Shown here: positions 1 through 64,000 of the stretch, one piece after another | Numbering within the stretch: the first letter of the stretch is position 1 | Layout: the number at the start of each line of letters is the position of its first letter | Source: Tunturiibacter gelidiferens | GTDB lineage: Bacteria > Acidobacteriota > Terriglobia > Terriglobales > Acidobacteriaceae | Length of the DNA stretch: 64,000 nt | Direction of reading: 5' to 3' | NCBI RefSeq assembly: GCF_013410115.1 | Contig: NZ_JACCCV010000001.1 | Location: 2,728,001-2,792,000, forward strand | Notes under the pieces: generated by a model | Told to the model about the DNA's origin: nothing | The model's database searches: none | What the model saw: only the letters and a program-made list of their open reading frames with translations | Made by a program: the position numbers and the translations under genes

Positions 1-199
1 GGTGGCGTGCGTCCAAGGGAACAAGCGCCGGTCGGTGAATGTTTGTAGAATGTTTTAATGACCAGGCGATATTAGCCAGAGCCGGGAAGAGAACTGACCT
101 GGCATCTGGCACGTATGAAAAGAAGCAGGTTGAGGCGGGCGAGATTTTTGGAAGTGGTGTGCGGAGGCTGCGGCTTACTGCACCGAGGCGAAGCAGCTT
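1..199. other. Leader region of tonB, no gene seen
   Basis: I see no supported gene at the left edge. A purine-rich stretch (GAGGCGAAG) lies about 7 bases before the ATG at 200 and can serve as the ribosome binding site of the TonB gene. No clear promoter can be named. Confidence 0.4.
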
Positions 200-1279
200 A
201 TGGCGAATAGTTTATTGACACCACCACCGCAGATAGATCCGGAAAAAAAAGGCCCGACACTGCGTCCGGCAAATGCCCCGAATTTGAACGAAGAGACCGA
301 CGGGTCTATGTGGTCCTCGTTTTTCGCGAACCTGCGGGATGCTTTCAGCAGGTCGGACGAAACGCCGTTGCACCTTGATTCGAGGCCGGCCGAGAACGAT
401 CTGATTATCGAGGAAGAGGGCGTCTTTGCCTCTCTCTGGAACAGCGTGCGGGATGTGTTTTTCCCGGTAAAGCTTCCGCCGCTGGTTCTGGAATCGAAGC
501 CGATCGCTGTTGTCGACCGGATGAAGACGAAGCAGAATCCTATTGCGATTACGTCTGCCGTAGTGATCTATGGGTTGATCATTTTGCTGATCGCGTTTCT
601 GCTGGCGAAGAAGGTTCAGTTTGCCGCTCCTGTGAGGACGCTGCAGGTGACTGAGCTTTCGGTTCCGCCGCAGGCTCCGCCCAGGGCTCAGGCGATGGGT
701 GGAGGCGGCGGACAGCGTGGGCCTACCCCGGTGACGAAGGGAACCCCGCCGAAGGCTGCGGATACGCAGATTGTGCCGCCGAGCAAGCCTCCGCTGGTGG
801 AGCCGAAGATCAAGATTGACCCGACGGTGGAGATGCAGAAAGACATCAAGATGGCGACCAGCATTCCTCAGATCGGTGTGGCGAACTCGCCGCTGGTGGG
901 GATGTCGATGGGAAATGGGAGTGGCACGGGACTCGGGTCGGGCAATGGCTCGGGGATTGGGCCGGGGTCAGGCGGCAACACCGGTGGTGGACCGAGGCGG
1001 ATTGGCGGCGGTGTTTCGGCTCCGGTGCTGATCTTCTCGGTTGAGCCGGAGTTCTCTGAAGAGGCTCGGAAGGCTAAGGTTGCCGGGAATGTTCTGGTCA
1101 ACCTGTGGGTCGATACAAATGGAAATCCCAGCCACGTCCACGTGATTCGCGGTGTCGGTATGGGTCTGGATGAGAAGGCGATGGAAGCGGTGAGACAGTA
1201 CAAGTTCAAGCCGGCGATGGAGAACGGTAGGCCTGTTCTGGTTGAGCTGAACGTTGAGGTTAATTTCCAGATCTTCTAA
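200..1279 (+). CDS. Energy transducer TonB family protein
   Basis: This 359-residue protein should link proton motive force at the inner membrane to outer-membrane receptors. A charged cytoplasmic N-terminus of about 115 residues is followed by one membrane segment at about 116-137, a proline-rich spacer (150-210), a glycine/serine-rich stretch (about 235-270) and a TonB C-terminal domain (about 270-359) containing the FSVEPEFSEEARKAKVAG motif and ending NFQIF. TonB usually has its membrane anchor at the very N-terminus, so the long cytoplasmic extension is unusual for classical TonB. No exbB or exbD lies beside it. A strong hairpin terminator follows at 1300. Family assignment is firm; the receptor partner is unknown, although an Oar-type receptor lies at 56-60 kb. 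Confidence 0.9.
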   Translation: MANSLLTPPPQIDPEKKGPTLRPANAPNLNEETDGSMWSSFFANLRDAFSRSDETPLHLDSRPAENDLIIEEEGVFASLWNSVRDVFFPVKLPPLVLESKPIAVVDRMKTKQNPIAITSAVVIYGLIILLIAFLLAKKVQFAAPVRTLQVTELSVPPQAPPRAQAMGGGGGQRGPTPVTKGTPPKAADTQIVPPSKPPLVEPKIKIDPTVEMQKDIKMATSIPQIGVANSPLVGMSMGNGSGTGLGSGNGSGIGPGSGGNTGGGPRRIGGGVSAPVLIFSVEPEFSEEARKAKVAGNVLVNLWVDTNGNPSHVHVIRGVGMGLDEKAMEAVRQYKFKPAMENGRPVLVELNVEVNFQIF

Positions 1280-1299
1280 CGATGGTTCTTTCAAAAGGA

Positions 1300-1329
1300 G
1301 AGGCCCGCTGTTCGCGGGCCTCTTTGTTT
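1300..1329. terminator. Intrinsic terminator between tonB and the chemoreceptor gene
   Basis: A perfect 9-bp stem (GAGGCCCGC at 1300-1308 with GCGGGCCTC at 1314-1322) and a 5-base loop are followed by TTTGTTT. The other strand also has a T-containing tail (TCCTTTT), so it can end both convergent genes. Confidence 0.85.
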
Positions 1330-1346
1330 AGAGAGTGATGGTTTGG

Positions 1347-3053
1347 TTATGCGTGTTGGAAGGTGGCGTGACGCTCGGGGGAGTTTCCGACGCGAACCAA
1401 CCTTGAGTCGGGTGCTGTGCTGAGGCTGAAGCGCTCGACCTGCTGCTCGAGCGTCACGGCGGTGGTGCGGAGTGATTCGATTCCGGCTGCGGTGGTGGCC
1501 ATCTCGGTGAGATTTTCGTGGCTCAGGGAGTGGATGGAGTGCAGGCTGGCGCTGGACTGGTCCGCTGCGGCGGTCTGCTGGGAGGCGGCTATTGCGATCT
1601 GGGCGATCATGCGATCGACACGCTCGGCCATGCCGATGATGCGCTCGAGGGCTTCGCCTGCCTGGTTGGTGGTGATGACACCCTGCTGAACCGTTCCGGT
1701 GCCGCTCTCCATGCTGGCGATGGCGGTGAGGGTGCGGTCCTGAATGCCTTGAATCATGCTGGCGATCTCGCCGGTGGCCTGCGCGGTGGATTCGGCGAGA
1801 CGGCGAACCTCTCCGGCGACTACAGCGAATCCGCGGCCCTGATCTCCTGCGCGAGCAGCCTCGATGGCTGCGTTGAGGGCGAGGAGGTTTGTCTTGCGGG
1901 CGATCTCATCGATGACGGTGACGATCTGCGAGATGCGGCGCGAGTCGTCGCCGAGGAGGCCGACGGTTGCGGAGGTGTCGCTGACGGCGGTGGCGATGGA
2001 GTGCATGCTGCCGAGGACCTGCTTGACGATGGTGCCGCCTTCGCGGGCGGTCTCGGCGGCGCTGCGGGCGGTTTCGGCGGCGGACTGCGTGTGGCGGGAG
2101 ACCTCGGCGATGGAGGCGGACATCTCCTGCATCGCAGTGGCGGCCTGCTGGGTTTGCTGACTCTGCTGGTCCATGCGGCGATGGATCTGGTCGCTGGCCG
2201 AGCCCATGGTGGCGGCGCTGCCGGTGATGGTGGAGACGGTCTGAGCGAGGGTGCCGATGATGCCGGCTAGATTGGACTGCATCTTCTGGACGGCGTTGGC
2301 GAGGGCGCCGGTCTGGTCGGTGGTGTCCAGGACCAGAGGCTGTCCGCTGAGGTCGCCGGCGGCGATGGCATCGGCACGGTGCATGACCATGTTCAGGGCG
2401 TAGGTGATCTTGCGAGCCAGATAGACAGATACCGAGATGCCGATGAGAGAGGCGATGATGGTGCCGAGCCAGAGGATGATGAGGGTGAAGTGATTGGCTT
2501 CGCGGAGGTGCGCCTGCTCCTCGTTGGCGAGGCGGGTTTGCGACTGGGCGATCTCGGTGATGTTGGAGAAGAGGGTGTTTTCGAGTGGCAGAATCTGGTT
2601 CTGCAGGGTGTCGTAGGCTGCGGCCGAACCCTGTGGGGTCTTCGATTCGTTCAGGGTTTCGACCTTCTCTTCGAGGGTCTTGAGTGCTGCGAGGTCGGTG
2701 TCGAGGGCGATGAGCCGCGGGGCATCGGAGCCCAGGTCGAAGTGCGAGGTCTGCTGGTGGAGTTGGGCCAGCGAGGCCTCGGCCTGCTCGAACTCTTTGC
2801 GCCGGGCGTTGCGGTAGGTAGCCGAAGCGTTCGCGTCGATGCCGAAGAGCATGTAGGACTCAAGCAGACGAACGGTGTCTGTGAAGTGGGAGCGGATGTC
2901 GCGACTGGACATGATGACGGGGATGCGGTTCTCCGTGACCATGTTCGAGAGAGCGTTGGCCTCGTCGATGTAACGGTGAGCGATACATGCGCTGAGAACG
3001 GTCGTGGCGACGATAGCGCCAGTCATCAGGAACATCTTCGACTGCAGTTGCAT
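1347..3053 (-). CDS. Methyl-accepting chemotaxis protein
   Basis: This is a 568-residue transmembrane chemoreceptor. It has a first membrane segment at about 7-25, a periplasmic helical domain of about 160 residues (four-helix-bundle type), a second membrane segment at about 190-212, a HAMP domain (about 213-268) and a cytoplasmic signalling domain. The hairpin tip (about 385-420) carries the family's most conserved sequence, including [16 protein letters not shown] and [14 protein letters not shown], which contacts CheA and CheW. No other chemotaxis gene is nearby, so it is an orphan receptor feeding a pathway encoded elsewhere. The ligand cannot be read from the sequence. Confidence 0.95.
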
Positions 3054-3155
3054 GAGGACCTCGGAGCAAAGTTGAAGGGAGGATTATTTTCAGGGTTAAG
3101 TGTCACCGCCAGGATTAATCCCGACGGTGGTTTCGGTCGCGATGAAGTTTTTGGT

Positions 3156-3491
3156 CTACTGTCCGTCGATGTTGAAGTTCACTTCAATCTCCGATTCGGA
3201 GGCCTCCGGGTTCGGAGCAAAGCGCCAGTGCGTGACGGCGTCTTGTGCGGCGGGAGCGAGGAGAGCGTGGCCTGACTCTACCTTGGTGCCTGAAACAGTG
3301 CCGTCAGCTTTGATGGAGACGAGAAGGATGACCTTGCCGCCGACGTGCATACGGCGCGCCAGTTCCGGGTAGGCCGGGGATGTGCGGGAGACGATTGCGC
3401 GGTGAACATCGCCTGCGAAGGCAGTGCCAACGCAGAGGGCAACGCTTCCGGCAAGAAGAAGGGGGCGCGAATAGCGAAGTGGGATTGCCAA
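3156..3491 (-). CDS. Small secreted protein with a TonB C-terminal domain
   Basis: This 111-residue protein has an N-terminal signal peptide (hydrophobic core LLLAGSVALCVGTAFAG, likely cleaved near residue 26) and then only a TonB-type C-terminal domain, with the motifs SPAYPELARRMHVGGKV and HWRFAPN. It has no cytoplasmic anchor or proline-rich spacer, so it probably does not transduce energy in the usual way and may be a free periplasmic domain. Stand-alone TonB_C modules are common in acidobacterial genomes; their role is not established. It sits between the chemoreceptor and the CYTH gene on the same strand, with gaps of about 100 and 160 bases. Confidence 0.75.
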   Translation of the reverse strand: MAIPLRYSRPLLLAGSVALCVGTAFAGDVHRAIVSRTSPAYPELARRMHVGGKVILLVSIKADGTVSGTKVESGHALLAPAAQDAVTHWRFAPNPEASESEIEVNFNIDGQ

Positions 3492-3583
3492 GGAAAACCT
3501 CCGGGTACAGAGGTTGTATCGGCGGAGACGGGAGAGGCTTTAGCAATTTCCCTGTTGCTGTGGGGCGGAGGATTTACCGCAGT

Positions 3584-3608
3584 GCCGTTTTCCTTGATAG
3601 AAAACGGC
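3584..3608 (-). terminator. Hairpin downstream of the CYTH gene
   Basis: A perfect 9-bp inverted repeat (GCCGTTTTC at 3584-3592, GAAAACGGC at 3600-3608, 7-base loop) lies between the end of the CYTH gene and the start of the small TonB-domain gene. No T-run follows on the minus strand, so a terminator role is only possible; it could also be an operator. Confidence 0.35.
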
Positions 3609-3651
3609 CATGAATGCATTGGCTCACCTGTACACCCACAGGGAAATGGCT

Positions 3652-4269
3652 TTAGCGGAGGGAGAGTACGGGAGAGGTGATTTCGGCGAAGGTGAGGTGT
3701 TCGGCGGGGCTGGCGGTGCGCTGTTTCCAGTCGAGGAAGAGCTTGCCGTAGCTGTCGGTGAGGCAGGTGGCCGGGTCTATGTTGAGTGCGGCGAGGGTCT
3801 GGTCGATCCACGCGGTGGGGCCCTCGAGTTCGGCGTAGGTGCCGATGGGGGTCTCGTCGATGACGAGATGGGCAAGAGTGTTGGGGTCGAGGCCTGCGGA
3901 GTGCGACCACTCGGTGCGGTACTTTTCGTAGATGAAGGCTGGAAGGTAGCCCATCTGCTTGAAGATTTCGGCCATGGCCTCGCATTCGGCCACGATGGTT
4001 TCGGTCTCGACGCGAATCTTGTAGCGGGTGCTGTCGACGGGGTCCTGCTGGTCGGGGAGACGCTTGTGAGTGACGGTGCAGAGAGTGCCGTACTTGCGGA
4101 GACGCAGGATCTGTTTGCGGGCGCGAAGGTCGCGGTTGGGAGTGTCGTAGAGGGTGTTGTGCTCGAAGGTGCGTGGGGTGACGAGATGAAAGCCAAGTTG
4201 GGAGAGGCGGGTCTGGAGAGCTTCTGGATCAGGGACGGGAAACTTTAGTTCGATCTCAGAGTTCTGCAT
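3652..4269 (-). CDS. CYTH domain protein (class IV adenylate cyclase / thiamine triphosphatase-like)
   Basis: This 205-residue protein fits a single CYTH domain. The signature ExExK motif is at residues 5-9 (EIELK), and further charged residues expected inside the triphosphate tunnel follow (for example LRLRKYG, THKR, RYKIRVETE, KYRTEW, DETPIGTYAELEG). The family binds triphosphate substrates with divalent metal; members are CyaB-type adenylate cyclases or triphosphatases, and sequence alone does not separate them. It lies 39 bases after sua5 on the same strand and may be the last gene of a holB-sua5-CYTH transcript. The start gives a normal N-terminus directly before the motif. Confidence 0.85.
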   Translation of the reverse strand: MQNSEIELKFPVPDPEALQTRLSQLGFHLVTPRTFEHNTLYDTPNRDLRARKQILRLRKYGTLCTVTHKRLPDQQDPVDSTRYKIRVETETIVAECEAMAEIFKQMGYLPAFIYEKYRTEWSHSAGLDPNTLAHLVIDETPIGTYAELEGPTAWIDQTLAALNIDPATCLTDSYGKLFLDWKQRTASPAEHLTFAEITSPVLSLR

Positions 4270-4308
4270 GGATGAAGTATACGGCTGACGCGGTGCAAAA
4301 CGAGGACT

Positions 4309-5340
4309 CTACTTTGCTCTTGCGGCTTTTTTCAGGCGGTCGCGGATGGCGAGGCCGAGGCCTTCGGGTTTGGGCATGGGGCAGAGGATGATGGCTACGC
4401 CGCGGGAGTCCAGTTCGCGCAGGCCGACGAAGAGAGTTTGAGCGAGGGCCGTGGGGTCTTCGATGGAGTTCCAGGGGAAGACTTCTAACGAGGTGGTTGT
4501 GATGGTCCACCCTTGAGGGAGCATCACGCCGATGCGGTCCTTGGTTGTTGCGTGGGTGGCTGCGAGTTGTGATTTTAGATCGGCTTCGCTGTCGACCAGG
4601 ATGAGGCGGGCGCGGGGGGCGTAGTGGCGGATGCCGACGCCGGGGGAGGGTTGGCTTTGAGGTTCGGAGGGTGTCTGGTGTGGCGGCTGATAGATGGTGA
4701 CTGGGCCGGCGATGGGTTCGAGCATTGCGGGGGTGATGGCTCCGGGACGGTAGAGGATCATCGGGGATTGGTTGGGATCGAGAACGGTGGATTCGACGCC
4801 GACCGTGGTTGCGCCACCGTCGAGCACTGCGTCGATGCGGTGGTCGAGATCCTGAAGGACGTGAGCTGCGGTGGTGGGGCTGATGCGGCCGAAGCGGTTG
4901 GCGCTGGGGGCGGCGAGGGGAAGGCCTGCGGCTTCGATGAGCGCGTGCGCGAGGGGATGGGCCGGCATGCGGACACCTACGAGAGAACGACCGGCGGTTA
5001 CTGCGTCTGAGATTTTTTCTGTGCGCGGGAGGAGGAGGGTGAGGGGGCCGGGCCAGAAGGCTTCGATGAGGAGCTCTGCCTGCGCCGATACGGTGGCTAC
5101 TTCGTCGAGCATGGTGCGGTTGCTGACGTGGACGATGAGGGGGTCCCAGTGGGGGCGGTCTTTGGCGAGGAAGATGCGCTCGACTGCTGCGGCGTCTAGT
5201 GCGTTGGCTCCGAGACCGTATACGGTTTCAGTGGGAAAGGCTACGGTGCCGCCGTTGCGGAGGATCTCGGCTGCGCGGGTGATGTCCTGTGGGCTCGAGG
5301 TCAGGCGCTCGGTTGTTCGGGTCGGGACGGGATGGTTCAT
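4309..5340 (-). CDS. L-threonylcarbamoyladenylate synthase (Sua5/TsaC family)
   Basis: The enzyme makes threonylcarbamoyl-AMP from threonine, bicarbonate and ATP, the first step of t6A modification at tRNA position 37. The 343-residue protein has an N-terminal YrdC domain (about 15-210) with the FPTETVYGLG motif, KDRPHWDPLIVHV and SANRFGRISPT. The hinge sequence SPGVGIRHYAP and a C-terminal Sua5 domain (about 245-343) follow, so this is the long Sua5 form rather than short TsaC. Its start overlaps the holB stop by four bases (ATGA), indicating translational coupling. No tsaD, tsaB or tsaE is in the window. Confidence 0.95.
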   Translation of the reverse strand: MNHPVPTRTTERLTSSPQDITRAAEILRNGGTVAFPTETVYGLGANALDAAAVERIFLAKDRPHWDPLIVHVSNRTMLDEVATVSAQAELLIEAFWPGPLTLLLPRTEKISDAVTAGRSLVGVRMPAHPLAHALIEAAGLPLAAPSANRFGRISPTTAAHVLQDLDHRIDAVLDGGATTVGVESTVLDPNQSPMILYRPGAITPAMLEPIAGPVTIYQPPHQTPSEPQSQPSPGVGIRHYAPRARLILVDSEADLKSQLAATHATTKDRIGVMLPQGWTITTTSLEVFPWNSIEDPTALAQTLFVGLRELDSRGVAIILCPMPKPEGLGLAIRDRLKKAARAK

Positions 5341-6542
5341 CTTGCGGCGAGTTGTCCGGCGAAGGCGTCGAGGGAGAGGCTGCGGAGGAGGTTGCGGCGC
5401 ATACCGCTTTGCACTTGGTCGAGGCCGCGGGAGGCGGATTCGATCCAGGCGAAGTTGAGGGTGGAGCTTAGGCGGTCGAGTTCGGGGCGCAGATCGGTGT
5501 TGCGGAGAAGTTCTGGTGTGCCGGCGCCGAGGAGGAGGAGATCTTCGAGGAGGAGGGAGAGGCTGCGGAGGAGGGCTGTGGTTTTTTGCTGGCCTTCGGC
5601 TCCGGCGCGGTAGGTTTCGGTCATCTTGAAGAGGGCGGTGTGGTCGGGTTCGGCGGAACCACTGCTGGAGGCGGCGGCGTTGCGGAGGAAGAGGAGTGCG
5701 TCGGCGCGGGAGGCGGTGTAGGCCTCGAGGTCGAATCCGAGGGCCTTGCCGGCGGCTCCCTGGGCGAGGCGCGCGATGAGGGTGCGCTGCTTTGGCGGCA
5801 CGTCGGGGCGGCGGTCGGTGAGGAGCATCTCGATCTCTTCGACTGGAAGCGCACCGAGGCGTACGGTGGCGCAGCGGGAGCGGATGGTGGGGAGGAGTTC
5901 GCCGGGATTCTCGGCGAGGATGATGATGTGGACCGTCTCGGGCGGCTCCTCGAGGACCTTGAGGAGGGAGTTGGCGGCTTCCTTCATCATGTTTGCGGCG
6001 GTGAGGATGAAGATCTTGCGCGGGGCCTCGTTGGGGAGGTAGTGGGAGCGCTGGATGACGGTGCGGATCTGGCCGAGTTTGATGAGGAGCTGCGGGGGGT
6101 CTGGTGGAACGATGAGGACGTCTGGGTGTGGCTGGACCAGGATGCGGGTGTCTTTTTTGTCGACCTCGCGGAGCTCTTCACGGGCGGCTACGGCTTTGTC
6201 GATCTCGTCTTCGAGGGTGGCCGCAGAGGCGATGCGGGTGCAGTTGTGGCAGACGCCGCAGAAGCTGGCGAGTGATTGACCGTTGGACCAGAGATCGCGG
6301 GGCTGGCGCTGGCACTCGACGGCCATGGCGAGCATGAGGGCGAGGGTGTACTTTCCTGCTCCGCTGGGGCCGGCGAGGATGAGGGAGTGGGGGAGACGGC
6401 CGGCGGCGATGGCGGTGCGGAGGTGTTCGATGGCGGTGCTGTTGCCGAGGAAGTCGTTGAAGGTCGCGGGTAGAGCGATTTGTGCTGTCACGTCTTGCTG
6501 ACTCCTCTTCGGCTTCGTTCGGTACGGTCTTCGTACTACCAC
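5337..6542 (-). CDS. holB: DNA polymerase III subunit delta' (clamp loader)
   Basis: Delta' is the AAA+ family stator of the sliding-clamp loader. The protein has an N-terminal AAA+ module (FNDFLGNSTAIEHLRTAI, Walker A-like GPSGAGKY at about 58-65), a cysteine cluster at C95, C98 and C101 typical of zinc-binding delta'/gamma subunits, the NSLLKVLEEPP motif and the SRC motif (TIRSRCATVRL). The Walker A motif ends in Tyr instead of Thr/Ser, so ATP binding may be impaired, as is known for other delta' subunits. The open frame allows 401 residues, but a GTG at residue 18 (6491) would give an N-terminus closer to that usual for the family; the true start is uncertain. It is translationally coupled to sua5 downstream. 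Confidence 0.9.
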   Translation of the reverse strand: MVVRRPYRTKPKRSQQDVTAQIALPATFNDFLGNSTAIEHLRTAIAAGRLPHSLILAGPSGAGKYTLALMLAMAVECQRQPRDLWSNGQSLASFCGVCHNCTRIASAATLEDEIDKAVAAREELREVDKKDTRILVQPHPDVLIVPPDPPQLLIKLGQIRTVIQRSHYLPNEAPRKIFILTAANMMKEAANSLLKVLEEPPETVHIIILAENPGELLPTIRSRCATVRLGALPVEEIEMLLTDRRPDVPPKQRTLIARLAQGAAGKALGFDLEAYTASRADALLFLRNAAASSSGSAEPDHTALFKMTETYRAGAEGQQKTTALLRSLSLLLEDLLLLGAGTPELLRNTDLRPELDRLSSTLNFAWIESASRGLDQVQSGMRRNLLRSLSLDAFAGQLAAR

Positions 6543-6914
6543 CCGGGGGGTACTGATTTGGTGCTAAAGTCTTCCATCGAGGAAGGTTAAGTCTGGACTT
6601 TCCTCTTGACTATCCCAGAGAGGAAGCTTTGGGTTCCAAGTTCTTTTGAGAAATCTCTTCTGCCTCTATGATACGCGTTTGAAGAGGGGTAGTACGCCAA
6701 ACCGGGAACGCTCTAAAAGGTGCGTCGTTAGCGGGTTTTGTGCTGTGTCTGAAGATTTGGGGGCTTGACAGAATCTTCCGCTTCGGGGGAAAGACGCTAT
6801 GGCGGCGTTGCGCTGTCAGCACGAACATTGATGACGCCAACGGTGTTGATTGCGCATCAGTTTTAGTTCAGGACAAGTTTAGTTCAGGACAAGGGAACTT
6901 CGGCAAGGAGTGGC
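6543..6914. other. Intergenic region between divergent holB and porin genes
   Basis: This gap of about 370 bases should hold the promoters of both divergent genes. I see no reliable promoter. Near the porin end there is an exact tandem duplication of 16 bases. No credible small gene was recognised. Confidence 0.4.
6862..6893. repeat. Short tandem duplication (2 x 16 bp)
   Basis: The unit TTTAGTTCAGGACAAG occurs twice in direct succession (6862-6877 and 6878-6893), about 20 bases before the porin start. It lies in the probable 5' untranslated region. Confidence 0.8.
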
Positions 6915-8231
6915 GTGGACGTCAGGAAGCACGTAAGAGAGGCCGTTACGTTGGTCCTGATGGGAGCTTCCACTGCTCTTGTGGGGCAGAATACCGAGCC
7001 GGTGAGGCCGGGAGCGACGTCGGAGACCAGCCAATATCAGCCTCAGGCGGAACCGGCTGTTGTGAGACCGCTGCCAAAGTTTGCGCAGATGCTGGACTCT
7101 GCTTCGGCAGCTTTAGGAAAGGTGCCGGCGGATCCTCTTTTGGAGACCGATCCGCTTGGCTTCGCTACGAGAGCGGCTGACAAGGGGAGTCGTTGGCTGG
7201 AAGGCGTTGCGCGGCTCAGATTCGGAGCGACGTATACGTTTCTGAATCAGTATGCGACGGTGATTCCTGATACCGCGACGCGACATGACCAGTTGAGCGG
7301 GCGGCTGGACTTTACCGGGAACTGGGTCGTGTATGACAACGAGAGCACGGCCGGTTCGATTGGACTGCTGGTGCGCTCGGGTACGAATATCGGGATGAGT
7401 CAACAGTTCAACCTGAGCGACCAGATGGGGTCGGGAATCTTTTTGAACTGCCTGCAGGGTGGTGGTGCGCAGCGGCCGATCAGCGTGAACATTCTGTATT
7501 GGCGGCAGGATTTTATGAACAAGCGGCTGTCGTTTTATGTGGGCAAGATTCATCCGAATCAGTACGTCAGCCTGAGTTTTTACAACAATGATGAGAGAAC
7601 GCAGTTTTTGAATGGAGAGAACGACGGCAACCTGGCGGTTGCTTCCGATGGGACCTATGCGGGCGGCGGAGCGGTTGATCTCCAGATTACGCACCATCTT
7701 TACATGCACGCTCTGGCAATCGATACGATAGGTTCGCAGCAGACTGGCATTGGGACGCTCGCGGACAAGAAGTATCTGGAGGGTGTGGAGTTCGGATGGT
7801 TTGATGGCGCGCCCGGCTCTCGGTATCTGAATGTGCGCGTTGGGGTGTGGCGTGACGATACGAAGAATCTGGGAAGCGGACATGGTGTAGGGATCGGCTT
7901 CGATCGTGAGTTTTCGAGTGGCTGGGCACCGTTTGGACGGTATGGCTTTGCGACCGAGACGGGAACGTCGATCAGACAGACCGACACGCTGGGACTGACG
8001 AACGTTCGTCCGTTTGGGCGAAGGGGCGATATGTTTGGTGCGGCGTTCAACTATATCCAGCCGAACCATACGGGGAGACGGCATGAGAGTCTCTTCGAGA
8101 CGTTTTATCGGCTGCGGCTGACGAAGAGTATTGAGGTGGGCCCCGACATGCAAGTTTCGATTCACCCGATGTATGCCGCGAAGGCGTATACGAGTGTGCT
8201 GCTGAATGCGAGGATGCGGATTATCTTTTGA
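6915..8231 (+). CDS. Carbohydrate porin, OprB-like outer-membrane protein
   Basis: This 438-residue protein has a signal peptide (hydrophobic core VTLVLMGASTALVGQ) and then alternating beta-strand sequence ending in a terminal Phe (RMRIIF), as expected of an outer-membrane barrel. Motifs such as WRQDFMNKRLSFYVGKIHPNQY, GVEFGWFDG and NVRVGVWRDDTKN resemble the OprB carbohydrate-selective porins. It probably lets sugars diffuse into the periplasm. GTG at 6915 is chosen because AAGGAG (6905-6910) lies just upstream and the frame gives a complete signal peptide. The two-hairpin repeat follows the stop. The substrate is unknown. Confidence 0.85.
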   Translation: MDVRKHVREAVTLVLMGASTALVGQNTEPVRPGATSETSQYQPQAEPAVVRPLPKFAQMLDSASAALGKVPADPLLETDPLGFATRAADKGSRWLEGVARLRFGATYTFLNQYATVIPDTATRHDQLSGRLDFTGNWVVYDNESTAGSIGLLVRSGTNIGMSQQFNLSDQMGSGIFLNCLQGGGAQRPISVNILYWRQDFMNKRLSFYVGKIHPNQYVSLSFYNNDERTQFLNGENDGNLAVASDGTYAGGGAVDLQITHHLYMHALAIDTIGSQQTGIGTLADKKYLEGVEFGWFDGAPGSRYLNVRVGVWRDDTKNLGSGHGVGIGFDREFSSGWAPFGRYGFATETGTSIRQTDTLGLTNVRPFGRRGDMFGAAFNYIQPNHTGRRHESLFETFYRLRLTKSIEVGPDMQVSIHPMYAAKAYTSVLLNARMRIIF

Positions 8232-8240
8232 GCTTGAGTT

Positions 8241-8309
8241 CGCCCTGCGCGGGCAGCGGTCACTTCGTGACTTGTATACCCCTTCGGTTGGCGCTCCCGT
8301 TGGTCGCGA
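8241..8309. repeat. Two-hairpin intergenic repeat, copy 1 (partial 5' end)
   Basis: This is a copy of a family recurring in the window. It contains the palindrome GTCACTTCGTGAC (8259-8271) and a CTCCCGTTGGTCG segment (8294-8306); the usual first block TCCTGCCGGACGG is not present. It sits between the convergent porin and CAP genes. Confidence 0.75.
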
Positions 8310-8354
8310 TTCGATAGCTGGGGTAGACGTTCGGTATCTAACTCACCAGCGGCT

Positions 8355-9119
8355 CTAATAGAGTAGGACGGCTACGTTGTAGGTGGTGAACTGTGGGTTG
8401 GGTTGTTTGCTGCCGCAGACTCCTACTTCGGCTGAGGTGTATTGGCCAGTGGCGATTGCGCGCAGGAGAGCGTCGGGCAGCAGGGTGGGATCGGGGCCGT
8501 CCCACTGTACGACGAGCTTGGGAGAGCCTGCTGCGCGGGTGGGCATGGTGCAGGTTTGACGCGCGTCGGCGTTGGATGGAGCGGGGGCGATGCCGTGGGA
8601 TTGGAGGGTCTGAGATACGCGTCTTTCGAGGCCGTCGTAAGACTGGACGGGAGCGCTGTGAGAGAACTCCTCGACGGCGGTGAAGAGGCCGTTGTCTGCG
8701 ATGACGGCGACTCCCAGTGCGTTGAGGTTGGGGTCGAGGATGTTGGCGCGGTGGGTGGGTGTGCTCATCCAGGTTTGATGGAGGGTGGCGGGGTCGGGGC
8801 CGCGGCCGATGTTTTCGGCGATGGTGGTGAAGTGCGCTCCGGCCTGAGCGCCGCGAGTGGTCATGTCGGGCTCGCCTGGATATTGATGCTGTAACTCGCC
8901 TTGCTCGTGCACGACTCGCTGGGCGTGGACTCTGGCGGCGTGGGCGAGGTCGCTGTCCCAGTGGACGGGAGGAAGATTGTGAGCGGCTCGAGTCTGATTG
9001 GTCAGTTGGAGGATAGTCTGCTCGGCGCGGGAGGGGAGGGTTTGAGCGATAGCGGGAGATGCTGCGAGGGACAGAGCAGAGAGGAGGAAGAGACTTCGTG
9101 CGTGGCTTGCTTTTTGCAT
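8355..9119 (-). CDS. Secreted CAP domain (SCP-like) protein
   Basis: This 254-residue protein has a signal peptide (SLFLLSALSLAASPAIAQ) and a CAP/SCP domain (about 30-155). The domain carries the family pattern: LTNQTRAAHNLPPVHWDSDLAHAA, AENIGRGPD, HQTWMSTPTHRANILDP and LGVAVI. Bacterial CAP proteins are secreted and their function is mostly unknown; no peptidase mechanism can be claimed. The C-terminal 90 residues hold a separate region with two cysteines (QTCTM, GVCGSK). It is convergent with the porin gene and divergent from the Mop gene. Confidence 0.85.
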   Translation of the reverse strand: MQKASHARSLFLLSALSLAASPAIAQTLPSRAEQTILQLTNQTRAAHNLPPVHWDSDLAHAARVHAQRVVHEQGELQHQYPGEPDMTTRGAQAGAHFTTIAENIGRGPDPATLHQTWMSTPTHRANILDPNLNALGVAVIADNGLFTAVEEFSHSAPVQSYDGLERRVSQTLQSHGIAPAPSNADARQTCTMPTRAAGSPKLVVQWDGPDPTLLPDALLRAIATGQYTSAEVGVCGSKQPNPQFTTYNVAVLLY

Positions 9120-9207
9120 GTGTTTGTTGGAACCCCTGGTGTTGGGAAAGTTGGCTGCGTGCGCCGGGCTTTCTCAGTTGAGTACGATGGTGATGAGGAG
9201 AATGTAC

Positions 9208-9633
9208 ATGAAGACAAGTGCGCGGAATACTCTGGCGGGAACGATCAGCCGGATCACGAAGGGTGCGGTGAACTCCGAGGTTTTGCTGGCGACAGCGGGT
9301 GGCGATGAGATAGCCGCGATCATTACGAATGGCAGCGTGGATGCCATGGGGTTGAAAGAGGGGATGAAGGCTTATGCGCTGGTGAAGGCTAGCTGGATCA
9401 TTCTGGGGAAGGATTTGGATAAGGGGAAGATCAGCACGCGGAATATTCTGCGTGGTGTGGTGGAGAGCATTCATGAGGGCAGCGTGAATGATGAGGTTTC
9501 GATCAGGCTACCGGGCGGAGAGAAGTTGACGGGCGTGATTACTGATGGGAGTGTGCATCGTTTAGAGTTGCATTTGGGTGAGCCGATTTGTGCCGCGTTC
9601 AAGGCTTCCAGTGTGATTGTTGCGGTGGATTGA
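9208..9633 (+). CDS. Di-Mop (TOBE) molybdate-binding protein
   Basis: This is a 141-residue protein made of two consecutive Mop/TOBE domains (about 1-70 and 73-141). Each repeat starts with S(A/T)RN.L.G and contains the conserved G(A/S)V(N)(S/D)EV and TNGSV/TDGSV elements. This is the organisation of soluble molbindins such as ModG, which bind molybdate or tungstate. ATG 9208 is preferred because GAGGAG (9195-9200) lies seven bases upstream. No mod transporter is adjacent, but a molybdenum enzyme operon (paoABC-like) lies at 37-41 kb. A two-hairpin repeat follows the stop. Confidence 0.9.
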   Translation: MKTSARNTLAGTISRITKGAVNSEVLLATAGGDEIAAIITNGSVDAMGLKEGMKAYALVKASWIILGKDLDKGKISTRNILRGVVESIHEGSVNDEVSIRLPGGEKLTGVITDGSVHRLELHLGEPICAAFKASSVIVAVD

Positions 9634-9640
9634 TTGCTTG

Positions 9641-9740
9641 TCCTGCCGGACGGGCTCCCTGCGCGGGACGCGGTCACTTCGTGACTTTTGTACCGGTCTT
9701 GGGTGAGGAAGGACCTTGGGGTCCTCCCGTTGGTCGGGAG
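9641..9740. repeat. Two-hairpin intergenic repeat, copy 2
   Basis: This full copy has TCCTGCCGGACGG at its start, the palindrome GTCACTTCGTGAC at 9673-9685 and the terminal hairpin CTCCCGTTGGTCGGGAG ending at 9740. It fills nearly all of the gap between the convergent Mop and cytochrome P450 genes. Confidence 0.85.
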
Positions 9741-11216
9741 TTAGCGGGGGATTAGCTGCATCATGAGCGGATCGCGGGGGCGCAGGGTGATCTTGGCCTG
9801 GACCTGGGGGGGCGCGGAGCCGAGGTAGGTCATGCGCCAGCGCTGGGCGAGAGTGGCGATGCTGAAGACGCCCTCCATCCAGGCGAAGCTCTCGCCGATG
9901 CATTGGCGACTGCCTCCGCCGAAGGGGAAGTAGGCGAACTTTGCGCGAGCGGCTTTATTCTCCGGGGTGAAGCGGTCGGGGTCGAAGCGGAGTGGGTCGG
10001 GGAAGTATTGCGGGTCGCGGCCCATGATGTATTGGCTGAAGAAGAAGTGCGCGCCGGAGGGGATGGTGTAGGGGCCGAGGGTGACGGGTTTGGTGGACAT
10101 GCGGCCCATCGCCCAGGCGGGCGGATAGAGGCGCATGGATTCGGCGAAGACCTGTTCGGTGTAACGGAGGGCAGGGTAGTCGGCTAGCGTGGGGAGGCGT
10201 TGAGTGGGGCCGGTGCCCAGGACGGCGTCCAGTTCGGCGTGGAGTTTGGCTTCGATGGCGGGGTTCTGGCTGAGGAGGTACCACGTCCAGGCGAGGCCGT
10301 TGGCTACGGTTTCGTAGCCGGCGAGGAAGATGGTGAGGACTTCGTCACGGACCTGCTCGTCGGACATGCCGGTTTGCTGGGTGGGGTCGTCGGACTCGTA
10401 TTTGCTGGCTAGGAGCATGGAGAGGAGGTCGCCTCCCGTCTTTTCTTCGCCGCCGGATTCGGCCTGGACTGCGGCTTCTCTGTGCTCTCGGATGAGGCGG
10501 TCGACTACTGCGTCGAGGCGAGCTTTGGAGCGGCGAAACTTCATGATGCCGGGGATGGGCAGGTGGAGGAAGGATTCGATTTTGGGGAAGGCGACGATGA
10601 AGTTGTAGAGGTCCATGATGGTGTTGACCTCGTCGTTGATGCTGCGGATGTCGGCGGTGACCTCGGTGTTGAAGAGGGTGCGGGCGACGATCTCGAGTGA
10701 GAGCTTCATGCTGGCGGCGGCGATGTCGATCGGTTGGCCGGAGGGCATTTCTCTCTGCCAAGTTTGGCGCTGGTGGGCGGCACAGGCCACGATCTGGTCG
10801 CCGTATGCAGCGATGCGCTGGCGATGGAAGGCGGGTGCGGCGATCTTGCGCTGACGCATGTGGATGGGATCGTCGGAGGTGATGAGGCCTTCGCCGAGGA
10901 GGAGTTTCATGCGGCGAACGGTTCGCTCTTTGACGAAGCTGGTGGCCTGGGTGACGAGGATCTCGCGGATGTATTCGGGGTCGTTGATGAAGACGATGGG
11001 TGTGCCCAGGAAGCGGTAGCAGGCTATGTTGCCGTAAGTCTTGAGGAGGTGCTCGAAGAGGAGGATGGGGCTGCCGAGTTTGACCCAGGGCTTGAAGGCG
11101 TAGAAGGGAAGGGAGTGCTTGAGGCCTGGGGGCATGCGACCCGCGTTGCTGACTGAAGATGCGACGGATGGGGCGGGTTCTGGGGGAGCTTCGAGGGTGG
11201 GGGGAGGGGTGGTCAT
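9741..11216 (-). CDS. Cytochrome P450
   Basis: This 491-residue heme monooxygenase has all family marks: the I-helix oxygen-activation motif AGYET (299-303), ExxR (E359-R362), PERF-like PDRF near 413, and the heme loop FPFGGGSRQCIG with the proximal Cys at 439. It has no signal peptide. The layout resembles CYP102/CYP110-like fatty-acid or hydrocarbon hydroxylases, but the substrate cannot be read from the sequence. No ferredoxin or reductase lies beside it, so electrons must come from partners encoded elsewhere. Two-hairpin repeats flank it on both sides. Confidence 0.95.
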   Translation of the reverse strand: MTTPPPTLEAPPEPAPSVASSVSNAGRMPPGLKHSLPFYAFKPWVKLGSPILLFEHLLKTYGNIACYRFLGTPIVFINDPEYIREILVTQATSFVKERTVRRMKLLLGEGLITSDDPIHMRQRKIAAPAFHRQRIAAYGDQIVACAAHQRQTWQREMPSGQPIDIAAASMKLSLEIVARTLFNTEVTADIRSINDEVNTIMDLYNFIVAFPKIESFLHLPIPGIMKFRRSKARLDAVVDRLIREHREAAVQAESGGEEKTGGDLLSMLLASKYESDDPTQQTGMSDEQVRDEVLTIFLAGYETVANGLAWTWYLLSQNPAIEAKLHAELDAVLGTGPTQRLPTLADYPALRYTEQVFAESMRLYPPAWAMGRMSTKPVTLGPYTIPSGAHFFFSQYIMGRDPQYFPDPLRFDPDRFTPENKAARAKFAYFPFGGGSRQCIGESFAWMEGVFSIATLAQRWRMTYLGSAPPQVQAKITLRPRDPLMMQLIPR

Positions 11217-11259
11217 GGTGTCGTCTTAGGTGGCTTTGCCTTAACTGCCTTAGAAACTG

Positions 11260-11344
11260 TCCTGCCGGACGGGCCTCCTACGCGGAGGGCGGGCGTTCGC
11301 ACGCCTTTTTACTGCTTCGCCCGGTCCTCCCGTTGGTCGGAGGA
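11260..11344 (+). repeat. Two-hairpin intergenic repeat, copy 3
   Basis: It starts with TCCTGCCGGACGGG. In place of the usual GTCAC hairpin it has a different paired sequence (GGGCGTTCGCACGCC region), and it ends with CTCCCGTTGGTCGGAG. The opposite-facing copy 4 follows after 10 bases. Confidence 0.75.
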
Positions 11345-11354
11345 GAAGTTGATT

Positions 11355-11450
11355 CCGACTAACGGGAGGACCGGCGCCGATAACCTACCAAGACACGATA
11401 TACGCGTCACGAAGTGACCGCTCCGCGCGTAGCGGGCCTGTCCGGCAGGA
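11355..11450 (-). repeat. Two-hairpin intergenic repeat, copy 4 (inverted)
   Basis: Read on the minus strand it shows TCCTGCCGGAC, the palindrome GTCACTTCGTGAC (11406-11418) and TCCTCCCGTTAGTCGG. Together with copy 3 it forms a large inverted repeat that could fold into a cruciform or long RNA hairpin. Confidence 0.8.
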
Positions 11451-11524
11451 CAGCTTCTTAGACGAGGAGAACATACTTCGGGTGGGCGCGGTGGGCGGCG
11501 TTGACGCGGTGGAAAGAAGCGGGA

Positions 11525-12199
11525 TCAGGCTTCGGTGGCGTCGAGTCGGGAGAGGACGATGTTGCGAATGATCTCTTCGATGTGGTCGATGGAGGAGTCT
11601 TCGCGGATGGTGGCGACGCGTTGAGGTTCGCGGGCGGCGATCTCTTCGTACTTGTTGTAGATGCGGCGATAAAAATCGTCGGGTTCGCGTTCGAAGCGGT
11701 TTTCGTCGGTGCCTTGCTTTTCGACGTGGCGCTGATTGCGGCGGCGGGCGCGGCGAAGGGAGGATTCCAATGATGGGAGGAGGAGGAGGGTGAGGTCGGG
11801 CTGGAGGTTGTCGCAGGCGGCGGCGTGCATGGCGAGGATGCGTTCGCTGCCGAGCTGACGGCCTCCGCCCTGATAGGCCTCGGAGGAGTCGGTGTAGCGG
11901 TCGCAGAGGACGAGGGAGCCGGCGGCGAGGGCAGGGAGGATGACCTCTGCGATGGACTGGGCGCGGTCGGCGAACATGAGGGCCATCTCGGCTGCGGGGG
12001 CGATGGGGCCGAGTGCGGCTTCGGAGCGGGAGTCGAGCAGGATGCTGCGGATGCGGTCGCCGAGGGCGGTGCCTCCGGGCTGGCGGAGGGTGATGACGGT
12101 GTGGCCTTCGGACTCAAGTGAGGTAGCGAGGCGGCGGAGCTGGGTGGTCTTTCCGGAGCCGTCGAGGCCCTCGAAGGTGATGAAATATCCGCGGGGCAT
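11525..12199 (-). CDS. tmk: Thymidylate kinase
   Basis: The enzyme phosphorylates dTMP to dTDP in the cytoplasm, an essential step of dTTP synthesis. The 224-residue protein has the Walker A motif GLDGSGKT (11-18) at the N-terminus, the dTMP-binding DRYTDSSxAYQG motif (about 101-112) and a LID region rich in Arg (RRARRRNQR). The usual REPGGT motif reads RQPGGT here (about 39-44), so the Glu is replaced by Gln. The length is normal. It stands alone on the minus strand, separate from holB, with which tmk is often paired in other bacteria. Confidence 0.95.
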   Translation of the reverse strand: MPRGYFITFEGLDGSGKTTQLRRLATSLESEGHTVITLRQPGGTALGDRIRSILLDSRSEAALGPIAPAAEMALMFADRAQSIAEVILPALAAGSLVLCDRYTDSSEAYQGGGRQLGSERILAMHAAACDNLQPDLTLLLLPSLESSLRRARRRNQRHVEKQGTDENRFEREPDDFYRRIYNKYEEIAAREPQRVATIREDSSIDHIEEIIRNIVLSRLDATEA

Positions 12200-12312
12200 G
12201 GTCTTCAGCTTACCGCAGATGAGGAAGATGGAATCTTAGCGAGAAGGCAGGTGCGGCGGGTAAGAGAACGCTGCGGCTGTTGCGCGCCTGCCCTGTAAGC
12301 GGCGAGGTTGAG

Positions 12313-12465
12313 ATGCTTATCGTTATTTTTCTTGTCGCGGTCGTCCCACTCTTAGCAGTGGGAGGGGTGTTTGCTTTTATGGCTAAGGATCAGAAGCGCA
12401 AAGGACAGAGCGGTACTGTTAGAGCCGGAGAGATTACGCAAGGACGGGCATCGGGGCTGGACTAG
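12313..12465 (+). CDS. Small single-pass membrane protein
   Basis: This candidate gene encodes 50 residues: a hydrophobic N-terminal helix (LIVIFLVAVVPLLAVGGVFAFM) and a short basic/polar tail with KDQKRKGQ. ATG 12313 is chosen because GGCGAGG lies upstream. It has no recognised family. A second small protein with the same design follows about 50 bases downstream, which supports both being real. The role is unknown. Confidence 0.45.
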   Translation: MLIVIFLVAVVPLLAVGGVFAFMAKDQKRKGQSGTVRAGEITQGRASGLD

Positions 12466-12513
12466 CAGCAAAGTGGCTGTGCGAGTTCTTGCCAGTGCTG
12501 ATTGGGAAAGCCT

Positions 12514-12702
12514 ATGATGTTGCGCGCTGCGGAAAGTGAGTGCAGCAGAGGGCCCCGACGTATGATGATGGTCGTGATTTTTGCAATGGTGTTTGTGCTT
12601 CTGGCATTGGGTTTGGTGATTACTTTGATGATTCGGTCTCACGGTCGCCAGTTTCATCGTGGATCTTTGAAGGCCGGGAGTGGGACACACGGAGTGAAGT
12701 GA
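12514..12702 (+). CDS. Small single-pass membrane protein
   Basis: This candidate gene encodes about 62 residues from ATG 12514, or 46 residues from ATG 12562. It has one hydrophobic helix (MMVVIFAMVFVLLALGLVITLMI) followed by a basic tail (RSHGRQFHRGSLKAG). Helix and tail resemble the upstream small protein (12313-12465), so they may be diverged duplicates. No family is recognised and the start is uncertain. Confidence 0.4.
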   Translation: MMLRAAESECSRGPRRMMMVVIFAMVFVLLALGLVITLMIRSHGRQFHRGSLKAGSGTHGVK

Positions 12703-12731
12703 GCCTGCCGGGCTCGAACGGATGATGGGAT

Positions 12732-13088
12732 CTACCTGGCGCTGGTGACGGTGGGCGCGGGTTGCCAGGTGACCCCGATGGTCGTAATGGCGATGGCCAG
12801 AGAGCCTTCTGCTCCTTCTTTGAGGAAGGGGCCGTCGGACTTGTGTTCCTGGTGGGCGCTGTCGGTGTAGAGGAGCTTGGTAGGGCCGGAGCCGAGGACC
12901 TTGAAGCGATAGTGGAAGTCGGCGCCGGGGGCGAGGTTTTGCGTGCCGAAGCTGGCGCTGGGGTAGTCGATTTCGAGGAGCTCGATGGGCTGGCCGGTGC
13001 GATTGCTGACTGTGGTCTCGACGTAGGGGGAGTGGCATCCGGTGGCGGTGAGGCTGGCGAGAAGGGCGAGCGCGAGCAGGGAACGCAT
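12732..13088 (-). CDS. Small secreted lipoprotein, function unknown
   Basis: This 118-residue protein begins with a lipoprotein signal (MRSLLALALLASLTATGC, with the lipobox ending at Cys18). The mature part (about 100 residues) looks beta-rich and includes VETTVSNRTGQPIELLEIDYPSASFG. The start at 13088 is chosen because it places the lipobox correctly; the open frame extends further upstream but without a signal. No named family is recognised. It is divergent from the alpha/beta hydrolase gene, with a palindrome in the shared upstream region. Confidence 0.7.
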   Translation of the reverse strand: MRSLLALALLASLTATGCHSPYVETTVSNRTGQPIELLEIDYPSASFGTQNLAPGADFHYRFKVLGSGPTKLLYTDSAHQEHKSDGPFLKEGAEGSLAIAITTIGVTWQPAPTVTSAR

Positions 13089-13160
13089 AAGGTTCAAGGG
13101 TATCAGGGTGGATGGTGACCGCCGTTTTGCACCAACTCTGATTCTGCAAAAATCTGATTT

Positions 13161-13188
13161 TGCCAAAAAGATGGTTATCCTTTTGGCA
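13161..13188. promoter_or_regulatory. Imperfect palindrome between divergent genes
   Basis: TGCCAAAAAG (13161-13170) and CCTTTTGGCA (13179-13188) pair at 9 of 10 positions around an 8-base spacer. It lies between the divergent lipoprotein and hydrolase genes, a usual place for an operator. The regulator is unknown. Confidence 0.4.
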
Positions 13189-13209
13189 GATGGAGATTCC
13201 AGAAAACTC

Positions 13210-13980
13210 ATGAATAGCAAACGGAAACTACCTTTCTGCACCGTCTTTGGGTTGGCGGTTTTGTATTTAAGCGTTTGCAAATCTTCTCTCTCACAGTCTG
13301 CTCCAGTGTCAGTAGCGACGAGTAGAGATGGAAGATTCAAGTATGAGATCTTTGGAAAAGATGACCCTGGGAAGCCGCTATTGATTCTTCTTCATGGCGC
13401 GAGCGGGCCAAGTGTGGGGTTCTATCGCGAGCAAGCCGAGTATTTCTCGAGCAACGGCTATACCGTCTTTCTACCTCATTATTTTGATGCGACAAAGTCC
13501 AGCGATCCGACAATGGACAATTATCATGCCTGGGTGAACGTAGTGAAGACGCTGCTCAGCGAGCAGAGAGCACCTACCGGATCCGCTCACAGAAAATCAG
13601 TATTGGTTGGCTATTCTCTTGGTGCATCGGTCGCCGTGGCGGCGGGCTCTGAAGAGGTACCAGTAGATGCGATTGCTGAATGGTACGGGAGCCTTCCGGA
13701 TGATTTCTTTTACCATCTGCAGGGGATGCCACCACTTCTAATCCTTCATGGCGAGCGCGACTATAACATTCCCGTTGAGAACGCCCAGCAACTTATAAAG
13801 CTCTGTGGAATAAAACAGTTTCAGTGCGAAAGCCATATCTATCCTGATCAGGGTCATGGATTCTCGGGAGCAGCGTTGAAGGACGCGGATTCAAGAACAC
13901 TGTCGTTTTTCTCTCGTTCTGTACAACGTGAAGAGGCTCAGAATGACAACGGAAAAAGCAGGAAAATGCAAAACCGCTGA
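13210..13980 (+). CDS. Secreted alpha/beta hydrolase (dienelactone hydrolase-like)
   Basis: This 256-residue protein has an N-terminal signal peptide (MNSKRKLPFCTVFGLAVLYL region) and an alpha/beta hydrolase fold. The oxyanion region LLILLHGASG, the nucleophile elbow GYSLG, the acid in HGERDYN and the catalytic His in DQGHGF are all present and in order. It is likely an extracytoplasmic esterase or lactonase; the substrate is unknown. ATG 13210 is chosen because it opens the signal peptide, although no strong ribosome site is visible. Its codon use is less GC-rich than its neighbours, which may indicate transfer. Confidence 0.85.
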   Translation: MNSKRKLPFCTVFGLAVLYLSVCKSSLSQSAPVSVATSRDGRFKYEIFGKDDPGKPLLILLHGASGPSVGFYREQAEYFSSNGYTVFLPHYFDATKSSDPTMDNYHAWVNVVKTLLSEQRAPTGSAHRKSVLVGYSLGASVAVAAGSEEVPVDAIAEWYGSLPDDFFYHLQGMPPLLILHGERDYNIPVENAQQLIKLCGIKQFQCESHIYPDQGHGFSGAALKDADSRTLSFFSRSVQREEAQNDNGKSRKMQNR

Positions 13981-14109
13981 GGCAAAGGCGAAATACGGGG
14001 GTTTTGACGGATACCGCGGCATGAATCGGTTCGCTGCAACTTAGAGCTGTGGCTGCAATCCACTGCGTCGCGCGATGAGACTGCGCGACTTTGGTCGAGA
14101 TGACGCGTC
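13981..14109. repeat. 130-bp interspersed repeat, copy A
   Basis: This block begins GGCAAAGGCGAAAT and includes the palindromic run CACTGCGTCGCGCGATGAG ending in GGTCGAGATGACGCG. Copy B at 14220 matches it closely along the whole length. Confidence 0.8.
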
Positions 14110-14174
14110 ACGCGGGTTGACCAAGTGTGCTTAGGGGCGCCGATTGTTTTGGTGGGGAGAACGAACGATGCAAA

Positions 14175-14200
14175 AGCAGATCCCTGCGGGATGACAACAA
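14175..14200. repeat. Short palindromic repeat (CAGATCCC type), copy 1
   Basis: It reads AGCAGATCCC then TGC then GGGATGACAACAA; the CATCCC/GGGATG half-sites make a small hairpin. The same unit recurs at 14358, 21549, 21594, 46243 and 49025. Confidence 0.75.
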
Positions 14201-14219
14201 ATGAACGGACAACTGCAAA

Positions 14220-14347
14220 GGCAAAGGCGAAATGCGGGGGTCTTGACGGGTACCCAGCATGAATCGGTTCGCTGCAACTGAGAGCTGTGGCCGCGATCCA
14301 CTGCGTCGCGCGATGAGACTGCGCGACTTCGGTCGAGATGACGCGCC
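14220..14347. repeat. 130-bp interspersed repeat, copy B
   Basis: This is a close match to 13981-14109 in the same orientation. The two are separated by a spacer carrying the short CAGATCCC palindrome. Confidence 0.8.
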
Positions 14348-14357
14348 ATCAGGCAAC

Positions 14358-14383
14358 AGCAGATCCCTACGGGATGACAACAA
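14358..14383. repeat. Short palindromic repeat (CAGATCCC type), copy 2
   Basis: ACAGCAGATCCC, TAC, GGGATGACAACAAA: the same unit as at 14175, placed after copy B of the longer repeat. Confidence 0.75.
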
Positions 14384-14427
14384 AAAGAAAACGGACAACT
14401 GCCGAGGCAAAGACAAGCAAAACTGTT

Positions 14428-15264
14428 TTAGAGGAAGGGTAGGAGCTCGGAGGTTCGGGTCGGAGGCTTGTCGAGGATGCGGGCGGTGAGGACGGCTCCG
14501 GAGCGGTTGTCGTGAAGGGTGATGGGGAAGGCGAGGACGCTCCAGGTGAGTTGCGGCTCCTGCGGGCGGGGCTGAGCGAGCAGGCCGCGATGGGTGCGAT
14601 CGATGTAGGTTTCGCGAGTGAGACAGACGGTCTGGAGGACGTCGCTCCAGTCGCGCATGAAGGGACGCATCTCCTGAAAGACACTGCGGCCGATGAACCA
14701 CTCACGCGGTTGGCCGAGGTATTCGGCGACGCTGTCGTTGCAGTACTGCCAGACGCCCTTTTCGTCGAAGATCTGGACGAGGACGTCGGAGCCGATGGCC
14801 ATGGCGATGCGGGAGTAGAAGAAGTCGCGGGCGTCGACGACGACGGGTGCGCCGCGGCGCTTCGCTTCGAGAGAGCTGAGGGCGTCGAGAAGATCTTCGA
14901 CTGAGCTGTGGCCCTTGAGGAGATGCATGTCTTCGACACCGCCGAAGTAGCGGTCGATGGTTGCCGAGAGGATGATGATGGGGACGTGAGGGCGGCGGCG
15001 GCGGAGGAGAGCTGCTACCTCGGTGCCGAACTGACCTGCTCCGAGATGATAGTCGAGGACGGCGATGTCGATGTTGTTGAAGAGGTCGGTGGCCTCTTCG
15101 ATGGTGGAGGCGGGGACGCACTCGTAGCCGTGCTGCCGCAGTATGGCGGAGCGGAGATGGAGATTGGTGGGCTCGTCATCGAGCAAAAGAACGCGAACGG
15201 GTTGGGCTGTGGTGCTTTGCATCTCGGTGGAGCCGCTGCGGAGACTTTCAGGAGGTTCCATCAT
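14428..15264 (-). CDS. Receiver-domain response regulator with C-terminal PAS domain
   Basis: This 278-residue protein has an N-terminal receiver domain (about 22-135) with acidic D29/D30, the phosphoacceptor D71 (VLDYH) and the switch K117 (LLKG). A PAS-like domain follows (about 143-268; motifs DEKGVWQYCNDSVAEYLGQ and REWFIGRSVFQEM). There is no DNA-binding or kinase domain, so output is likely by protein contact or by sensing through PAS. It lies 57 bases downstream of lpxD on the same strand but need not share its function. No cognate kinase is adjacent. Confidence 0.85.
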   Translation of the reverse strand: MMEPPESLRSGSTEMQSTTAQPVRVLLLDDEPTNLHLRSAILRQHGYECVPASTIEEATDLFNNIDIAVLDYHLGAGQFGTEVAALLRRRRPHVPIIILSATIDRYFGGVEDMHLLKGHSSVEDLLDALSSLEAKRRGAPVVVDARDFFYSRIAMAIGSDVLVQIFDEKGVWQYCNDSVAEYLGQPREWFIGRSVFQEMRPFMRDWSDVLQTVCLTRETYIDRTHRGLLAQPRPQEPQLTWSVLAFPITLHDNRSGAVLTARILDKPPTRTSELLPFL

Positions 15265-15321
15265 GTCGTACCCCCAAGTACCTCTATGAGTTATATACGA
15301 CGAGGGTCACCGCATGAATGG

Positions 15322-16338
15322 TTATTTTAGTTTCGACTTTATGTCGCGTAGTAGTTCGGGAAGTCGATTGAAGAGCGCGACGGAACGAAGCCACTGCCGG
15401 TTGTCGATGGCGGGATAGCCGCTGACGACCTTTCCGGGGGCTACATCGTTGGGAATTCCGCTTTGGGCTGTCGCGATGGCTCCGTCGCCGATGGTGCAGT
15501 GTCCAGCGACGCCGACCTGGCCGGCGAGGATGACGTTTTTGCCGATGATGGTGGAACCGGCGAGGCCAACCTGGGCGCAGAGGAGAGTGTCTTCGCCTAC
15601 GGTTGAGCCATGGCCAACCTGGACGAGATTGTCGATCTTGGCTCCGGCGTGGACGCGGGTTTCGCCGATGGAGGCGCGGTCGATGCAGGCGTTGGCCTGG
15701 ACTTCGACGTTGTCTTCGAGGATGGCGGGGCCGGATTGGAGGATCTTGTACCAGCTGCCGTCGGATTGGCGGGCGAAGCCGAAGCCGTCGGCCCCTACGA
15801 TGGCACCGTTCTGGAGGGTGACGTTGTCGCCTAGCTGGCAGTGTTCGCGAACGATGGCGTGGGCGTGGGCGAAGAAGTTGTCGCCGATGCCGGCGTGGGG
15901 GTAGAGGACGACGTGGGGGAGGATGATGGCGTTGTCACCAATGGTGACGTGCTCGCCGATGACGGCGTAGGCGCCGATGTGGGCGTTGGCTCCGATCTGC
16001 GCGGTAGGCGCGATGGCTGCGGTGGGGTCGATGCCGGGGGCGTAGGTGGGCGGCTGATAGAAGAGTTCGATGGCGCGCGCAAAGGCCAGGTAGGGGTTTT
16101 TGAGGCGGAGGGTGGCGGCAGGGATCTCAGGGAAGTCGGGTTCGACGAGGACGGCGGTTGCCTTTGTGGTGTGGGCGAGGGAGGCGTACTTCGGGTTGGC
16201 GACGAAGGCGAGGGCACCGGGAGTGGCGGTCTCGATGCCGGCTACCTGGGTGATTCGGGCGGCAGGATCGCCGTGCAGGGTGGCGCCGAGATGATCGGCC
16301 AGGGCGGCGAGAGTTACCGATTTCGGACTGGATTGCAT
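15322..16338 (-). CDS. lpxD: UDP-3-O-acylglucosamine N-acyltransferase
   Basis: LpxD adds the N-linked 3-hydroxyacyl chain to UDP-3-O-acylglucosamine in lipid A synthesis, in the cytoplasm. The 338-residue protein has an N-terminal uridine-binding domain (about 1-100; [10 protein letters not shown] motif) and a left-handed beta helix of hexapeptide repeats (about 105-310). The catalytic His lies in [17 protein letters not shown]-type sequence ([11 protein letters not shown]) matches the family. The presence of lpxD shows a lipopolysaccharide-bearing outer membrane. It is 45 bases downstream of the unknown gene at 16384; other lpx genes are not in the window. Confidence 0.95.
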
Positions 16339-16383
16339 GGGGTGGATTGTAATGGACGAGACAACGAAGGGTCTGTGATGGAG

Positions 16384-16923
16384 CTAGTTGGGGCGGCTGT
16401 TGGGTGGGATGAGGTTGGTAAAGAGGTCTTCCTGCAGGCTGGGGACTGAAGAGGCAGGGAGGGGTTTGCGGCGCGACGGGCTGGTGATGACGGCAAGAAG
16501 CTGGAGGTCGGTGATGGAGGTGCGGGGGACGAAGATGCGCTGTGTGTTGGAGCGGACGTCGGGTGGGGTGAGCTGGAGGCCGGTGTCGTTGATGAGGTCG
16601 TCGGCGAGGGTGAGGTCGATGGGAGCGAGGCCCTCGAGGAGGTCGCCGGAGCGGAAGGTGAGGCGGAGCCAAAGGCCTTCGGTGCGAGGCTTTGCGAGGA
16701 AGGTGCGGCGGGTGAGGCGTTCGGGGTTGGCCGTGTCGTTGAGGTTGTAGTCGCGGACGTAGCAGATGTGCTTTATGTCGTTGATGGCGAGGGAGATGAC
16801 ACGACCGCTGAGGTCGAGGAGGTCGATGGCGCGGTTACGCGTGAAGCCGGAGAGCGGCAGATAGCCGGGGAGAGTATCTCCTGTGAAGCGGCGGACGATG
16901 ACCTTCTTGTGCGCGGAGGACAT
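16384..16923 (-). CDS. Conserved protein of unknown function
   Basis: This 179-residue protein is cytoplasmic by sequence (no signal peptide or membrane helix). The N-terminal half contains KKVIVRRFTGDTLPGYLPLSGF and LLDLSGRVISLAINDIKHICYVRDYN, followed by RTFLAKPRTEGLWLRLTFRSGD and a C-terminal polar tail. I do not recognise a named family, but the composition and closeness to lpxD (45 bases, same strand) suggest a genuine gene. ATG 16923 is chosen as the start because the frame before it shows no conserved-looking sequence and GGAGG-like bases do not fit the earlier ATG. Confidence 0.7.
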   Translation of the reverse strand: MSSAHKKVIVRRFTGDTLPGYLPLSGFTRNRAIDLLDLSGRVISLAINDIKHICYVRDYNLNDTANPERLTRRTFLAKPRTEGLWLRLTFRSGDLLEGLAPIDLTLADDLINDTGLQLTPPDVRSNTQRIFVPRTSITDLQLLAVITSPSRRKPLPASSVPSLQEDLFTNLIPPNSRPN

Positions 16924-17139
16924 AAGGACTCGCGGATTGTCGCATACCAAGGGTTAGAGCAACGAAAAAGGTGCAACCGGAGTAGTCAATTCGCTAATGC
17001 TGTGTTACATTGGCCTTTTGCGTTTACCTGTGCTCACCATTATAAACGCTTGATTCGTCGGAGCTTAGCCTGCATTGGATAGGGCTTCGATGGGTTGCGG
17101 CGGTCCGGTTTGAACCGGCTTGGAGTAAAAGTACCAGTT

Positions 17140-19044
17140 ATGGCCGACTACATCTACCTGCTCGAAAATCGTCTCTCTCAAGCGCAGCGTGACTCGCTGC
17201 TGGCAGTGCGTGAAGTGGCTCGCGCTAAAGGACTTACCGTGTTTCTGGTGGGCGGCGCGGTGCGGGACATGACCAGTGGATCGCCGGTGCGGGATCTGGA
17301 TGTAGTGGTTCAGGGGAATGCTCTCAAACTGAAGAAGGATATAGAGAAAGCCCACGGCGTCATCACTGGGGAGTCAGAGTCTGGACAGGCGCTGTTTGTT
17401 CGGTTTCCTGGTGGTGTGAGGATGGAGATTGGCAGCACTTTGACGGTGACTTATCCGAAGCCGGGTAAGCCGGTGGTCAAGGCTGCAACGATTCTGGACG
17501 ATCTGCGGCGGCGCGACTTCACGGCCAATGCGATGGCGCTTTCGCTGAATGACGGATCGTATGGCTTGTTGATGGATCCTTTGAATGGGGTGGCGGACAT
17601 CGAGAATCGTGAGTTGCGGCTGGTGAGCAACTATGGGTTCATCGAAGATCCGGTGAGGATGATCCGGGCGGCAAGGTTGATGGCGCGGCTGGGCTGGCAG
17701 ATGGATGAGAAGACCCAGGCGCGTTACGAGACGGGCAAGCAGGAGGGGTACATCTCGGCGATGGGGGAGTTTCATCGCGGGTATGAGACCGAGGAGATCT
17801 TCCATGAGGAGGATCCACTGCGGGTGTTGCGCAAGCTTGAGGCTGAGGGCTGGATGAAGGATCTGTTCCCGGCGTTGTCGTCGGCCAAGGCGAATGTGAC
17901 AGAGTTGGAGAAGCTGCGGGATGTGCAGTCGCAGTTGCAGATGCAGGGAGTTCATCCCGAGGCGGCGGTGGCGAACTTCCCGTACCTGACGGCGAAGATG
18001 TCTCCGAAGGAAGTGGCGGCTCTGAAGAAGAGCTTTGCGCGGCAGGGGTTCGTGCATGAGATCGAGGCGCTGGAGGACGAGGCGAAGGCGTTTGCAGCGG
18101 AGTTCTCGGGCAAGGGCGCGGCTACGCCTTCGCAGGCGTGGAAGCTGCTGCACTCGGCTAAGCCGGAGTCGATTTTGTGGGTGGCGCACACCTCGAAGAA
18201 TGCCGGAGTTCAAAATAAGTTCAAGGGGTTCTTTACGGAGTGGTCGCAGGCGAAGCAGAGGCTGCCTTACGCGTTGATGCAGGAGATGCGGATTGTTCCT
18301 GAGCTGCCGGGGTATGGCGAACTGTTGGACAAACTCTTCTTCGAGCTGATGGATGGCAAGCTGGGAACGGTTGAGGAGATGAAGGCTTACCTCGAGCCGT
18401 ACTCTCCGCCGGCTCCGCCGCCTCCGGTTCATCTGCGCAGACCGCGGGTGGCGAAGAAGGATGCGAAGCCTGCCAAGAGCCGCAAGAAAGCCGCTGCCGG
18501 TGAAGAAGGCGGTGAGAGTGCGGAGGCGTTGGCCGCTTCGGATACGAGTGAGGTTCAGGCGATCGCTCCCGTGCCTGCGAAGAGTGTTGCTGCGAAGAGC
18601 GGAGCTGCAGGGAAGGTTGCCGCGCCAGTGAAGGCAGTTGCGAAGAAGGTTGAAGAGCCGAAGAAGACTCCCGTCACGAAGGCGGCTGCTGCTCCGGCGA
18701 AGGGCAAGGCTGTTGCCAAGGCGCCGGTGAAGGTTGCGGCCAAGGGCGTGGTTGCGAAAGCTTCGGCGAAGAAGGCACCCGCGAAGACGACTAGCAAGAC
18801 TCCGGCGAAGAAGGCTGTCAAGGCTGTGGCAAAGAAGGCTCCAGTAAAGGCCGCGGCTAAGAAAGCTCCCGCGAAGCCGGTGAAGAAGGCGCCAGCGAAG
18901 AGCCCTGCCAAGAAGACTGCGCCTGCCAAAAAGCCAGCAGCTGCGAAGAAGGTGGCGGCGAAGGCTGCTCCGGCGAAGAAGAGTGCGGTGAAGCATGCTC
19001 CGGCGAAGAAGGCAGTGAAGGTGGCTCCGAAGAAACGCCGGTAA
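17140..19044 (+). CDS. CCA/poly(A) polymerase family nucleotidyltransferase with histone-H1-like tail
   Basis: The N-terminal two thirds are a class II tRNA nucleotidyltransferase/poly(A) polymerase: the catalytic GG motif (LVGGAVRD, 37-43) with D52 and D54 (RDLDVVV), the RRRDFTANAMAL motif and the RNA-binding helices (DPVRMIRAARLMARLG). Such enzymes add CCA to tRNA 3' ends or A-tails to RNA; which one cannot be decided here. From about residue 435 to the end (634) the protein is almost only Lys, Ala, Pro and Val in KKAPAK-type repeats, like histone H1 or bacterial Hc1 proteins, and should bind nucleic acid. ATG 17140 is used since MADYIYLLENR is a natural start. No frameshift separates the two parts. 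Confidence 0.88.
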   Translation: MADYIYLLENRLSQAQRDSLLAVREVARAKGLTVFLVGGAVRDMTSGSPVRDLDVVVQGNALKLKKDIEKAHGVITGESESGQALFVRFPGGVRMEIGSTLTVTYPKPGKPVVKAATILDDLRRRDFTANAMALSLNDGSYGLLMDPLNGVADIENRELRLVSNYGFIEDPVRMIRAARLMARLGWQMDEKTQARYETGKQEGYISAMGEFHRGYETEEIFHEEDPLRVLRKLEAEGWMKDLFPALSSAKANVTELEKLRDVQSQLQMQGVHPEAAVANFPYLTAKMSPKEVAALKKSFARQGFVHEIEALEDEAKAFAAEFSGKGAATPSQAWKLLHSAKPESILWVAHTSKNAGVQNKFKGFFTEWSQAKQRLPYALMQEMRIVPELPGYGELLDKLFFELMDGKLGTVEEMKAYLEPYSPPAPPPPVHLRRPRVAKKDAKPAKSRKKAAAGEEGGESAEALAASDTSEVQAIAPVPAKSVAAKSGAAGKVAAPVKAVAKKVEEPKKTPVTKAAAAPAKGKAVAKAPVKVAAKGVVAKASAKKAPAKTTSKTPAKKAVKAVAKKAPVKAAAKKAPAKPVKKAPAKSPAKKTAPAKKPAAAKKVAAKAAPAKKSAVKHAPAKKAVKVAPKKRR

Positions 19045-19093
19045 CGGGTTTCTGGTCCTGTGGATACATCTATGCTGAATCTTCTTTAGACGG

Positions 19094-19230
19094 AGGTTCG
19101 GAGACCTTTTGGCGGAAATGGTCGGAGGGTTGTGATGGGTGGAGACCTTCGGGATCCTTCGCTGCGCTCAGGATGACAGCAGAGAGCGGAACGATGACAG
19201 GCGAGGCATGGGACGATGACCTGCCGCGGT
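19094..19230. repeat. GGATCCTTCGCTGCGCTCAG repeat, unit 1
   Basis: The unit runs from GGTTCGGAGAC through the palindromic core GGATCCTTCGCTGCGCTCAG and GATGACAGCAGAGAGCG to CGATGACCTGCCGCGG. Unit 2 follows in direct orientation; related copies are at 46111 and 63462. Confidence 0.75.
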
Positions 19231-19235
19231 GTGGA

Positions 19236-19396
19236 AGGTTCGGGAGTCTTAGGCGGAAAGGTTCGGAGTGTTGTGACCGGGTGGAGACTTTCGGGATCCT
19301 TCGCTGCGCTCAGGATGACAGCAGAGAGCGTTGACAATGGCGGCCGCGGCGTGTGGCAATCGCCGGACACGGCGTGGACGATGATCTGCCGCGGCA
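19236..19396. repeat. GGATCCTTCGCTGCGCTCAG repeat, unit 2
   Basis: Same order of blocks as unit 1, with an insertion of about 30 bases before the final CGATGATCTGCCGCGG block. The two units form an imperfect tandem duplication. Confidence 0.75.
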
Positions 19397-19590
19397 CGGG
19401 ACGTTGCGCCGGCAGAGACTTGGGGCGGTGAACGGTTGCGGCGTGACGGAAGAGCAGCGGCGGGCTCGGAGCGACAAGCTATGGGGAAGGCAGAGGCATG
19501 TGGGTTTGGCCAGAGTTTGATCTCGAAATTTTGATCACTGTTAGCTCTTCGTAGCGTGTGGACGCATCTCACGGGGTCGAGGTGGTTTTC

Positions 19591-20181
19591 ATGGTGGTTG
19601 CGGTGTTGCTGGGATCGGTGCGTCGTGATCGAATGGGCGATCGTGCCGCGAAGTGGGTTATCAGGGAGTTGGAGAAGCGAGGGCATGAGGCCGTGCTGGT
19701 CGATGCTGCGGAGTTGAAGTTGCCTTTGCTGGACAAGATGTGGAAGGAAGTTAAGAAGGATCCTCCGGCGAAGTATGAGAAGTTGCGGGAGAAGCTGGCT
19801 CCGTTGGCGAAGCTGTATGCGCGGGCCGATGGTTTTTGCATCGTGAGTGCGGAGTATAACCACTCCGTTCCGCCGGGAATCACCAATCTGATCGATCATT
19901 TTCTGGAGGAGTATTACTTCCGGCCTTCTGCGATTGTGTGCTATTCGGCCAGCCAATATGGTGGAGTGCGCGCGGCGATGCAGCTGAGGGCGTTGCTTCC
20001 TGAGGTTGGGATGCCGTCGATTCCTTCGCTGCAGCCGATTCCCTCGATTGGAAGTGCTCTGAGCGCAGATGGAGTTGCGCTGACGCAGGAGCTGGCGGAG
20101 AAGAGTGGGAAGTTTTTTGATGAGTTTGAGTGGTATATGCGGGCGATGAAGGCGGAGCGGGCGAAGGGTGTCCCGGATTAG
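19591..20181 (+). CDS. NAD(P)H-dependent FMN reductase family protein
   Basis: This 196-residue flavodoxin-fold protein is a flavin/quinone reductase. It has the N-terminal phosphate-binding loop LLGSVRRDRMGDRAAKW (about 5-21), the SAEYNHSVPPGITNLIDHF motif typical of NADPH-dependent FMN reductases, and the SASQYGGVRAAMQLRALL segment. It probably transfers electrons from NAD(P)H to FMN, quinone or an aromatic compound in the cytoplasm. ATG 19591 is chosen because GAGGTGG lies five bases upstream. It is convergent with the PEP mutase-family gene, with a weak terminator between them. Confidence 0.9.
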   Translation: MVVAVLLGSVRRDRMGDRAAKWVIRELEKRGHEAVLVDAAELKLPLLDKMWKEVKKDPPAKYEKLREKLAPLAKLYARADGFCIVSAEYNHSVPPGITNLIDHFLEEYYFRPSAIVCYSASQYGGVRAAMQLRALLPEVGMPSIPSLQPIPSIGSALSADGVALTQELAEKSGKFFDEFEWYMRAMKAERAKGVPD

Positions 20182-20187
20182 TGTCCA

Positions 20188-20222
20188 GGCGAAATTTTCA
20201 GATTTAATCCGTCGCCTTTTTT
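20188..20222 (+). terminator. Possible weak terminator after the FMN reductase
   Basis: GGCGA and TCGCC (20188-20192, 20212-20216) with an inner AAAT/ATTT pairing are followed directly by TTTTTT. The stem is interrupted, so this is only a candidate. Confidence 0.35.
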
Positions 20223-20283
20223 CGCGGTCGATCTCCAATGATGCGCCAGGAGACTTGGACGGATTCGTGAGGTTCGATGTCGA

Positions 20284-21111
20284 CTATCTCTTTTGGCTGG
20301 TCATGTAACTGGTGACCTCGGAGGTCGGGATAGCGTCGGCTGCGAACTTGAAGGTTCCGTGATCTTTTACTTCGCGCGCCGCGCGCAGAAATGCTCCCAG
20401 TGCAGCGCGGGCGAAGGCGCCTCCTACGCTGATTCGCTTGACTCCTGCTGCTGCGAGCTGTTCCACGGAGAAGGTTGCGCCTCTCAGACCCATCACAACG
20501 TTGACTGGCTTGGAGACGGCGGCGCAGACCTCTCGGATCGCTTCGAGGCTGGGCAGGCCCGGTGCGTAGAGAACATCGGCACCGGCGTCGGCGAAGGCCT
20601 GCAGGCGGCGGATCGTGTCGCCAAGATCCGGTAGACCGTGAAGAAAGTTTTCGGCTCGTGCGGTGAGGAAGAATTGATGGTGGCTGGCGGCCTCGGATGC
20701 TGCTGCGATCCGCTCTATAGCCAGTTGCAGGTCGTAGATAGGATCGGTCGGATCGCCTGTTGCATCTTCGATCGATCCTCCGACGAGTCCGGATGCGGCA
20801 GCGAATCGAATGGTCTCGGCGCAGCTATCAGGAGAATGGCCGAATCCGTTCTGGAGATCGGCTGAGACGGGGAGTTCGGTGGCTTCGACGATCTCCTTTG
20901 CGTTTTGCAGAATTTTATCGCGCGTGACTTCGATCGCGGAGTCAGGATATCCGGCGGAGAAGGCGTAGCCGGCGCTGGTGGTGGCGAGGGCTTCAAAGCC
21001 TAATGCGGAGAGGATCTTTGCGGTTCCCGCATTCCATGGATTGGGAATCACGAAGGCACCGGGGCGCGCGTGGAGTTCTTGAAATGCTTTGTATTTTTGG
21101 TCGCGTGTCAT
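20284..21111 (-). CDS. Isocitrate lyase/PEP mutase family protein
   Basis: This 275-residue TIM-barrel protein belongs to the phosphoenolpyruvate mutase/isocitrate lyase superfamily. It shows FVIPNPWNAGTAKIL, TTSAGYAFSAGYPD, VSADLQNGFG (metal-binding Asp region), GSIEDATGD and LTARAENFLHG. The KKCGH-type catalytic loop of true isocitrate lyase is absent, and the substrate (methylisocitrate, oxaloacetate or a phosphonate) cannot be assigned. ATG 21111 is chosen because AAGGGAGA lies eight bases upstream on the minus strand. It lies 44 bases after the small membrane protein at 21156. Confidence 0.85.
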   Translation of the reverse strand: MTRDQKYKAFQELHARPGAFVIPNPWNAGTAKILSALGFEALATTSAGYAFSAGYPDSAIEVTRDKILQNAKEIVEATELPVSADLQNGFGHSPDSCAETIRFAAASGLVGGSIEDATGDPTDPIYDLQLAIERIAAASEAASHHQFFLTARAENFLHGLPDLGDTIRRLQAFADAGADVLYAPGLPSLEAIREVCAAVSKPVNVVMGLRGATFSVEQLAAAGVKRISVGGAFARAALGAFLRAAREVKDHGTFKFAADAIPTSEVTSYMTSQKR

Positions 21112-21155
21112 TCTCGGAGTCTCCCTTGGGGAAACAATCTTGTCCAGAGGTGGGG

Positions 21156-21458
21156 CTAGCGATGGCGTTTGAAGAGGGCGACGGTCCCTACGAAGAGGCC
21201 GGCGGCGGTGAAAGTCATCAGGATGATCGCATGACGATACGCGGCTTGGGTTCGGGGTGGTGTCGCGGCGGTGTTGTCCTGACATTGAGTGCAGCCCTGG
21301 GCGCGGGTGGGGATGGGCATGAGGAGCATGGTTGTGACCAGGGCAATCGCTACTGGCAGGTGGTTTTTTCCTTGGGGGCGCGGTGGAGTGGCGATTTGAT
21401 TCTTCGCTCTGGTAAGCGTTGATCGAAGTTGCGAACTTTTCTGTCGAGTGAAGTGCAT
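21156..21458 (-). CDS. Small membrane protein with a CxxC pair, downstream of oxidase genes
   Basis: This 100-residue protein has a hydrophobic segment with a signal-peptide-like end (LPVAIALVTTMLLMPIPTRAQ), then GCTQCQDNTAATPP and a second hydrophobic helix (AIILMTFTAAGLFVGTVALFKRHR). The CTQC pair would face the periplasm. It follows the cytochrome c oxidase genes on the same strand after about 265 bases, so it may assist the oxidase (assembly, redox or copper handling), but that is inference from position only. ATG 21458 is the first Met that gives a compact N-terminus. No named family is recognised. Confidence 0.6.
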   Translation of the reverse strand: MHFTRQKSSQLRSTLTRAKNQIATPPRPQGKNHLPVAIALVTTMLLMPIPTRAQGCTQCQDNTAATPPRTQAAYRHAIILMTFTAAGLFVGTVALFKRHR

Positions 21459-21548
21459 GGTTTTAGCGACTGCGAACGTGGAAGAAGAGATCGTCGGACT
21501 GGATGAAAGGACTAGAGCAGGAATAAGACGAAAGCAAGGGCAAAAAGC

Positions 21549-21580
21549 AACAGCAGATCCCCTTTGGGGATGACAACTAG
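21549..21580. repeat. Short palindromic repeat (CAGATCCC type), copy 3
   Basis: ACAGCAGATCCCC, TTT, GGGGATGACAACTAG; a perfect hairpin of the same family as at 14175. A second copy follows 14 bases later. Confidence 0.8.
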
Positions 21581-21593
21581 AAAGGCAAGGGCA

Positions 21594-21623
21594 ACAGCAG
21601 ATCCCCTTCGGGGATGACAACTA
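21594..21623. repeat. Short palindromic repeat (CAGATCCC type), copy 4
   Basis: ACAGCAGATCCCC, TTC, GGGGATGACAACTAG, in direct orientation to copy 3. Both lie in the gap between the oxidase subunit III gene and the small membrane protein gene. Confidence 0.8.
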
Positions 21624-21723
21624 GAAAAGCGAAAGCAAGGACAAAAGCGAAATGCTGTGGTCTTCCCCTGCTGAGGCCCCGTGTTGATCGTTTGGGTCGA
21701 TTGACGTGAAGGGTGCGCCGGAG

Positions 21724-22497
21724 TTATTGGAAGAACACGAGCAGGGTGAAGAGGAAGAGCCATAGGATGCCCATGGCGTGCCAGTACCAAGCGGCACCGT
21801 CGACCAGGATCTGGCGGGTTTCGAGCTGACGGGAGACGTAGAGGCCGGTGAAGGCGGTGATGAGGGCTGCGATGCCGAAGAAGAGATGGATCGCGTGAAC
21901 GCCGGTGATGAGAAAGAAGAAGTGGCTGCTCTGATTGGTCTTGAAGAAGATGTGCTGGAGGGCGAGTTGACGCCAGGCTATCCACTGGCCGGTGAGGAAG
22001 AGGGCGCCGAGAGCGATGGTGGCGGAGAGCCAGGGAAGGGCGCGGCGGGTGATTGGTTTGCCGAGGCCAAGCCACTCGTCCATGACGTCGGTCTCGCGGA
22101 ACATGTTGCGGCGGGCGAATTCTATGGTGGCGGAGCTGAGGAGAAGGACAGCGGTGTTGAGCCAGAGGATGGGCGGGATGGTGGTGGGGAGCCACTCGTT
22201 GACGTAGCGGTTGTAGGCGTCGAAGTGGCCAGTGGATTGATTGACGAAGAAAGTGCTGACGATAGCGACGAAGAACATGAGGTCGCTGGCGAGGGCGAAG
22301 AAGATGCCCATGCGATAGCGATGGAGGCGCTCGTAAGGGCCGCGGCGACCGTTTGGGCGATCGTTCCAGTTGTCGTTGTCGCCACCGCCTCCGGTGCGTT
22401 TGTCGGTTGGCGGGCGTCGGCCGGAGCCGTTGTCGTGATCTTCTACGCGGCGTTTTCGTTCTTGCTCGGTTTTATTGGGAGTGATGGTTGCCGGCAT
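21724..22497 (-). CDS. ctaE: Cytochrome c oxidase subunit III
   Basis: This 257-residue membrane protein belongs to the heme-copper oxidase subunit III family. After a highly charged N-terminal extension of about 60 residues (rich in Asp, Arg, Gly) it has five hydrophobic helices, beginning with MGIFFALASDLMFFVAIVSTFF and including SHFFFLITGVHAIHLFFGI and ending YWHAMGILWLFLFTLLVFF. Subunit III stabilises the proton-pumping core. It is 36 bases downstream of subunit I on the same strand, in the order II-I-III. Confidence 0.92.
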   Translation of the reverse strand: MPATITPNKTEQERKRRVEDHDNGSGRRPPTDKRTGGGGDNDNWNDRPNGRRGPYERLHRYRMGIFFALASDLMFFVAIVSTFFVNQSTGHFDAYNRYVNEWLPTTIPPILWLNTAVLLLSSATIEFARRNMFRETDVMDEWLGLGKPITRRALPWLSATIALGALFLTGQWIAWRQLALQHIFFKTNQSSHFFFLITGVHAIHLFFGIAALITAFTGLYVSRQLETRQILVDGAAWYWHAMGILWLFLFTLLVFFQ

Positions 22498-22533
22498 GAA
22501 GTTGCCCCTTTGGGTGCTCGCGTAATGGACAGC

Positions 22534-24375
22534 TTACTCCGGTTTTGTGTCTGTGGCGTCTTCGATTTCATCTTGCGCGAGTGGGATGGGCTCCCATTGC
22601 GGCAGGAACGAAACTTCGGGGTTATTTGCTTGATAGTGGCATGGAGCGCGATGGACTGACATCTCTGGAGTATCGGATGCGGATAGTGAGGTGAAAGGAT
22701 TCATGGTTGGATGCCATTCGAGCGTGGTGGCTTGCCAAGGATTAGACGACGCAAACTTTCCTTTGCGCAGGCTGTGGGTGAGATTGAAGAGAAAGACAAG
22801 CTGGGCGGAGGCGAGGAAGATGGCGGCGTAGGTGATGAACTGGTTGAGCGGGAGGGTGTGGGAGAGGAGAGCTCCGGCGGGGCTGAGGGAGCCGCCTGGG
22901 CCGGGGATTCCGGTGAGCTGGGCGTAGTGGCGGGGTTCGCCGGCGAGGCCGGTGAGGTGCATGGGGAGGAAGACGGCATAGGCTCCGAGGAGGGTGCACC
23001 AGAAGTGGAGGTGGCCGAGGGGTTCGGAGAGGAGCCGGCCAGGGTGGTTACGGGTTGCGGTAAGGAGGGGGAACCAGTAGTAGGTGGCGGCGTAGAGGCC
23101 GAAGACGCCCGCCACCGCCATGATGAGGTGGAAGTGGGCGACGACGAAGAAGGTGTTGTGGAGGTACTCGTCCAGAATGGGCTGGGCGAGGATGGGGCCG
23201 GTGAGTCCTCCGGTGATGAAGAGGCTGACGAAGCCGAGGGCGAAGAGCATCGGGGTTTTGTAGGACGGGCGGGAGCGCCAGGTGGTGGCGAGCCAGCTGA
23301 GGACCTTGGCGGCGGCGGGAAGAGCGATGGCCATGGTGGAGATGGAGAAGGCGGAGCTGGCGAAGGGGTTGAGGCCGGCGACGAACATGTGATGTCCCCA
23401 GAGGAGGATGCCCAGGAAGCCGATGAGGAGTGTGGTAGCGATCATGGTGCGGTAGGCGAAGACGCGGCGGTGGCTGAAGTTCGCAAGGAGCATGGAGGTG
23501 AGGCCCATACCGGGGAGGATGGCGATGTAGACCTCGGGGTGTCCGAAGAACCAGAAAAGGTGGAGCCAGAGGAGGGGGCTGCCGTTGCCGCCTTTGTGCA
23601 GGATGCCGTTGACGAGGTCGCCGTTGGGGACGAAGAAGCTGGTGCCGGCGTGGCGGTCGCAGAGGAGGAGAAGGATGGCGGCGAGCAGGACCGAGAAGGC
23701 GATGATGCTGAGGAGGGCTGCGGTGAACCATCCCCAGACGGTGAGTGGGAGACGTTCCCAGGTCATGCCGGTGCAGCGGTTGCGGAGGATGGTGGTGAGG
23801 GTGTTGATGGAGCTTGCCGTGGAGGCTATGGCGAAGAGGGCGATGCTGGTGAGCCAGAGGTCCATCCCGAGAGCCTGGCCTGGGCCGGCGCTGGTGATTG
23901 CGCTGAGGGGTGGGTAGGCGGTCCAGCCGGAGATGGCGGCTCCGCCGGGGACGAAGGTGGAGCCTAGGAGTACGACGAGGGCGGCGGCGGTGAGCCAGAA
24001 GCTGGCGGCGTTGAGGGCAGGGAAGGCCATGGTGCGAGCGCCGATCTGGGCGGGCAGGATGAGGTTGCCGAAGCCGGATTGAGGCGCGGTGGTGAGGACG
24101 AAGAAGAGCATGATGGTGCCGTGGATGGTGACCAGGGCGAGGTAGTCTTCGGGGAGGATTGGACCGTGGAGAGGGAGGGGCCAGTTGGGCCAGACGAGGT
24201 GGATGCGCATCAGGAGGGAGAGGAGCGTGCCGATGACTACCGAGATGAGCGCTAGGACGAGGTATTGAATGCCGATGACGCGGTGATCGGTCGTGAAGAC
24301 GACGGCGCGGAGAGTTCGGATGTTGACGGTCGTGGGATGCGGATGCGCTGGTGGGGTGTTGAAGGGGGGAGTCAT
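22534..24375 (-). CDS. ctaD: Cytochrome c oxidase subunit I
   Basis: This is the catalytic subunit of a heme-copper oxygen reductase, 613 residues with about 12 membrane helices. Ligands are all visible: low-spin heme His85 (HGTIM) and His416; CuB ligands His279, His328 and His329; high-spin heme His414; and the cross-linked Tyr283 (HPEVY), which marks an A-type oxidase. ATG 24375 is chosen because it overlaps the subunit II stop (ATGA) and follows an AAGG sequence. A hydrophilic C-terminal tail of about 50 residues extends beyond the last helix. Confidence 0.97.
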   Translation of the reverse strand: MTPPFNTPPAHPHPTTVNIRTLRAVVFTTDHRVIGIQYLVLALISVVIGTLLSLLMRIHLVWPNWPLPLHGPILPEDYLALVTIHGTIMLFFVLTTAPQSGFGNLILPAQIGARTMAFPALNAASFWLTAAALVVLLGSTFVPGGAAISGWTAYPPLSAITSAGPGQALGMDLWLTSIALFAIASTASSINTLTTILRNRCTGMTWERLPLTVWGWFTAALLSIIAFSVLLAAILLLLCDRHAGTSFFVPNGDLVNGILHKGGNGSPLLWLHLFWFFGHPEVYIAILPGMGLTSMLLANFSHRRVFAYRTMIATTLLIGFLGILLWGHHMFVAGLNPFASSAFSISTMAIALPAAAKVLSWLATTWRSRPSYKTPMLFALGFVSLFITGGLTGPILAQPILDEYLHNTFFVVAHFHLIMAVAGVFGLYAATYYWFPLLTATRNHPGRLLSEPLGHLHFWCTLLGAYAVFLPMHLTGLAGEPRHYAQLTGIPGPGGSLSPAGALLSHTLPLNQFITYAAIFLASAQLVFLFNLTHSLRKGKFASSNPWQATTLEWHPTMNPFTSLSASDTPEMSVHRAPCHYQANNPEVSFLPQWEPIPLAQDEIEDATDTKPE

Positions 24376-25151
24376 GGGGCCGCCTTTTGTTTTGCGGCCA
24401 GCCAGGTTGCGAATTGGTTGGGTGGGAGGATGAGGAGTGTGGCGTTCATGCGGTAGTGGCCGAGTCCGCAAAGCTGCGTGCAGAGGATGGCGTAGGTGCC
24501 GGGGGTGGTGGGGGTGAAGTGGAGGTGGATGGTCTGGCCGGGGACTGCGTTCTGCTTGAGTCGCATCTCTGGGATGGAGAAGCCGTGGATGACGTCCTGG
24601 GCGCGGAGGCGGAGGTCGACCTCTCGGTTGGCGGGAAGGACGAGTTGGGACGTGACCTGGTCGTCGGCGGAGTGAGGATCGGATGGGTCGAGGCCGAGGG
24701 GATTGCCTTCGCCGGGGGCTACCAGGCTGGGGCGGGTGATGCCGAAGGTGGCGTCGGGACCGGGGTAGCGGAAGTACCAGGCGAACTGGACTCCGGTGAC
24801 CTCGACCTGGAGTGCTGTGGGGGAGGCTCCGGTGTAGCGGGAGGCAGCCCAGAGGCGTTCGGCCTTGAGGGTGAGGGAGGCGAAGAGGAGGGCGAGGGCG
24901 GCGAGCGGGAGGTGCTCGATGCGCCAGAGGCGGGTTGGTTCGGAGTGGCGCCGGGCGAGCAGGCCGATGAGGAGGATCAGGTGGGCGAGAGTCAGGAGTG
25001 CGAGGGCGACCCAGAGGTTCAGGAGGAGGTGGTGATCAAGTGCGGGGCCGTGGGCACTGGCGTCTGCAGGCAACAGCCATGGACTGTGGATTGCGGCGCG
25101 ATCGATCCAGAGGCTGGGAAGACAGGCGCTCGTAAGGCGGGAGCAGATCAC
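24372..25151 (-). CDS. coxB: Cytochrome c oxidase subunit II
   Basis: This 259-residue subunit receives electrons from cytochrome c through the CuA centre. Two membrane helices (about 42-67 and 80-95) are followed by a cupredoxin domain (about 110-250). CuA ligands His189, Cys224, Cys228, His232 and Met235 are present; the usual Glu between the cysteines is Gln226 (CTQLCGLGHYRM). No cytochrome c domain is fused. It overlaps subunit I by four bases. The N-terminus before the first helix lacks an obvious lipobox, and the start could lie a little further in. Confidence 0.93.
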   Translation of the reverse strand: MICSRLTSACLPSLWIDRAAIHSPWLLPADASAHGPALDHHLLLNLWVALALLTLAHLILLIGLLARRHSEPTRLWRIEHLPLAALALLFASLTLKAERLWAASRYTGASPTALQVEVTGVQFAWYFRYPGPDATFGITRPSLVAPGEGNPLGLDPSDPHSADDQVTSQLVLPANREVDLRLRAQDVIHGFSIPEMRLKQNAVPGQTIHLHFTPTTPGTYAILCTQLCGLGHYRMNATLLILPPNQFATWLAAKQKAAP

Positions 25152-25195
25152 CTATGCAGGATAGCGTGTCCGCGAGGTGAGAGGAGAGGGGTGCC

Positions 25196-25399
25196 TCAGC
25201 CTAGCTTTCCCAGGAGGAAGGCGTAGAGGACGACGACGAGAATGGCCGCGACCACTCCGACGAGAAGAGGGGCGAGCATATTGATGTCGATTGTGTTGGC
25301 TGCGCCGTCGAGCTGCTTCCTGTTGCCTTTGAAGAGGAGGAATTGCGCTTCGGATCTTCCTGACTCGAGAGTATCCGTTTGGATGGGCCTGGTACTCAT
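25196..25399 (-). CDS. Small membrane protein upstream of coxB
   Basis: This candidate encodes 67 residues: a polar N-terminal half (STRPIQTDTLESGRSEAQ) and one C-terminal membrane helix (LAPLLVGVVAAILVVVLYAFLLGKLG). It sits 44 bases upstream of coxB on the same strand. No good ribosome site is visible and no family is recognised; a small oxidase accessory subunit is conceivable from position alone. Confidence 0.45.
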   Translation of the reverse strand: MSTRPIQTDTLESGRSEAQFLLFKGNRKQLDGAANTIDINMLAPLLVGVVAAILVVVLYAFLLGKLG

Positions 25400-25482
25400 A
25401 TGTGGAAATGTTAGTTACGAAGGCATAAATAAGTCATAAAGATTCGGCCGTGGAACAGGTGGGCGGCGTGGGTTTTAAGGAC

Positions 25483-26124
25483 CTATGTCCTTAGGGAGTC
25501 TACGCTGAGTTGATTTTGAACGAGTTGGAGGAAGAGCTGGTGGACGCGGGGGTCGTGGCCGAGTTCCGGGTGAAAAGTGGCGGCGAGGAGGTTGCCCTGG
25601 CGGACGAGGACGGGGAAATCGTCGCGGGTGGCAAGGGTTTCGACCTCCGGGCCCACGCGGGTGATGCGGGGTGCGCGGATGAAGACCATCTCAAGGGGAG
25701 CGCCGGGCAGTTTGGTGGGGGCGGTAAGGATGGTGGAGTCCAACTGGCGGCCGTAGGCGTTGCGTTCAATGGTGATGTCGAGGGCGGCGAGGGAGATCTG
25801 AGGGGGATTTTGGACGTCATTGGCGAGGAGAATGGCTCCGGCGCAGGTGCCGAAGGTGGGGACGGTGCGGACGAAGGTGGTGAGGGATTCGAGGAAGCCG
25901 TTGCGCTCGAGGAATTTGAGCATGGTGGTGGATTCGCCGCCTGGAATGATGAGGCCGTCGATGCTGGGGTGGCATTCGGGGGTGAAGAGCTGGTCTGGGG
26001 TGCGGATGAGTCGGGTGGTGACTTCCAACGTTGCCAGGATCTTCGCATGGGCCTCGTAGGCTCCCTGAAGGGCGAGGATGCCGATGGCTGGCGGTCGGTG
26101 TTGTGGCGATGATTGTTCCGTCAT
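25483..26124 (-). CDS. pdxT: Pyridoxal 5'-phosphate synthase glutaminase subunit
   Basis: PdxT hydrolyses glutamine and feeds ammonia to PdxS for PLP synthesis in the cytoplasm. The 213-residue class I glutamine amidotransferase has the GALQG-like start IGILALQGAYEAH, the PGGEST loop (61-66) and the catalytic triad Cys94 (GTCAGAIL), His185 and Glu187 (FHPEL). Length and motif order are normal. Its partner pdxS is encoded about 3.2 kb away rather than adjacent, with a decaying stretch and two other genes between them. Confidence 0.96.
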   Translation of the reverse strand: MTEQSSPQHRPPAIGILALQGAYEAHAKILATLEVTTRLIRTPDQLFTPECHPSIDGLIIPGGESTTMLKFLERNGFLESLTTFVRTVPTFGTCAGAILLANDVQNPPQISLAALDITIERNAYGRQLDSTILTAPTKLPGAPLEMVFIRAPRITRVGPEVETLATRDDFPVLVRQGNLLAATFHPELGHDPRVHQLFLQLVQNQLSVDSLRT

Positions 26125-26330
26125 GTACTCTTTGGATTTCGCCTCTGTTATGAATGAATTACGGATGACTGAACCGGCAAAGCCCTTCTAGAAGCGGCTT
26201 CTATTTATATGATTCAGACAGTCGACCAAAGTTGTTGTTTTTGGTCTTCGGCCGCCGTCGGAACGCGGCTATCTCAAGTATAGAAGACCCTACGGAGTAG
26301 TTTTATGAGGCGAATGACTCCGCCGTGCGT
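26125..26330. other. Non-coding start of a decaying region
   Basis: This AT-richer stretch follows the pdxT start and precedes the broken channel gene. It has no supported gene. Base composition differs from the flanking GC-rich genes. Confidence 0.4.
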
Positions 26331-26598
26331 ATGCGCAATTCAGTCATTTTCTGCATCTTTGGCCGCTTGGCGAATGTCGTCGTTTCTTTCCAGGTTCAGA
26401 CCACTGGGCACCTATGGCGTTCCAAAACTTCTATTGGGCATTCGTCACAGCAACGACAGTCGGTTACGGTGATTTCCGTCCAACCAAGAGACGATCAAAG
26501 CTAATAGCCATTCTCACAGCCGTGCTGGGATTGCTGACTATGGCATCATCATCGCATTGGGAGTGCATGCCGCGACAAAGGCTTTTGATAGAACCTGA
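26331..26598 (+). pseudogene. Potassium channel-like gene, frameshifted remnant
   Basis: A K+ channel pore is recognisable: FQNFYWAFVTATTVGYGDFRP carries the selectivity filter TVGYGD (codons from about 26414). The following second helix starts KLIAILTAVLGLLT and then continues only in another frame as GIIIALGVHAATKAF, ending at a stop at 26598; one base appears to be missing near 26538. A possible first helix (MRNSVIFCIFGRLANVVV from 26331) is in a third frame. The gene is therefore broken at one or two places. It would have been a small two-helix channel. A sequencing error cannot be excluded. Confidence 0.6.
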
Positions 26599-26726
26599 GG
26601 TCCTGGACGGTCTGCGCCCCTCGGAGAACGCATCGCCGCAAAACGTCGATATGTACGGATTAGCAGGCCGACTTCTGATGACCGCTTCGGATATTTTAAA
26701 GAAGTGAGGCGGATTGTCGGAGTGAT

Positions 26727-27684
26727 ATGGAAACCAGCGGCGTTTCGGGTTCTCCTGTACGACTGTGGGTAAAAGCGATTCTTGCTTTTGCGGTTTTCTG
26801 TTCCGTGTGTGAAGTTCTGCCGGTAAAGGCACAATCCTGCGGATCAACGGGATTGGCAGTTCAGGACTCGGCTCCGGCGGCCCAGAGTTGCAGGACAAGC
26901 GCGCATCTACCAGCTATCTCATATGGGATCACGGTAGTGCGCGAGTGATCGTTGATGCGGGAGGAGGAAGCGCTCTTCGTTTTGGCGAGAGCGGAGCGCG
27001 GATGTCCCAAGTGGATGTTGTTTTGTTTAGCCATTTTCATATCGATCACAGTAGCGATTTTCCCGCCCTGATCTTTTCGTCCTGGTTTGAAGACCGGAAG
27101 AGTTCTCTGCCGGTCTTCGGCCCTCCTGGAAACGAGTTCATGCCTTCGACGACTGAGTTTGTGCGTGACCTCTTCAATGAGCCTCATGGAGCCTGGCGCC
27201 ACATGAGTGAACTAGTGGACGCTGGCAGAGAAGGAAGCTACAAATTGGACCGCATAATGTTTTGGCTGGACCGGTGCCGGTTCTCGTGTTTCGCAACTCC
27301 AAAGTCTCTGTGTATGCGGTGCGGGTGATTCATGGCGCGTTTCCAGCTCTGGCATGGAGAGTAGAGGTGGGCGGCAAGAGGATCGTATTCAGTGGAGACA
27401 CCAACGGCGAGGGAGACGGACTGACACGGCTTGCTTTGGACGCAGATCTCTTCATTGCTCATAACGCCGTGCCGGAGAGCGCTACGGGAGTGGAAAGGCG
27501 CCTTCATATGCCACCGTCGGTGATCGGAACAATCTCAGCTAACGCTCGTGTCAAGCGATTGATACTGTCTCACCGAATGCTGCGGACTTTGGGAAGAGAC
27601 GATGAGACACAAGCGGAGATAAGACGCAGCTACTTGGGTCCGATCGTATTCGCCAACGATCTCGACTGTTTTCCTCTGCAGTGA
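26727..27684 (+). pseudogene. Secreted metallo-beta-lactamase-fold hydrolase, two frameshifts
   Basis: Three frames together encode one protein of about 315 residues. Frame 1 gives a signal peptide (VRLWVKAILAFAVFCSVCEVLPVKAQ). Near 26866 one base seems lost, and the next frame continues LGSGGPELQDKRASTSYL and the zinc motif SHFHIDHSSDFPAL. Near 27258 a T-run seems one base short, and the last frame continues LAGPVPVLVFRNSKV, VFSGDTN and LSHRM, the remaining metal ligands. The fold is that of RNase Z/arylsulfatase-like MBL proteins exported to the periplasm. Both shifts fit single-base losses, so this is a pseudogene or an assembly error; the adjacent channel gene is also shifted. Confidence 0.7.
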
Positions 27685-27794
27685 GCCATCGAAGGACTAT
27701 CGGTTCACACAAGTCACGCAAGTCACGCAAGGGCGATCGGTTGATAGTTACTAAATTTTATTGTGTAACTGCGGAGGGAACAAATCCAGGGAGA

Positions 27795-27825
27795 GGAAGG
27801 AGGCGATTTGGCAAGGCCTCCTTCC
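27795..27825. terminator. Hairpin between convergent genes
   Basis: A perfect 10-bp stem (GGAAGGAGGC at 27795-27804, GCCTCCTTCC at 27816-27825) with an 11-base loop lies between the convergent MBL remnant and the SYLF gene. No long T-run follows, so it is a likely but not certain bidirectional terminator. Confidence 0.45.
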
Positions 27826-27874
27826 CCTCATGTCTGCTCGGGGCTTCCCAGCGCGAGGGAACTATGCGCGGAGC

Positions 27875-28582
27875 TTAGTGGGCACCGCTCGCGTGGAACA
27901 TCTGGTTGACGGTACGGATGAAGTTCAGGGAGTCAGGCTTGGGTTTTACGCTGCCCGACAGGATGGACTCGTAGGTGACATCGCTGCCGTAGTAAGCGGT
28001 GGTGTCTTCGGTGTTCTGGTGGACTACATCGCCGGTAAGGTCGATGCCGGCGAAGATGCCCTTGTTGCGGGAGTAGGTGAGGAAGGCGGCGTTTGCGGTC
28101 TCGGTCGTGGAGGCCTGAGAGTCGCGTCCGACGGGTCCGGCGGCTACTGAGGCGTCGCCGCCGAGCTTGATCTTGTCGTGGAGAAGGCGCTCGAAGGAGT
28201 CGTGAGTGGTGCCGACGAGGACGAGATCAGTGGATTGGCCCCCTGCCTGAAGGCCGAAGCTAGCGCCGGTGAGTTGGATGAAAGCTGGAGCGCTCCAGCC
28301 ATGGCCGGTGCGGCAGCTGACTACGCCCTGGCCGTACTGGCCGCCTACGATAAATGCTCCTTTTTTGAATCCGGGTATGACGGCGATGCAGGTGGCCTTG
28401 GCGGCGATGTCATTTGGTATGCCCTTGTCCGGGGTGGCCATGAGATCGTGCAGGACCGCGTGCGCCGCTTCGATGCGTTCATCGAGCTTTTGCGTGTCAG
28501 CCGCGGAGGCGGCGATGGTCATAGACATGGTCAGGGCCGCAGTGGTGCAGAGTGTTTGAACAAACTTTCGTATCATCATCAT
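27875..28582 (-). CDS. Secreted SYLF (Ysc84-like) lipid-binding domain protein
   Basis: This protein of up to 235 residues has a signal peptide (TLCTTAALTMSMTIAASAAD) and a SYLF domain covering the rest (KATCIAVIPGFKKGAFIVGGQYGQGVVSC, GGQSTDLVLVG, KIKLGGDASVAAGPVGRD, YSRNKGIFAGIDLTG). SYLF domains bind membranes or phospholipids; bacterial members are exported proteins of unclear role. Three ATG codons stand in a row at the start; AGGGAGA lies directly before the first, so the second or third (28579 or 28576) is the likelier start by spacing. Confidence 0.9.
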   Translation of the reverse strand: MMMIRKFVQTLCTTAALTMSMTIAASAADTQKLDERIEAAHAVLHDLMATPDKGIPNDIAAKATCIAVIPGFKKGAFIVGGQYGQGVVSCRTGHGWSAPAFIQLTGASFGLQAGGQSTDLVLVGTTHDSFERLLHDKIKLGGDASVAAGPVGRDSQASTTETANAAFLTYSRNKGIFAGIDLTGDVVHQNTEDTTAYYGSDVTYESILSGSVKPKPDSLNFIRTVNQMFHASGAH

Positions 28583-28872
28583 CTCTCCCTTTGTACCGCT
28601 GGTTTTATATCGCTCGTAGTTTCAGCGTCTGTAGTGCGATGCGTATGTAATGGGCTAAGTTGTGCAGGAAATGATTTGGCAAGCGAGCCTGTTGAAGATA
28701 AATTTGCGGAAAATTGCAGGGGCGAGGCAACGCAGGTCGCGTGATCTCGGACACGGCGGGGAACTTCACGAGATCAACCCGGTATGCATCGTTTGGGGGA
28801 TGGCCGCAGAGGCGCAGCTCAGCTATAGGTAAAAGGGTGCGAGTTCATCGGGCCAGAGTTTATTTGTGCGCA

Positions 28873-29199
28873 ATGCCTTTGCTGACCGGGTTATATGCCG
28901 AGGCGTCGGTTGTGCCGTTGCTCCGGCCTGACGTTGTTGCTTCGAGAAGGATAGTCGTTGCAGCGCCCGTGGACGATGCGGCCGCGATGCAGGAGAGTCT
29001 GCGGCGAGATGTTGCGGAGCATCCTGAAGAGTTCGTCGTATTTGCGACTGAGGCGGGAGCGAATCAGTTCATGACGGAACATCGCTTTTCCGTCGAGATG
29101 GAGACCAGTGGCAGGATTATGTCGCGCGGGGTAGTGGGGTACTGGCAGGGGAAGACGATTGTGGTGCTGCCGTGGGAGCCGCTTAAAAACTTTCAGTAA
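28873..29199 (+). CDS. Small protein of unknown function
   Basis: This 108-residue frame (MPLLTGLYAEASVVPLLRPD...) is soluble, with an acidic helical part (DDAAAMQESLRRDVAEHPEEF) and a beta-rich end (GYWQGKTIVVLPWEPLKNF). No family is recognised. ATG 28873 is the first Met after an unconvincing upstream extension; no strong ribosome site is visible. A two-hairpin repeat follows its stop, as after several real genes in this window. Confidence 0.5.
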   Translation: MPLLTGLYAEASVVPLLRPDVVASRRIVVAAPVDDAAAMQESLRRDVAEHPEEFVVFATEAGANQFMTEHRFSVEMETSGRIMSRGVVGYWQGKTIVVLPWEPLKNFQ

Positions 29200-29227
29200 C
29201 TTTCCGTAAATGACATGGAAAGACTCG

Positions 29228-29295
29228 TCCTGCCGGACGGCTCCCTGCGCGGGAGGCGGTCACTTCGTGACTCGTGTACCCCTCCCGTTGGTCGG
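29228..29295. repeat. Two-hairpin intergenic repeat, copy 5
   Basis: TCCTGCCGGACGG starts at 29228, the palindrome GTCACTTCGTGAC is at 29259-29271, and CTCCCGTTGGTCGG ends the element. It lies between a plus-strand gene and the convergent pdxS gene. Confidence 0.85.
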
Positions 29296-29307
29296 CAAGT
29301 GGCGGCT

Positions 29308-30261
29308 CTACCAGCCGCGGGTTTGCATGAGGTCTTGCTCTTCGATGGCTGCTGCGGCGAGACCCTTCATGGAACCGATGACGGCTTCGCTGGCTTCGGC
29401 GACGATCTTGGGGTCGTTGAAGTGCGTGGTGGCGATGACGATGGCGCGGGCACGGCTGACGGCTTCTTCGCGCTCCTTCGGATCGTTCTCGACATCGAGC
29501 GGGGTGGCGCGTTCCTTCATGAAGATGCCGGAGCCTACGAAGACGGTCTCGGCGCCCAGCTGCATCATCAACGCCGCGTCGGCGGGGGTGGCGATGCCGC
29601 CTGCGGAGAAGTTGGGGACGGGGAGTTTGCCAGCTTTGGCTACCATGCGGACGAGCTCGTAGGGCGCGCCATGGACTTTGGCGGCGTTGTAGAGCTCCTC
29701 GTCGCCGAGGACGGTGAGTGCTTTAATCTCGCGGACGATCTGACGCATGTGCTGGACGGCGTGGACGACGTCGCCGGTACCGGGCTCGCCTTTGGTGCGG
29801 ATCATGGCTGCGCCTTCGGCGATGCGGCGGAGAGCTTCGCCGAGGTTGCGTGCGCCGCAGACGAAGGGCGTGGTGAAGGCGTGCTTGTCGATGTGGTAGG
29901 TCTCGTCGGCGGGGGTGAGGACTTCGGACTCGTCGATGAAGTCGACGCCGAGGTGCTGGAGGACCTGGGCTTCGGCGAAGTGGCCGATGCGGGCCTTGGC
30001 CATGACGGGGATGGAGATGGCGCCGATGATCTGCTTGATGAGCTTGGGGCTGGCCATGCGGGCGACTCCGCCTTCGGCGCGGATCATGGCGGGGACGCGC
30101 TCGAGGGCCATGACGGAGATGGCACCGGCCTCTTCGGCGATGCGGGCCTGCTCGACGTTCATGACGTCCATGATGACGCCGCCTTTGAGCATCTCGGCGA
30201 GGCCGAGCTTGAGGCGGAGGGACGGGGTGCCGAAGTTTCCGTTTTGGGTGTGGTCTGACAT
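29308..30261 (-). CDS. pdxS: Pyridoxal 5'-phosphate synthase subunit PdxS
   Basis: PdxS condenses ribose 5-phosphate, glyceraldehyde 3-phosphate and ammonia to PLP. The 317-residue TIM barrel is typical: [21 protein letters not shown] (catalytic Asp32), MAKARIGHF (Lys89 forms the substrate imine), [17 protein letters not shown] (Lys157, the second catalytic lysine) and [33 protein letters not shown] 30261 is chosen since AGGAG lies four bases upstream and the protein then starts as in relatives. pdxT, its ammonia-supplying partner, lies at 25483-26124 on the same strand. Confidence 0.97.
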
Positions 30262-30594
30262 GGGGCTCCTTATGCGCGGCGGTGGGCGCACTGTGATGCG
30301 TGGGTGTCCGCGAGACTTTTAAGTTTAGCAGTTTTGAGCGGTGGTGACGTGAGGTATTGGCTGCCGTGTTGCCGACCTTGTGTTTCGCAGCCATGCAGTC
30401 GAACTGGTGCGTATTCGCGCAGAGATTGGCTGACGATCATTCCTCTTCGGGTGCAAGGGAGAAGTAAGTTAGCCAGGTTGGTTCAGGGCGAGGCATTTTG
30501 GCTGAAAATTCAACTGGGGTTTATTCGGAATACGGCCCTGCGGCCTCAAGCTGCGCTTACGGGGCGGTGTGTGGGCCTCGACGGAGGGGTCTGA
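30262..30594. other. Intergenic region between divergent pdxS and glycosyltransferase genes
   Basis: This gap of about 330 bases should hold divergent promoters. I see no convincing promoter, operator, small gene or repeat of the families found elsewhere in the window. Confidence 0.35.
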
Positions 30595-31314
30595 ATGGTT
30601 GGTGAACTGACGATCGTGATTCCTGCCAAGAACGAAGTGGCGATGCTGCCTAGACTGCTGGAATCTCTTTGCAGGCAGGACTATTCGGGGATGGCGCAGA
30701 CGCGGGTGCTGGTGGCGGATGCGGGTTCGACTGACGGAACGGTGGAGGCGGCGCTGGGCTTTCGCGACCGGCTGGCAGTGGAGGTAGTGCCGGGTGGGTT
30801 GCCTTCGGTGGGGCGCAATGCGGGGGCTAAGCTGGCAACTACGAAGTATGTGTTGTTTCTGGATGCGGATGTGGAGCTGCCGGAACCTACGCTGTTGCGG
30901 CGAGCGCTGTGGCGGATGGAGCGGCGGGAGCTTCATCTGGCGACGACGAACATTGCGTGCCGGCAGGGTAGCTTTTTTGATGATCTGCTGTATGCAGGAA
31001 ATAATTTGATGCAGAGAATTGGATCGTTTACCAAGCCGTTCGCTACGGGGATGTTTATGTTGTTTGACCGCGAGGTCTTCTGGGCGCTGGGTGGGTTTAA
31101 TGAGCGGGCTTTGTTTGCAGAGGACTATCTCCTGTCGAAGGGCGTGGCGCGGCAGCGGTTTCGTATCGTGCGCGGTCGGGTGCTGACGACGAACCGACGA
31201 TTCCAGAAGCTGGGGCACTGGCGCATGGTTTGGATGTTCTTCAAGACCATGGTGCATACCTGGGATGAGGAGTATTTTCTCGAGGACCAGGGCTATTGGG
31301 GTGAGGCTGGGTAG
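30595..31314 (+). CDS. Family 2 glycosyltransferase
   Basis: This 239-residue GT-A fold enzyme transfers a sugar from an activated donor. It has the N-terminal LTIVIPAKNEVAMLPRLLESL, the nucleotide-binding DAGSTDGT motif, GRNAGAKLATTKYVLFLDADVEL with the metal-binding D-x-D (LDADVE), and an acidic ED pair (FAEDYLLSKG) expected of the catalytic base region. A short hydrophobic stretch near the C-terminus (HWRMVWMFFKTMVHTW) may touch the membrane. No other glycan gene is adjacent, so the acceptor is unknown. The two-hairpin repeat follows the stop. Confidence 0.9.
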   Translation: MVGELTIVIPAKNEVAMLPRLLESLCRQDYSGMAQTRVLVADAGSTDGTVEAALGFRDRLAVEVVPGGLPSVGRNAGAKLATTKYVLFLDADVELPEPTLLRRALWRMERRELHLATTNIACRQGSFFDDLLYAGNNLMQRIGSFTKPFATGMFMLFDREVFWALGGFNERALFAEDYLLSKGVARQRFRIVRGRVLTTNRRFQKLGHWRMVWMFFKTMVHTWDEEYFLEDQGYWGEAG

Positions 31315-31319
31315 AGTTG

Positions 31320-31408
31320 TCCTGCCGGACGGGCCCACTGCGCGTGGGGCGGCCACTTCGTGGCGAGTATACCGGACTCGGTAGGTTCGGCGGCTTGGGT
31401 CCGGCCTT
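31320..31408. repeat. Two-hairpin intergenic repeat, copy 6 (compensatory variant)
   Basis: It starts TCCTGCCGGACGGG. The central hairpin reads GCCACTTCGTGGC: both arms differ from the other copies but still pair. The end hairpin is also changed, to CCGGCCTTCGGCCGG. It lies between the convergent glycosyltransferase and thioesterase genes. Confidence 0.85.
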
Positions 31409-31418
31409 CGGCCGGGAA

Positions 31419-31946
31419 CTATGGGGTGATGCCGGCGGCGAAGAGGAGTTTTTCGTCGATGGCGATGAAGAGGCCTTTGCTGCGGGCGAGGACTGTGCCG
31501 TCGGGGTGTTGAATTTCGGCTTGATGGAAGAGCTTGCGGCCGGGTTTGCCGTCGGCTTTGTCGGGGCGGTTGAGGTGGCGGCCTATGAGAACGAGAGGCT
31601 GGTAGAGCGGGACGGGGCGGAGATAGTCGATCTCCATGTGGCGTGTCATCGCGAGGACGTTGAGGGGGCGGTTGAGCTTGCTCATGGCTTCGTCGAGCAA
31701 AGCGGCGACGATGCCGCCGTGGATGTGGCCCGGGGGGCCTTCGTGCATGCGGTCGAGCTGGAAGTTGCAGGTGGTGGTGATGGCTTCGGGGTTTGAGGTG
31801 TCGGTGGTGAAGGCGAGATGGAGGCCTTGCGGGTTGGCCGGGCCGCAGCCGAAGCAGTGATTGGCGCGCTCGTCGATGGTGGGGTTGCCGTCCATCGAGA
31901 TGGGGGTGTGGCGGGCGGTGTCGGATGTGGGCTGGTGTTCGCTCAT
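31419..31946 (-). CDS. PaaI-family hotdog thioesterase
   Basis: This 175-residue protein has a hotdog thioesterase domain (about 25-165). The motifs NHCFGCGPANPQGLHLAF and GPPGHIHGGIVAALLDEAMS are typical of PaaI/UPF0152-like acyl-CoA thioesterases; the HGG...LLDEA helix holds the catalytic acidic residue. It probably hydrolyses an acyl-CoA in the cytoplasm; the acyl group is unknown. It stands alone, convergent with the glycosyltransferase gene. Confidence 0.88.
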   Translation of the reverse strand: MSEHQPTSDTARHTPISMDGNPTIDERANHCFGCGPANPQGLHLAFTTDTSNPEAITTTCNFQLDRMHEGPPGHIHGGIVAALLDEAMSKLNRPLNVLAMTRHMEIDYLRPVPLYQPLVLIGRHLNRPDKADGKPGRKLFHQAEIQHPDGTVLARSKGLFIAIDEKLLFAAGITP

Positions 31947-32037
31947 AGGCGGCCTGTGCTTCGGACGTTAGCACAGTGAGGGGTGAAATGAATAGTGATT
32001 CATTTTTCCTGGCAACCTAAGTCGGAGCCCGTCGCCG

Positions 32038-32415
32038 CTAGCCGGGAGTGGGTTCGCCGACGAAGACGAGGCAGTCGTTCGGGTCGGAGATGTGAAACTC
32101 CGTCATGCCGTAGTCGCGGTCGAAGAGGTCTCGGATGCGGTAGCGGTCTTTGAGGGTTTTTACATGCTCCCAGAGCGGGTGGATGTTGGAGACCTCGAGA
32201 TAGATCTCGGTGTGCCCGCGAACGCATTGCATGACCTTCTCGGAGGCTGCCTTTTGGAAGTGAATGGTCTGGCCATCACGTTCGACGATGGAGTATTCAG
32301 GGGAGTTCATGGTGAGCTTGAAGCCTAGAACTTCCTGGTAGAACGCGAGAGTCTCTTCCATGTCAGCGACGGCGAGCATGGGACTGATGCGTTTTGCGAT
32401 GGTTGCAGTTGGCAT
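32038..32415 (-). CDS. VOC (glyoxalase/bleomycin-resistance) family protein
   Basis: This 125-residue protein is a single vicinal-oxygen-chelate unit made of two beta-alpha-beta-beta-beta modules: ISPMLAVADMEETLAFYQEVLGFKL at the start and FDRDYGMTEFHISDPNDCLVFVGEP at the end. VOC proteins include dioxygenases, glyoxalases and drug-binding proteins; the substrate cannot be assigned. The gene follows recQ in the same orientation by reading direction but is separated by about 80 bases, so linkage is uncertain. Confidence 0.85.
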   Translation of the reverse strand: MPTATIAKRISPMLAVADMEETLAFYQEVLGFKLTMNSPEYSIVERDGQTIHFQKAASEKVMQCVRGHTEIYLEVSNIHPLWEHVKTLKDRYRIRDLFDRDYGMTEFHISDPNDCLVFVGEPTPG

Positions 32416-32495
32416 GTGTTGCCTCCGCGCGGCTGCTTTAGCGACTGAAGACAGGGTGCCATAGAGCGCGGGCTTCGACTAATGCTCGAGTGTCT

Positions 32496-35057
32496 TCAGG
32501 CGGTGCAGACCTGGATGATGCCGGGGCCGAACTTTTCGATCTTGTCCAGGCCCAGGCCTTGAATGGATTTGAGCTGGGTTAGGTTTTGTGGTCGGGCGAG
32601 GACGATGTTGCGCAGTGTGGTGGAGGCGAGGACGAAGAAGAGCGGGAGGCCGAGGCGGTCGGACTCGGCTTTGCGCCATTCGCGGAGGCGTTCGTCGAGA
32701 GCTTGTTGCTCGGGGGTTAGGGAGTCGATGGGGTCGGGGTTGGTGGTGCGTTGGCGGTGGAAGGTTTCGGCGGATTGAGAACTTGCCCCACCACTCTCTT
32801 CGCTGGCTGTGAAAGTCAGGGCCGAAGACCTGGGGGACTTTGATGCAACGGTAACTGCTGAGGCTGAGGAAGGATGTTGGGTAGCTCGGGCAAAATGCGG
32901 GGGTCTCTCCACTTCCCCTTCGACTCGCTTCACTCGCTCAGGGTCCGGTCGAGATGACGATTCTTTTCTGGTCGTGATCGATGGAGAGAAGGGATCTTGG
33001 GTGCGGCAGAGAGCGATGATCGCGGCGCCATGAGTGTCGGCAATGCGAGGACCGATGCCTTGTAGTTGCAGGAGTGAGGGAATGGTGGTGGGGCGACTGA
33101 GGACTATCGCGTTGAGGACAGCATCGGAGAAGACCATGAATGCGGGTTTACAGGTTTTGGCGGCTTCGATTTTGCGCCACTCGCGGAGGTTGGCTTCGAG
33201 TGATTTTTGTGCGGGCGTGTAGGCTGCGGTGGTTTGGTCGCGCTCGGCTTTGAGCGAGGCCTTGGAGGGTCTAGCGCTGTTGGTCGCTCGTGATTTTTTG
33301 CTGGAGGAGGACATTGTGAAAGCGGTGGTGTCTTTGAGAAGGAGGTCGGGTGGGAGGGGGCCGGTGAGGGTGCGGCCTTCATGGGTGAGGGAGGCCTTTT
33401 TGTAGGTGACGACGTTGCCTTCGGGGTTGGTCCACTGGTCGGTGTTGAGCGCGATGAGGCCGGAGCGGGTGAGGGCGTCGAGGAGGGTGTCGAAGACTTT
33501 GCGGTCGGCGGCGGGAGTGTTGCGCAAGGGGCCGGTGGAGAGTTCGGTGTGGAGTTTGCCGGTGGCGCGGGTTTGTCCGTCTAGTGCGCGGAGGATGGCG
33601 CGAAGTTGGCGGTCTTCTTCTGTGGTGGGTGGGCGGAAGGTTTGTGCGGTTGCGTTTTGCGGGGCGCAGAAGTCGCAGTGGCCGCAGGGGCGGAGGCCGT
33701 CGGCGGTGTCGCCGAAGTGCTGAATGAGAGCGGCCATGCGGCACTGTGCGGACTCGGCGAACTGGACCATGCGGTCGATCTGGGAGCGGCGGAAGTTAAT
33801 CTGATCGTCGTAGCCTTTGCGCCAGGCTGCGCTGCGAGGGGCGTCTTCGGCGGCGCGGACGTTGCCGGCCATGTCGATGTTGGCTGCGCCCTGGGCGATG
33901 AGTTTTTCGACGGCTTTGTCGAAGGTCTCAGCATCCATCTTGAGGCGCTGGCGGAGGAGGTCGGGCATCTGGTGGTCGTCGGAGAGGAGAGCGGCAACGC
34001 GGGTGAGGTCGGTGATGGCGGGGTAGTCGCGCTCGAGGAAGAAGTCGTGCATCTTGCGGTCGGCGAAGGAGTGGAGGAGGACGGTGCGGGAGGGCTGACC
34101 GTCGCGTCCGGCGCGGCCAATCTCCTGGTAGTACTGCTCGACGGAGCCGGGGAGCGCAGTATGAACTACGGTGCGGACGTCGGCTTTGTCGATGCCCATG
34201 CCGAAGGCAATCGTTGCGACGACTACTTCTAGTCTGCCGGTGAGGAAGTGGCGCTGGACGCGTTCGCGGGTGGCGGGGTCGAGGCCGGCGTGGTAGGCGG
34301 CGGCACTTCCGCCCAGGGAGGCGGCGAGTTCTTCCGCGGACTTGCGTGAAGGCGCGTAGACGATGGCGGGCCGGTTGGATTTTTCTTTGAGGAGATTGGC
34401 GGTGAACTCGTTGCGGCGGGGCTTGGAGAGCTCGACGACCTCGATGGCGAGGTTGTGGCGGCGGAAGCCGTGGATGAAGAGGTCGGGTTGGGTGAGCTTG
34501 AGTTGGGTGATGATGTCGCGTTGGACGGTTGGCGTGGCGGTGGCGGTGAGGGCGATGACGGGGGCGGGGCGCAGGGCAGGGAGGAAGTCGCCGAGGGTGC
34601 GGTAGTCGGGGCGAAAGTCGTGGCCCCAGGCGGAGATGCAGTGGGCCTCGTCGATGGCGATGAGAGACGGCTTCTTCTTTGCGAGCATCTCGGGGAAGTT
34701 GGGGACGCGCATGCGCTCGGGTGCGATGAAGAGGAACTGAAGGGTGCCGTCGAGATAGTCGCGGCAGGCCTGACGGGCCTCGTCGCGGGAGAGGCCGGAG
34801 TGGATGCGGCCGACGCGGAGGCCAGCGGCGGTGAGCTTGGTGGCTTGATCGTCCATGAGGGCGATGAGAGGGGAAATGACGAGTGCGGTGCCGCCGCGGG
34901 CGATGGCGGGAAGCTGGTAGCAGAGGGATTTTCCTGCTCCGGTGGGCATGACGAGGAGGACGTCGCGGCCCTCGGTGGCGGCGCGGCAGACAGCCTCCTG
35001 GTTGGCGCGAAACTCTGCGAAGCCGAAGGTTTGATGGAGGAGAGTTTCGAGGTTCAT
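32496..35057 (-). CDS. recQ: RecQ-family ATP-dependent DNA helicase with two HRDC domains
   Basis: This 853-residue 3'-5' helicase acts in recombination and repair. The core is complete: Walker A MPTGAGKS (37-44), DEAH box (136-139), TATATPTV, and QEIGRAGRDG of motif VI. An RQC zinc site (CRMAALIQHFGD and CGHCDFC) follows. Two HRDC domains, about 611-685 and 777-853, share the pattern LREWRK and the helix-hairpin LQGIG/IQGLG. The linker between them (about 686-776) is low in conservation, and residues about 700-723 are encoded by an interspersed repeat. Ordinary RecQ has about 600-710 residues and one HRDC. Confidence 0.95.
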   Translation of the reverse strand: MNLETLLHQTFGFAEFRANQEAVCRAATEGRDVLLVMPTGAGKSLCYQLPAIARGGTALVISPLIALMDDQATKLTAAGLRVGRIHSGLSRDEARQACRDYLDGTLQFLFIAPERMRVPNFPEMLAKKKPSLIAIDEAHCISAWGHDFRPDYRTLGDFLPALRPAPVIALTATATPTVQRDIITQLKLTQPDLFIHGFRRHNLAIEVVELSKPRRNEFTANLLKEKSNRPAIVYAPSRKSAEELAASLGGSAAAYHAGLDPATRERVQRHFLTGRLEVVVATIAFGMGIDKADVRTVVHTALPGSVEQYYQEIGRAGRDGQPSRTVLLHSFADRKMHDFFLERDYPAITDLTRVAALLSDDHQMPDLLRQRLKMDAETFDKAVEKLIAQGAANIDMAGNVRAAEDAPRSAAWRKGYDDQINFRRSQIDRMVQFAESAQCRMAALIQHFGDTADGLRPCGHCDFCAPQNATAQTFRPPTTEEDRQLRAILRALDGQTRATGKLHTELSTGPLRNTPAADRKVFDTLLDALTRSGLIALNTDQWTNPEGNVVTYKKASLTHEGRTLTGPLPPDLLLKDTTAFTMSSSSKKSRATNSARPSKASLKAERDQTTAAYTPAQKSLEANLREWRKIEAAKTCKPAFMVFSDAVLNAIVLSRPTTIPSLLQLQGIGPRIADTHGAAIIALCRTQDPFSPSITTRKESSSRPDPERVKRVEGEVERPPHFARATQHPSSASAVTVASKSPRSSALTFTASEESGGASSQSAETFHRQRTTNPDPIDSLTPEQQALDERLREWRKAESDRLGLPLFFVLASTTLRNIVLARPQNLTQLKSIQGLGLDKIEKFGPGIIQVCTA
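32890..32960. repeat. Interspersed repeat inside recQ
   Basis: The sequence CAAAATGCGGGGGTCTCT, then CTTCGACTCGCTTCACTCGC, then GGTCCGGTCGAGATGACG matches parts of the intergenic family at 13981 and 14220 (GCGAAATGCGGGGGTCT and GGTCGAGATGACGCG). Here it lies in frame within the linker between the two HRDC domains. Confidence 0.65.
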
Positions 35058-35168
35058 TCTGCTAGCTTCGAGTTTCGCATATTGTTCGCGTGAGGGCGAA
35101 GTGGCTTGTGAGGAACTCGAGGTGGACAGTTTGAGTCCTGAAATGGAGTTGCGGGTTAGTGAAAAGAG

Positions 35169-35667
35169 CTAGAAGATCTGGTAGTTCACTTCGACTGTCG
35201 TCCGATACGGAACAGGTGTGCCGCGGTAGGTTGCGGGAGTGAACCGATACTGTGCTACGACTTTGACAGCATTTTCGTCGAGGGTGAGAGCTGCTCTCGT
35301 TCCTTCTTGGACAAGGGTATCAGCGATCGACTTCGCAACGTGTATGTCGGTAGTGGTGCCGTCGATGCGAACGATGAAAGAGACGAGGCAGTTGCCTCCA
35401 ATCTTTTTCTTTCTCGCCTTTTCGGAAAATTCTGGCTCTACCGAGTAGATGAGCTTCGGAGGCGTAACTCCGTCTCCAGCGTGATAGATGCCGAAGAAGT
35501 CTGGATTGGGAAGCGTTTGGGATTTGCTTGTGGGTCCGGTTTCTTGCTCTCCGCGGACGATGCGGCGGGTGGAGCTTGTTGCGAGAGAGCCAAAGTTGGA
35601 TTCGCCAGGACGGTTGGAGTCATGAGTCCTACGACGACGGTTATGACGCTGAGCTTGGTACGGTCAT
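35169..35667 (-). pseudogene. TonB C-terminal domain protein, frameshifted
   Basis: The last 115 codons (to the TAG at 35169-35171) encode a clear TonB_C domain: VTPPKLIYSVEPEFSEKARK, GGNCLVSFIVRIDGTTTDI, AQYRFTPATYRGTPV and the end VEVNYQIF. Upstream the reading switches frame within a proline/serine-rich stretch (about 35500-35560). The preceding frame carries a signal-peptide-like KLSVITVVVGLMTPTVLA, itself out of frame with the ATG at 35667. One base loss near each point would restore a secreted TonB_C protein like the one at 3156. Either a decaying gene or sequencing indels. Confidence 0.65.
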
Positions 35668-35743
35668 GATTTGTTGTCCGAAATCAGAGAGAGAGTAGCA
35701 TGTATCGCGAATCCAAATGTTTTCAAATTTCAGCTCTAGGTGA

Positions 35744-35760
35744 CACTCGCGGTGCGAGTG
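35744..35760 (+). promoter_or_regulatory. Perfect hairpin just before the serine hydrolase start
   Basis: CACTCGC, GGT, GCGAGTG form a perfect 7-bp stem with a 3-base loop, 12 bases before the ATG at 35773. It may be an operator or an RNA hairpin affecting translation; there is no direct evidence. Confidence 0.4.
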
Positions 35761-35772
35761 GGAAGGAAGAGT

Positions 35773-36774
35773 ATGTTGAATTCGCGGCGGGAGTTTTTGG
35801 TGAAGAGTGCAGCGGCGGTCGGGACGATGCAAGTGGCGCGGCCTGCGATGGCTGCTGAGGATAAGGCGACACCCGATGCGATTTTGTCCCTGTTCAAGGG
35901 GCTTCCCGGAGATGTCGCAGTGAAGATCTATGCGCCGGCGGTGAATGGAAAGCCAGAGTTTCTGGCGGAGTTGAACTCGGCTAAGACGATGTTTGTGGGA
36001 AGCGCGATTAAGACTTTCATCTTGTGCGAGGCGCTGCGGCAGGTCGATGCGCCCGATGTAGTTCAGACGCTGAAGGCTCGGCAGCTGAGTCTGGATGCGA
36101 GCGTGTGGTCGCTGGACAGCGCAATGTTCAATCCGCCGAATCTGATCGGTAAGGTCTCGGAGAGAACTGCGCTGGAAGCGATGATCATGCATAGCGATAA
36201 CACAGGGACAGATATGTGTCTGAAGCATGTTGGCCCTGAGAAGGTTCGTGAGTTTGTTACTTCGGCAGGATTGAAGAGCTGCATGATTCCCGAAAGCACG
36301 CGGTCACTCTTTGGTTATTTGCTGGGAGCGAAGGACTATAGGACTTTTAGCTGGGAGGATTTGGGGGCGGCAGCGAATCAGACGATGGTGAACGTGCCGA
36401 TGAATAACGTGCAGACGATGGCTTGTTCTGCCGATGACCTTGTGTCGTACTATTCGCGAGCGCTGCAAGGAGGTTTCTTCAAGGCTAAGGAGACGCTCAA
36501 TGAGTTTCGCCGAGTTCTTTCGCTTGGGGATGCGATCTGGCTGCTTCCGCTACCGCTGGGAGTGAGCGCGTTCGTGAAGGGCGGGAGCATCGATGTTCCG
36601 GGATTTCATGCGCTGTGTGCGCCGGGAGCGATGCTGTTTGACGGGCGGTGGGTATACTTCTGCCTGACGATCAACTGGGAGGCAAAGGATGTGGCCGACC
36701 CTGCTACGGCGGGCGCTTTCGCCGCGGCTGCCAGCCGGGCGCTCTCTCTGGTGAAGGATAAGCTGTCTACCTGA
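35773..36774 (+). CDS. Tat-exported serine hydrolase, class A beta-lactamase-like
   Basis: This 333-residue protein has a twin-arginine signal (SRREFLVKSAAAVG, residues 4-17) and a penicillin-binding/beta-lactamase fold: S77-A-I-K80 (SxxK), S141-D142-N143 (SDN) and K269-G270-G271 (KTG equivalent). The ExxLN omega-loop with the general-base Glu of true class A beta-lactamases is not obvious, so it is better called a beta-lactamase-related serine hydrolase than a resistance gene. It folds before export and should act in the periplasm. ATG 35773 is chosen since GGAAGGA lies upstream and it starts the Tat signal. Confidence 0.85.
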   Translation: MLNSRREFLVKSAAAVGTMQVARPAMAAEDKATPDAILSLFKGLPGDVAVKIYAPAVNGKPEFLAELNSAKTMFVGSAIKTFILCEALRQVDAPDVVQTLKARQLSLDASVWSLDSAMFNPPNLIGKVSERTALEAMIMHSDNTGTDMCLKHVGPEKVREFVTSAGLKSCMIPESTRSLFGYLLGAKDYRTFSWEDLGAAANQTMVNVPMNNVQTMACSADDLVSYYSRALQGGFFKAKETLNEFRRVLSLGDAIWLLPLPLGVSAFVKGGSIDVPGFHALCAPGAMLFDGRWVYFCLTINWEAKDVADPATAGAFAAAASRALSLVKDKLST

Positions 36775-36896
36775 GCCCGGCGGAGGCGGTGTCGCTGGAT
36801 ATGAGGGGTGTTGGGCAGGTGGTGTAGCTGTAATTTCCAGCATCTTTCGAAGCAACGGAATGATCAGATAAAACGGAGATGCATGGAGGAGGCTGT

Positions 36897-37343
36897 ATGT
36901 ATCTGATTGCGATTTGTGTGGTTGGGTTCCTTGTGTTGCTGTTTGGGTTGTTGAGGATCAGACAGCTGCGGCGGAGGCGTGAGCTAGAGGAGCACAGTAT
37001 CGAAGCGGATGCGCTTCATGATCTGCTCGAGCAGAATCAAGAAATTCTGCTGTTCGATGTTCGCCAGCCGCTGGATCTGCTGGCACATTCGGAGATTATT
37101 CCCGGCGCGAAGAGGATTCCACCGAAGGAGGTCCTGGAGCAGGCTTCGCTGATTCCGAAGGAGAAAGATTCAGTGATCTACTGCACGTGCGTGAGCCAGA
37201 GCACCAGCCGGATGATCCTGGAGAGGGCGCTGGCGTTGAATTTTACGAAGATCAAATTTTTGAAGGGCGGCTTGGATGCCTGGAAGGCAAAGGGGTACCC
37301 GGTGGAGAGATACACCACTCCGTTTCATCTTGATACGGCTTGA
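36897..37343 (+). CDS. Membrane-anchored rhodanese-like protein
   Basis: This 148-residue protein has an N-terminal membrane helix (YLIAICVVGFLVLLFGLL) followed by a basic stretch (RIRQLRRRRE) and a cytoplasmic rhodanese domain (about 40-138). The domain shows ILLFDVRQPLDLLAHSEIIPGAKRIP and the active loop YCTCVSQSTSR, with the candidate sulfur-accepting Cys in the CTC pair. It could relay sulfur or sense redox state; the partner is unknown. ATG 36897 is chosen because GGAGG precedes it by five bases. Confidence 0.85.
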   Translation: MYLIAICVVGFLVLLFGLLRIRQLRRRRELEEHSIEADALHDLLEQNQEILLFDVRQPLDLLAHSEIIPGAKRIPPKEVLEQASLIPKEKDSVIYCTCVSQSTSRMILERALALNFTKIKFLKGGLDAWKAKGYPVERYTTPFHLDTA

Positions 37344-37347
37344 GGGG

Positions 37348-37425
37348 TCCTGCCGGACGGGCCTCCTGCGCGGAGTGCGGTCACTTCGTGACTTGTCTAC
37401 CTTAAAACCTCTCTCGGTCGGGAGG
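37348..37425. repeat. Two-hairpin intergenic repeat, copy 7
   Basis: TCCTGCCGGACGGG starts at 37348, GTCACTTCGTGAC is at 37380-37392 and CCTCTCTCGGTCGGGAGG forms the end hairpin. It lies between the convergent rhodanese and molybdopterin-subunit genes. Confidence 0.85.
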
Positions 37426-37435
37426 ATGATCACGG

Positions 37436-39676
37436 CTATGCCTGCATGATCTTGTCTATGGTGATGGGATAGTCGCGGATGCGTTTGCCGGTGGCGTTGT
37501 AGATGGCGTTACCGATGGCTGCGGCTGCGCCGGTGATCCCAATCTCTCCGATGCCACGTGCGCCTAGAGGATTGAACTTTGTGTCGGGAATGCCGGTGAC
37601 GGTGACATCGATGGTGCCGATGTCGGCGTTGACGGGGACGTGGTATTCGGCGAGGGTCTCGTTGACGGTGCGGCCGTGAGTGGGGTCGATGTGCGCCTCT
37701 TCGTGGAGAGCGGAGCTTACACCCCAGACGATGCCGCCCTGGAGTTGGTTGATTCCAGTTTTTTGATTGACCAGGGTTCCGATGTCGTAAGTGGCGACGA
37801 TGCGTCGGACCTGAACCATGTGGGTGTCGATGTCGACGGCGACCTCTGCGAAGACTGCGCCGAAGGACTGCGCGGTGTAGGCGGTTCTGTCTTCGCCGGG
37901 TTCAGCGCTGCCTGTAGCTTCGATGGGCTGGCCGCCAGCACGCTGCAGGATAGCGGTGAAGGTGTCCGACTTATTGGGTGACGATTTAGCGAAGACTTTT
38001 CCGTCTTGTGTGTCGAGACTTCCGGCCTGGAGGCCGTGAAGGGGTGACTGCGAGTCGTTGACGGCGAGTTCGAAGAGCTTGAGTTTGGCCTGTGTTGCTG
38101 CTGCTGCGGCGGCGGGGCCGATGCTCGCGGTGGACTGCGAGCCGCCGGAGACGGGGGCCTTTGGGAGATTGGAATCGCCGAGTTGAACGTCGACTAGCGC
38201 GGGATCAATGCCGAGGCCCTGGGCGCAAGCCTGTGCGAGAACGGTGTAGGCGCCAGTGCCTAGATCCTGTGTGCCGCATCCGATGTAGGCGCGGCCGTTC
38301 GGGAGGATACGCACGACGGCGGAGGCAGCGGAGCGGTTAGCCCCGTAGGTTGCTGTCGCCATGCCGTAGCCGATGAGATTGTTGTCTTCGCGTAGTTGTC
38401 CGGGTTCTGGATTGCGTTTGGACCAGCCGAAGCGATCGGCGGCATCGGTGTAGCACTGGCGAAGGCTCTTCTCGGTCCATGGACGATCTTTGCTGTGATC
38501 TTTTTCCGCGTAGTTGATGAGACGCAATTGGACGGGGTCGATGTTGAGTTTGTGGGCGAGCTCGTCCATGGCGCACTCGAGAGCGATGGTGCCGGTGGCC
38601 TCGCCTGGTGCGCGTTGGAAGGTGCCGACGCCGAGATTCATGTCAACGAGGCGGTGACTGGTGACGTTGGACTCGCTGTTGTACAGGAAGCGGGTCTGCA
38701 TCGCGGAGGGCTCAAGGAAGTCCTCCATCAGTGAGGTGTGGACGATGACGTCGTGCTGGATGGCGAGCAGCTTGCCGTCGGCGGTGGCGCCTAGTTTTAT
38801 GTTTTGCGCGGTGGTGGGGCGGGAGCCTACGGGGCCGAACATCTGTCCGCGTTCGAGAGCGAGCTTGACGGGTTTGCCGACGACCTTTGCCGCCATCGCG
38901 GCGAGCACGACGTGGCTCCAGGTGGAGCCTTTGCTGCCGAAGCCTCCACCGACGAAGGGGCATTGAACGCGAACGTCATCGACGGGAATACCGAAGGTGC
39001 GGGCGAGAGTCTGGCGGTCGCCGGTGATGTACTGCGTGGCGTCGTAGACGTTGAGCTTGGAACCGTCCCACCAGGCGATGGTGGCGTGCGGCTCCATGGG
39101 ATTGTGATTCTGGATGGGTGTGGTGTAAACGACGTCGAGGGTGACGGCGGAGTTTGAGAGTGACGTGGCGATGTCGCCGCGTTTGCTGTCGGCGGGTTCG
39201 CGGCCGGGTTGTTTGGGAGGACGGGCTTCGGCGAGCCGACCTTTGAATTCGAGTTGTGCGGGCTGGCTCTTATAGGTGATCTTGAGCAGGGTTGCAGCGT
39301 GCATCGCCTCTGGGAGCGAGCGAGCGACGACGACGGCGATGGGTTGGCCGTTGTAGAAGATGTCCTTCTCCTGCAGGACGGTGATGTGGCGGCGTGCGGG
39401 AGGTTGAGGAGACGCTACGGGAAGTTTTGGTGCGTTGAAGGGAGTGAGGACGGCGAGAACGCCTGATGCTTTGCCAGCCGCGGTTTGGTCGATGGAGACG
39501 AGGGTGCCCTTGGGGATCGTGCTTTGAACGATGTAACCGTAGGTGACGTCCTTAACTGGAAATTCAGCGGAGTATTTTGCTTTGCCGGTGACCTTATCTC
39601 GGCCATCGTAGCGGTTTTTGAGCTGACGCTGCGGGGTCTTGGGGGCTTCGTCTTGAAAGAGAGCGGGGGCCGTCAT
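37436..39676 (-). CDS. Xanthine dehydrogenase-family molybdopterin-binding subunit (PaoC-like)
   Basis: This 746-residue large subunit carries the molybdenum cofactor of an aldehyde oxidoreductase. It has the hammerhead domain (KYSAEFPVKDVTYGYIVQSTIP, about 30-140) and the Moco-binding domains with CPFVGGGFGSKG, QRAPGEATG, GSQSTASIGPAAAAA and the catalytic-Glu region GARGIGEIGITGAAAAIGNA. The layout matches E. coli PaoC (YagR) of periplasmic aldehyde dehydrogenase. It is the last gene of a three-gene operon, overlapping the FAD subunit by four bases. A dedicated chaperone (PaoD/XdhC type) is not seen nearby. Confidence 0.93.
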   Translation of the reverse strand: MTAPALFQDEAPKTPQRQLKNRYDGRDKVTGKAKYSAEFPVKDVTYGYIVQSTIPKGTLVSIDQTAAGKASGVLAVLTPFNAPKLPVASPQPPARRHITVLQEKDIFYNGQPIAVVVARSLPEAMHAATLLKITYKSQPAQLEFKGRLAEARPPKQPGREPADSKRGDIATSLSNSAVTLDVVYTTPIQNHNPMEPHATIAWWDGSKLNVYDATQYITGDRQTLARTFGIPVDDVRVQCPFVGGGFGSKGSTWSHVVLAAMAAKVVGKPVKLALERGQMFGPVGSRPTTAQNIKLGATADGKLLAIQHDVIVHTSLMEDFLEPSAMQTRFLYNSESNVTSHRLVDMNLGVGTFQRAPGEATGTIALECAMDELAHKLNIDPVQLRLINYAEKDHSKDRPWTEKSLRQCYTDAADRFGWSKRNPEPGQLREDNNLIGYGMATATYGANRSAASAVVRILPNGRAYIGCGTQDLGTGAYTVLAQACAQGLGIDPALVDVQLGDSNLPKAPVSGGSQSTASIGPAAAAAATQAKLKLFELAVNDSQSPLHGLQAGSLDTQDGKVFAKSSPNKSDTFTAILQRAGGQPIEATGSAEPGEDRTAYTAQSFGAVFAEVAVDIDTHMVQVRRIVATYDIGTLVNQKTGINQLQGGIVWGVSSALHEEAHIDPTHGRTVNETLAEYHVPVNADIGTIDVTVTGIPDTKFNPLGARGIGEIGITGAAAAIGNAIYNATGKRIRDYPITIDKIMQA

Positions 39677-40680
39677 GCTTGTGCTCCTTGTGCGGCGAGG
39701 GTGAGGGCGCGCACGATGCTTTGTTTGGCGAGTTCGATCTTGAAGGCGTTGTGTTCGTACGGTCTGGCTCCGGCAAGGGCGAGGTCGGCAGCTTTTTTGA
39801 AGGACTCTGGGCCTGTGGTCGCGCCGATGAGAGATCTTTCAGCTTCGACGGATCGCCATGGCTTGTGGGCGACTCCGCCCAGTGCCAGGCCAGCCGATTT
39901 GATGGTGCCGCCTTCCAACTCGAGACCAGCGGCGACGGAGACAAGAGCGAAGGCGTAGCTCTGACGGTCGCGGACTTTGAGGTACCAGGAATTCTTCGCG
40001 AACTTCGGTGCCGGGAGCTCGACTGCGATGATGAGCTCGTCGGGCTTGAGGTTGGTTTCAAGATGTGGGGTGTTGCCTGGAAGACGGTGGAAGTCGGCGA
40101 GGGGGATGGTTCGTTTGCCCTTCGGTCCTTGCGCGTGGATGGTGGCGTTGAGGGCGGCGAGAGCGACGTTCATGTCGGATGGGTTGGTGGCGATGCACTC
40201 CGCACTTCGACTGCTTCCGCTGCTTGCGCCGAGGATGGCGTGAATGCGGTTGAAGCCTTTGATTGCGGCACAGCCGCTGCCTGGAGTGCGCTTGTTGCAC
40301 TCGGAGAAGGCGGTGTCCATGAAGTAGTAGCAGCGGGTGCGCTGCATGAGGTTGCCGCCTGTTGTGGCCATGTTGCGCAGTTGCGGGGAGGCCCCGCTGA
40401 GAAGGGCTTGCGAGAGCAAAGGATAGTGGCTGCGGATGATCGGATGATTGGCGAGGTCGCTGTTGCGGACTCCGGCGCCGATTAAGGTGAGGTCGCCAGT
40501 TTTGGTGATCTGGGTGAAGTCGAGATGGGTGACGTCGACGAGAGTGGACGGGTGCTCGACGTTGTACTTCATCAGATCGACGAGATTGGTGCCACCACCG
40601 AGGAACTTCGTGCCTCGCGCGGAGAGCGCGTGAACGGCTTCTTCTGGAGAGGCGGCGCGCTGATAGTTGAAGGGATTCAT
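39673..40680 (-). CDS. FAD-binding subunit of xanthine dehydrogenase-family enzyme (PaoB-like)
   Basis: This 335-residue medium subunit binds FAD through ARGTKFLGGGTNLVDLMK and ATTGGNLMQRTRC, and has a CO-dehydrogenase-flavoprotein-like C-terminal domain. The insertion QRTRCYYFMDTAFSECNKRTPGSGC with several cysteines is the hallmark of PaoB (YagS), where it holds an extra [4Fe-4S] cluster. It passes electrons from the iron-sulfur subunit to the acceptor. The gene overlaps both neighbours by four bases (ATGA), so all three subunits should be made together. Confidence 0.92.
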   Translation of the reverse strand: MNPFNYQRAASPEEAVHALSARGTKFLGGGTNLVDLMKYNVEHPSTLVDVTHLDFTQITKTGDLTLIGAGVRNSDLANHPIIRSHYPLLSQALLSGASPQLRNMATTGGNLMQRTRCYYFMDTAFSECNKRTPGSGCAAIKGFNRIHAILGASSGSSRSAECIATNPSDMNVALAALNATIHAQGPKGKRTIPLADFHRLPGNTPHLETNLKPDELIIAVELPAPKFAKNSWYLKVRDRQSYAFALVSVAAGLELEGGTIKSAGLALGGVAHKPWRSVEAERSLIGATTGPESFKKAADLALAGARPYEHNAFKIELAKQSIVRALTLAAQGAQA

Positions 40681-41468
40681 GAGCGGGCTCCGAAGCTGGT
40701 CGATGGTTTTATTTCGAGTTCCGATACCGAAGGACCGCAGCCTTCATCAGGAACGAGAGCGCGGACTGCGGCGACGATGTTGGGGTAGGCTCCGCACCGG
40801 CAGATGTTGCCGCTCATGCGCTCGCGAATCTCCTGATCATTAAGGCTTGGACGGTCGCTGCAGGCACTGAGGCGTTGCTCGAAGGAGACCGCACTGAGAG
40901 TGCCGTGTTTGTGTTCCTCGAGAAGAGCAACGGCGGAGCAGATCTGGCCTGGGGTGCAGTAGCCGCATTGAAAACCATCATGCTCGAGGAAGGAGGCTTG
41001 TACGGTATGAAGGGTGTCTCCGTCGGCGAGACCTTCGATGGTGATGATGTCGGCTCCGTCGGCGGTGACTGCGAGGGTGAGGCAGGAGTTGACGCGGCGG
41101 CCGTTGAGAAGGACGGTACAGGCTCCGCATTGGCCGTGGTCGCAGCCCTTCTTGCTGCCGGTGAGGGCGAGATGTTCGCGAAGCGCGTCGAGGAGGGAGG
41201 TGCGAGTGTCGAGGGAGAGCGACTGCGAGGTGCCGTTCACCTTGAGGGTGAGATCCATCGTGTGGGGCGTGGTGGCGGCTGCGGCGTGAGCCTCTTCTGC
41301 AGCCGCCGCGATACGCGGGATGCCTGCTGCTACGCCGGCTCCGAAGATGCCGGCGGCTTTCACGAAGGTTCGGCGGGAGAGTTCGACGTCAGAGGACTGC
41401 TCGGAGAGCGTGTGCTGATCGTGTTCCTGGATGTCGTCTTCTTTTTCGGTGCAGGGAGGAAAACTCAT
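40677..41468 (-). CDS. Tat-exported [2Fe-2S] subunit of aldehyde oxidoreductase (PaoA-like)
   Basis: This 263-residue small subunit has a twin-arginine signal (ELSRRTFVKAAGIFGAGVAAG, about 28-48, after an N-terminal extension), a plant-type ferredoxin domain (CDHGQCGACTVLLNG) and a second four-helix [2Fe-2S] domain (CGYCTPGQIC and GNICRCGAYPN). The Tat signal on this subunit would carry the assembled complex to the periplasm, as in E. coli PaoABC. It is the first gene of the operon. The true start may be one of the internal Met codons closer to the RR motif. Confidence 0.92.
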   Translation of the reverse strand: MSFPPCTEKEDDIQEHDQHTLSEQSSDVELSRRTFVKAAGIFGAGVAAGIPRIAAAAEEAHAAAATTPHTMDLTLKVNGTSQSLSLDTRTSLLDALREHLALTGSKKGCDHGQCGACTVLLNGRRVNSCLTLAVTADGADIITIEGLADGDTLHTVQASFLEHDGFQCGYCTPGQICSAVALLEEHKHGTLSAVSFEQRLSACSDRPSLNDQEIRERMSGNICRCGAYPNIVAAVRALVPDEGCGPSVSELEIKPSTSFGARS

Positions 41469-41666
41469 GGAGGGCCTCAGTGTGGTTGGCGATGCGTGGT
41501 TGTTTGACGCGGTGCACCAGTAGACGTAGACGTGAAGGCTTGGAAAAAAGATGCACGCAGATGGCGTGTGGTCAGGGGTGATCGAAAAGGTATGATGATC
41601 GCGTCCACAAAGCCGTAAAGTAATTTACACGGCGTCGGGTTTAGACGACGGTACGGGAGAAACGAA

Positions 41667-43247
41667 TTGATTCATCTCGAAGTTTCGAAGGGTTTATTGG
41701 TATCTCGCATACCAGGTTTGATTGCTACGCTTGCTTTGGTTGTGATGGTGATGCCCGCGCTACCGCAGGCGCGAGCGGCGGGGGATGCGGAGGCGAAGAA
41801 AGACGAGACGACAGTTCCAATTCCCGCAGAGACGAGTTCAGTGACCAGGCATGAGTGGGCCGCCGGGGGCCGGTTGGTGCACTACACGGCGACCGCTGGG
41901 AATCTGCTGATACGGGACGATCAGGATAAGGCGAATGGGAGCATCTTCTATGTGGCTTACACGGAAGATGGAGTTGAGGCGAAGAGCCGGCCGGTGACCT
42001 TCTTCTATAACGGTGGGCCGGGTGCGGCGACGATTTGGCTGCACATGGGATCGTTCGGGCCGGTGCGCGTGGTGACGCAGAGTCCAGAGGCCACGGGGCC
42101 GGCGCCGTTCGAGTGGGTGCAGAATCAATACAGCCTGCTGGATAAGAGCGACCTGGTGTTTATCGATGCGCCGTTGACGGGCTACTCGCGCGCGGTGGGT
42201 AAGGGTACGGTCAAAGACTTTGCTGGGACCGATCAGGACATTCTGGCGTTCAAGAAGTTTATTGTGCGTTACATTACGGCGAATCAGCGGTGGAACTCTC
42301 CGAAGTTTCTGTTTGGTGAGTCGTATGGAACGACGCGGTCGGCTGGGCTGGTGAACGCTCTGCAGAACGATGGGATTGAGTTCAATGGCGTGACGTTGCT
42401 GTCGTCGATTTTGAACTACAACCGACGGAGTCCCGGGCTGGACTATGAAGCGATCGGGTACATGCCTTCGTTCGCTGCGATCGCGTACCACTATCACAAG
42501 GTGAAGACGAATGGGAGTCTGGCTGAGTGGGTGGAGCAGGCGAGAGTCTTTGCTCGCGGACCCTATGCGGAGGCTCTGCAGCAGGGAGATAAATTGTCCG
42601 TGGCTGAGTTCGACACGATGGCGGCAAAGGTCGCGGCGATTACGGGGTTGAGCGTGGAGTATGTGAAGGAGGCGAAACTGCGGATTTCGGCGACGCGGTT
42701 TCGCAAGGAGCTGCTGCGTGGGGATGAGCGGACTTTGGGTCGGTATGATGCGCGGTTCATGGGATGGGATGTGGATTCAGCGGGGGAGAATCCGGGTTAT
42801 GACCCATCGGATACGGGGGTCAGTGGAGTGTATGTTGGGGCATTTCACGACTACGTTCAGAGGGAGCTGAAGTATTTGAGCCAGGAACCGTACTACACCT
42901 CGGGTCCTGGGCTGAACGAGAATTGGGACTTTAAGCATAAAGCTCCGGGCGGCGGGCCGGGGAGGGCTGGGGAGCAGACGGCGCCGGATGTGGCGGTAGA
43001 TCTGGCGGATGCGATTCGCAAGAATCCGAAGCTGCGGGTGTTCTCGGCCAATGGATACTTTGATCTGGCTACCCCATTCTTTTCAACGGAGTACGACCTG
43101 AGTCATATGGATTTGCCGGAAAAACTGGTGAACAATGTGCAGTTTGGTTACTATCCGGCGGGACACATGGTCTATCTGAATGTGGATGCCTTGAAGGAGA
43201 TGAAGGCGGATGTGGCGAAGTTCTACGCTTTGGCTCAACAGCGCTGA
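41667..43247 (+). CDS. Secreted S10 family serine carboxypeptidase
   Basis: This 526-residue exported peptidase has a signal peptide (LIATLALVVMVMPALPQARA). Catalytic elements of family S10 are in order: the oxyanion/substrate loop FFYNGGPGAATIWLHMGSFGP, the nucleophile GESYGTTR, the Asp in ANGYFDLATP and the His in YPAGHMVYL. Such enzymes remove C-terminal residues from peptides. The start is a TTG with GGGAGA seven bases upstream; no ATG gives a full signal peptide. It is divergent from the aldehyde oxidoreductase operon. Confidence 0.93.
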   Translation: MIHLEVSKGLLVSRIPGLIATLALVVMVMPALPQARAAGDAEAKKDETTVPIPAETSSVTRHEWAAGGRLVHYTATAGNLLIRDDQDKANGSIFYVAYTEDGVEAKSRPVTFFYNGGPGAATIWLHMGSFGPVRVVTQSPEATGPAPFEWVQNQYSLLDKSDLVFIDAPLTGYSRAVGKGTVKDFAGTDQDILAFKKFIVRYITANQRWNSPKFLFGESYGTTRSAGLVNALQNDGIEFNGVTLLSSILNYNRRSPGLDYEAIGYMPSFAAIAYHYHKVKTNGSLAEWVEQARVFARGPYAEALQQGDKLSVAEFDTMAAKVAAITGLSVEYVKEAKLRISATRFRKELLRGDERTLGRYDARFMGWDVDSAGENPGYDPSDTGVSGVYVGAFHDYVQRELKYLSQEPYYTSGPGLNENWDFKHKAPGGGPGRAGEQTAPDVAVDLADAIRKNPKLRVFSANGYFDLATPFFSTEYDLSHMDLPEKLVNNVQFGYYPAGHMVYLNVDALKEMKADVAKFYALAQQR

Positions 43248-43389
43248 ATAGCCTACGCCTGGTGAGCGCAGGGCTGAACACGCCCTTGCTTTTGCTGCCT
43301 AAATGCCTTAGAATGAAGGTTGCGTTTATTTCCCAGAGTGCATAACGCGAAGTGCGGAAATCAAATTTTGAAGAGGTACTGATAAAGAT

Positions 43390-43617
43390 ATGGCAAAGCG
43401 TCGTGGAAATCCCAATTGGGGCAAGCCTGAGCCGATCGGGCCGGTTGTTCCAACGGTAACATCGTTCGAGCAGGTTGTGAAGGAGTTCAAGCTCACGCCC
43501 GACCAGTACATTCGCTCCACAAGACTTCGTGAGTGGGCCCGTAGAAATAAGAACTCGAAGTACATTCCTGAGGCGCTGCTTGAGGCGTGGGGATTCGAGA
43601 TCGAATCCACACTGTAA
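43390..43617 (+). CDS. Small basic conserved protein
   Basis: This 75-residue protein ([18 protein letters not shown]...) has a basic, proline-rich N-terminus and an amphipathic C-terminal half ([50 protein letters not shown]). It is soluble and may bind nucleic acid, judging only by its charge. GAAGAGG lies upstream of the ATG, and a strong terminator follows. I recognise it only as a type of small protein seen in acidobacteria; no function is assigned. Confidence 0.75.
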
Positions 43618-43656
43618 GTGTTTGATTTGAATTTTGTAATTCGGTTGTAAAAAGAG

Positions 43657-43689
43657 AGCGCTGCCCCTTGCGGGTGGCGTTTCTTTTTT
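43657..43689 (+). terminator. Intrinsic terminator
   Basis: AGCGCTGCCC (43657-43666) pairs with GGGTGGCGTT (43672-43681) with a few G-T pairs and a 5-base loop, followed by TCTTTTTT. It ends the small basic protein gene before ribBA. Confidence 0.8.
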
Positions 43690-43743
43690 GCGACGGACGT
43701 AAGATGGGATGCGTCGAAAGAGATGCATGTAGGAGGCGGGATT

Positions 43744-44889
43744 ATGTTTGCTGACGTGACAGAGGCAGTTGCGGAGATCAAAGCGGGTCGGATGGTGGTC
43801 GTCGTGGATGACGAGGACCGCGAGAATGAGGGCGACCTGACGCTGGCTGCGGAGTTTGTCACACCGGAGGCGATCAACTTTATGGCGAAGTATGGGCGCG
43901 GGTTGATCTGCTTAACGCTGACGGAGGAGCGTGCGGATTATCTGCGGCTGGGGCCGATGACGCAGGAGAATACGTCGCGGTTCGGGACTGCGTTTACGGA
44001 GAGCATTGAGGCGCGGGAGGGTGTGACGACGGGGATCTCTGCTGCTGACAGGGCACATACGATCAAGGTGGCCATCGATCCGCGGTCGACGGCGCACGAT
44101 CTGGCGCGGCCGGGGCATGTGTTTCCGCTGCGCGCGCGCAAAGGCGGCGTGCTGGTGAGGGCTGGGCAGACGGAGGCTTCGGTGGATCTGGCGCGGATGG
44201 CGGGGCTGGTGACGGCGGGCGTGATCTGCGAGATTATGAACGATGATGGCACGATGGCGCGGGTGCCGGACCTGGTGAAGTTCTGCGCGGAGCATGGGCT
44301 GTTGATGGTGACGGTGGCGGATCTGATTCGCTATCGGTTGCAGCATGAGCGGTACATTCATCGTGTGGCGGAGTCGCTGATGCCTACGGCGCATGGGGAG
44401 TTTCGCATGATCGCTTATGAGAGCGAGGTGGATGGTGGGGAGTCGCATATTGCGCTGGTCTTTGGGGATGTGAGCGGCTCGGAGCCGGTGCCGGTACGGG
44501 TGCATACGCATTGCCTCGCGGGAGATGTTTTTTCTACGACGCTGTGTGATTGCAGGGCGGTGGTGGAGCAGTCGCTGAAGATGATTGCGGAGGCGGGCAA
44601 GGGCGCGCTGGTGTATCTGCATAATGGCAGCGCGGGTTTTGGCGTGGATCGAGGTGTAACGCCGGCGCGGATTGTGCTGCATCGAGAGCAGCGGGCTCGG
44701 GAGGGAAGCGATGATCGGGCGCATAGGACGCTGCGGCAAGTGGGTCTGGGTGGGCAGATTCTGTCGGATTTGGGGATTCACAAGATTCGGCTGCTGACCA
44801 ATACACCGACGCATGTGCCGGCGCTGCAGGGGTTCGGGATCGAGATTGTGGAGCAGGTTCCGGTATCGATCGAGCCGGTTCGGCGGTAG
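43744..44889 (+). CDS. ribBA: RibBA: DHBP synthase fused to a divergent GTP cyclohydrolase II domain
   Basis: The N-terminal domain (about 1-203) is a full 3,4-dihydroxy-2-butanone 4-phosphate synthase (riboflavin pathway): [36 protein letters not shown] and [13 protein letters not shown]. The C-terminal domain (about 205-381) is GTP cyclohydrolase II-like with zinc cysteines C257, C268 and C270 ([14 protein letters not shown]) and [18 protein letters not shown]. The usual substrate loop with QEGRGIGL is replaced by [12 protein letters not shown], so GTP cyclohydrolase activity is doubtful. ATG 43744 is chosen since AGGAGG lies seven bases upstream. Other rib genes are absent from the window. 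Confidence 0.9.
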
Positions 44890-45239
44890 ATTCTTTCAGA
44901 AAAAATTCTGGTGTGGTGGCGATGGGGAGAGCTCCGCTTTATGGGCGGTTTTGAGGGGTGTTTTGCGAAAAAGGCTGTTTTGGTTGTGGTGTTTTGGTGG
45001 TGAAAGTGTGGTGGAATGCGTGGCTGGCGTGGTGATTAGGCCGCGTGATTTTGGGGGCAAAAAAATACGCCACGGTTGAAGAAGATTTCGTGAGTTTTTT
45101 GGGGGACGTGGATTATTATCGACTGTACCTCCCTGAACGTTATGATTGATGATCCCGGATCTGTTGAGAACCGGTTCGATGTGACTGACGTCATGTCGGG
45201 TATTTGGCACGGGAGCAACGGGACAGGGAAGGATTTGAG
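44890..45239. other. Strand-asymmetric intergenic region
   Basis: This 350-base gap follows ribBA. From about 44895 to 45060 the plus strand is rich in G and T and poor in C, with runs such as GGTTGTGGTGTTTTGGTGGTG. The rest carries the leader of the GAF-domain gene. The antisense frame (Pro/His/Asn/Thr-rich) looks like low-complexity read-through, not a protein. Confidence 0.5.
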
Positions 45240-46055
45240 ATGAGCGCGCTTACTTCGATGGTAGCTGACACCGGTTTGGAGGTGGTCGACCTTTTCGAGG
45301 ATGCGTCATTTGCGGGCAGACGGCTGCATGATCGCGATGTCGCGATGCAGATGGAGGGGATGCATCGGTTGGCGCGCGCGTTCGTGGAGAGCCCTGACAC
45401 GATTTTGCAGGAGTTGGTGAATTCAGCGGTTGACCTGTGCGGCGCCGACAGTGCAGGCATCAGCATTGAGCGGGAGAACAAGAGCGACGCGGAGTTCTAT
45501 GAGTGGGTGGCAACGGCGGGCGAGTATGCGGGTTTCCTGAATGCGACGCTGCCACGGAGTCCCAGCGCGTGTGGGGTGTGTCTGGAGAGGGGGCGACCTC
45601 AGCTGTTTCGCGTCACGCAGCGGTTCTTCGATCTGATGAGGATTGAAGCTCCGACGGTGACCGATGGCATTCTGCTGCCGTGGGAGGTAGGCGAGACGCG
45701 GGGCACGATCTGGATCATGGCGCATGGACGCGGAGAGGCGTTTGATGGGAACGATCTTCGTATGATGCTGGTTCTGGCGAACTTCGCTGCGATGGGCGTG
45801 AGACAGCAGCGACAGCAGAAGTTGCTGATGGAGCAGGCGATGGTGGGCGCCGCGTCCGGGATGGCCAATGAGCTGGCGCACCGGATCAATAATCCGCTAC
45901 AGAGCATTACGAACATTGTGTATCTGGCGGGTGTGGGTGGGTTTGCTGGGGATGCGAAGACGCTGGCGGAGGAGTTGGCAGAACCGATCAAGAGACTATC
46001 TGTTCTGGCGGCTCGAATATTGGTATTGCCGACGGCGGCGAATCGTCAGGAGTGA
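45240..46055 (+). CDS. GAF domain protein with histidine-kinase phosphoacceptor helix, no ATPase domain
   Basis: This 271-residue protein has a GAF-type sensor domain (about 40-195) and a C-terminal helical segment with an H-box, ELAHRINNPLQSITN, whose candidate phosphoacceptor is His214. The HATPase domain (N, G1, G2 boxes) that normally follows is absent: the frame ends 57 residues later. It may act as a phosphotransfer or scaffold protein, or be a truncated kinase. AAGGA precedes ATG 45240. The receiver-domain gene at 46345 is convergent and close, a possible partner. Confidence 0.75.
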   Translation: MSALTSMVADTGLEVVDLFEDASFAGRRLHDRDVAMQMEGMHRLARAFVESPDTILQELVNSAVDLCGADSAGISIERENKSDAEFYEWVATAGEYAGFLNATLPRSPSACGVCLERGRPQLFRVTQRFFDLMRIEAPTVTDGILLPWEVGETRGTIWIMAHGRGEAFDGNDLRMMLVLANFAAMGVRQQRQQKLLMEQAMVGAASGMANELAHRINNPLQSITNIVYLAGVGGFAGDAKTLAEELAEPIKRLSVLAARILVLPTAANRQE

Positions 46056-46110
46056 GTGAGTGTCTGAGGAGAGGACGATTTCTGACGGTTTTTCGGGGAG
46101 ATAGAAAACA

Positions 46111-46203
46111 GACAACGGCTGGAGAGGGTGGGTTGAAGGGACGGGCGGTTCGGGTAGGTCTGAGTTCTTCGGGATCCTTCGCTGCGCTCAGGATGGCGGC
46201 AAA
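46111..46203. repeat. GGATCCTTCGCTGCGCTCAG repeat, third copy
   Basis: It shares GGACGGGCGGTTCGGG and the palindromic core GGATCCTTCGCTGCGCTCAG with the units at 19094 and 19236, and the leading GGACG.GCGGTT block with the copy at 63462. Confidence 0.7.
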
Positions 46204-46242
46204 GGCTTATGGCGATTTGCCTGATGGTGTATTGACTGCAAA

Positions 46243-46271
46243 ACGCAGATTCCCTTCGGGAATGACAAACA
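46243..46271. repeat. Short palindromic repeat (CAGATTCCC variant), copy 5
   Basis: CGCAGATTCCC, TTC, GGGAATGACAAAC: relative to the other copies both arms changed (CCCC/GGGG to TTCCC/GGGAA) while pairing is kept. Confidence 0.75.
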
Positions 46272-46344
46272 AAAAAGCGAAATCGACTCTACACCAACTG
46301 CGGCGTTGCTCAATGCTATTCGCCTCCGCTTTCGCCTCTTGTGG

Positions 46345-47175
46345 CTATGCCGGAAGCGCGTCGACGATCGACTCTGCAAGGTAGCTCTTCATCGCCTGGC
46401 TGAGCTGTGAATCGACTTCGTCGGCGATGGTCATCACTCCGATGAGCACTACGCTGAAGTCTATGTTCGCCAGGTTTTTCTGGAGGGTGTTGAAGACGCT
46501 GACCTGAAGGATGCGCGACTCCTCGACCATCATGGCGGCGCTGTAGCCTTGCTTGCGGCGGACGGTGCCGTGCTCTGTGGCGGCTGCCGAGAATAACTCT
46601 TTGCTGCCAAGACTCTTTGAAGAACGGAGGCGGAGGACGAGGTCCCGGATGACCTGGGGGAGATGGCCGGAACGTTGTTGGAAGGTCATGGGAATTGCCA
46701 TCAAGGTCTCTTCTTTTTCGACAAGTTCGTACCAATCGTTGATGGTGCTGTCTGAGGAACGTTCGAGGATGGCTGCGACACTCTCAACGAGGCGGGCACG
46801 AGTGGGGCCTGCGGCGAGCCGCTGTTTGATGGCCTCCACCAACATGGTTACGTCCATTGGCTTGACGAGAATTTCGTCAGTCTGCAGCAGGATCGCCTGA
46901 GCGGCGGCGTCCATATGGGGAAACGAACTGAGCAGTATGGTGACGGCTTTTGGGTTGGCATGACGCATGGCGCTGACGACCGTGAGGCCGTCTCCTGCAC
47001 CGGGCATGTGAAGGTCGCTCAGGAGGACGTCGAAGGCCTCCGAACTGATGTGTTTGAGAGCTTCGGTTACCGTTGCAGCGACCGTGACTTTGAAGCCGTG
47101 TTTTCTGAGAATGATGCCGAGGGTTAAACGTATCGTCTCGTCGTCGTCGACTAGTAAGAGCTTTGCAGGTGCCAT
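46345..47175 (-). CDS. Response regulator: receiver domain plus uncharacterised helical domain
   Basis: This 276-residue protein has an N-terminal receiver domain (about 4-120) with D11/D12, phosphoacceptor D54 (LLSDLHMPG), S83 and K105 (ILVKPMD). The C-terminal 150 residues form a mostly helical domain (LVESVAAILERSSDSTINDWYELV..., ending SQLSQAMKSYLAESIVDAL) resembling the RsbR/RsbU-type four-helix sensor modules; that likeness is weak. There is no DNA-binding motif. It is convergent with the GAF/H-box protein, a candidate signalling partner. Confidence 0.82.
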   Translation of the reverse strand: MAPAKLLLVDDDETIRLTLGIILRKHGFKVTVAATVTEALKHISSEAFDVLLSDLHMPGAGDGLTVVSAMRHANPKAVTILLSSFPHMDAAAQAILLQTDEILVKPMDVTMLVEAIKQRLAAGPTRARLVESVAAILERSSDSTINDWYELVEKEETLMAIPMTFQQRSGHLPQVIRDLVLRLRSSKSLGSKELFSAAATEHGTVRRKQGYSAAMMVEESRILQVSVFNTLQKNLANIDFSVVLIGVMTIADEVDSQLSQAMKSYLAESIVDALPA

Positions 47176-47352
47176 CGTTCTTTCCTCCAGGAGCTCGCGA
47201 CGGACTGGAGCTCGCGGACAGATGGTATCTGTATCTTACTCCTATGTGCTTTGGCCGACAGAGCGCGCTGAGAGAACGCGGAACTCTGAGCTGCTGGACG
47301 GCGTATCTACGAACTCGGGCATTGGATCGGTCTTCGTCTTCAGGAGGAAGAG

Positions 47353-48081
47353 GTGAAAAGAGGTCTGGTTGCTGCGTTCGTCATCGTCCTAGCCGTATGC
47401 TCGACGGCACGCGGCGCCGACACCCCGAAGATAACGGAGTCGAAGCTGGTGCAGCGGACCCAGGAGCTGTTCGATGCTGTGGCTCCTGGCAATCAAGCGC
47501 CGTGGAAGATGTATGTGGCAGAGGATGCGATGTTCTTCGATGAGAAGGGCAGGTCGATGGACAAGGCTGCGCTGCTGGAAGATCTGCAGCCACTGCCTGC
47601 CGGGTACTCCGGTACGATTCGCGTGATGCGGGCGAAGTCCCGGTTTGCGACGAATGTTGCTGTTCTGAGTTACGACTGCGATGAGGTGGAGACGGTGTTT
47701 GGGCGGGAGCTGCATGCTCGCTATTACACGACGGATACGTGGTTGTATCGGAATCAGGCATGGCAGATTGTTGCGAGCCAGACGTTGCGGTACTACGAAG
47801 ACCCGGCTGCGGGTGCGGTTTCGGATGCGATGCTGAACGACTATGCAGGTGCGTATGAGCTTGCTGCCGGAAACGTGGTCACGGTTACGCGGCAGGGTAG
47901 TGAGCTGTATGCGCAGCGTAACTCGGGTAAACCGTACCAGCTTCTGCCGGAGTCTCCGGATCTGTTTTTTCGTGCGGGAGTTGAGGGGCGGCGGCTGTTT
48001 CATCGCGATGCTTCGGGGCATGTGGACATGATGATCGATCGCAGGAATAACGAAGATCTGCTTTGGAAGAAGATTCGATAG
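47353..48081 (+). CDS. Secreted NTF2-like (DUF4440) protein
   Basis: This 242-residue protein has a signal peptide (LVAAFVIVLAVCSTARGAD) and an NTF2-like domain (about 30-145) with DAMFFDEKGRSMDKAALLEDL and the strand pattern ending WLYRNQAWQIVASQTLR. A second beta-rich domain (about 155-242; LNDYAGAYELAAGNVVTVTRQGSELYAQ) is like the DUF3471 module found after beta-lactamase-type proteins. It may bind a small ligand in the periplasm; no catalytic residues are evident. The start is GTG with AGGAGG five bases upstream. Confidence 0.82.
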   Translation: MKRGLVAAFVIVLAVCSTARGADTPKITESKLVQRTQELFDAVAPGNQAPWKMYVAEDAMFFDEKGRSMDKAALLEDLQPLPAGYSGTIRVMRAKSRFATNVAVLSYDCDEVETVFGRELHARYYTTDTWLYRNQAWQIVASQTLRYYEDPAAGAVSDAMLNDYAGAYELAAGNVVTVTRQGSELYAQRNSGKPYQLLPESPDLFFRAGVEGRRLFHRDASGHVDMMIDRRNNEDLLWKKIR

Positions 48082-48113
48082 TGCTCTGAATTTTGGATAG
48101 GGAAGAGGTGTTT

Positions 48114-48986
48114 GTGCCGCCGAGCTCTAATGTCTGGATATGTGCTGCGGGAGTGGTTGTTCTTGTTGTCGGGTTTGTTGCCGCGAGAAGAGAGTTGCAG
48201 GCGGCGGCGGGGCTGGACAAACTTGTTGCCGTTGGAAGAGTGCTGTTTGCGGCGCCGCTGGCGGCCTTTGGGGCGGAGCATCTGGTGCTCGGTCAGGTGA
48301 TCATTGGGGCTGTTCCTGTGTGGATGCCGGCGCGTTTGTTCTGGGTGTACTTCGTTGGCATTGCGTTGATTGCTGCGGCTCTGAGTCTGGCGCCTGGGAT
48401 ACGCGTTCGGTTGACTGCGACGCTGCTGGCTGTCATGTTTTTTCTTTTTGTGCTGATGATTCATGTGCCGAATGTGGTGGCGCAGGTGCACGACAGAGTT
48501 ATCTGGAACGTGGCGTTGCGGGATCTGAGTTTTGGTGCGGGAGCGCTGGTGCTTGCGGGATCTTTGGGGAGTGGGTCGCGGAAGTTCGGTGAGAATGTAG
48601 CGGTGTGGATTGGGCGAGGGATTGTTGCTGTTGTGCTGATGGTGTATGGCGTGGAGCTAATTCTGTATCCGCAGTTTGCGCCGGGGGTTCCGCTGAGTAA
48701 GTTGACGCCGTCGTGGGTGCCGGGGCCTCATGTGTGGGCGCTTTTGACGGGGCTGGTTTGTATTGGGGGCGGGGTGGGGATATTGATTCGGCGATATTGC
48801 CGCGACGGGGCGACGGCGGTGGGTTTGGTGATGACGCTGCTTACGGTGGTTCTGTATCTGCCGATTCTGCTGATGGCGTCTGGGCCGCCGGCAGTGTTGG
48901 AAGGGGCGAACTACGTCTGGGATACGTTGCTGTTTGGTGGAGCGGTGTTGCTGGTGGCGGCGGGCGCGCCGAAGCTACGCTCGTGA
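48114..48986 (+). CDS. Polytopic membrane protein, DoxX-like, function unknown
   Basis: This protein of about 290 residues has roughly eight membrane helices and looks like two similar four-helix halves; each half has an acidic residue in a helix with GAEHLVLGQ (first) and GVELILYPQ (second). This recalls DoxX-family proteins, but the match is loose. It begins 32 bases after the NTF2-like gene and is likely co-transcribed with it. GTG 48114 is chosen because GGGAAGAGG precedes it; a TTG further up is the alternative. Confidence 0.75.
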   Translation: MPPSSNVWICAAGVVVLVVGFVAARRELQAAAGLDKLVAVGRVLFAAPLAAFGAEHLVLGQVIIGAVPVWMPARLFWVYFVGIALIAAALSLAPGIRVRLTATLLAVMFFLFVLMIHVPNVVAQVHDRVIWNVALRDLSFGAGALVLAGSLGSGSRKFGENVAVWIGRGIVAVVLMVYGVELILYPQFAPGVPLSKLTPSWVPGPHVWALLTGLVCIGGGVGILIRRYCRDGATAVGLVMTLLTVVLYLPILLMASGPPAVLEGANYVWDTLLFGGAVLLVAAGAPKLRS

Positions 48987-49024
48987 GATGGTATGCACTC
49001 TTGCTGAGGATGCGGAAGAAGCAA

Positions 49025-49053
49025 CCGCAGATCCCCCGTGGGGATGACAACAA
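49025..49053. repeat. Short palindromic repeat (CAGATCCC type), copy 6
   Basis: ACCGCAGATCCCCC, GT, GGGGATGACAACAAG, in the gap between the convergent membrane protein and the giant ASH protein genes. Confidence 0.75.
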
Positions 49054-49112
49054 GAAAGGCACGGCAACAGCAAAAGCAAATGAACAAAAAGCGAGTCTTG
49101 TCGCGTGACTGC

Positions 49113-52100
49113 TTAGTGGCGGGCGGTGACGACGAGGTTGAGGGTTACGGTCTGGCTGAGTTCGACGCCGGTGGTGGAGGTGGCGGTGACTTGATATTGG
49201 TAGGTGCCGGGTGGGGTGAAGCGGAGGTTGGGGTCGGTGGCGCCGCTGCCGCAGCCGGAGAGCCAGAGAGCGGGCAGGGTGAGGAGGATGGCGAATAAGA
49301 GCAGGCGGATGGGGTGGGATTTTTGCGGGCTGCGGGATGTTGATTTCCAGAAGAAGAGGAGCGAGAGAGGGAGGAGGCAGAGCAGGGTGCGGTTGCGCGT
49401 GTTGTGAGTGTCTTGGGAGGTAGTGGGTGGGACGGACTCGGCTACGGTGTTGAGGTTGGCGATGGAGTTTTGTGCGCCGCTGTTGAGGGCGATGCTGGAG
49501 GGCAGGAGAGAGCAGGTGGCGTAGGCGCCGGGGTTGATGGGGGTGCAGTTGAGGATGACGGTGCCGGAGAAGCCGGACTGCGGGGTGAGCTGGAGGGTGT
49601 AGTCGGCGGCCTGCTCGCTGGGGATGGTGAGGGTGGCGGAGGAGCCTCCGTTGACGGTGAGGGTGAAGGTGCCGCCGGAGACGCCGGTTCCGGTGAGGGG
49701 GATGTTGAGGTTCTGGAGGCCGGTGTTGGGGTCGGTGGAGGTGATGGTGCCGTTGCGCGGGCCGAGGGCGGTGGGCGCGAAGGTGACGGTGATCTGGCAG
49801 CTGTTGCCGGGGGTGAGCGTGGTAGAGGTGCAGGGGACGGTGATGTTGTAGTCGCCGGTGATGGTGAGGGCGAGGTTGGTGATGGGGGCGGTGCCGGTGT
49901 TGGTGAGGGTGATGGTCTGGGCGGCGGAGGCTCCGAGGGCGATGCTGCCGAAGTTGAGGGTGGAGGGGGTGGTTTGGAGGTGAGATTGGATGCCGGTGCC
50001 GGTGACGGGGTATTCGATGGGCAGGGTCGAGGCGGAGGAGCGGATGGAAAGTAATCCGTTGATGGTCGCTGCGGTGGTGGGGGTGAAGGTGACTTGCTCG
50101 GTGCAACTGGTGGAGGGGGCGAGAGTGTTGCCTTCGGTGGGGCAGTCGCCAGTGGCGGTGTAGGGGCCGACGGCGAAGATTGTCTGGATGGCGATGGGCG
50201 CCGTGGTGATGTTGGTGATCTGGACGGGGAGGGTGGCGGTGGTGCCGACCTGGACGCTGCCGAAGTTGAGGGTGAAGGGGGAGAAGTCGAGCGGGGAAGG
50301 GTTGGCGACGCCGAAGAGCGAGATGAACTCGAGTGCGGTGCTGGAGTCGGAGGTGATCTCGAGTGCGGAGATGCGGTTGGAGATGGAGTTGGGGAAGTTG
50401 GGTTGCGGGGTGAAGCTGATGTTGATGACGCAGCTGGCGGAGGGGACGAGGGCGCCGAGGCAGTTGGTTTGAACGGTGAAGTCGGGGGTCGATAGGATGC
50501 GGGTGATTTGGATGGTGGTGGTGCCGGTGTTGGAGAGGGTGACGGATTGGGTGTCGCTTTGGTCGCCTACCTGGGTGGCGGGGAAGGTGAGGGAGCTTTG
50601 GGAGAGAGCGTAGGAGACTAAGGGGGCGGTGTTGGAGGGGGCGGCGACGGTGATGGGGGCGGCTCGGCCGGTGAGGGTGAGGAGGTCGGGGCCGGTGAGG
50701 GCGTCGCTTTCGATGATGAGGGTGCCGGAGTCGGGTGTGGCGGGGCCGGGGGTGGTGCTGGTCTGGTTGATGGGGGTGTAGGTGAGGGTCGCGGTGCAGC
50801 TTTGGTTGGCGGCGAGGGTGTTGCCGCAGTTGGTGGCGGTGATGAGGAAGGGCCACTGGCTGGTGAGGCGGCGGATGGTGAGGGTGGTGGTGCCGGTGTT
50901 GGTGAGGGTTACGGTCTGCGTGGCGCTTTGGCCGGAGCTGACCTGGCCGAAGTCGAGGACGGTTTGGCCGGGAATGATGTTGCCGGTGATGGTGAGGGTG
51001 GCGGCGCCGATGCCGAAGCCCTCGACAAAGCCGAGGCCGTTGAGGGTGGCGGAGCCGTCGGTGGGGGTGGCCTGGGCGAAGAGGGTGCCGGTGATGTCGC
51101 CATTGGTGAGGGGGAGGAAGGTGACGTTGAAGTTGCAGGAGGCGTTGGGGGCGAGGGCGGCGCAGGCGGGCCCGTTGAGGACGAACTGGCGAGGGAGGGC
51201 GATGTTGAGGGCGAGAGATTTGGCGGTGAGGTTGGTGATGGTGAACTGGCGGGTTCCGCCGAGGGTGCTGGTGGGGGCGGAGCCGTAGTTGGCCTGGTTG
51301 GGGAGGATCTGGAGGCCTGCGCTCTCGGTGGTGTAGGCGCCGGAGAGCGGGACGGTGTAGGTGGTGGGGCCGGTGGCGGAGCTGGTGACAGGGATTTGGA
51401 GGGCGTCGGTGACGGTGGCGGTGGTGGGGATGAAGTTGACTGTGATGCTGCAGGCTGCGGCGGGGGCAAGGGTCGTGCAGTTGTTGGTGGAGGAGAAGCT
51501 GGCGGTGGTGTTGGTGGGGGTTCCGATCTGGAGGACGGCGGTGCCGGTGTTGGTGAGGATGATGTTTTGTTGCGTGGCGGTGGGGCCGGGGACGTTGTTG
51601 AAGGTGAGGGCGGTGGGGTTGAGGGACAGGCCGGGGTCAGGGGCGGCGAAGCCAGTGAGGGTGGCGGTGATGGGGCCGGTGGAGGCCTGAAGGGTGAGGG
51701 TGCCGGTGCGGGAGCCGGTCGTGGTGGGGGCGAAGGCGACGTTGAAGAAGCAGGAGGCGTTGGGGGCGAGAGGGCCGTTGCAGGCGGAGCCGCCGGTGGG
51801 GGCGGTGCTGACGGCGAAGTCGCCGGTGAGGGTGGGGGCGGTGAGGGTGACGGGGTTGGTGGTCAAGTTGGTGAGGGTGAAGAGTGTGGGGGCGGTGGTG
51901 CTGTTGACGGGGACGGTGCCGAAGTCCTGCGTTGTGGGGCTGAGGATGAGGCCGGAGAGGGCTATGCCGGTTCCGGTGAGCGTGAGGGGCGATGGGGTAC
52001 CGGAAGAGGAGGAGGTAAGGGTGAGAGAGGCGGTTTGGGCGCCGGGTGTGGAGGGGGTGAACTGCACTCCGAGCCAGCAGTTGGTGCAGGAGCCGGTAAA

Positions 52101-55076
52101 GGTGGAGACGAAGGCGGAGGTGGGTGGCTGGCCGTGGCCGAAGCCGATGTCTTCGATGAGGATGGTTTTGAAGTCCGGGGCGGAGGTGGTGGCAGTGAGG
52201 GTGCTGAAGGGGGAGGTGATCTTGTACCACTGCACATCGGGCTGGCCGACGAGGACGCTTCCGAAGGCAAGGGTGTTGTTGGGGGCGGTGACGATGGGGG
52301 AGCCGGTGCCGCTGAGGGTGACGTACGCGGGAGTAGAGTTTCCGGCCGTGACGGAGAGGAGGCCCTGACGGGTGCCGGGTTGTGACGGAGCGAAGGTGAG
52401 CACGACGGTGCAGGTCGCGTTGCCGGCGAGGGTGGCGGGGCAGTCGGTGGCGTCGGTGAAGTCGCCGGTGAGGGTGAGGGCGAGGGGGAAGGCGACGGGG
52501 CCGATGTTGCCGATGGTGACGGTCTGGGTGGTCGAGGAGGTGCTGGTGACGAGGACCGCGTTGGGAAAGCTGATGGTGGCGGGGGTGACGGTGAGGTTGG
52601 GGTTGGCGGATTGGCCGATGCCGGTGGGTTGGGGTTTGGTGGTGCCGGTGATGAGGACGGTGAGGCCTTCGTCGAGGGTGAGGGTGGTGGAGTCGGCTGA
52701 GGGGGCGACGGGGGATTGGTAGTCGATCTCGAGCTGGCAGACGGTGTGGGGGTTGAGCGTGGTGGGGCAGAGGTCGGTGAGGGTGAAGGGAGCCTGCAGG
52801 GTGACGGGGGTGTGGGTGACGGCGTTGGCGGAGTTGTTCGAGAGATAGAGGTAGCGGGGGAGGCGTGGGCTGGCGTTGCCTGCGGTTCCGAATTGGGTGC
52901 CGAAGTCGATCTCGGTGGCGGAGAGGTTGAGGTCGGTGGGTTGGGTGTAGGCGGTGAGGAGGACCGCGTCGGTGCCGATGATGCGATAGGCCGTGACGAA
53001 GCTGCCGGTCGCCGTGGCCGGGGCGGTAAGGGCAAGGGTGAGGTGACAGACTCCGCCTGGAGGAAGGACGTCGTCGCCGGGAGTGGTGGAGGCCGGACAG
53101 TCAGTGGATTGCACGCTGAAGTCGTACTGCGGGGGAACGGGTTGCAGGGTGGCGTCGCCTGCGTAGAAGGTCTGGGGGAGCTGGCTGAGATTGCTGATGG
53201 TGATGGTTCGTGTGGTGGCAGGACTGGTGGCGGTTTGAATGCCGAAGTCCAGCTCTTTGGGAGAGACGACAATGGGGTTGGGGGAGGAAGCTGTGGCGGG
53301 AAGATTCACGGTCTGCGTGATGGCGTTGGATGCTTGCGCGGTGACGGTACCGGGATTGCTGCTGGTGCTGGTGAGGGCGATGCTGCAGCCTGCGCCGGGG
53401 GCTAGGGTGGTGGGGCAGTCGCTGGCTAGGGTGAAGTTGGTGGCGGTGAGCTGGAGGTTGGTGGCGGCGATGCTGCCGAGGTTACGCAGGGTGAGGTTGG
53501 GGGCGTCGTCGGTGGAGAGGGCAAGGCTGGGGGCGGCGGTGTTGGGGTTTAGTTTTGCGAGGTAGGCGGCGGATCCGGCGCAGAGGCTGCCGGTGCAGGA
53601 GGCAGCGGGGAGTGCGGCGGAGCGCAGGGTCGATGGGAGAGCAGAGGTGGGAGTGTTGGTGAGCGGGAGATCGTAGGTTTCGGTGGCGAGCAGGCTTGCG
53701 CTGGCGGTGGGAGATGCGCTGCCGGCGAAGGTGGGTTGGCCGAGGGAGTCGACGGTGAGGCCGGTGAGTGTGACGGGTGCGCTGGCGAAGGGGAGGTTGG
53801 TGGTGGGAAGGCCGCCGAGGCGGATGGTCTGGTCGATTGTGTTCTGCTGAGTCACGCGGAGGGCGTAGCTGTTGCCGATGTTGGAGAGCGCGGTGAGAGG
53901 GAGCAGCCATGCGGGGTTGGCTGTGAGTTCGCCGGTAAGGGTGCCTGCGACCCATGCGGCGCCGGAGGGTCCGGGTGCGACGGAGGATTGTGTGCCGGGT
54001 GCGAGGAGGTCGGAGGTGAGGAGGGTGCTGCCGTCGAGGGAGAGGCGGAGGAGGGTCTGATAGTTGGTGTTGACCAGCGGGGAGGAGACGGTTGCGATGG
54101 GGAACTGGCCGGGGGCGATGGAGCCGGTGAGGAGGAGAGTCTGGGTGGCGGGGTCTTGCGGCGAAGGAGCGATGACGAGCGAGGAGATGCCCGGGCCGGG
54201 GATGAAGGTGGAGAAGACGATGCCGTCGCCTGCGGGGGTGAGTTTGGTGAGGAAGCCGGAGGTGGCGGTGAGGAGGTCGGGGATGATGGCAGAGAGGGTT
54301 GGGTAGCCGCTGGAGGTGGTATAGCCGGCGATGTAGGCGTTGTCGGATGTGTCGGCGGCGATGGCGGCGGGGGCGGTGTTGCCGTTTTGGCCGCTGAGGT
54401 AGGTGGCGAAGAGGAGTGTGGTTCCGGTGGTGTTGAATTTTTCTACGAAGCCGTTTTGCAGAGAGCCGGAGGCGGGGGACTGGATGATGCCGGAGGGGGT
54501 GACGGGGAGCGCGGAGCTGAAGATGCTGCCGGTGAGGAAGACGGCGTCGGCTGTGGCAGCGATGGCGGAGGCGGCGGTGCGCGGGCTTCCGGCGTAGGTG
54601 ACGAAGAGCGCATTCAAGTTCTGATCGAATTTGCCGATGTACGAATTAATAGACGTATCCGCCGCGTTGGGAAAGGCTGCGCCGGCGGTTGTGTAGAGGT
54701 TGCCGGAGGTTGTGGTCCCGGTGATGTAGAGGTTGCCTGCGGGGTCAAGCGTCATGGCCAGGCCGATGTCGCCGCTGGAGCCTAGATGAGTTTGTGCGAG
54801 GATGTTGGTCGCGGTCGGATCGGTTTTGAGGAGGCGGATGCCGTCGCCCTGGTCGAGCAGGAGGTAGAGGTTGCCGGCGGAGTCAGATTGGATGGCGTTG
54901 AACTGCGCGTGGTGCGAGTTTGCGGGATCGGGGTTCGATGAGCCAAGCAGCCCGGCGAAGAGTAGCTGCTGCGGGCCAGTGGCCTGTGCGGCCAGGGGCA
55001 GGGAGGCGACAAGGAGGAGAGCGGTGACGCCGCAGAGACCGGCAAGTACACGTCGGAGAGAGAGCGGTGTCTTCAT
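49113..55076 (-). CDS. Giant choice-of-anchor-D (ASH repeat) surface protein
   Basis: This 1987-residue exported protein has a signal peptide (LAGLCGVTALLLVASLPLAAQA), an N-terminal beta-propeller-like region of SBBP type (about 40-500; repeated SAGNLYLLLD, AGNLYITGTT, SDNAYIAGYT) and then about a dozen Ig-like ASH/choice-of-anchor-D repeats of about 100 residues with the pattern LNFGSVxVG...QTVTLTNTGTxxL...C..LAPxxSCxIxVTFxP. Near the C-terminus there are two hydrophobic stretches, one ending LSGCGSG, before a last beta domain. It is probably cell-surface attached; function unknown. Composition is rich in Thr, Ala and Ser. Confidence 0.9.
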   Translation of the reverse strand: MKTPLSLRRVLAGLCGVTALLLVASLPLAAQATGPQQLLFAGLLGSSNPDPANSHHAQFNAIQSDSAGNLYLLLDQGDGIRLLKTDPTATNILAQTHLGSSGDIGLAMTLDPAGNLYITGTTTSGNLYTTAGAAFPNAADTSINSYIGKFDQNLNALFVTYAGSPRTAASAIAATADAVFLTGSIFSSALPVTPSGIIQSPASGSLQNGFVEKFNTTGTTLLFATYLSGQNGNTAPAAIAADTSDNAYIAGYTTSSGYPTLSAIIPDLLTATSGFLTKLTPAGDGIVFSTFIPGPGISSLVIAPSPQDPATQTLLLTGSIAPGQFPIATVSSPLVNTNYQTLLRLSLDGSTLLTSDLLAPGTQSSVAPGPSGAAWVAGTLTGELTANPAWLLPLTALSNIGNSYALRVTQQNTIDQTIRLGGLPTTNLPFASAPVTLTGLTVDSLGQPTFAGSASPTASASLLATETYDLPLTNTPTSALPSTLRSAALPAASCTGSLCAGSAAYLAKLNPNTAAPSLALSTDDAPNLTLRNLGSIAATNLQLTATNFTLASDCPTTLAPGAGCSIALTSTSSNPGTVTAQASNAITQTVNLPATASSPNPIVVSPKELDFGIQTATSPATTRTITISNLSQLPQTFYAGDATLQPVPPQYDFSVQSTDCPASTTPGDDVLPPGGVCHLTLALTAPATATGSFVTAYRIIGTDAVLLTAYTQPTDLNLSATEIDFGTQFGTAGNASPRLPRYLYLSNNSANAVTHTPVTLQAPFTLTDLCPTTLNPHTVCQLEIDYQSPVAPSADSTTLTLDEGLTVLITGTTKPQPTGIGQSANPNLTVTPATISFPNAVLVTSTSSTTQTVTIGNIGPVAFPLALTLTGDFTDATDCPATLAGNATCTVVLTFAPSQPGTRQGLLSVTAGNSTPAYVTLSGTGSPIVTAPNNTLAFGSVLVGQPDVQWYKITSPFSTLTATTSAPDFKTILIEDIGFGHGQPPTSAFVSTFTGSCTNCWLGVQFTPSTPGAQTASLTLTSSSSGTPSPLTLTGTGIALSGLILSPTTQDFGTVPVNSTTAPTLFTLTNLTTNPVTLTAPTLTGDFAVSTAPTGGSACNGPLAPNASCFFNVAFAPTTTGSRTGTLTLQASTGPITATLTGFAAPDPGLSLNPTALTFNNVPGPTATQQNIILTNTGTAVLQIGTPTNTTASFSSTNNCTTLAPAAACSITVNFIPTTATVTDALQIPVTSSATGPTTYTVPLSGAYTTESAGLQILPNQANYGSAPTSTLGGTRQFTITNLTAKSLALNIALPRQFVLNGPACAALAPNASCNFNVTFLPLTNGDITGTLFAQATPTDGSATLNGLGFVEGFGIGAATLTITGNIIPGQTVLDFGQVSSGQSATQTVTLTNTGTTTLTIRRLTSQWPFLITATNCGNTLAANQSCTATLTYTPINQTSTTPGPATPDSGTLIIESDALTGPDLLTLTGRAAPITVAAPSNTAPLVSYALSQSSLTFPATQVGDQSDTQSVTLSNTGTTTIQITRILSTPDFTVQTNCLGALVPSASCVINISFTPQPNFPNSISNRISALEITSDSSTALEFISLFGVANPSPLDFSPFTLNFGSVQVGTTATLPVQITNITTAPIAIQTIFAVGPYTATGDCPTEGNTLAPSTSCTEQVTFTPTTAATINGLLSIRSSASTLPIEYPVTGTGIQSHLQTTPSTLNFGSIALGASAAQTITLTNTGTAPITNLALTITGDYNITVPCTSTTLTPGNSCQITVTFAPTALGPRNGTITSTDPNTGLQNLNIPLTGTGVSGGTFTLTVNGGSSATLTIPSEQAADYTLQLTPQSGFSGTVILNCTPINPGAYATCSLLPSSIALNSGAQNSIANLNTVAESVPPTTSQDTHNTRNRTLLCLLPLSLLFFWKSTSRSPQKSHPIRLLLFAILLTLPALWLSGCGSGATDPNLRFTPPGTYQYQVTATSTTGVELSQTVTLNLVVTARH

Positions 55077-55179
55077 GTTTTGTTAGCTGCGGGCGGTACG
55101 CTGGTGCAGCCTGACCTTAAATATTCCTTGTGGCGGAACTGTTGTGATGGAGGAATTTATCGAAGACGTTACGGAAGTA

Positions 55180-55842
55180 CTATAGCTTCCCGTTTTGGGA
55201 GTCCGTATGCCGCTCAAGTTGTAGGAGGTAGTTGAGTCCGCGGGCGCGCATCTCCTGCTCGAATGCGGGGTGTGTGGAGTACTGGATGGCCTGCATGCCG
55301 GTGGCGATAGCAGCGGCGATGTTCTCTGATTTGTCGTCGATGAAGAGGATATTTTCGGGCTGGGTCTGGAGGCCCTCGGCGGCGTGCTGGTAGATTTCGG
55401 GCTCGGGCTTTGCGCGATTGACGGCGTGGGACCAGGTGTGGTGGTCGAAGGATTCGATCCATGCGTGGCGGGCGCGGAGGCCGGTCTCCATGGCGTCGGG
55501 CATGTTGGAGAGGATGCCGGTGCGGATGCCGGCGCGCTGGAGTTGGTCGACCCAGTCGAGCATAGGCGGATTGAGGGTGGACCAGAGGTCGGTGTCGGCG
55601 GCGATGAGTTGGGCGAGTTGCGTGGGCGTGATGACGATGCCAGCGCCTGCGGCGGCTTTGTGCCAGAAGGATTCGGCGTTGAGATCGCCGCGGTCGTAGG
55701 CGTGGCGGTGAGCCCAGTACTCGCGGTGGAGCACCTCTTCACTGAGGCCAGTGATGGTGCGCAGGCGGGTCCAGGCATTGGGATCAGGCTCGCCGGAGAG
55801 GACCATGCCGTAGTCGAAGAGGATTGCTTTTACTAATGCCAT
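55180..55842 (-). CDS. HAD family phosphatase
   Basis: This 220-residue hydrolase has the HAD motif I FDYGMVLSG (the nucleophile Asp followed by Tyr-Gly, where most HADs have DxD), motif II in LSNMPD, motif III Lys in NRAKPEPEIY and motif IV FIDDKSEN. The cap is helical (subfamily I). Replacement of the second motif-I Asp by Gly is seen in some YihX-like members and may alter the activity. It should act on a small phosphorylated metabolite. ATG 55842 is chosen because the sequence before it is not conserved-looking. It is divergent from the TonB-dependent receptor gene. Confidence 0.88.
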   Translation of the reverse strand: MALVKAILFDYGMVLSGEPDPNAWTRLRTITGLSEEVLHREYWAHRHAYDRGDLNAESFWHKAAAGAGIVITPTQLAQLIAADTDLWSTLNPPMLDWVDQLQRAGIRTGILSNMPDAMETGLRARHAWIESFDHHTWSHAVNRAKPEPEIYQHAAEGLQTQPENILFIDDKSENIAAAIATGMQAIQYSTHPAFEQEMRARGLNYLLQLERHTDSQNGKL

Positions 55843-56218
55843 GAGAGGCCATTGTAAGGCAGTGGTTTGAACATCGGCACATCCGCCTGGTGATGGGATG
55901 GGAGGATGAGGTTGAAGTGGTAGGGCCATTTGGAGCGTCCGAGAGATCTCTTCGAGCGTGTTCGGAGCGCGTGATTTCGATAGGAAATAGGTGTCTATAC
56001 AGAATAAAGATGGACTTCAAACAAATGTCTTGACAGTGCTTCTTGCTATGCGGTCTTATAACTGAGTTTCAAACGTATAAGCTCGATCGCCCAAGGGATA
56101 GCGCTTCTTGCGAGCCGCCTTGCAGAACCAGGGAGGTGGTCTTGGGAAGTAGGAAAACCGCCCTCGAGAGCTGGCCATACACAAAGACAGACGCCGTATT
56201 TTTTAGGAGAGCCGTTCC
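55843..56218. other. Intergenic region with divergent promoters
   Basis: About 375 bases separate the HAD gene (minus) and the receptor gene (plus). A promoter-like pair is visible at 56030-56062 in front of the receptor gene. Otherwise no gene or repeat of the window's families was seen. Confidence 0.5.
56030..56062 (+). promoter_or_regulatory. Candidate sigma-70-type promoter of the receptor gene
   Basis: A perfect TTGACA (56030-56035) is followed, after about 19-21 bases, by CTTATAAC (TATAAC at 56057-56062). The spacing is longer than the usual 17, so this is tentative. It is about 155 bases before the receptor start. Confidence 0.35.
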
Positions 56219-59200
56219 ATGAAAAGCAGAGTGTTGCAAAAGAGTTCGCTCTTCGCACTATTGATCGCGACTATCCTGGCTGGATTTACCGGGCCGAATG
56301 CTTCCGCACAACTGAGTACTGCGACGATGTTTGGTATTGTCACAGATTCGACGGGGGCGATCGTTCCCGATGCCACGGTTACGTTGACTCAGACGCAGAC
56401 GAACTTCGTTCGCGTTACGAAGACCAATGACCAGGGCCAGTACCGCGCTGAGTTTCTACCGGTGGGACAATATACGGCCAAGGTGAGCGCAAGCGGATTC
56501 AAGGAGATTGTCCAGAACGGCATTGTCTTGACGGCGACGCAGCAGGCCGCGGTGAACTACGCGCTTGATATTGGCGGCGAGAGCACGATTGTGGAGGTGA
56601 CCACGGAGATTCCACTGGTGAATGTTGGGAACTCGGTGCTTGGACGCACGGTTGATAACCGTGAGGTCGACAATCTGCCGATTGTAGGGCGCAACGTTTA
56701 TCAACTGCTTAGCCTGACTCCAGGAATTCAGAACAGCCAGACGGAGAATACGATCGGCTTTCCCGGACAGCACGTGATTATCAATGGCTCTTCTGACAAT
56801 ATGGTCGGGCAGGTTACGTATTATCTCGACGGCGGCCTGAATATGACCGGGGTGCGTAATACCGGCAACGTTCTGCCGAATCCGGATGCGATCGATCAGT
56901 TTGCGGTACAGACGAGCAACTTCAGCGCGGAGTATGGGCGCACGGGTGCGGGCGTGGTTTCGGTACTGACGAAGTCGGGGACGAATCAGGTACATGGTTC
57001 GGTCTTCGAATTTCATCAGGAGACGAACTTCAACTCTAACGCGTGGCTGCAGACGACGAGGACGCCGCTGCACATCAATCGCTTTGGCGCTACTCTGGGC
57101 GGCCCGATCATCAAGGACAAGACGTTCTTGTTTGGCAGCTATGCCGGGTTGAGACAGGTTAGTCCGATTGAATTCAATACGGTTGTACCTGATGCTCTCC
57201 AGCGAGCCGGCAACTTCTCTGAGAACCTTCCTACGTCCACGACGATCGCGAAGGGGCTGGGTGCGTGTGCGACGGCACTGTCGGCCGCGGATAAATCGGT
57301 TACGGCTTATGGCGGAAGGTTTATCGTCTGCGACCCCGTGACGCATCAGCCTGTACCGGGCAATCGTCTCGATCTGGACCCGAACTATCATCCTGATCCC
57401 GTTGCTGCGGCGGTGCTGGCGAAGAATGTTCCGCTGCCTACGCCAGGTAGGACAGACAACAGGTTTATCGGAAATGAAGGGCTGCCGAATCAGACGGATG
57501 AGTTTCTGATCAAAGGCGATCAGCAGCTGACTGCGGCGCATCGATTGACGCTCGACTACTTTCAATCGAATGGAGCGCAGAGCAACCTTCCTTCGGGATC
57601 GAACCTGCCTGGATGGGCGGTGAACAATTATGTGTACAGACAGCAGACGGCTAATGTGAGCAATGTCTGGACGGTTTCGGCGCGGTCGGTGAACCAGGTG
57701 TGGCTGAGCTATACGCGGATGAATGCCGGCCGTGACAGCACGCCGGGAACTTCGCTGGCGGCTTATGGGTCGGACCTGAATGTGCAGGGGACGGCTTCGT
57801 TGCCGGATATCAGCGTGGCTAACTTCTTCCATCTTGCCAATGCGATCAGCGGCCCGGTTGCCGGGGATAACGTGTACGGGTTGCGGGACGTCTTCAATAC
57901 CACTCGCGGAAAGCACTCGATCTTTGTGGGCGCCGAGATTTATCTGGAGAAGGACCGGCTTGAGACGCTGCTGAATAACTATGGCACCTTCAGCTTCGCA
58001 AACTCTACGGTTCCAAATACGGCATCCGGGCAGGCTACTTATGTGAAGACTGGAGCGGCGATAGCTGATTTTCTGATCGGTCACCCGAATACGATGGGTC
58101 AGGATTCGCCGGACGATGCGAATGCGAATTATTGGAACTATGGGTTCTTCGGGCAGGACGATTGGCGTATCACCCCGAAGCTGATACTCAATCTTGGGTT
58201 GCGCTATGACGTGCAGACGGCTCCTACCGATACGCAGCGTCGGTATGCCGTCTTCAAACCTGGTGTGCAATCTACCGTTTCGCCGAATGCGATTCTAGGG
58301 CAGTTGTTTCCTGGAGATCCAGGAGTACCGCAAGGCGGTGTCGATACGAACTACAACCACGTTTCGCCGCGTGTTGGTTTTGCGTTTGACCCGTATCGTG
58401 ACGGCAAGACCGTCTTCCATGGCGGCGCTGGATTGTTCTTCGACACTATCGGCGGAAACGAGTGGATGCTTTCGCAGAACTTTCAGCCGTTCGCGGTGAG
58501 AGAGACAGCGGCGTTCAGTCATGTAACCAGCTTGCAGAATATCTACTCGACCGACTGCCAGGACTTCCAGGGTTGCACTTCGCCGTTTCCATACCTCTAC
58601 GACAAGGTGAATCCACGGTACGTGTCTCCTGCGTCGCTGGTGTTCCTGCAGCAGGGGATGCGTTGGCCTTACAACGTCCAGGCCAACTTTGGGGTGCAGC
58701 AGCAGTTCACCAAGGATCTTGCTGTCAGCATCAACTACGTAGGAGCTTTCAGCCGGAAGCTGCCTCTGTACATCGATGCGAATGCGCCGATCTACAACAC
58801 TGCGAATCCCGCGATGAACACGGCGACTAACTACAATTGTCGCCGTCCTTTCGACGCCCTTCCGTTCGGGAAGGGAACATCCTGCGCGAATCCTGCGGTG
58901 GGCTCGAAGTACATCAGTAATGCGTATGTGATCGAGGACGGACAAAACACAAACTACCATGGCCTTCAGGTCACGGTGGAGAAACGTCTGAGCCAGCACA
59001 TCAGCGTTAATGGTTTTTATGTGTTCAGCAAGGCATTGTCGAGTGCGTCGCTTCAGACGACGGGCAACATTGGGAACAGTGGCGCGACCGAGCCTGAGGA
59101 TTACTACAATCTTGGTCTTGAAAGACAGCGCACGGACAGCGACCAGCGCCATCAAGCGGTGATTGCTGCTGTGTGGAAGCCGGATTACTTTGGCAAATCC

Positions 59201-59734
59201 AACCGAGTGGTTCAGAACCTGCTGAATGGATGGTCCATCTCCGCCATTGTCACAATGCGAAGCGGGGTGCCGTTCAATATCACCAGTGGCACCGACGACA
59301 ATATGGATGGAAACAACAACGATCGCCCGAACGTTGTGCCTGGAAAGATGGAGCGGGTGAACAGCTTTGGCGGGTCTCGCTCGCTTGAGAGAACGCAGTG
59401 GTTCGACACGAGCGCGTACTGCAGAGTGGGTTCCGCAGGATGTTCTGCCGGTACTGGAGCAGGAAACGTCGATGGCACCGTGAGCCCGAACTCCCTGAGC
59501 GGCCCTGGATACAAGGACATCGACGCGGCGATCTTCCGGGATTTTGCCATCTACGAACGAGTGAAGTTCCAGTTTCGTGGCGAGGCGACCAACGTTTTCA
59601 ACTTCGTCAATCTGGGTACTCCCGGCGCGGTGCTGAGCAGTCCGAGCAATTTCGGTGTCATCTCCGCTCAGGCGACCACTCCACAGGGTTCAGGGATGCG
59701 AGTGATACAACTGGGAGGACGAATCCTCTTCTAA
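56219..59734 (+). CDS. Oar-like TonB-dependent receptor with carboxypeptidase-regulatory domain
   Basis: This 1171-residue outer-membrane receptor has a signal peptide (SLFALLIATILAGFTGPNASA), a carboxypeptidase-regulatory-like beta-sandwich (about 30-112; FGIVTDSTGAIVPDATVTLTQ), a plug domain (NLPIVGRNVYQLLSLTPGIQ, about 130-250) and a long barrel ending VIQLGGRILF with a terminal Phe. The type is common in acidobacteria and is thought to import large nutrients such as glycans or peptides with TonB energy; the substrate is unknown. AGGAGA lies nine bases before ATG 56219. A terminator follows. No lipoprotein partner (SusD type) is adjacent. Confidence 0.95.
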   Translation: MKSRVLQKSSLFALLIATILAGFTGPNASAQLSTATMFGIVTDSTGAIVPDATVTLTQTQTNFVRVTKTNDQGQYRAEFLPVGQYTAKVSASGFKEIVQNGIVLTATQQAAVNYALDIGGESTIVEVTTEIPLVNVGNSVLGRTVDNREVDNLPIVGRNVYQLLSLTPGIQNSQTENTIGFPGQHVIINGSSDNMVGQVTYYLDGGLNMTGVRNTGNVLPNPDAIDQFAVQTSNFSAEYGRTGAGVVSVLTKSGTNQVHGSVFEFHQETNFNSNAWLQTTRTPLHINRFGATLGGPIIKDKTFLFGSYAGLRQVSPIEFNTVVPDALQRAGNFSENLPTSTTIAKGLGACATALSAADKSVTAYGGRFIVCDPVTHQPVPGNRLDLDPNYHPDPVAAAVLAKNVPLPTPGRTDNRFIGNEGLPNQTDEFLIKGDQQLTAAHRLTLDYFQSNGAQSNLPSGSNLPGWAVNNYVYRQQTANVSNVWTVSARSVNQVWLSYTRMNAGRDSTPGTSLAAYGSDLNVQGTASLPDISVANFFHLANAISGPVAGDNVYGLRDVFNTTRGKHSIFVGAEIYLEKDRLETLLNNYGTFSFANSTVPNTASGQATYVKTGAAIADFLIGHPNTMGQDSPDDANANYWNYGFFGQDDWRITPKLILNLGLRYDVQTAPTDTQRRYAVFKPGVQSTVSPNAILGQLFPGDPGVPQGGVDTNYNHVSPRVGFAFDPYRDGKTVFHGGAGLFFDTIGGNEWMLSQNFQPFAVRETAAFSHVTSLQNIYSTDCQDFQGCTSPFPYLYDKVNPRYVSPASLVFLQQGMRWPYNVQANFGVQQQFTKDLAVSINYVGAFSRKLPLYIDANAPIYNTANPAMNTATNYNCRRPFDALPFGKGTSCANPAVGSKYISNAYVIEDGQNTNYHGLQVTVEKRLSQHISVNGFYVFSKALSSASLQTTGNIGNSGATEPEDYYNLGLERQRTDSDQRHQAVIAAVWKPDYFGKSNRVVQNLLNGWSISAIVTMRSGVPFNITSGTDDNMDGNNNDRPNVVPGKMERVNSFGGSRSLERTQWFDTSAYCRVGSAGCSAGTGAGNVDGTVSPNSLSGPGYKDIDAAIFRDFAIYERVKFQFRGEATNVFNFVNLGTPGAVLSSPSNFGVISAQATTPQGSGMRVIQLGGRILF

Positions 59735-59757
59735 CGCAGTTTGGAGAAAGCATAGGC

Positions 59758-59789
59758 GGGCGATGCGATTGCGTCGCCCCCTTTTGTTT
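59758..59789 (+). terminator. Intrinsic terminator of the receptor gene
   Basis: GGGCGATGC (59758-59766) pairs with GCGTCGCCC (59771-59779), one G-T pair, 4-base loop, followed by CCTTTTGTTT. It lies 24 bases after the receptor stop. Confidence 0.8.
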
Positions 59790-59895
59790 GCGCGCCTATG
59801 CAGTAGCTTGGACTCGATTGATGGAGAGGGGCGTTACTTCATTCATAGATGAAAAGGCTTTTGTCTATGGGTAAGGGAGCGTTTTTTTGCGCCGA

Positions 59896-60804
59896 TCAGG
59901 ATTGGACGGCTTCCTTCACGTCTAGCTGGCTGGGTTGGGCATCTTTAGCGCGCATGTAGTAGTGCAGGCGAAGAAACTCCTTGCCCCAGAGGTGAAGGAC
60001 ATGGTCGGCGCGTGAGGCACCGTGCTCTGCGGCGTAGACGTGAATTGTCTCCTGCATGCTTTTGAGGTATTTCGTCCAGATGGTTCCGTCCCCTGCGTGA
60101 ACGACGAAGTAGAAACCAGGGTCGCCGAATGTGTTTCCGGCCGAGGTGAGGAAGAATGATCCGTCAGGGCGTACTTCAGGTCGCATGACGACGACTGCGT
60201 TGCCGTTGGGCAGAGGGAAGACAACCTTGATACACGGAGTGGGATGACCGGGGATGGCGCAGATGGAGTAGGTGCCGGCGTAGATGACATTGCGTGTGGC
60301 ATTCAGTTCGCGAACCCATGCGGTTTGAAGGAGGTCGCCGGTCGGCGTGTCGCGCAACTGGATGACGTTGCTGGTCATTCCCCTGGCGCTGTCGAGCGGG
60401 GATAAGGGGATGTTCATCTGTTGCAGACGACGGCTGAAGATAATTCCGAGAGCTTCTCCGAAAGGTTTGAAGAGTCCGTGCCACTGAGACCAGGCATCGA
60501 TCGTGTACTCGGATGTGCGTTCGTAGAAGTTGCGAACTGGCGCTTCGACTTGGGTGATATCGGCAGAGCTTCCGGAGAGAAGAGTTAGATCGTCGACCAG
60601 GCCTCGGCCTCCGGTTTGAACTACTTGGAGGTTGTGTTGCCGGGCGTAGTTGAGGAAGAAGTCTTTGCCGATCAGACGAGTGTTGCCTATGGGGCCGTCG
60701 AGCCAGAGATGATCTTTGAGGAGGAGACGGCGGCCAGCGATCTGGACCCATCGCTGAGTCACCCAGTCGCTTAGATTTCCTCGTCTGTCACCCAGCCAGA
60801 TCAC
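59896..60804 (-). CDS. Conserved protein of unknown function
   Basis: This 302-residue protein has no signal peptide or membrane helix. It begins MIWLGDRRGNLSDWVTQRW and contains GRDFFxxYA-like GKDFFLNYARQHNLQVVQ, RNFYERTSEYTIDAWSQWHG, FVFPLPNGNAVVVMRPE and a C-terminal helix LWGKEFLRLHYYMRAK. I do not recognise a named family. The well-mixed composition, codon use and length support a real gene. It is convergent with the receptor gene and divergent from the aminotransferase; no context suggests a role. Confidence 0.75.
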   Translation of the reverse strand: MIWLGDRRGNLSDWVTQRWVQIAGRRLLLKDHLWLDGPIGNTRLIGKDFFLNYARQHNLQVVQTGGRGLVDDLTLLSGSSADITQVEAPVRNFYERTSEYTIDAWSQWHGLFKPFGEALGIIFSRRLQQMNIPLSPLDSARGMTSNVIQLRDTPTGDLLQTAWVRELNATRNVIYAGTYSICAIPGHPTPCIKVVFPLPNGNAVVVMRPEVRPDGSFFLTSAGNTFGDPGFYFVVHAGDGTIWTKYLKSMQETIHVYAAEHGASRADHVLHLWGKEFLRLHYYMRAKDAQPSQLDVKEAVQS

Positions 60805-60891
60805 GCCAGATTATTACACACGGCCTTGAAGTTGGTGGCTGATGGTGGACGGACAGCGAGCTGGGTTCGCTGACCGATTTAGCATGGGAGG

Positions 60892-62052
60892 GTGAGCTAT
60901 CGGTTCTCGGCGCGGACGGGTTGGGATGTGGGGGAGAGTGGGTTCGCGGCTGCGATTCGCGAGGCGCGGGCGGCGGGGCGGGAGTTGGTGGATCTGACGG
61001 TGTCGAACCCTACGATTTGCGGGTTTGACTATGACGCCGAGGCTGTTCTTGCTCCGCTGGCGAGCAGGGAGGCCATGACGTACGATCCTGATCCGCGAGG
61101 GATGCGCTTTGCGCGGGAGGCGGTGGCGGGGTACTACGGGGATCATGGTGCGGCGGTTGATCCTGATAGCGTCGTGCTGACGACAAGTACGAGTGAAGGG
61201 TATGGGTTTCTGTTTCGGCTGTTGTGCGATGCGGGCGATGAGGTGCTGGTGGCGCAGCCGAGTTATCCGCTGTTCGATTTTCTGGCGGACCTGGAGGATG
61301 TGCGGCTGAAGCCTTACCCACTGTTCTATGACTACGGATGGTGGATCGATTTTGCGGAGCTGGAGCGTCGGATTGGGCCGAGGACAAAGGCAATTGTTGT
61401 AGTGCATCCGAACAATCCGACGGGGCACGCTACGGGGGCAGGGGAGCGGGGACGGCTGGAGGAGATCTGTGCGCGGTTTGGGTTGGCGCTGATTGTGGAT
61501 GAGGTGTTTCTGGATTATCCGCTGGAGGAGGGTGCGAGGCTAACGAGCTTTGCTGCGGGTCCGCATCCGGTGCTGACGTTTGTGTTGAGCGGGATGAGCA
61601 AGATTGCAGGGCTGCCGCAGATGAAGGTTGGTTGGATTGTGGGGTTCGGGCCGGAGGGGGATCGAGGTCAGGCGATGGGGAGGCTGGAGGTCGTTGCGGA
61701 TACCTTCTTGTCGATGAACGCGCCGATGCAGAGGGCACTGCCGGTGTGGTTGGCGAGAAGGCGGGGGATTCAGGGACAGATTCTGGATCGGGTAAGTGGG
61801 AATCTGAAGATTGCGGTTGGGGGTTTGGTTGAGGTGCTTAGGGTGGAGGCTGGGTGGAGTGCGATTCTGCGGTTGCCCCAGCGTCTCGGCGAAGAAGATG
61901 ATGCGGGGCTGTTGCTACGGGAGGCGGGGGTGGTCGTGCATCCGGGGAGGTTTTACGGGATCCACGAAGCTGGGCGGGTAGTGGTGAGTCTGCTGGGGCC
62001 TGTGGGCGATTTTGCGGAGGGTATTTCGAGGATCAAAAGGGTAACTAGGTAG
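60892..62052 (+). CDS. PLP-dependent aminotransferase (class I/II)
   Basis: This 386-residue fold-type I enzyme is a cytoplasmic transaminase. It shows LVDLTVSNPT, YDPDPRGMRFAREAVAGYY, TSTSEGYGFLFRLL, VVHPNNPTG (PLP-pocket Asn), LIVDEVFLDYP (Asp to the PLP nitrogen) and the PLP lysine in SGMSKIAGLPQMKVGW. The C-terminal end carries the substrate-carboxylate region VSLLGP where the usual RxxF is not obvious. Amino acid specificity is unknown. The start is GTG 60892. It needs PLP, which the pdxS/pdxT pair of this window makes. Confidence 0.92.
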   Translation: MSYRFSARTGWDVGESGFAAAIREARAAGRELVDLTVSNPTICGFDYDAEAVLAPLASREAMTYDPDPRGMRFAREAVAGYYGDHGAAVDPDSVVLTTSTSEGYGFLFRLLCDAGDEVLVAQPSYPLFDFLADLEDVRLKPYPLFYDYGWWIDFAELERRIGPRTKAIVVVHPNNPTGHATGAGERGRLEEICARFGLALIVDEVFLDYPLEEGARLTSFAAGPHPVLTFVLSGMSKIAGLPQMKVGWIVGFGPEGDRGQAMGRLEVVADTFLSMNAPMQRALPVWLARRRGIQGQILDRVSGNLKIAVGGLVEVLRVEAGWSAILRLPQRLGEEDDAGLLLREAGVVVHPGRFYGIHEAGRVVVSLLGPVGDFAEGISRIKRVTR

Positions 62053-62127
62053 AACCACGGTAGTTACTAGTTCATGTGATGCATGTAAAGCTGTAATTTC
62101 ATTTTTATCTATAACTCATTGTTTTTA

Positions 62128-62757
62128 TTAGGTTTGAAGGAATGGGTTAGAATCCTTTTCCACGCCGATCGTTGTTCTGGAGCCGTGGCCGGGAATGACA
62201 GTGACGTCGTCGGGCAGGGTGAGGAGGCGGTCGTGGATCGAGGAGAGAAGCTTGCGGATGTCGCCGCCGGGAAGGTCGGTCCGGCCCACAGAGCCGGCGA
62301 AGAGGGTGTCTCCGGCGAGGAGGAGGGTTTGGGCTGGAAGGTAGAGACAAACGCTGCCTTGGGTGTGGCCGGGTGTGTGGATGATGGAGCCGGCGAGACC
62401 GGTGATGGCCATCAGCTTGCCGTCTTCGAGTGTGTCGTCGGGGGTTGGAACGGTTGGGGTTGGGATTCCTAGCCAGCCTGCCTGGATGTCCATCATTTTG
62501 ACCAAGGGGAGGTCTTGCTGGTTGTAGAGGATGGGAGCGCCTGTTAGCTGCTTGAGGCGATGGGCTCCGGCGATGTGGTCGATGTGGGCGTGGGTGATGA
62601 CGATCTTTTTGACGGTCAGGTTGTGGGTGGCTAAGACGGCTATGATTCGTGGGATGTCGTCGCCGGGGTCTACGACGATGGCCTCGTGAGAGGTTTCATC
62701 TCCCAGGATGGAGCAGTTGCATTGCAGCGGGCCGACAGCGAGAATCTCGTGGATCAT
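62128..62757 (-). CDS. Glyoxalase II-like metallo-beta-lactamase-fold hydrolase
   Basis: This 209-residue MBL-fold hydrolase has the dinuclear metal motif THAHIDHIAG (His56, His58, Asp60, His61), HTPGHTQGSVCLY, the bridging Asp in LLAGDTLFAGSVGRTD and the last His in IPGHGSRTT. The order and short length match the YcbL-type hydroxyacylglutathione hydrolase-like group; whether it acts on a glutathione thioester is not shown. It is encoded downstream of secG on the same strand, with a terminator between, so it likely has its own promoter. Confidence 0.92.
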   Translation of the reverse strand: MIHEILAVGPLQCNCSILGDETSHEAIVVDPGDDIPRIIAVLATHNLTVKKIVITHAHIDHIAGAHRLKQLTGAPILYNQQDLPLVKMMDIQAGWLGIPTPTVPTPDDTLEDGKLMAITGLAGSIIHTPGHTQGSVCLYLPAQTLLLAGDTLFAGSVGRTDLPGGDIRKLLSSIHDRLLTLPDDVTVIPGHGSRTTIGVEKDSNPFLQT

Positions 62758-62793
62758 GGGGGGTTTGAGCCTTCATGGGGAGTTTTTGGGAAT

Positions 62794-62823
62794 GAAAAAT
62801 GCGCAAGCCGAGGGCCTGCGCAT
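62794..62823 (-). terminator. Intrinsic terminator of secG
   Basis: Read on the minus strand, ATGCGCAGGCC and GGCTTGCGCAT pair over 11 positions with one mismatch and a 3-base loop, followed by TTTTTC. It lies 18 bases after the secG stop. Confidence 0.82.
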
Positions 62824-62840
62824 CTCTGAAGATTTATGAG

Positions 62841-63140
62841 CTACTTCTTGGCGGGCGTCGTCTGGCTGGTGGGGTGAGCGGTGCCGGAGAGGACGGAGTG
62901 GTCGCCACTGGCGCGCGAGAGCAGGATGGTAAGGCCAATAGAGGTGAGCATGAAGACGATCGCCGAGTAGGTGGTGAGCTTGGTGAGAAGGTTGGCTGCG
63001 CCGCGAGGACCGAAGGCGGTCTGCGATCCCTGGCCGCCGAAGGCTCCCGCGAGGTCGGCGGACTTGCCCTGCTGTAGGAGGACTACGCCAATGAGAAAGA
63101 GACAGACGATAACGTGAATGATGACGAGAAGAATAACCAT
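62841..63140 (-). CDS. secG: Protein-export membrane protein SecG
   Basis: SecG is the small auxiliary subunit of the SecYEG translocon. The 99-residue protein has two membrane helices (about 2-20, [21 protein letters not shown], and about 55-75, [18 protein letters not shown]) joined by a conserved loop ([34 protein letters not shown]) that carries the family's GAFGG and FG.RG signatures. A polar C-terminus follows. It has its own strong terminator downstream. Confidence 0.96.
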
Positions 63141-63657
63141 CGGAGCTGCTTGCTACCTCTTGAGGCCCGGAGAGTTGATGTCCGGAGAATGTTCGGGATC
63201 GGTGCGGAGCAGGAGATGAGCCCCGCGCGCCTTGCGGCGTCGCACCTAAACCTAAGACCTAGTGTATCACCGGGTATTGAGGAAAGCCCAGCTGGCGCTG
63301 GCCTTGGGGCGCTGGCTTTTTAACGGATTTTGTGTGCGTCCTGACCTATAAGACGGCGGCTTCTGGCGGAAATGGGTTGATACGGGGGTGGTGTTCTGAA
63401 TCGAAAGTTCACAACAGACTGAATGGGGTCGGTGGCAGCAGAATCTTGCCGGACGATAAGGAACAGGCAACGGCATGAAGAAGTGGGTCGGAAAGGGACG
63501 AGCGGTTTGGGCAGGATGGAGTTCATCGGGGATCCTTCCCCTTCGACAGGCTCAGGGTCAGGATGACAGCAAGGGCGTGATGCGGGCTTGAGTCAGGTCG
63601 TCGGGGTCTTCTCCTTTGAGAAGATCAGGGCAGGTGACAGCAGGGGCATGATACGGA
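63141..63657. other. Intergenic region upstream of secG with a repeat copy
   Basis: This 517-base gap contains the secG leader, a copy of the GGATCC repeat family (63462-63574) and a further degenerate palindromic stretch (about 63600-63655). No tRNA or small gene was recognised. Confidence 0.55.
63462..63574. repeat. GGATCC repeat family, fourth copy
   Basis: The order GGACGAGCGGTTTGGG, GGGATCCTTCC, CTTCGACAGGCTCAGGG and CAGGATGACAGCAAGG parallels the copy at 46111 and the units at 19094 and 19236, with a different inner palindrome. Confidence 0.65.
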
Positions 63658-64000
63658 CTAGGCGGTTTTGATGATTGCGATTTTGTTGGAGGCTGGGGGG
63701 TGGGTGGGTCGATGTTGTATCGGATGCGTGTCGCGAGGGGTGAGTGCATACAAGACCGCCTCCATGCGATTGGAGACGCCCAGCTTGTCGTAGATGCGAA
63801 AAAGGTGATTCTTTATGGTGTGTTCGCTGAGCTTCAGCACGGTAGCCAACTCGGAGTTGCTGAGGCCGTCGGATAGAAGATGCAGGACCTGTTGCTCACG
63901 GGTGGTGAGCAGCGGCTTGCCGTGGCGGTCTATGACATTGGTAGATCTGGGATGAGAGAGGGAAGACACGAGGTGGGCGAGCAGCTCGTTTTTTGCCCAT
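63658..64000 (-). CDS. LuxR/NarL-type response regulator, N-terminus beyond the window
   Basis: The visible part ends a DNA-binding regulator. The frame is open to the right edge (AKNELLAHLVSSLSHPRSTNVID), so the gene very likely starts outside and would carry a receiver domain, as the linker reads like NarL-family proteins. The LuxR helix-turn-helix is complete: LTTREQQVLHLLSDGLSNSELATVLKLSEHTIKNHLFRIYDKLGVSNRMEAVLYAL. A Pro/His-rich tail of about 25 residues ends the protein. A start at GTG 63969 within the window is the less likely alternative. Confidence 0.85.
   Translation of the reverse strand, partial: WAKNELLAHLVSSLSHPRSTNVIDRHGKPLLTTREQQVLHLLSDGLSNSELATVLKLSEHTIKNHLFRIYDKLGVSNRMEAVLYALTPRDTHPIQHRPTHPPASNKIAIIKTA

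Follow-up and report, generated by a model that had tools for sequence, protein, structure and literature searches.

In the window, by which we mean the whole stretch of 64,000 nucleotides of Tunturiibacter gelidiferens DNA that was analysed, one gene joins a 3'-end nucleotidyltransferase core to a long, lysine-rich C-terminal tail (Table 1), and such a tail was found in every Acidobacteriaceae genome in which the gene was compared. The reading that we hold, with moderate confidence, is that of an A-adding-lineage 3'-end enzyme with an electrostatic RNA tether, serving 3'-end repair or a wider adenylation. The enzyme would be a nucleotidyltransferase of the A-adding or type-IIa lineage, whose C-terminus would have been turned within the Acidobacteriaceae into a lasting tether made of a proline-rich spacer and then a disordered Lys/Ala/Pro polycation. 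The tail would bind RNA without sequence preference and, by analogy with the lysine repeats of topoisomerase I, this binding would raise local concentration and dwell time and slow dissociation from RNA; the tethered enzyme would work at the 3' ends of tRNAs that need repair, and other RNAs may be among its substrates.

Table 1. Features of the nucleotidyltransferase locus (positions in the window, residues of the encoded protein).
Feature	Residues	Position	Strand	Remark
Divergent neighbour DUF6982 (PF22478), function unknown		16384..16950	-	Present at 78/80 named loci, 77 within 0.9 kb upstream
Class-II nucleotidyltransferase core	1-421	17140..18402	+	A-adding / Thermotoga-CCA lineage; LTV in place of the basic/acidic motif
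Pro-rich linker and Arg/Lys patch (SPPAPPPPVHLRRPRVAKKD)	422-441	18403..18462	+	SPPAPPP in 37/37 same-genus loci
Basic stretch, then neutral to slightly acidic spacer	442-481	18463..18582	+	Long acidic block in some relatives
Lys/Ala/Pro polycationic region, ends KKRR	482-634	18583..19041	+	Predicted disordered

The gene is a single open frame on the forward strand (17140-19044, 634 residues), free of stops throughout in the ORF translation of the window. An alternative start, TTG at 17095, is possible, and Met1 at 17140 is invariant in alignments of 14 and 32 rows. The earlier note had described core and tail as joined without a frame break, and had named as grounds for refutation a frame error or the absence of a tail from all relatives. 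The uninterrupted frame, the same join in relatives and a tail dN below dS in ten pairs of relatives bear out the join and rule out a frame error or two-gene fusion; on both grounds the outcome spoke against refutation. In these pairs, which are not independent and in which aligning the low-complexity tail adds error, dN/dS was 0.12-0.26 in the tail and 0.03-0.10 in the core, and dN was higher in the tail than in the core in all ten. Such a ratio is not expected of a frame-shifted or non-coding tail. No sigma-70-like promoter site was found in 16300-19700, and no tRNA genes were located within the window.

By its head domain and motifs, the protein belongs to the class-II tRNA nucleotidyltransferase / poly(A) polymerase superfamily, for whose active site a three-carboxylate rule is described (PMC3925840). 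The PolyA_pol head domain (PF01743) scores 68.7 bits against a cut-off of 23, and the catalytic residues are present, namely D52 and D54 of the DxD motif, the third carboxylate E96, RRD (D126) and EDxxR (E169, D170, R173). The nearest curated family is NF041569 (A-tRNAntase), matched with 126.7 of 1440 bits, far under the cut-off; this profile has 880 positions, twice the core length, and its N-terminal half is missing from the window protein. Among sequence matches of the core in the PDB, the Aquifex A-adding enzyme comes first (124 bits) and the Thermotoga CCA-adding enzyme second (120 bits), while the fold comparison is a tie (VIA Z 23.3 for 4wby from Aquifex, 23.6 for 3h38 from Thermotoga) and Foldseek puts the Thermotoga enzyme on top. 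An alignment-based AlphaFold model from 32 sequences, used instead of a weak single-sequence model (mean pLDDT 48.8), reaches a mean pLDDT of 77.3, with the core mostly above 90 and the tail a coil at about 40-55. The signature of PAP I (PcnB), [LIV][LIV]G[RK][RK]Fx[LIV]h[HQL][LIV] with h as any residue (PMC8208693), occurs in 0/156 A-type relatives and 0/16 HD-type proteins, which rules out PAP I membership of the window enzyme. The name CCA/poly(A) polymerase given in the earlier note is narrowed, on these comparisons, to the A-adding / Thermotoga-CCA lineage; the window enzyme may add A, CCA or poly(A).

The four residues D52, D54, E96 and D126 (DDED) are intact in 36/37 same-genus rows, in 73/80 rows of a set of named Acidobacteriaceae and in 58/79 rows from other genera, where the remaining rows mostly carry conservative substitutions. 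At 16 other-genus loci (L246, L250, L261, L262, L264, L267, L270, L272, L273, L284, L286, L290, L295, L298, L299 and L301) the second Asp of DxD is aligned with Glu, giving DxE or ExE, and the third carboxylate is often Asp. The active site is thus possibly altered in part of the family. At one locus (L054) the beginning of the core is missing. Among plasmid records, 18 had a match, none spanning 80% of the core.

The tail begins at S422 and comprises 213 residues, its linker reading SPPAPPPP. The earlier note had let KKAPAK-type repeats run from residue 435 to the end; that description is true of residues from about 482 to 634, whereas the start lies at 422 and residues 422-481 are of a different kind. 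The net charge of the tail is +49, nearly all of it from the Lys/Ala/Pro stretch, and K, A, P and V make up 78% of the tail against 29% of the core. Chance composition is ruled out, since the net charge averaged -0.4 (sd 7.5) and peaked at 31 in 20,000 random sequences of 213 residues drawn from the core composition. Of the 208 stop-to-stop frames of at least 120 aa in the window, this one scores highest for K minus acid over 120 residues, with 38 against 11 for the runner-up. The motif KKAPAK occurs three times and KPAA once. Low-complexity, net basic and predicted to be disordered, the extension fits the kind in which a lysine-rich tail is attached to a nucleic-acid enzyme (TopA-type). No Pfam model matched the tail alone, even with E values as high as 10 allowed, and against the H1-like model of NCBIfam it scored 10.5 of 80 bits (E 0.52), under the cut-off; with no curated model matched, a histone H1 or HC2 domain in the tail is rejected. 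The term histone-H1-like therefore holds for the composition and not for a Pfam or NCBIfam H1-like or HC2 domain. Given that the tail exists, recurs in kind among relatives and mostly carries a polycationic charge, the non-specific nucleic-acid binding proposed with it follows as a natural inference, and the tethering to RNA, ribosomes or the nucleoid suggested in the earlier note is plausible.

A search of the same genome with the tail as protein query found only the tail itself, while DNA patterns found further lysine-rich stretches at a few places, one of which, at C1:2315077, held no lysine-rich frame passing the filter. Elsewhere in the genome, a 303-residue protein (L165:1305-2216, minus strand, C1 at about 127.8-128.7 kb) has an acidic N-terminal part and is Lys/Ala/Pro in the rest; it matches HC2 and an H1-like model weakly, under their cut-offs, and is a candidate free H1-like protein. 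Ribosomal protein L22, encoded on C2 (L167:1415-1936, minus strand), carries a Lys/Ala/Pro C-terminal extension. The L22 extension was counted in support of an RNA tether, and the H1-like protein against it, since it shows that Lys/Ala/Pro composition in this genome is not confined to RNA proteins.

Comparison of tail presence and length across acidobacterial orthologues, as the earlier note had advised, excludes an oddity of one genome. The SPPAPPP block is shared by all 37 same-genus loci, counting that of the window; their tails run to 154-275 residues, with a net charge of +22 to +41 over the final 120, and at one locus (L035) an acidic block brings the whole tail to -4. In the named set, which covers Edaphobacter, Granulicella, Terriglobus, Bryocella, Silvibacterium, Acidobacterium, Paracidobacterium and relatives and overlaps partly with the same-genus set, linker and tail were found at 80/80 loci, one of them cut by a contig end (L119), one with a whole-tail net charge of -18 (L109) and two with altered linkers that the pattern missed and that are visible in the sequence itself (L120, L132). 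Across the order, the core was found in 120/120 genomes with a completeness of 90% or more; 113 belong to the family of the window genome, divided into 34 of its own genus and 79 from other genera. All 79 were examined and have a tail (75-303 residues), with a positive net charge over the final 60 residues in 78/79 (L272 has -6), and the whole-tail net charge is zero or negative in four (L272 -40, L298 -38, L299 -3, L250 0). The last residue is basic in 109/109 loci of one set and 78/79 of the other-genus loci, the two sets sharing 19 loci. Over the family proteins tail length ranges from 75 to 334 aa, and the constant features are the proline-rich start and, almost always, the basic end, with a middle that may be acidic. 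Three records (L094, L110, L117) are titled Rhodanobacteraceae or Verrucomicrobia and hold a closely Acidobacteriaceae-like gene; they are probably misnamed metagenome bins.

A basic/acidic motif is reported to position the tRNA-CC end for A addition (PMC7014341); at the corresponding residues 101-103 the window protein has LTV and the Aquifex enzyme RRE. The motif is missing from 37/37 same-genus and 64/80 named rows, and it is kept in 16/80 named rows, in 17/19 shortest-tailed rows and in 41/79 other-genus rows, a few assignments among the last resting on doubtful alignment. In a tree of 127 rows, a group of 91 (support 100) contains the long-tailed rows of that tree, and nested in it a group of 74 (support 99; Edaphobacter, Granulicella, Terriglobus, Bryocella) is entirely without the motif. 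Acidobacterium, Silvibacterium and Paracidobacterium combine a long tail with a kept motif. The tree, which takes at least five to six label changes, suggests that tail lengthening preceded motif loss. The later other-genus rows, which lie outside it, include some with a long tail and the motif and others that lost the motif, and the order of events is therefore given as a suggestion. Duplicates were merged, L040, L054, L111 and L196 were left out of the tree (fewer than 380 core residues after a 470-aa frame cut), and the contig-end-cut tails of L119, L051, L052 and L056 were excluded from length figures. The difference in tail length by motif in the tree set (Mann-Whitney p 6e-7) is not counted as evidence, since 19 rows had been picked for short frames and the rows are related. 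In the unpicked 79 genomes the median tail is 132 residues with the motif (n=41) and 225 without it (n=38), kinship uncorrected. A longer tail as compensation for loss of the motif is unsupported, as long tails with the motif exist.

The CCA end is encoded by 48/48 unique tRNA genes found in the genome, and both nucleotidyltransferases should hence serve repair there. The one other PolyA_pol gene (L001) is of the HD type. In bacterial split systems the CC-adding partner is reported to be without the flexible loop (PMC7014341), and this loop is kept in L001, as in 15/16 HD-type proteins read (one protein, L069, is not clearly of HD type at 144.7 bits); the genome thus holds no CC-adding partner with a deleted loop. 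Three class genomes (G057, G058, G060; 96-100% complete) have the HD type alone, so an HD-type enzyme can probably make CCA by itself. With CCA encoded and a full-loop HD-type enzyme at hand, the cell can probably make its CCA ends without the window enzyme, and a need for it in that role is judged unlikely. In another class genome (G052, 100% complete) neither nucleotidyltransferase type was matched. The idea of the tail as a stand-in for Hfq is weakened by the presence of an Hfq gene in the genome.

Around the named loci, lpxD lies near in 62/80 and an FMN reductase downstream in 15/80, contig ends accounting for some missing neighbours. At the 13 loci read from a sister family (L040-L043, L045, L049-L053, L056-L058), the DUF6982 gene lies 1.4-1.9 kb upstream in 12/13, which supports orthology. 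At all 13 the first catalytic Asp, the third carboxylate and the Asp of RRD are replaced, whereas the HD-type proteins of that family are intact in all three read (L067, L068, L074). Some of the C-termini are basic (e.g., L040, L045), others little-tailed or cut by contig ends. These proteins look catalytically dead, yet the gene is retained, and this loss is the strongest hint in the comparison, suggesting a use for the fold besides catalysis.

An A-adding-type tRNA enzyme might have become a new, PcnB-independent poly(A) polymerase with a general role in RNA adenylation, first by the processivity and the substrate-independent grip on RNA lent by the tail and then by loss of the tRNA-CC motif in the clade of Edaphobacter, Granulicella and Terriglobus, with the sister-family gene turning into a dead RNA-binding protein; we put this forward tentatively, as a rather unlikely course. 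Sister-family orthologs that are kept, in 12/13 cases near DUF6982, without catalytic residues (13/13) would agree with a scaffold rather than an enzyme, in which the core serves mainly as a platform for binding RNA or ribosomes and the tail acts as an RNA chaperone or anchors the protein to ribosomes, with catalysis secondary; however, the window's own family keeps its catalytic residues (36/37, 73/80 and 58/79) under a core dN/dS of 0.03-0.10, and we regard a scaffold as unlikely. A low-complexity extension without function, kept because it is harmless, would explain why the tail changes quickly in sequence and in length (75-334 aa among family proteins; dN higher than in the core in all ten pairs), but hardly a tail dN/dS of 0.12-0.26, a tail in every family genome examined, a kept proline-rich linker and a basic end residue in 109/109 and 78/79, and we give it very little credence.

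Other readings concern what the tail would hold on to. As an H1-like tail it might bind DNA and hold the enzyme within the nucleoid or close to it, perhaps where transcripts are being made. Its composition is that of H1-type tails, prokaryotic lysine-rich low-complexity regions have been linked to DNA binding (PMC6821194), and the genome has the further H1/HC2-like protein described above; yet the core, to judge from its sequence, works on RNA ends, and no H1 domain was matched in the tail, so that a nucleoid tether seems distinctly unlikely. More doubtful still is a tail whose acidic block and lysine-rich end send the enzyme to polyphosphate granules or condensates in starvation: AlgP, with its KPAA tail, is reported to associate with polyphosphate granules (PMC9239181), lysine-rich snoRNP regions to self-interact and compact (PMC11528048), and acidic blocks occur in many tails, but KPAA is found just once in the window tail. 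Against the RNA tether itself we count the six tails of zero or negative net charge (L272, L298, L299, L250, L035, L109), and also that AlgP-type tails are described as able to bind not just RNA but also DNA or polyphosphate (PMC9239181). The catalytic loss in the sister family counts against it too, as it suggests a role that goes beyond catalysis.

Among known systems, the Aquifex aeolicus A-adding enzyme (1vfg, 4wby, 4wbz; NF041569) is the best PDB sequence match (E about 1e-34 to 1e-35) and shares the whole-core fold, the catalytic residues and EDxxR, but the window protein differs in the basic/acidic motif, in its long tail and in having no loop-deleted CC-adding partner. The class-II CCA-adding enzyme of Thermotoga maritima (3h37-3h3a, 5hc9) matches in sequence over 31-412 and is similar in fold, while its solved chains (410-425 residues modelled) are without such a tail. 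With PcnB (PAP I) of E. coli, which adenylates RNA 3' ends, the window protein has the superfamily in common, but it lacks the PAP I signature and matches weakly in sequence (42 bits). The C-terminal region of PAP I is basic and RNA-binding. In the topoisomerase I of Streptomyces and mycobacteria, H1-like lysine repeats are reported to slow dissociation and raise processivity (PMC7398561); both proteins are catalytic enzymes with a lysine-rich, H1-like C-terminus, although the topoisomerase is a DNA enzyme of unrelated fold. AlgP of Pseudomonas aeruginosa is described as ending in a disordered Lys/Pro/Ala domain (195 aa), about as long as the window tail, without an enzyme core, and as associating with DNA as well as with the granules (PMC9239181). 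The literature searched on tRNA nucleotidyltransferases, acidobacterial A-adding or polyadenylation, acidobacterial lysine-rich extensions and the PcnB C-terminus, in which subscription journals were mostly outside coverage, yielded no such tail; the enzyme lineage is known and the kind of tail is known, and their combination was not found there.

It is an open question which enzyme adenylates RNA in those bacteria that have no PcnB-type enzyme, and the A-adding-lineage enzyme would be a candidate in 120/120 of the order genomes searched. If the tether reading is true, the lysine-repeat principle, known for topoisomerase I on DNA, would hold for an RNA 3'-end enzyme as well. Enzymes with a short tail, with a long one, with a long one but no basic/acidic motif, and with a dead active site form a natural series in which to study substrate change in template-independent polymerases.
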